Shown here: positions 1-18,335 of the stretch, one piece after another | How the letters are laid out: each line of letters begins with the position of its first letter | How positions within the stretch are numbered: position 1 is the stretch's first letter | Assembly: GCA_012800805.1 (NCBI GenBank) | Contig: JAAZIO010000088.1 | Span: forward strand, 1-18,335 | Source: Clostridiales bacterium | Lineage (GTDB): Bacteria; Bacillota; Clostridia; Christensenellales; CAG-917 | Length of the DNA: 18,335 nucleotides | Direction of reading: 5' to 3' | Translations under genes and position numbers: made by a program | Notes under the pieces: generated by a model | What the model was told of the DNA's origin: nothing | Database searches by the model: none | The model's input: only the letters and a program-made list of their open reading frames with translations

Positions 1-3000
1 ATTAAACTCATTCAGGCTTGCGGGCGTTTCTCCACCGAAAAAGTCGTGCTTTGAAGTTACTGGCCTGAACTTAATGCCTTTTACGCACATTGCGGAGCAC
101 ATGCAGTCGTTTTCATTTCCGCCCCTCCTCTTTGCGTATATTACGCCTTTAGAGAGGTCACAGCTTGTTTCTATCATCATTGATGAAAACGTACTGTGGG
201 CGGCGTCAACATCGGCGTAATTAAGGCAAAGGTCCGAGAAAAATGCGATTTTATGCTTCCCGAACTCTCTTATTTCAAATCTTCTAACCTCACCCGAGAA
301 TATGGGCGTTGTTACAAGCGTCATTTTGGCGCCGTGCGTTTTGTTTTCATACACGGACATATTGCGGGAAAACATAGCGGTATGTTCGTCGCTAAGAATT
401 TTTAAGGGCGAGAATGTCGGCGAATATGTTTCTCCCCGCTCGTTTTTGATATACAGGAATGGCCCAAACGGATCTTTGGGCGAGTTCTTTATTCTTCCAA
501 GCTTTATGCCGCCGTAATCCGACACGCTCTGGCCAAGCTCGTCGGTTATAACGGTGTATGCGCCATAATGCAGGTTGAATTTAGGCTCGGCCTGCGGGGT
601 ATGGAGAGTAAAATAATCCTCCGTCTTTTTCGCGCCGACAAGAGCTTTTTCCTGAGGCTTTTTCTCGCCTTTGGTTTTTATTTCCGATTCATTCAAAAGC
701 AGTTTGGTCGCCCTTATTTTGTCGTCGTTGCCGAAAAGTTCTCTAATTTTTCCGTTTGTCAGCGTGTTCGCGATAGCCGCAAGGCTCATGCCCTGATGGT
801 GCGCCATAAAGGACTCAACCGTCCCGCCCCTTAAAAAGTCTATCGCCTCGTAAAAACCGTATTTTCCGTAATATCCGTTTTCTTTTAAGGCTTTAAGATT
901 TCTGTAACATGCCTTGAAATCGTAATCCAGCGCAAGGAAAGTCGAGTAAGGCGAAATCACGCATTCGCTGTGTTCGGAACGCAAAGCAAGCGACGACACG
1001 CCGAAAGCGTAATACTGATACCTTGACTCGCTGTCAAAGCGGTAGCAGCCGCACTCGGAGATTCCGAAAAATCCTTGACATCTTGAGCGGATTTGCGCCT
1101 TTACAGCGCCTTTTGCGCTTGCTCTAAGCATTGATTTCGGCGGTGAATTAATAAATATTTCGGACATTAAATATTCAAACATTGTGCCGTTCCAACTGTA
1201 GAGCGTGCCGCCCGTAGCGTGCCTTCTTGAAAGCGAACGCCACATTACAGGAGTAACTCCCCTTGAAATCGCAACAAGTGCCGCAAGGCGAGACTCCGAC
1301 GCCATAAGGTCATAGTGTCCCTCGGACCTTTGTCCCGACAGATTGTATCCGATATAGAATTGTTTCTTTTTGAAGTCAAACAGAGCCTTAAAGTCTATAT
1401 CCTCAATGATTTTATTTATTCTTTCTTTAAGCTCGTAGGAAGACACAAACTCCTTTGCAACGATAAGGCACGCGGCAAGGTTTCCGCTGTCCACGCTTGA
1501 CACAAAAAGCGGCTCAAGAGGCTTTCCCGTGTTGATGTTATACCAGTTTAAAAGGTGTCCTTTCCATTTCTCAAGCCCCTCAATCCTGCTCACTATTTTT
1601 TCAATGCGCTCTTCTGCCGTTTCCTTATCGGTAATGTTAAGAAGCGCCGCCGAAACATGGGATAGTATGCTGTATCCGATATTTGTTGGCGAAGTGTGTT
1701 CCGCCCTGCCAACGTTTCCGAATACCTGATAGTTATCGGCTATGAGTTCGTTTTCGCTGTTTTCCAAAAAGTATTTATAGGTGCTTTCTGCATACTCAAG
1801 GAGAGTTTGCTTTTCTTCCTCTTTGATTTTTTCCTTTTCGGGCATTCCCTCTCTTACAAGGCGAGCCACAATAATCAAAAATGAAGCAAAGTAAAAGAGA
1901 GTTCCGAAAAAGAAAATATAGCTTGAAAAGAAAGCGAGGAGCGATACCAGGGTCAAAAACACGGTATTTGGCGCAATCAGCTTAACCGCGTCGGTCTTGC
2001 CCGCCCTGCTTTGGAAGAAAGTTTTCCACTCAAGAAGCCTTTTGCCGCTTATCATTCTAAAAACGGCGGTAAAGAAAACTTTAATCGAATTCAAAGCGTT
2101 AAAGGTAAGAAGCGCAAAGTCCATTATCATGCCCTCAAGCGCCTTTAGCGTTTTAATAAGCGCGTGTTTTGGGCTTAGACTTGCAAAGGAGAACAGACCG
2201 CTGAAAAATCCCAGTATTCTTTCAACAAAGAATAAGGCGGCGGTAAAGGCAAAAACATACGGGTTTAGCGATATCGCGCTGAATAAAAACAAAAGCGTGA
2301 ACGACATCAGGCGGAAGCTTTCAAACCCGTTCATGAACATAAGCGTTCCATACAGCGGCGACGGTTTGATAAATTTTGAGCTTATAAACGGAAGATTTTG
2401 AACATCTCCCCTTTGCCACCTTAAATTGCGCTCGATTTCAGCCGCGAATGTGTTGGGAGCGTCCTCAAAGACAATTCCCGAAAGTTTGCCCGTGGACAAA
2501 GCCGCTCCCTCCAAGGCGTCGTGACTGAGAACCCTTCCTTCGGGAAGCGCTCCGTTTAATTTTCTGTAGAAGCTCTCCAAGCGATAAATGCCCTTACCGC
2601 AGAAAACGCTTTTTGAAAAGAGGTTGAAATAAAAGTCCGAGTAGCACGGATACAGCTCAAAACCTCCGTTTTCGGCATGGCGCATTGAATATTTGGTGGT
2701 TAAAGAAAAAAGATTAGTCCTGCACTCGAACGCCATAAGATCATAGCGTGCGTTCATGGGGTGCATCATCTCGCAAACCGCCTGCCTTATCGCTCCCGGT
2801 AGCAGTTTGCTGTCGTCGTCAAGAAGAACTACGTACACAGGCCTTAAAAATGCACGATTGACAGTGAACTTTGAAAAGTCCCCTGTCATCAAGGCCCTGT
2901 TCATATCCTCAATTGCTCCGCGCTTTCGCTCCCTTGCGGAGTATCTGTCCCCTTTCTTAACCCGTTTTCGGACCATGAAATTAATGCCCGACTGTCGCAG

Positions 3001-4527
3001 TATTTCCAGAAATTCATCATCTTCGGGCACGGTTTCCTCGTCCGACGGTTTAAAGTCGGCAAGCATTACAAACGTCAGGTTTTTGTCGTTATATAGTGCG
3101 CTTAACGACTTTATGTTTTCAATAGCGTTAAGAAGCTGCTCTTTTGAAGTTATATACTGAGTGTAGGCGACAAGCGTTCGCCCGTCGTCGGGCAAAATGG
3201 CATAGTTCATTCTGTATGTCGGCCTGAGCGAGGTAAAGTATCTTATAACAGTTATAAATAGAGACGAAACTACCCTCGGCAGAGCAAAGAAAGATGTCAG
3301 CGACATCACGCTTGCCATGACTATCGAACACACAAAGCTGTTTTCAAGCGCAAATTGATAGATTTTATTAGTGATATTAACAGACGGCAGATAGCTTAAA
3401 ACCGTCAGATAATTTGAAAAGTTGCTATAGGTTATATAGCCAAAAAGCGCCTGTAAACCTATAACCACAATCCAAAGCGCCGTAAAGTAGGCATATTCCG
3501 CAGCCGTTTTTGTTTTGTGCTTTTTCTTTACTTTTCTTTTTGTCCCGCCCGTAAGGCAATAGTCGTTCAGTGCCTTTACATTGTAAAAAAGCACTTCGTG
3601 AAGTCTAAAGCCAAGATAGCTTGCGTATTCCACAAGCTTTTGGGCGTATATGTTTTCGTTGATATTGATTTTAGCCGATTGTTTAGCAATCTCCGCAAGG
3701 TATACAAACTGGGTTTGCTGCGCCATGCAGTTAAACTCGTAAACATTTTTAAGCGTTCGCAGGGGCGCGTAGTTTTTAAACGGGTCGATAAGCCTTGCCT
3801 GCGAAACCGAGGTGCAGACATTCTTCGCGGCTGAGCTCATCTCAACAATAATGGCGGCGGTCGCGAATTTCACTTCATCGGCTGTTTCAAGCTTTAGCTT
3901 CTTGCCGATAAAAAGGCGCATGAACTTGGAAGAGAGATACTTTTTAAGCTTTTTACCGCCTTTTTCGGAAAGTTTTTGAAGCTTGTAAATGCAAAAAGCT
4001 TTATCCATTAATGCAACCGCTTTTTCAAGCAAAGCGTAATTGAACGCCTCGCCAAGGTTTAACACTTCCTCAAACGTAAGCGGTGCGTATTCGTTCATAA
4101 TCTCGACCACTCTTTCTGCCCTTTGAACATCAAGCTTATAGCCGCTGAGCCTTAAAACTTCCCTTGCCAGCGCCACGATTCTGGGCGTTCCTTTGATATG
4201 CGGAAGATTGTAAAACTCGGAAAACGCCTTTGAGTTTGCGGTAGCGGTCAAAAGATATGTGTTTTCGTAAAACCACTTTTCAAACTCATAAAGCTCGCCG
4301 TCCCTTGAGCGGAGAGATACGATTTTGCTCAGTTTGTTTATTGTGGGAATGAAATTGGACGCCGACACGCCTTTGCCGTTTCTGTCGGGAAGGCCCGTGT
4401 TTTTAGCGAATTTTCTTATCTGTTTTTCAAATTCGGCATCGTCGCAGGAATATGAGAAATCGCCGAAGATGTTCCTTCGGATAAGTTTTTTCAATAGCGT
4501 GCCCAAAAACATCAGAAATAAAGTCAT
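1..4527 (-). CDS. ndvB: Cyclic beta-1,2-glucan synthase-like protein (GT84 + glucoamylase-like + GH94), 5' part only
   Basis: An uninterrupted reading frame of 1509 codons runs from ATG at 4527 and is still open at base 1, so the C-terminal part lies outside the window. Order seen: a soluble N-terminal region of about 340 residues; hydrophobic segments near 345-370 and 410-435; a GT84-type glycosyltransferase core with an acidic cluster LLDDDS near 568 and the family motifs LSHDALEGA (about 667) and WQRGD (about 705); a block of membrane helices to about 890; a glucoamylase-like domain with LNWYN, VDSGNL, GTMFEYLM and MAHHQGMSL (about 1242); then the beginning of the GH94 N-terminal sandwich. 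This order matches NdvB/Cgs proteins, which polymerise UDP-glucose into cyclic beta-1,2-glucan and set ring size by phosphorolysis; they are usually around 2800 residues, so roughly half is present. The start is supported by GAGG six to seven bases upstream. The product in a Gram-positive cell is inferred, not shown. Confidence 0.88.
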   Translation of the reverse strand, partial: MTLFLMFLGTLLKKLIRRNIFGDFSYSCDDAEFEKQIRKFAKNTGLPDRNGKGVSASNFIPTINKLSKIVSLRSRDGELYEFEKWFYENTYLLTATANSKAFSEFYNLPHIKGTPRIVALAREVLRLSGYKLDVQRAERVVEIMNEYAPLTFEEVLNLGEAFNYALLEKAVALMDKAFCIYKLQKLSEKGGKKLKKYLSSKFMRLFIGKKLKLETADEVKFATAAIIVEMSSAAKNVCTSVSQARLIDPFKNYAPLRTLKNVYEFNCMAQQTQFVYLAEIAKQSAKININENIYAQKLVEYASYLGFRLHEVLFYNVKALNDYCLTGGTKRKVKKKHKTKTAAEYAYFTALWIVVIGLQALFGYITYSNFSNYLTVLSYLPSVNITNKIYQFALENSFVCSIVMASVMSLTSFFALPRVVSSLFITVIRYFTSLRPTYRMNYAILPDDGRTLVAYTQYITSKEQLLNAIENIKSLSALYNDKNLTFVMLADFKPSDEETVPEDDEFLEILRQSGINFMVRKRVKKGDRYSARERKRGAIEDMNRALMTGDFSKFTVNRAFLRPVYVVLLDDDSKLLPGAIRQAVCEMMHPMNARYDLMAFECRTNLFSLTTKYSMRHAENGGFELYPCYSDFYFNLFSKSVFCGKGIYRLESFYRKLNGALPEGRVLSHDALEGAALSTGKLSGIVFEDAPNTFAAEIERNLRWQRGDVQNLPFISSKFIKPSPLYGTLMFMNGFESFRLMSFTLLFLFSAISLNPYVFAFTAALFFVERILGFFSGLFSFASLSPKHALIKTLKALEGMIMDFALLTFNALNSIKVFFTAVFRMISGKRLLEWKTFFQSRAGKTDAVKLIAPNTVFLTLVSLLAFFSSYIFFFGTLFYFASFLIIVARLVREGMPEKEKIKEEEKQTLLEYAESTYKYFLENSENELIADNYQVFGNVGRAEHTSPTNIGYSILSHVSAALLNITDKETAEERIEKIVSRIEGLEKWKGHLLNWYNINTGKPLEPLFVSSVDSGNLAACLIVAKEFVSSYELKERINKIIEDIDFKALFDFKKKQFYIGYNLSGQRSEGHYDLMASESRLAALVAISRGVTPVMWRSLSRRHATGGTLYSWNGTMFEYLMSEIFINSPPKSMLRASAKGAVKAQIRSRCQGFFGISECGCYRFDSESRYQYYAFGVSSLALRSEHSECVISPYSTFLALDYDFKACYRNLKALKENGYYGKYGFYEAIDFLRGGTVESFMAHHQGMSLAAIANTLTNGKIRELFGNDDKIRATKLLLNESEIKTKGEKKPQEKALVGAKKTEDYFTLHTPQAEPKFNLHYGAYTVITDELGQSVSDYGGIKLGRIKNSPKDPFGPFLYIKNERGETYSPTFSPLKILSDEHTAMFSRNMSVYENKTHGAKMTLVTTPIFSGEVRRFEIREFGKHKIAFFSDLCLNYADVDAAHSTFSSMMIETSCDLSKGVIYAKRRGGNENDCMCSAMCVKGIKFRPVTSKHDFFGGETPASLNEFN

Positions 4528-4566
4528 AGCAAACCTCAAAAACAATTTTGGGCATAACGCTTTTAA

Positions 4567-4595
4567 ATTATACATAAGAAAAAGAAGCGGTTTAA
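4567..4595 (-). promoter_or_regulatory. Candidate promoter for the glucan synthase gene
   Basis: A perfect TATAAT lies at 4572-4567, 40 bases before the ATG at 4527. The hexamer 17 bases upstream (4595-4590, TTAAAC) is a weak -35 match and falls inside the terminator hairpin of the upstream RNase P RNA. Transcription could therefore restart immediately after rnpB ends. The -10 is convincing; the -35 is not. Confidence 0.45.
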
Positions 4596-4606
4596 CCGCT
4601 TCTTTT
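4578..4606 (-). terminator. Rho-independent terminator of rnpB
   Basis: On the minus strand, AAGAAGCGG and CCGCTTCTT form a perfect 9-bp stem (extendable by two A-T pairs) around a five-base loop, followed by TTTTTCTT. It starts eight bases after the 3' strand of RNase P helix P1. The plus strand also ends in a short T run, but no plus-strand gene is there. Confidence 0.85.
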
Positions 4607-4613
4607 CCACGTA

Positions 4614-4933
4614 GCAAGGTTAGTCTGTAAGCCGAGTTCTGTCTTAAATGGCCATCTGTCTAGGCGCATAGTTGCCTATACGCTCAAGCGATTTGAAGGA
4701 CGGGCGGGCTACCCATCTGTCCTTACTCTCTTGCATCGAGTGGGGTTTACACGGCTTGCCGTCGCCGGGTCGCCGGTGAGCTCTTACCTCACCTTTTCAC
4801 CCTTACCCTTGCGGGCGGTTATTTTCTGTTGCACTTTCCTTAAAGTCGCCTTTACAGGGAGTTACCCTGCACCCTTGCCCTGCGATGCTCGGACTTTCCT
4901 CATCTTGCGATGCGGCCATTCGACTAACTTGCC
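4614..4933 (-). ncRNA. rnpB: RNase P RNA (type A-like)
   Basis: This is the catalytic RNA of RNase P, which removes 5' leaders from pre-tRNAs. The minus strand contains the conserved 5' core GAGGAAAGTCCGAGC (P4 and CR-I region) and near the 3' end ACAGAACTCGGCTTACAG (CR-V). The ends pair as helix P1: GCAAGTTAGTC at 4932-4922 with GACTAACCTTGC at 4625-4614, leaving one bulged C. The length of about 320 nt is smaller than the usual 350-400 nt but is compatible with a compact type A RNA, the form typical of Clostridia rather than Bacilli. It has its own promoter and terminator, so it is a stand-alone unit between recN and the glucan synthase gene. The exact ends are placed on P1 and the promoter and could be off by a few bases. 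Confidence 0.95.
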
Positions 4934-4938
4934 TTAAT

Positions 4939-4966
4939 ATTATAGCACAAAATATAAAAAACGCAA
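4939..4966 (-). promoter_or_regulatory. rnpB promoter
   Basis: TATAAT at 4944-4939 sits six to seven bases upstream of the first base of RNase P helix P1, which fits a +1 at about 4933. TTGCGT at 4966-4961, with a 16-base spacer, is a plausible -35. Confidence 0.7.
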
Positions 4967-5044
4967 CACGGCATTATAAACGCATGATGACAGTTTTTGT
5001 AATAATTATAGTCAACTAACGGATATTAATTTAATTTTAACACA

Positions 5045-5078
5045 TGAAAAAAGCCGCATATGCAGCTTCTATACGCGG
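5045..5078 (-). terminator. Terminator of the nadK-argR-recN operon
   Basis: On the minus strand, CCGCGTAT (5078-5071) pairs with ATATGCGG (5061-5054) as an 8-bp stem containing one G-U pair, with a nine-base loop, followed by CTTTTTTC. It lies 35 bases after the recN stop. Confidence 0.8.
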
Positions 5079-5113
5079 TTTAAATAACAGATGCTTAGAT
5101 ATTTAATCAAGTT

Positions 5114-6805
5114 TTACACTAAAAGCGATTTTTTATAATTGTCCGCCCACTCTTTCATCTTTCGAGCATGAGGTATAGCATGCCCCGAATAATCCGAACC
5201 GCCAATAAGCCTTGCTATTTCGGGGAGAGAGTCTTCAAGCAGCGATACATTTGTATATGTCTTTACTCCGTCGGAGAATTTGCTAATCAAGTAATGATGG
5301 TCAGCCATGGAAGAAAGTTGCGGCAAGTGCGTTACCGCAAGCACCTGCCTTCTTCTTGATATGCTGCAAAGCTTCATCGCCACGACTTCCGCGATATGTC
5401 CCGAAATTCCCGTGTCTATTTCGTCAAAAACCATGGTTCCTATGCCGTCCACGTCGCAGGTAATGTTTTTGAGGGCCAACATAAAACGAGACATTTCACC
5501 GCCCGATATTATTTTGCCAAGCGGTTTAAGCGGCTCGCCTATGTTTGGCGAAATCATAAACTCAACTTCATCCGCGCCGTTTGCGGTGGCATTATTCAAA
5601 ACATCTCCGCCATTGTCTTTAAAATAGACTTCAAAGCGCGAGCCGCCCATGCCGAGGTCTTTAAGCTCTTTGGTTATTTTGTTAGATAGCGCCTCGGCCG
5701 CCTCTTTCCTCGCCTCAGTAAGCTTGCTTAGCTCATTTACAAGAATTTTCTCTTCCTTTATGAGGTCCAAGCTTAGCTTTTCCACAATCTCATCGGCGTG
5801 GATAAGCTCTTCGTATTCCGTTTCGGCATCGGAGAGGAATTTAAGCACTCTTTCAACGCTTCCGCCGTATTTTCTGCTTATGGAGCGGACAATTTCAAGC
5901 CTACGCTCTATCTCTTCAAGCGAGCGGGCGTCAAAGTTTATCTTTTCGGCGACGGCTTCAAGCTCAAGCGCAATGTCTTTGATTTCAATCCTTGCAGCCT
6001 CAAGTCTTTCCGAAAGGCCGTTTAGACGCTCATCATACTCCGAAACCTGATTAACCAGGGTTTGTGATGTTTTTAACTTTGAAAGAACTGAATCATCGCC
6101 GTCTAAAAGCTCAACCGCGCCCATCACGGCAGATACTATTCTTTCGGTGTTTCTGGCGCGTTTTCTTCTGTCAAGCAGTTCTTCCTCTTCACCCTCTTTT
6201 ATAGCCGCCTGCTTTATTTCGTCTATTTGAAACTTTAATATATCGATTTTTCTTGCCCTCTCTTCTCCGTTACCGAAACGCTTCAGCTCCGATTTAATTT
6301 TTGAATATCTGCGATAGCTATCAGAAACGGAGTTTTTCAAAGGCAGAACCATATCGCCCGCAAAACCGTCCAGCATATCGATATGGGTTGAAACTTTAAG
6401 GAGCGACTGGTGTTCATGTTGTCCGTGGATGTCAACCAAAAGCTCGGTCAACCCTTTCAAAACCGATAATGTTACCAGCCTGCCGTTAATTCTGCATTCG
6501 TTCTTTCCACCCTCGGTCATTTTGCGGCGGATAATTAAAACCTCTTCAGGCTCGATGCCCATCTCTTTCAGGTAATTTTCCGCGTCATCCGATATATTCT
6601 CAAACACAGCCTCAACCTCGGCCATGTCTGTGCCGTGGCGAATAAGTGAACGGTCCGCCCTTTCGCCCAAAACGAAATTGAGCGAGTCAATAATTATAGA
6701 CTTGCCCGCGCCCGTTTCGCCGCTTAATATGTTAAGCCCGTCGTAAAACTCAAGTGTCAAATTTTCGATTAACGCAATGTTATGGATTGTTAAAATCTTC
6801 AGCAT
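5114..6805 (-). CDS. recN: DNA repair protein RecN
   Basis: RecN is an SMC-like ATPase that gathers and holds DNA ends during double-strand break repair. The 563-residue product has the usual family length. It has Walker A GETGAGKS near residue 30, a long charged coiled-coil middle, then the ABC signature ISGGEMSRF near 435 and Walker B with D-loop VFDEIDTGISG near 460. The family N-terminus begins ML-x-x-L-x-I-x-N, which matches ATG at 6805 (MLKILTIHN). An in-frame TTG two codons upstream (6811) is possible but adds residues the family lacks. No clear Shine-Dalgarno sequence precedes either start. With eight bases after the argR stop, translational coupling is likely. It is the last gene of nadK-argR-recN, an arrangement conserved in Bacillota. 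Confidence 0.97.
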   Translation of the reverse strand: MLKILTIHNIALIENLTLEFYDGLNILSGETGAGKSIIIDSLNFVLGERADRSLIRHGTDMAEVEAVFENISDDAENYLKEMGIEPEEVLIIRRKMTEGGKNECRINGRLVTLSVLKGLTELLVDIHGQHEHQSLLKVSTHIDMLDGFAGDMVLPLKNSVSDSYRRYSKIKSELKRFGNGEERARKIDILKFQIDEIKQAAIKEGEEEELLDRRKRARNTERIVSAVMGAVELLDGDDSVLSKLKTSQTLVNQVSEYDERLNGLSERLEAARIEIKDIALELEAVAEKINFDARSLEEIERRLEIVRSISRKYGGSVERVLKFLSDAETEYEELIHADEIVEKLSLDLIKEEKILVNELSKLTEARKEAAEALSNKITKELKDLGMGGSRFEVYFKDNGGDVLNNATANGADEVEFMISPNIGEPLKPLGKIISGGEMSRFMLALKNITCDVDGIGTMVFDEIDTGISGHIAEVVAMKLCSISRRRQVLAVTHLPQLSSMADHHYLISKFSDGVKTYTNVSLLEDSLPEIARLIGGSDYSGHAIPHARKMKEWADNYKKSLLV

Positions 6806-6813
6806 AAGCAAAA

Positions 6814-7272
6814 TCAGCTGTTAAGTAGCTCTTCAAACCTTGCTATCATTTCTTCTCTGTTGTCTTTGGACTTCAAAACAACAATTATCGTATCGTCGCC
6901 CGCAACCGCGCCAAGCACTTCCTCATAAGCAAGGCGGTCTATGAGGGCGCAGGCGGAGTTAGCGCTTCCGCTCTCGGTTTTCATAACGATAATGTTTTCC
7001 GAACCCATAATCGATATCACGGAGCTTTTGAACAACCTGTGATAGCGGTCTCTCGTCTGGTCGTCGGTTTTCTTTTGCGCTGTGTATTTATAGCCTTTTC
7101 CGTCGGGACGGAGAACTTTAATGATTCCCATATCCCTGATATCGCGCGAAACGGTCGCTTGCGTGACGTTGAAACCTTCTTCCGCAAGACGCGCCGCAAG
7201 GTCCTCTTGTTTGTCGATTTCCTCCCTTGCGATTATCTCAAGTATTTTTAGTTGTCTAGCACTTCTTGCCAT
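6814..7272 (-). CDS. argR: Arginine repressor ArgR/AhrC
   Basis: This is a hexameric, arginine-responsive transcription factor that represses arginine synthesis and, in Bacillus, activates catabolism. The 152 residues match family length. The N-terminal winged helix covers about 1-70, with the recognition segment ATVSRDIRDMG at 39-49. The C-terminal oligomerisation and arginine-binding domain carries SGSANSACALID (101-112) and GAVAGDDT (121-128). The segment usually written PGxAxxVA has Ser in place of Pro. The start is well supported: GGAGG at 7281-7277, four bases before the ATG. The nadK stop is 12 bases upstream, so the genes are co-transcribed. Its placement ahead of recN is conserved in Bacillota and need not mean that it regulates this operon. 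I saw no convincing ARG box nearby. Confidence 0.95.
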   Translation of the reverse strand: MARSARQLKILEIIAREEIDKQEDLAARLAEEGFNVTQATVSRDIRDMGIIKVLRPDGKGYKYTAQKKTDDQTRDRYHRLFKSSVISIMGSENIIVMKTESGSANSACALIDRLAYEEVLGAVAGDDTIIVVLKSKDNREEMIARFEELLNS

Positions 7273-7284
7273 TTGACCTCCATA

Positions 7285-8091
7285 TCAATGGGTAATTCCC
7301 CAGCGATTCATTTTATCAAGAAGTTTTTTATAAAAATCGTTGTTAACGCTTATAAATCTGGCGGCTTTATCCGCTCTTTTCACCGTCATAGAACCCGTAA
7401 ACGAGCCTACTTTTCTTCCGTCCACAATGAGCGTTGCGTTGTCTGGACAAACTATTTCAATTTCACTGTTTGAGGTAACAACCGCGGGCCTGGAGTGCAG
7501 CGTGTGCGGACATATCGGCAGAAATGTTATAGCCTCAAGGTCTGGAGCAAGAATCGGCCCACCCGCCGAAAGCGCGTATGCTGTGGAGCCTGTGGGGGTT
7601 GCGACTATCACACCGTCCGAACGGTATTTGTCAAAAAGCTGACCGTTGACAAATGCCGATAGCTTTAAAGGTTTTTCTCCCGCTGATTTTATAACCGCGT
7701 CGTTGAGCGCCGTATACTCGCTTCCGCCGGCTTGGATTTTAAGCATCATGCGTTCGATTATTTTCGCGTTTGCGTTTAACAGCGAGGCGATTTCCTCATT
7801 AGTCGCGCTTCTTGAAAGCTCGGATAAGAACCCAAGGTTGCCTACATTTACGCAAAGCATCGGCACTTCGTATTCTGCGGCAGAAGCCGAAGCCTCAAGC
7901 ACCGTGCCGTCTCCGCCAAAAACTACCGCAAAGTCTGCCGATTTGAAACTTAAAGCTTTATCGGGACTTTCTTTTGTGACGGGAACGCAATCGCACCCTT
8001 GCCTCAGCATATACTCGAGGAAAGAATTCATCCTTTCCTTTGCTTCGATATTGGAATTTTTATAATATAGAACCAGATTCATATCAAGCAT
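7285..8091 (-). CDS. nadK: NAD kinase
   Basis: NAD kinase phosphorylates NAD to NADP in the cytosol and is the only de novo source of NADP. The 268 residues fit the family. The diagnostic motifs are present: GGDGT at 59-63, GNLGFL near 84, LND (the NE/D motif) near 129, the long glycine-rich DGVIVATPTGSTAYALSAGG near 159-180, and PICPHTLHSRP. The ATG at 8091 is used here; ATG at 8082 (MNLVLYY) is equally compatible with homologues. Neither has a recognisable ribosome binding site. In many Bacillota this gene directly follows tlyA in one operon; here 1.45 kb with an opposing gene separates them, so nadK must have its own promoter. Confidence 0.96.
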   Translation of the reverse strand: MLDMNLVLYYKNSNIEAKERMNSFLEYMLRQGCDCVPVTKESPDKALSFKSADFAVVFGGDGTVLEASASAAEYEVPMLCVNVGNLGFLSELSRSATNEEIASLLNANAKIIERMMLKIQAGGSEYTALNDAVIKSAGEKPLKLSAFVNGQLFDKYRSDGVIVATPTGSTAYALSAGGPILAPDLEAITFLPICPHTLHSRPAVVTSNSEIEIVCPDNATLIVDGRKVGSFTGSMTVKRADKAARFISVNNDFYKKLLDKMNRWGITH

Positions 8092-8110
8092 TTATAAAAT
8101 ATTACGACAA

Positions 8111-8116
8111 ATTATA
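8111..8116 (-). promoter_or_regulatory. Candidate -10 box for nadK-argR-recN
   Basis: TATAAT at 8116-8111 is 20 bases before the nadK ATG. No good -35 is visible at 16-18 bases (ATTAAA-like at best). It is proposed because the opposing gene upstream makes read-through from dxs-tlyA improbable. A start of transcription near 8104 would leave a leader of only about 13 bases. Confidence 0.4.
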
Positions 8117-8117
8117 C

Positions 8118-8944
8118 ATTCAATCAAGCAATTTTAATAATTATGCATTAATTTACAATGCGTCATGCGTTTGAAAGCAAATATTGAAAACAAAATTAAA
8201 AATAGTTAAGATAATTGACTTTTTTTACTTAATTCGCTCTCGAACCATTCGTTTTACTGCAAGAAACAAAGTTTGCAACCGGTTTGATTAAGCTTTTTAT
8301 ATAAAAGCAATGAATATTTAAATCACAAAACATTGCAAATTTTGCACTTTAAGCCTAATCAAAAGCTGCGGATTAAATGAACCTACAACTTATTGCTTAG
8401 ATAAAACCATATTGCAAAAAATTAATGGTGTAGAATTTGTTTTAACTGGACTTATCAAAATTTTTTATAAATAAGTCTTAGAAATTGTTTAAGAAATATT
8501 TGCAAAAAAGAAAGCGCGTTAGTTTTTTACTTTAATTATTCTATCTGCAAATTAACTATCTGAGAAATATTAATTGCATATAAACCGTTAAATAGTGTCA
8601 AAAAATCGTATTTAACATAAACCAAGAAAAACTGATTTCATAATAATTTTGATAAATCTATTATAAAATGATTGCTTAATAATTTTAATAAGTCTCTTAT
8701 ATAATTTGACTAGTATTATCTGCAAATATATATGAAAACAGTGCCTTAAAATGATGAAAAATGATTAATTGGTTTAAAACCAATATTGCAAAATAAGCGT
8801 TAAAAAGTGTCAGGAAATTCTACAGATAGTTTGTAACCTGAGCTTATCAAAATTAAGACTTATCAAAATATTCATATAGCGTCTTAAAAAATTATTTTTA
8901 ACTTATTAAACTATATTCTTTTACTTGCTGACATAGTTACCTTA
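8118..8944. other. Gene-free AT-rich region
   Basis: About 830 bases hold no credible reading frame, tRNA or rRNA. The stretch is far more AT-rich than the neighbouring genes and contains diverged direct repeats (annotated separately), a 17-base palindrome ATTGGTTTAAAACCAAT at 8767-8783, and an inverted repeat GACTTAT...ATAAGTC at 8449-8477. Nothing resembling a transposase fragment was recognised. Confidence 0.7.
8403..8870. repeat. Diverged direct repeats in the AT-rich region
   Basis: Two blocks align over most of their length. Block 1 starts at 8403 with AAAACCATATTGCAAAA and continues to GTTTTAAC...CTTATCAAAAT near 8460. Block 2 starts at 8775 with AAAACCAATATTGCAAAA and continues to GTTTGTAAC...CTTATCAAAAT near 8853. 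A third copy near 8572 (ATTGCATATAAACCGTTAAATAGTGTCA) resembles the middle of block 2 (GCGTTAAAAAGTGTCA near 8797). TATCTGCAAAT also occurs twice (8543 and 8718). Copies are spaced about 160-210 bases apart and are strongly diverged. Confidence 0.5.
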
Positions 8945-8973
8945 TTGACTTATATTAAGCTATTCAATATACT
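8945..8973 (+). promoter_or_regulatory. Strong promoter of the zinc-ribbon membrane protein gene
   Basis: TTGACT at 8945-8950 and TATACT at 8968-8973 are separated by exactly 17 bases, a near-consensus sigma-A promoter. The expected +1, six to eight bases after the -10, falls at 8979-8981, on or just before the ATG at 8981. The mRNA should therefore have almost no leader. Confidence 0.7.
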
Positions 8974-8980
8974 ATTAAGG

Positions 8981-9526
8981 ATGAAAAAAGATATCAAAAA
9001 GACAATAAACAAGCTTTTAACCGCATCAATTGTACTTAGCGTTTTGTTTGTTATAGGAATACCCGGGATTATAATATCCGCTGAAAATCTTGAGAGTAGC
9101 AAGTTTGCCGCTTTCACCCTTGCATTATCTATCGCCTCGGTCGCCGCAGGGTTTTATGTCGCGCCGATACTTTGGATACAATTTGGTGAATACAAGAAAA
9201 AACAAAATATAATTATTTCCGTTGAAGCGGACGCAATAAGAGATATTTCCGCTTTGGCCTCGCTTTACGGCATGAAAGCGGGCACAATGAAGAATTTAAT
9301 TTTAACCCTTATTCAAAAACGATACATAACGGATTACCTTTTAAACGAAGACGGCACAAAAATAGTTCCAAATAATCTAAAACAGGAAATTATCGAGGAA
9401 AAGCTTCGCAAGAACTTAAAAAGAGTTCACAGGTGCGCCTTTTGCGGGGCGAATGTCGTATATGAGGGGCTTCAAACCACTTGCCCGTATTGCGGCAACC
9501 TTTTAGGCGAAACGCCAAAAGATTAA
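8981..9526 (+). CDS. Small membrane protein with C-terminal zinc ribbon, unknown function
   Basis: I do not recognise the family. The 181-residue product starts with a short basic segment, then has two hydrophobic helices (about 13-33 and 42-65) forming a hairpin. A cytosolic-looking part follows (about 76-145) whose ISVEADAIRDISALASLYG... pattern resembles a small winged-helix or PCI-like fold. It ends in a zinc ribbon with CAFC at 152-155 and CPYC at 168-171. The ATG at 8981 is chosen because the upstream in-frame TTG at 8945 is the promoter -35 element. There is AAGG directly against the ATG but no normally spaced ribosome binding site. It is on the opposite strand to both neighbours and sits between tlyA and nadK, which are normally adjacent. 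A coupled membrane sensor or a membrane-anchored protein-binding adaptor is possible, but this is inference only. Confidence 0.8.
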   Translation: MKKDIKKTINKLLTASIVLSVLFVIGIPGIIISAENLESSKFAAFTLALSIASVAAGFYVAPILWIQFGEYKKKQNIIISVEADAIRDISALASLYGMKAGTMKNLILTLIQKRYITDYLLNEDGTKIVPNNLKQEIIEEKLRKNLKRVHRCAFCGANVVYEGLQTTCPYCGNLLGETPKD

Positions 9527-9548
9527 TTTTAAAATTCTATTAATTCCT

Positions 9549-10259
9549 TTATTTTTTAAGATATATTAAATACTCAATATTTTTAGCTTCAACCAGCGGA
9601 GCTTCCACAGTTCCTTTTACCGTAAAACCCAAAGCGGCGGCAAAGTTTTTTATCTTATCCACAGCGAAAAGCCTTTGATTTTCATCCTTTACTATGCCGT
9701 GCTTGTTTATGCCCGATTTTCCAACCTCAAACTGAGGTTTAATAAGCAATACCGCCTCTCCGCTTTCTTTAAGCAATCCATAAATTGCGGGCATGACCAA
9801 AGTTAAGGAAATAAAACTTAAATCCGCGCAAAGAAAATCAAATTCTCCAAGATTGTAATTGAGCAGCTCCCTTGCGTTAGCGCGCAAAAACCTTACTTTA
9901 CCGCTATTTAAAATGTCAGAGTCAAGAGCGCACTCCCCGACATCCACGCCAAGCACGCTTTTTGCGCCGTGGCGAAGAAGACAATCCGTAAACCCTCCGT
10001 TAGAGCAACCTAGGTCAATGCAAGACAGCCCTTCAACCATGATATTGAAATGCTTTATCGCCTTTTCAAGCTTGGCTCCGCCCGCTGAAGCAAAAGATTC
10101 CACTTTCATTATCTCAATGTTCGCGCCGTCAGGCACTTCAAAAGCGCAGGTAAAAATAATTTTACCGTCAACCCTCACATGACCGCTTTTAATCAACGAT
10201 TGGGCATATGTTCTTGATTTCAATTTGTTTGTTTCAAAAATATAACTGTCAAGCCTCAT
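9549..10259 (-). CDS. tlyA: TlyA-family rRNA 2'-O-methyltransferase (S4 + FtsJ domains)
   Basis: TlyA proteins (YqxC in Bacillus) methylate ribose 2'-OH groups in 16S and/or 23S rRNA; some homologues are called hemolysins. The 236 residues are somewhat shorter than the usual 265-275. An S4 RNA-binding domain occupies about 1-60 (SRTYAQSLIKSGHVRVDG), followed by a linker and an SAM-dependent FtsJ-like domain with the SAM loop IDLGCSNGGFTD at 81-92, ADLSFIS near 145 and LIKPQFEVG near 172. The linker motif usually RGGxKL reads AGGAKL. The ATG at 10259 overlaps the last 11 bases of dxs, so translation is coupled. It ends 22 bases from the stop of the opposing zinc-ribbon gene, with no clear terminator between them. 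Confidence 0.93.
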   Translation of the reverse strand: MRLDSYIFETNKLKSRTYAQSLIKSGHVRVDGKIIFTCAFEVPDGANIEIMKVESFASAGGAKLEKAIKHFNIMVEGLSCIDLGCSNGGFTDCLLRHGAKSVLGVDVGECALDSDILNSGKVRFLRANARELLNYNLGEFDFLCADLSFISLTLVMPAIYGLLKESGEAVLLIKPQFEVGKSGINKHGIVKDENQRLFAVDKIKNFAAALGFTVKGTVEAPLVEAKNIEYLIYLKK

Positions 10260-11925
10260 ATGCTTTTATTATCTTTTCGGCAAGAGATTTCGCGTTAAGC
10301 CCCAGATTATTTTCCATCTCCTCAATCGACGCCTGCTTTTGCAACGGGTCTTCCACCGATACGGTAAGAAGTTTCCCTTTTAAATTTTCTTTATTATACA
10401 AAGCTATTATAGATTGTCCGAAACCGCCGTTTTCTATGCCGTCCTCAATTGTTACCACCATGCCTTGTTCCGCTGCTTTTTTAACGGCTTTTACATCAAT
10501 CGGCTTTATGAATAAGGCGTTTACAACCTGCGCCCTTATCCCTTTTTGCCTTAACAGTTCATACGCTTCAACAGCCAGTCTGTATGTTCTTGCGCCCGTT
10601 GTGAAAATCGTGATATCTGCACTATCGGGAGTATACTCCCATTCCCCGACTGCGATTTTACCTACATGCTCAGCCGTATCCTCTACATATTTCGGATAGC
10701 AAACGGCTAAAGGTTTATCAAACTTTGCTGCGAATTCAACAAGCATTTTAAGCTCTGTTTTGCTCTTTGGTGCGGCAACGGTCATATTCGGCATTGAAAG
10801 AAGATAACTGTAAGCATAAAAGCCCTGATGCGTTTCGCCGTCATAGTCAACGGCTCCCGTATGGTCCACAAAGAGCCTTACGGGGCGCTCATCTAGGCAG
10901 ACATCGACAATCAGCTGGTCGTATGCTCTTTGCAAAAAGGTTGAATATATGGCAACAAACGGCTTGTAGCCCGATTTTGCAAGCGCCGCCGCAAAAGTCA
11001 CGGCATGGGCTTCGCAAATTCCTGCGTCAAAGAATCTCTCGGGGTAGTTTTTAGAAAAATCCAAAAGCCCTACTCCGCCGGTCATCGCCGCGGTAATCGC
11101 AGCAATCTTATCGTCTTTTACCGCAAGTTCCGTCAACGCTTTGCCGAAAACACTTGAATAGGTTTCTCTTAACGCAACGCCCACGCTATGGAATTTTTCG
11201 GGATGTTTTACGGAAGGCGCATAGCCTTTTCCTTTTTCAGTAACCGCCCTTAAAGCCACGGGGCCGTCGTTGTCTTTCGCCTTTTTGAAGATATCGAAAA
11301 GTTTTGAAAAATCGTGCCCGTCCGCGCTGCCGAGATATTCAATGCCTAAAGATGAGAAAAATTTACCAAGCCTTTCATCCGACGAAGTAAGCTCCGCCCC
11401 CGTGCTGGATATGGTCATTCCGTTATCGTTTAAAACTATAATTACTTTATCTTTTCTTCTCGATATGTCGCAAAGCGCTTCAAAAGTCTGACCGCAAAGG
11501 AAAGAGCCGTCGCCTATAACCGCGACGATTTCATAACTTTCACCGCTTAACTCTCTTGCTTTAGCAAGACCGGAGCAAAGCGAAAGCGATGTTGAAGCGT
11601 GACCCGTGCTGAAAAGGTCATATACGCTTTCAGAAACTTTAGGAAATCCCGAAACACCGTTTGAGCGCCTTAAATTTTTAAACTCGTTTAATCTGCCCGT
11701 TAAAATTTTATGGGTGTAGCACTGGTGGCCCACATCAAAAACAATTTTATCTTTTTCAATGTCAAAACAGCCGTATAAAGCGACGGTCAGTTCCACTACG
11801 CCGAGGTTTGAAGCAAGATGCCCGCCGTTTTTCAGGCAAGCGTCGATTATTTCCTTTCTTATCTCATCCGCGACGGCGTGAAGCTCGTTTATATTTAAAT
11901 GTTTTAGCACTTTATAATCTATCAT
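10249..11925 (-). CDS. dxs: 1-deoxy-D-xylulose-5-phosphate synthase, short and divergent
   Basis: Dxs condenses pyruvate and glyceraldehyde 3-phosphate in a thiamine diphosphate-dependent reaction, the first step of the MEP isoprenoid pathway. Family motifs are present: HLASNLGVVELT, DVGHQCYTHKILTGR, VIGDGSF...EAL, LNDNGMTIS, FHSVG, ICEAHAVTFAA (catalytic Glu), STFLQRAYDQ and DGETHQG. The product is 558 residues against about 620 in E. coli, with the shortfall mainly in the first domain after LNDNGMTIS. Two positions look altered: DRAG is DHTG and YPRG is YPKY. From memory of the E. coli enzyme these are Arg420 and Arg478, which bind the acceptor phosphate. The start ATG overlaps the oapA stop as ATGA. 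Coupling with tlyA follows at the other end. It is probably the housekeeping Dxs, but an altered acceptor is conceivable. Confidence 0.92.
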   Translation of the reverse strand: MIDYKVLKHLNINELHAVADEIRKEIIDACLKNGGHLASNLGVVELTVALYGCFDIEKDKIVFDVGHQCYTHKILTGRLNEFKNLRRSNGVSGFPKVSESVYDLFSTGHASTSLSLCSGLAKARELSGESYEIVAVIGDGSFLCGQTFEALCDISRRKDKVIIVLNDNGMTISSTGAELTSSDERLGKFFSSLGIEYLGSADGHDFSKLFDIFKKAKDNDGPVALRAVTEKGKGYAPSVKHPEKFHSVGVALRETYSSVFGKALTELAVKDDKIAAITAAMTGGVGLLDFSKNYPERFFDAGICEAHAVTFAAALAKSGYKPFVAIYSTFLQRAYDQLIVDVCLDERPVRLFVDHTGAVDYDGETHQGFYAYSYLLSMPNMTVAAPKSKTELKMLVEFAAKFDKPLAVCYPKYVEDTAEHVGKIAVGEWEYTPDSADITIFTTGARTYRLAVEAYELLRQKGIRAQVVNALFIKPIDVKAVKKAAEQGMVVTIEDGIENGGFGQSIIALYNKENLKGKLLTVSVEDPLQKQASIEEMENNLGLNAKSLAEKIIKAYEA

Positions 11926-12629
11926 TTCTTCTTTTTTGCTTTCCTTTCATCTTTGGAAAAAGCGGCCAGTATTTTTGCAACGAAAAAGACCAGTTCCCTT
12001 GAGTTGTTTATAGCCACATTTTTAAGGGCGGCTTTACCGCCTATCGTTATAGCCGCGACAATGCTGGATATTAAAATCGTCAGCAACTGCTGGCTTGAAT
12101 TTGGCATGAGCTTTAATATAGCCAATACAATAACAACCGAGCAGGCACCGGACACTATGCCGAAAATATCGCCCAAAACATCGCAACAAATGTTTGCTAC
12201 TTTCTCGGCGTTTTTTACAAGTTTTATAGCCGTTTTTGCGCCGTAAACTTTTCTTGACGCCATAGAAAGCAGCGGAGCCAAATCGCATGAGGTTACCGCG
12301 ACTCCTATCGCGTCAAACATGATTGAGGCAAGTATCAAAAACAAAAGCAATATTATTATGATTATGATATTGTCAAGTGAGCCTGTAAGCTCGCTTAAAA
12401 AACTGAAAAACGCCGCCAGGAAAAAACTGATAATGGCAATTTTTAAAAACCAGAGGTCCCTCTTTTTTAAATGTTTCTTTTCTTCTTTACCGTTGGATTC
12501 TTTTTTGTCCGACGAAAACTCAACTTGATTTTCGGTTAAATCAAGCTGCTCCTCCGCGCTTGCCGCAGGAGTTTCAATAGGTGATTTAGCTTGCTTTTTC
12601 TTGGCCTTTTTCTTATTTTCGTCCGACAA
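11922..12629 (-). CDS. oapA: OapA-like OLE RNA-associated membrane protein
   Basis: A 235-residue protein from TTG at 12629: a lysine- and acid-rich soluble N-terminus (1-58), then hydrophobic segments at about 62-80, 87-112, 155-173 and 181-200, and a KAKKKK tail. The core AIGVAVTSCDLAPLLSMASRKVYGAK (split here as AIGVAVTSCD at 107-116 and LLSMASRKVYGAK at 120-132), followed by KNAEKVANICCDVLGD, matches my memory of the family always found beside OLE RNA and dxs and often labelled a CorB-like transporter. OapA binds OLE RNA and brings it to the membrane; the pair affects tolerance of short-chain alcohols, cold and magnesium stress. A longer frame from GTG at 12701 would run through the OLE closing helix and the terminator and is unlikely; TTG at 12629 has GAGG five to six bases upstream. 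The stop overlaps the dxs start (ATGA). Confidence 0.82.
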   Translation of the reverse strand: MSDENKKKAKKKQAKSPIETPAASAEEQLDLTENQVEFSSDKKESNGKEEKKHLKKRDLWFLKIAIISFFLAAFFSFLSELTGSLDNIIIIIILLLFLILASIMFDAIGVAVTSCDLAPLLSMASRKVYGAKTAIKLVKNAEKVANICCDVLGDIFGIVSGACSVVIVLAILKLMPNSSQQLLTILISSIVAAITIGGKAALKNVAINNSRELVFFVAKILAAFSKDERKAKKKK

Positions 12630-12644
12630 TTTAGCCTCTATAAC

Positions 12645-12668
12645 AAAACACGGCAAAATAAGCCGTGT
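12645..12668 (-). terminator. Terminator or attenuator between OLE RNA and oapA
   Basis: On the minus strand, ACACGGC (12668-12662) pairs perfectly with GCCGTGT (12654-12648) around a seven-base loop, followed by TTTGTTAT. The T run is interrupted, so termination is probably partial. It would set the 3' end of a roughly 620-nt OLE transcript and let a fraction of polymerases continue into oapA-dxs-tlyA. Confidence 0.65.
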
Positions 12669-12685
12669 CAAATGCAACCGAAGTT

Positions 12686-13265
12686 TATATGGTGGTATCA
12701 CTTGAGTAAACTTTGTGTCATAGGTCCGGTCGGATTTCCCCTTCGCGGAAACTTTTCGTCGCCGAAAAGAAGTTTCCTATTATACCGCGAATCGCCGGGT
12801 TACCCTTGGCGCCACCGGATAGCCACTTAGAGCACACTGTAATCCCCAAGCGAACTCTTTCGAGCAGTCTAGAAGTTTTCCTTGGCAGACTGCCACTGTC
12901 CTTAGCCTCTTTTGCAGAAACAGTTTCATCAGGCGATCGCCTTGTTGCGTCGGCCAACGCAGCGCGGCGTAGTTCCCAAATCCACTGCCCCCACTCAAGG
13001 CAGGCTACACTGTACACAGCGCATATGCACCGCATAGCAGGTTTAATCCTGTTCAGTAGCCTAAGCTACCAAGACAGGTCTCCGCGATACCTGGGTCGGT
13101 GTTCGCATGCCGTTGCGAGCCGCCCAAATATCTTAACTTTCAGCAACAGCCCGAGTTTGGGCAACTCAAGCCATCACCAAAAGCTTCATCGATATGCCCG
13201 TCGACGATATTTTACCCCCGTCTTCGGAGCAGCGCAGTCTGACTAGAATACTGCACCACCATATA
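12686..13265 (-). ncRNA. ole: OLE RNA (ornate large extremophilic RNA)
   Basis: This 580-base GC-rich block has no protein homology in any frame and is packed with hairpins. Its ends form an 11-bp helix: TATATGGTGGT (13265-13255) pairs perfectly with ACCACCATATA (12696-12686). Internal hairpins include GTAGC-TTAG-GCTAC (13069-13056) nested inside CCTGT/ACAGG, GGAAAC/GTTTCC with inner TTTTCG/CGAAAA (12777-12747), and GCAGTCT/AGACTGC (around 12890-12862). A promoter lies exactly at the 5' end and a terminator just beyond the 3' end. The gene directly downstream is OapA-like, then dxs, the established neighbourhood of OLE RNA, and the length fits the roughly 600-nt class. Identification rests on context, length and architecture; I could not run a covariance search. 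OLE RNA forms a membrane-located complex with OapA and other proteins. Confidence 0.85.
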
Positions 13266-13273
13266 TATTTAGT

Positions 13274-13301
13274 ATTATACACATTTATGCAAAAAAGTCA
13301 A
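13274..13301 (-). promoter_or_regulatory. OLE RNA promoter
   Basis: TTGACT at 13301-13296 and TATAAT at 13279-13274 are 16 bases apart. The predicted +1 is at about 13267, two bases before the first base of the OLE closing helix. The -35 begins only 16 bases after the recG stop, with no terminator between, so read-through from the recG operon can add to it. Confidence 0.85.
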
Positions 13302-13316
13302 GTTAAAGAGGGTTCG

Positions 13317-15302
13317 TCAAAGCATATATGTGTGGTAAATAACGGTTAAATCCTCAAATTCATCGGCATTTGGTTTATGCTCTTCAATATATAATTTTGC
13401 CAACTTTTCCGCTTTTTTTATAACTTCGTCGGTTAGCCCAAAACCCTCCGTTCCGCTCTGCTTTTGTCCGAAAAGCTCGCCGCTTCCTCTCATCTCAAAA
13501 TCTTTTTGGGCAATCTCCGCCCCGTCATAGGATTGTTTTAAAATACCAAGTCTTTTAATTGAGTTTTCCCCCGCGTTTTCGGATAGGCATAAATAGCACC
13601 AAGCAGTCTCGCCGTTACGCCCGACCCTACCCCTAAGCTGGTGCAGCGTGGACAGCCCGAAGCGGTCGGCAGATAAAACAGCCATAATTGAGGCGTCTTG
13701 CACATCTATTCCTACCTCAACCACGCTGGTTGATACAACAGCTTTCACTTGCCCGTCTTTAAATTTTTTAAGCGCCTTGTTTTTGTCTTCATCGCTCATT
13801 TTGCCGTGCATGATGGCAAAACCTATATCTTTAAAAGCCCCTTTCTTTAGTTCCTTTGATAGCTTTTCGACAGAGTAAAGTTCCACTCCTTCGCTGTCGT
13901 ATAGGCGCGGACAAATTATATATGCCTTTTTGCCTCTTTTGATTTCCTCTGCTATATAATTTAGCATATCATTAACTTTTGAGTGCGGAACAAGATGCGT
14001 ACTTACGTTTCTGCCATTGCCAATCGGTTTTAAATTGCTTAGTGAAATAAAACCCAGACCCGACAGGGCAACGGTTCTTGGTATAGGCGTAGCGCTTAGA
14101 GAAAGAGCGTCCGCGCCTCCGCAAAGCTTTATAAGCCGCCCTTTTTGCGCCACGCCAAATCTTTGCTGTTCGTCGATTATAACAAGCGAAAGATTTTGGG
14201 GATTAATATTATCCAAAAGCAAGGCATGCGTTCCTATGTATAGCGCAGGCGTTCCGCTGTTTAATTCATTTACGATTTCATATTTGTTTTCCGTTTCCGA
14301 AGTGATAAGTCTGCAACTAAAGCCAAGTTTACCAAGATATTCCTTTGCGATAATGTCGTGCTGCTCTGCCAATATGGAAGTCGGGGCAAGCAAAGCCGCC
14401 TGATAGCCTGAGTTTAGCGCAAGAGCCGCCGCAATTAAGGCGCAAGCTGTTTTTCCCGAACCGACATCGCCGCAAATAAGCCTGTTCATGTATCTTGACG
14501 ATTTCAAATCGCAAGCAATGTCATATGCGGCTTCTTTTTGCGACAGGGTCAGTTCAAACTCAAAAGCCGAACAAAAGCGGTTTAATTCATCATCTGTAAA
14601 TGAATATTTCTTTTCGCGGGCAAGGCCCGAGTTTATGACCTCAAAAGCGGCTATTTGCCTTGCAGTTTGCTCTATTTTCAGCCTTTCTTTTGCCTTTAAA
14701 CCCTCGTCAACGCTGCTAGGCATGTGAAGATTAAATAATGTTTCTTTATAAGTTTTAATGTCATGTTTTTTGCAAAATTCATCCGAAAAGAAACGAGGTC
14801 TTAGTTCAATATCGGAATTTAAAGCATTAAGTATTATATTTTTAAAAACTTTTTGAGATAGTATCCCTTTAAGCGGATATACCGGAGCCACTCCTTTTAA
14901 ATGTTTGATTTTATCACAAGGCTCGAAATCGGGATTAATCAGATATCTAACCCCTTTATCGTCCGAGTTGATTTTACCGTAAAAAACAAAGCTCTCGCCA
15001 ACCGAAAACTTGTTTTTTAACATCATCATGTTGAAAAAGTAGACGATAAAAGAGCCCTTCACGCTCTTAACTGTTAGAGAAAAATACTTTCTTTTAAAAT
15101 TCGGGTCGGAAACTTTAGCGATTTCGCCTTTAATTAAACCATATTCGCCGCTGTCAAAATCCAAAACGCCGCCGCAAAAACCAAGGTCCACATACCTCGA
15201 CGGCTCAAAATTTAAAAGCGCGGGTATATCCTCCACGCCCAAAAGCTCAAGCTTTTTGGCGGTGCTCTCGCCCACTCCTTTAATGTCGGTAAGTTTTTTC
15301 AT
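13317..15302 (-). CDS. recG: ATP-dependent DNA helicase RecG
   Basis: RecG is a double-stranded DNA translocase that reverses stalled forks and remodels Holliday junctions and R-loops. The 661 residues are near the usual 680-690. A helix-hairpin-helix-like start (LTDIKGVGESTAKKLELLG) and an OB-fold wedge domain (about 50-150) precede the two helicase lobes: GDVGSGKT near 277 (motif I), APTSILAEQH (Ia), IIDEQQRFG near 376 (II), LSATPIPRT (III), MHGKMS (IV), STSVVEVGIDVQDA (V) and HQLRGRVGR (VI). Motif II normally reads DEQHRFG; Gln replaces His here. The ATG overlaps the fakA stop by one base (TAATG), so translation is coupled. It is the third gene of asp23-fakA-recG, an order like yloU-yloV-recG of Bacillus. 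Confidence 0.97.
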   Translation of the reverse strand: MKKLTDIKGVGESTAKKLELLGVEDIPALLNFEPSRYVDLGFCGGVLDFDSGEYGLIKGEIAKVSDPNFKRKYFSLTVKSVKGSFIVYFFNMMMLKNKFSVGESFVFYGKINSDDKGVRYLINPDFEPCDKIKHLKGVAPVYPLKGILSQKVFKNIILNALNSDIELRPRFFSDEFCKKHDIKTYKETLFNLHMPSSVDEGLKAKERLKIEQTARQIAAFEVINSGLAREKKYSFTDDELNRFCSAFEFELTLSQKEAAYDIACDLKSSRYMNRLICGDVGSGKTACALIAAALALNSGYQAALLAPTSILAEQHDIIAKEYLGKLGFSCRLITSETENKYEIVNELNSGTPALYIGTHALLLDNINPQNLSLVIIDEQQRFGVAQKGRLIKLCGGADALSLSATPIPRTVALSGLGFISLSNLKPIGNGRNVSTHLVPHSKVNDMLNYIAEEIKRGKKAYIICPRLYDSEGVELYSVEKLSKELKKGAFKDIGFAIMHGKMSDEDKNKALKKFKDGQVKAVVSTSVVEVGIDVQDASIMAVLSADRFGLSTLHQLRGRVGRNGETAWCYLCLSENAGENSIKRLGILKQSYDGAEIAQKDFEMRGSGELFGQKQSGTEGFGLTDEVIKKAEKLAKLYIEEHKPNADEFEDLTVIYHTYML

Positions 15303-16942
15303 TATTCCATTGAAATCAGATAGAAATAGTGCGGTTGTCCCCCAAAGTATGCCGCAAACTCAAGGTCGGGATAAGCGGCGTTAAGTTCCTCAAGTAAAGC
15401 GTTTGCCTCTTCCTCGCTCACCTGTTCGCCGTAGTAGAGCGTAATCATCTCAATGTTTTCGTCTATGGTTCTTCCTATCGTATCCTTTACCACTTTGTTT
15501 CTGTTGTCGCCTACGGCCACTATGCGCTTATCGTTTATGCCGATAATATCGTTTACTTTAACGGAAAAGCCGTTCATTCTCGTGTTTTTGACGGCATATG
15601 TTATCTCGGCAGTCTTTATGCGCTTAATGCTGTCGTTCATCGATTCGGTGTTTTGCTCAACCGTCGAGAATTTATCAAACGCGAGAGCGGCGGCAATGCC
15701 TTGCGGAATGTTCTTTGTGGGTATTACGGTAACGGTCGCGTCAGCAAGCTCTTTCGCTTGCTCTGCGGCAAGTATGATATTTGAGTTATTAGGAAGTATG
15801 AAAACATGATTGGCTTCGGTCTTTTTTATGGCGTTCAGAATGTCGTAAACGCTGGGATTCATGCTTTGACCGCCTTCCACCACAAAGTCGCAACCGAGGT
15901 CTTTAAAAATTCCGTCAAGCCCTTTACCGGCGGAAATGGCCACAAGGCCCATGGGCTTCTTCTCCTTGGGCTCCGCTTTTTTGGCCATTAACGCCCTGTG
16001 CTGCTCCAGCATATTTTCAATTTTAACGCCCGTCAGCTCACCCATCTTGAGCGCCGCCTTTAGCGCGGCGTCGGGAGTATTGGTGTGCACATGAACTTTG
16101 ACAAGGTCAAGGTCGCCAAGGCAAAGCACACAGTCGCCCATCTTAAGCAGCGTGTCGCGAAGTTTGTCTATGTCGGCGAGAGTCGTTTTATCGTTCATGT
16201 TTGTTACGAAAAACTCGGTGCAGTAAGCAAAGGTGATGTTTTCGTAATCATTTGTTAAAAGCTCGGTTTCCTCGTCTTGCTTGTCCGTTTTTCCGAGCGC
16301 GGCGGGAGCCTCTACTGCCGCCATTTCCACGCCCATAAGAGCGTTGTAGAAACCTGTAAGTATAGTAAGAAGACCCATGCCGCCCGCGTCAACGACATTT
16401 GCCTTTTTTAATACGGGCAACATTTCGGGTGTTTTATATAAAATCTCTTTACCTGCTTGAAGGATTTGTGGGAAAAACTCCTCAAAATCCAGCGCCTTTC
16501 TTTTGGTAATCGAAGCCGCGACTTCGGCAATCACTCTGACAACGGTAAGTATCGTGCCTTCCTTTGGCTTGGTTACCGCGCTGTAGGCAATCTCGGTTCC
16601 CTGCACCAAAGCTTCGGCAAAATCCTTTGTCGTCATCGCGTCTTTGTCGGCAAGCACAACCGCAAAGCCCTTTAATATCTGCGATAAGATTACGCCCGAG
16701 TTTCCTCTCGCTCCCTTAAGAGCGCCCTTTGAAAACTCAACGGCAAGCTCCGACAATTTGTCCGATTGCACCGCGTTTACGCCTCTTAAGGCCGAATTGA
16801 TGGTGAGGGACATATTGGTTCCCGTATCTCCGTCAGGGACGGGAAAAACGTTTAAGTCATCTATGGCAGAGCGGTTTAGGTCCAAATTCCTGACGCCGCC
16901 CGCAATCATCTTCTTAAAATCATCGCCGCGCAATGTATTCAT
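15302..16942 (-). CDS. fakA: Fatty acid kinase catalytic subunit FakA (DAK2 domain, YloV family)
   Basis: FakA phosphorylates fatty acids held by FakB proteins to acyl phosphates, feeding exogenous or recycled fatty acids into phospholipid synthesis. The 546-residue product has the DAK2 kinase domain first, with NVFPVPDGDTGTNM at 31-44 (nucleotide and metal binding) and KGARGNSGVILSQ near 76-88. A middle region follows (VDAGGMGLL, LVKVHVHTN), then a C-terminal domain (FILPNNSNIILAAEQA) typical of the family. The ATG at 16942 is chosen: the sequence GAGGAAAGG lies directly before it, and homologues start at this point; an in-frame TTG at 16972 would overlap asp23. asp23 ends ten bases upstream and recG starts inside the stop. 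FakB is not in the window. Confidence 0.93.
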   Translation of the reverse strand: MNTLRGDDFKKMIAGGVRNLDLNRSAIDDLNVFPVPDGDTGTNMSLTINSALRGVNAVQSDKLSELAVEFSKGALKGARGNSGVILSQILKGFAVVLADKDAMTTKDFAEALVQGTEIAYSAVTKPKEGTILTVVRVIAEVAASITKRKALDFEEFFPQILQAGKEILYKTPEMLPVLKKANVVDAGGMGLLTILTGFYNALMGVEMAAVEAPAALGKTDKQDEETELLTNDYENITFAYCTEFFVTNMNDKTTLADIDKLRDTLLKMGDCVLCLGDLDLVKVHVHTNTPDAALKAALKMGELTGVKIENMLEQHRALMAKKAEPKEKKPMGLVAISAGKGLDGIFKDLGCDFVVEGGQSMNPSVYDILNAIKKTEANHVFILPNNSNIILAAEQAKELADATVTVIPTKNIPQGIAAALAFDKFSTVEQNTESMNDSIKRIKTAEITYAVKNTRMNGFSVKVNDIIGINDKRIVAVGDNRNKVVKDTIGRTIDENIEMITLYYGEQVSEEEANALLEELNAAYPDLEFAAYFGGQPHYFYLISME

Positions 16943-16952
16943 CCTTTCCTCT

Positions 16953-17303
16953 TTAGACACGAATGCCAACAATGTTTATGTTGGCTGTTTTAACACGCAT
17001 GCCGGTAAACGATTCGGCTGCGTAAGTAACCGCGCGTCTTAAAGACTCTTTTACAGCCTCTATATTTACACCCCTTTTCAAAATGGCAAAAACATCAATA
17101 TAGATAAGGTTGTCTACGGTCGCAATCTTTACGCCTTTTCCATATATAGTTTTGCCCCAAAGTCTTCCGATATTATCAGAAAGCCTTCTCGAGACAAGCT
17201 CAACAACGCCGTAACATTCCGCGGCGGCTTGAGAGCATACCATCGCGACTGCCTCATCCGATATTGATATTTTTCCATATTTATTGGATGTTATCAAAGA
17301 CAT
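16953..17303 (-). CDS. Asp23/Gls24 family protein (YloU-like)
   Basis: A 116-residue Asp23/Gls24-domain protein with the family pattern GKISISDEAVAMVCSQAAAECYGVVEL at the N-terminus (Gly-x-Ile start, then the conserved cysteine-glycine-valine), a basic middle and a beta-rich end (VKTANINIVGIRV). Members are envelope-stress or membrane-associated proteins of unclear biochemistry; YloU-type members sit upstream of fakA in most Bacillota and are thought to act with it. No signal peptide or membrane helix is visible. The ATG at 17303 has AGGT six bases upstream. It is the first gene of the operon and diverges from rpmB. Confidence 0.9.
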   Translation of the reverse strand: MSLITSNKYGKISISDEAVAMVCSQAAAECYGVVELVSRRLSDNIGRLWGKTIYGKGVKIATVDNLIYIDVFAILKRGVNIEAVKESLRRAVTYAAESFTGMRVKTANINIVGIRV

Positions 17304-17321
17304 AGGTTACCTACAGCAGCA

Positions 17322-17350
17322 ATTCTACAATATTCAGTATATTTTTGCAA
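17322..17350 (-). promoter_or_regulatory. Promoter of asp23-fakA-recG
   Basis: TTGCAA at 17350-17345 and TAGAAT at 17327-17322 have a 17-base spacer. The predicted +1 near 17315 gives a leader of about 12 bases containing the AGGT ribosome binding site. Confidence 0.65.
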
Positions 17351-17378
17351 CTAATTCAATAATTTTACGCCATTTCAC

Positions 17379-17407
17379 TTGCTAAAAATATGTTTTGATG
17401 ATAAAAT
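17379..17407 (+). promoter_or_regulatory. rpmB promoter (extended -10)
   Basis: TTGCTA at 17379-17384 and TAAAAT at 17402-17407 are 17 bases apart, with TGA directly before the -10 (TGn extension). Transcription would begin near 17414. A strong AGGAGG ribosome binding site follows at 17441-17446, nine bases before the rpmB ATG. Confidence 0.6.
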
Positions 17408-17455
17408 TCATTCGTTTGAAAATTCATTTGCTTAGCTATTAGGAGGATTATATAA

Positions 17456-17647
17456 ATGTCTAGGGTATGCGCAATCTGCGGAAAAGGCCAAATGAGTGGT
17501 AACAAGGTAAGCCACAGCAACCGCAAGACCAGAAGAAGCTGGGCGGCCAATGTCCAAAAAATCAGAATCGTCACACCCACCGGCGGCGTAAAGAACGCTT
17601 ATGTCTGCACAAGATGCATCAGAAGCGGCAAAGTTACCCGCGGTTAA
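17456..17647 (+). CDS. rpmB: 50S ribosomal protein L28, zinc-binding form
   Basis: L28 is a small basic protein of the large ribosomal subunit. The 63 residues match family length. It opens with SRVCAICGKGQMSGN and keeps NRKTRRSW. Two CxxC pairs, Cys5/Cys8 and Cys51/Cys54, make it the zinc-binding paralogue type, as opposed to the cysteine-free form that replaces it under zinc limitation in some bacteria. The AGGAGG site nine bases upstream leaves no doubt about the start. It stands alone with its own promoter and terminator and diverges from asp23-fakA-recG, as in Bacillus and Clostridium. Confidence 0.97.
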   Translation: MSRVCAICGKGQMSGNKVSHSNRKTRRSWAANVQKIRIVTPTGGVKNAYVCTRCIRSGKVTRG

Positions 17648-17711
17648 TAACACTGCCAATCATCATCCGTTCTTATCTTTAAAAATTTTAACATATGGCA
17701 ACATATGTGGT

Positions 17712-17741
17712 AAAAAGCCTGCTAGCAATAGCAGGTTTTTT
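17712..17741 (+). terminator. rpmB terminator
   Basis: CCTGCTA (17718-17724) pairs perfectly with TAGCAGG (17729-17735) around a GCAA tetraloop, followed by six T. It is a textbook Rho-independent terminator 70 bases after the rpmB stop; an upstream A run could also let it work on the other strand. Confidence 0.92.
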
Positions 17742-17822
17742 GCTTTATCAGATTTTCTCCAAATAAGAAAACTTTTTACCTCTTTTTGTGAAATTGAATT
17801 ATAAATCAAAAAATTTGCTATA

Positions 17823-17873
17823 TTATGCAGTTAACTTTTGTTTTATTGACTTATGCAGTTAATTTTGTTTTTA
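17823..17873. repeat. Two tandem 28-base repeats
   Basis: TTATGCAGTTAACTTTTG at 17823 recurs as TTATGCAGTTAATTTTG at 17851, exactly 28 bases later, with the following T-rich tail also similar. Confidence 0.75.
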
Positions 17874-17954
17874 CTCCCTATTTGTTTATTTTAGTTATTT
17901 TAATAAAGTATTTCGTTTATGAATAAAATCGTCAAATCGTCTTACATATAAAAT

Positions 17955-18062
17955 AAAAAGTCACCTTATTTCGAATAGTAAATAATCTATAAAAAAGTCG
18001 CCCTATTTCGGATTGTGTTCGTCTATAAAAAGTCGCATTATTTAGAATAGTAAATCGTCTTA
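17955..18062. repeat. Three tandem 35-37-base repeats
   Basis: Units begin at about 17955, 17992 and 18027 with AAAAAGTC(A/G)C, then a CTTATTTCGAAT-like segment and AGTAAAT(C/A)(G/A)TCTAT. The shared AGTC falls at 17959, 17996 and 18031, giving periods of 37 and 35 bases. Units differ at several positions. Confidence 0.75.
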
Positions 18063-18095
18063 CATAAAACAAATTATTATTTTTTATTATTATCC

Positions 18096-18137
18096 AATTT
18101 CTTATTATCCTGCCTTATATTTACCGTTTATCTATCC
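18096..18137. repeat. 42-base direct repeat, copy 1
   Basis: This copy matches 18231-18272 at 41 of 42 positions (G versus A at 18126/18261). It contains TTATTATCCTGCCTTATA and TTTATCTATCC. Confidence 0.9.
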
Positions 18138-18230
18138 ACTGTTACAAAAGTTTTTCGAATTCAGTAAATCGTCTTATTTTAAAATTGAATTTTATTATCC
18201 TACTTTAAATTTTAAATTATCCTACTATAA

Positions 18231-18272
18231 AATTTCTTATTATCCTGCCTTATATTTACCATTTATCTATCC
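18231..18272. repeat. 42-base direct repeat, copy 2
   Basis: Second copy of the 18096-18137 element, 135 bases downstream, with one mismatch. The near identity contrasts with the drift of the surrounding AT-rich DNA and suggests recent duplication or conservation. Confidence 0.9.
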
Positions 18273-18335
18273 GCCGTCTGCATTAAATTATAGAATTAAA
18301 ATTAAGTCCGGCAATAACTTTTGAAATTTAAATTA

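Follow-up and report, generated by a model that had tools for sequence, protein, structure and literature searches.

Among structured bacterial RNAs that have no known biochemical role, OLE RNA is one of the largest. Binding of OapA to OLE RNA and membrane localisation are known from the literature on H. halodurans. According to the available text of one report, OapA occurs only together with OLE, and the PM1 mutant carries the substitutions D100A and D104A (PMC9723947). The published OLE variants include variant 1, with a shorter P7-P9 region, and variant 2, which has no P7 and P8 (available text of PMC11332333). Here, we compare with these systems an OLE locus found in a stretch of 18,335 nucleotides that was analysed as a whole (the window), together with its counterparts in relatives of the same order.

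Results

Identity and setting of the window RNA

The preliminary description, made from the sequence alone, took a non-coding block directly upstream of oapA and dxs for OLE RNA and proposed a covariance search as a check. This search was positive across the entire model: the Rfam OLE family (RF01071) matched positions 12,676 to 13,275 of the minus strand with 442.4 bits (E 3.7e-127; gathering score, 50), from model position 1 to 616 of 616. The window RNA is thus a complete copy and a new member of the known OLE family, and no other OLE match was obtained in its source draft genome (1.1 Mb, 73% complete). The predicted fold has an energy of -239.8 kcal/mol (z -7.3), and none of 100 shuffled sequences gave a value as low. 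A protein-coding reading of the block is unsupported. The longest stop-free stretches inside the window OLE, 115 codons in the sense and 178 in the antisense direction, exceed the medians of 69 and 86 codons typical of 63 OLE loci (range in the antisense direction, 48-185); open frames are therefore no shared feature of OLE, and the two window ORFs that run across it had no Pfam match. The block is non-coding, as had been proposed.

The neighbouring genes on the minus strand were named by us from their Pfam domains. Upstream of OLE lies recG (13,317-15,302). Downstream, oapA (11,922-12,629; 235 amino acids) was given a TTG start with GAGG upstream, a choice of ours; the longest oapA ORF runs from a GTG at 12,701 and starts inside OLE. 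The oapA stop overlaps dxs (10,249-11,925) by four bases, and beyond dxs the strand carries genes for an S4/FtsJ-domain methyltransferase and a NAD kinase, argR and a gene for a RecN-like SMC protein. The order OLE, oapA, dxs given in the preliminary description is correct, and the encoded OapA has its DxxxD motif; the window locus is an ordinary, well-formed OLE locus. In the window's family, recG lies upstream of OLE in 24 of the 28 loci with upstream sequence; it was found there in no locus of the other families, and in the loci of genus g67 that were checked the upstream gene is ispA. Two further elements were seen in the window. One is an RNase P RNA of bacterial class A (4,612-4,931, minus strand; 249.8 bits); the other, located between the genes for the FtsJ-domain protein and the NAD kinase and on the opposite (plus) strand, is an ORF of 193 amino acids (8,945-9,526) with hydrophobic N-terminal stretches, a CxxC...CxxC end and no Pfam match.

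Promoter, closing helix and transcript end

The RNA had been proposed to have a near-consensus promoter of its own, and the comparison with relatives agrees. A -35 element, TTGACT (13,296-13,301, minus strand), is followed after 16 nucleotides by a -10 element, TATAAT (13,274-13,279, minus strand); both were assigned by a consensus scan and by their conserved place in relatives, and the pair scores 11 out of 12. The bare consensus is unremarkable, with three promoter-like sites in a stretch of 1,901 bases against 2.7 expected, and the strength of the promoter as evidence comes from its conserved place. The genome of the window and 99 relatives were searched for OLE, which was found in 69 of these 100 genomes, and all 69 loci were taken. 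In 60 of them, the highest-scoring promoter-like pair within 60 bases 5' of the RNA was recorded; of the other nine, eight had too short an upstream sequence and one had no anchor. Scores of 11 or 12 were obtained in 33 of these 60 loci of the same order (55%), and scores of at least 10 in 44, whereas 11 was reached by 0.3% of 1,200 shuffles and by 0.2% of 1,153 other same-strand places. In the window's family all 28 scored loci reached at least 10, 17 of them with the full 12, and in the other families 16 of the 32 scored loci reached 10. Possibly, the promoter became stronger after OLE left the isoprenoid operon. The covariance model overlaps the -10 element by its first bases; judging from spacing, transcription is expected to start near 13,267, two bases before the P1 helix, and the true 5' end of OLE is probably there rather than at the model start. 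No description of the native ole promoter was met in the text searched of PMC11332333, PMC12265935, PMC12054373, PMC9723947 and PMC10898510, and we claim no priority.

The P1 helix closes the RNA by pairing of a 5' arm (13,254-13,265, minus strand) with a 3' arm (12,686-12,697, minus strand). The preliminary description had joined the two ends by a helix of 11 bp; the helix stands and is kept in relatives, and its length is corrected to 12 bp, including one G-U. Its register is shared by 51 of the 63 loci with an anchor (six of the 69 were dropped for having none), and its letters vary among groups (GGTGG/CCACC, GCTGG/CCAGC and AGAGG/CCTCT, for example). The 61 fixed-register loci collapse to 22 distinct arm pairs; in these, 90% of the arm cells were paired against 78% in shuffles, a level that no shuffle out of 1,000 attained. 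Five pair types had changed on both sides, a count matched in 74 of 1,000 shuffles and not significant alone. The Rfam model shows the ends that form P1 as unpaired.

A hairpin terminator had been placed just after OLE. A terminator-like hairpin with a T-rich tail does exist at 12,647-12,669 of the minus strand, and it is strong for its composition (-13.5 kcal/mol, z -4.7). A comparable T-tailed hairpin within 150 bases of the OLE end was found in 10 of 65 loci, four having been dropped with fewer than 150 downstream bases, and in 2 of the 33 that belong to the window's family; the comparison lends no support to a conserved terminator or to a terminator-ended transcript. The z score and the T-rich tail would suit a free-standing OLE transcript that ends at this hairpin, with oapA and dxs expressed separately. 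We regard such an arrangement as doubtful: 31 of the 33 family loci with downstream sequence have no comparable hairpin, a simple scan gave no second promoter-like site between the OLE -10 element and the oapA start, and processing of the OLE 3' end has been reported in H. halodurans (available text of PMC11332333). Co-transcription of ole and oapA followed by 3' processing would fit the comparison better than a terminator.

The OapA protein

The window OapA is OapA-like in having four long helices in its structure model, a Pfam CNNM match of 21.2 bits, below the cut-off of 28.4, and a DxxxD motif (DVLGD, D150-D154; 12,168-12,182, minus strand), which is taken to be the motif changed in PM1 as given in the available text of PMC9723947. 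No NCBIfam model scored over its cut-off. The CNNM match was over the cut-off in two relatives in which no OLE was detected (G046 and G077), below it in a third (G069) and absent in a fourth (G098). AlphaFold models of the window protein and of a G046-type OapA had mean pLDDT values of 81.0 and 75.4, and in both a loop, basic in the window protein, lies between the second and third long helices. In Foldseek searches, CNNM/CorB and CorC Mg2+ transporters were the first solved structures for both models, with weak E values (0.007 and 0.048), a probability of 1.00 and low TM scores by query length (0.39 and 0.44). The loop, P119-K132 (PLLSMASRKVYGAK; 12,234-12,275, minus strand), is the proposed site of RNA docking. 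From the basic N-terminal tail of the protein and the cytoplasmic basic cluster of OapA described in the available text of PMC12265935, we infer that it is cytoplasmic.

The stretch before the first long helix varies, from about 200 residues at locus L028 of the window's family to about 13 at L007 of another family. In much of the window's family the N-terminal tails are long, lysine-rich and of low complexity (L028, L035 and L024 are examples), and in several other families they are short; the L024 protein has a long C-terminal tail as well.

OapA in relatives without a detected OLE RNA

Among 396 genomes of the order, 243 had a match to the OapA model, of which 227 were strong, the 16 matches at E 3e-8 to 3e-4 being set aside as MpfA-like, and 176 had OLE. 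Both were present in 174 genomes, two had OLE without a strong OapA, and 53 had a strong OapA without an OLE match; counted by hand, these 53 fell into families f5 (26), f28 (19), f7 (two) and others (six). The oapA locus was inspected in 11 of the 53, the other 42 including 18 of f28 that are possibly paralogues. In seven of the 11 (G046, G048, G076, G077, G098, G172 and G226), ispA lies directly before oapA and leaves no room for OLE. In the first five of these the ispA-oapA gap is 31-91 nt and dxs comes next; ispA, a polyprenyl synthetase gene, was assigned by Pfam in G046, G077 and G098 and by sequence match in G048 and G076. A permissive cmscan of 4.5-5 kb at the five loci gave no OLE, and neither did a second whole-genome search, which does not prove absence. 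With such gaps and an empty cmscan, a divergent OLE upstream of oapA was rejected for these genomes. G172 and G226 have the same ispA-oapA junction, and four of their congeners carry OLE in that gap.

Other inspected loci differed. In G069 (locus L114), a paralogous OapA-like gene with no OLE beside it sits between proS and infC, and G092 (L117) has a second OapA-like gene at the same place alongside a canonical OLE-oapA pair. Both of these genes precede an L20-leader-like element that scored below the Rfam cut-off. A contig end truncates the G142 locus, the G138 locus belongs to the relocated f13 type, and G032 was a false negative of the whole-genome search, in which cmscan found an OLE fragment at a contig edge.

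The window has OapA together with OLE, as PMC9723947 states for OapA, whereas five relatives (G046, G048, G076, G077 and G098) have OapA with no OLE detected. Old loss at the canonical locus is represented by only these five sequences, from two families (f5 and f7), G069 and the second G092 copy being non-canonical paralogues. In a limited literature search we found no report of OapA without OLE. These loci suggest that some relatives keep OapA after losing the RNA.

Partner proteins were counted in 72 high-quality relatives, 52 with OLE and 20 without, a comparison in which shared ancestry inflates tests of association. OapA was present in 51 of the 52 and in 6 of the 20, one of the six being G032, which later gave the OLE fragment. 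A protein of the L7Ae family (OapC or YlxQ, not separated) was present in 46 of 52 against 11 of 20, and a CorC_HlyC protein of the MpfA type in 11 of 52 against 15 of 20. The median OapB score was 114.7 bits with OLE and 84.5 bits without, OapB being defined by a KOW-like sequence and a place before infA, which we take to be that of YbzG, and not by a curated model. These trends agree with a published profile in which CorC_HlyC anticorrelates with OLE (available text of PMC11332333). The window's own genome, a 73% complete draft, had no match to PF01248 (L7Ae), which 75 of the 100 genomes of the set have (OapC and YlxQ not separated). Nor did it have OapB, matched in 91 of the 100; infA also had no match over the cut-off there, and the region may be missing. 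Six OLE genomes at least 94% complete (G002, G010, G011, G025, G050 and G092) had no L7Ae-family (OapC) match. For the OLE locus L062 (G081), no OapA match was found in the genome.

It might be argued that the OLE-less genomes do carry an OLE that has moved to a site away from oapA and escapes the Rfam model because of its divergence or of poor assembly. OLE and oapA are on separate contigs in G054 (L060) and G071 (L063), the truncated G142 locus and the relocated type of G138 could hide an RNA, and the whole-genome search was imperfect, scoring two candidates per genome and missing the proven G032 fragment. We nevertheless consider this improbable. Six genomes (G046, G048, G069, G076, G077 and G098) also lack any L7Ae-family match, and five of them are 95-100% complete (G077, 85%). 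Their OapB scores are 40-66 bits against the median of 114.7 in high-quality OLE genomes, although the OLE genome G092 has only 38.5. In all six, P119 and M123 of OapA are gone. Loss of the RNA is the reading we retain.

Change of the OapA loop with loss of OLE

A first comparison set 60 OLE-associated OapA sequences against seven older OLE-less copies (G046, G048, G076, G077, G098, G069 and the second G092 copy). P119 and M123, conserved in 97-98% of the former, were changed in all seven of the latter, in which R126, K127, G130 and A131 decay as well; D106, D150, G153, D154, K199 and K203 were kept in all seven. Outside the loop, E80 was often changed too, the acid being kept in two of the seven. 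In a wider comparison of 67 OLE-associated and nine OLE-less sequences, the seven older copies had 36 of 49 conserved loop cells changed against 34 of 203 elsewhere. The OLE-associated sequences had a mean of 0.42 changes over seven loop positions (maximum, three), a count lowered by the choice of these positions for conservation in that set, and the fair test is of loop against elsewhere within the OLE-less set. The apparently recent losers, G172 and G226, have a near-intact loop, with one and two of the seven positions changed. In genus g67, loss of K132 cannot serve as an indicator that OLE is gone, since the OLE-bearing congeners of G172 and G226 lack this residue too.

An OapA tree built without the loop required five label changes, at least four of them forced by well-supported branches (f28 paralogues, f7, f5, G172 and G226), with G138, which has no OLE match, counted as OLE-bearing. 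Two protein searches listed 240 homologues (120 out of 635 hits in one, 120 out of 470 in the other). A simple loop pattern was fitted by 163 of those listed and not by the remaining 77; the pattern is crude, some of the 77 (P0181 and P0240, for instance) having near-intact loops.

These comparisons make it likely that the 14 residues P119-K132 dock OLE RNA, and they suggest that OapA has a job independent of the RNA. Alternatively, the loop could face OapC, OapB or another partner and could have changed as those were lost too, since absence of L7Ae and weak OapB accompany loss of OLE. That it does so instead of facing the RNA seems unlikely, as the six high-quality OLE genomes without L7Ae listed above retain the loop and have no more than one of the seven positions changed.

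Discussion

The RNA in the window is OLE, with a promoter and a P1 helix conserved in relatives; oapA genes without OLE occur at the ispA-dxs locus, and the older ones have selectively lost the loop motif. From this we propose, with a probability of about 0.55, that the OLE gene is read from its own promoter, that OapA is a metal-transporter-like protein and that OLE RNA is its loop-docked regulatory subunit. In such a mechanism, the gene would be transcribed from a housekeeping promoter that probably drives oapA and dxs as well. The RNA would fold, close with P1 and bind OapA at the membrane. OapA, a membrane protein resembling CNNM/CorB and divalent metal transporters, would have a function of its own, which OLE RNA, docked on P119-K132, would regulate; docking, transport and regulation are the parts that we infer.

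OapA was probably freed from OLE several times within this taxonomic order: the RNA was deleted between ispA and oapA, OapC was lost, OapB drifted, the membrane core was kept and the RNA-facing loop was lost. If this is true, OLE RNA would serve a metal transporter as a regulatory subunit that can be dispensed with, and would not be the reason why OapA exists. The natural losses with OapA retained would then be ready-made controls, separating the role of OapA alone from what the RNA adds. They single out a short loop as the candidate RNA-binding site, and they tentatively place the DxxxD motif in the portion of the protein that acts independently of the RNA.

In relation to the known systems, the window RNA shares with the OLE family the whole-model match and the oapA and dxs neighbours, and it differs in lacking 13 bases of a hairpin near model positions 213-231. 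It may correspond to variant 1; variant 2 does not fit the full-length match. The window OapA has the same DxxxD motif, four long helices, basic loop and CNNM-like character as the known OapA, with, in addition, a lysine-rich stretch of about 55-60 residues before the first long helix. The CNNM transporters MpfA, CorB and CorC have the nearest solved folds to both OapA models; unlike them, the OapA ORF contains no CBS or CorC_HlyC domain.
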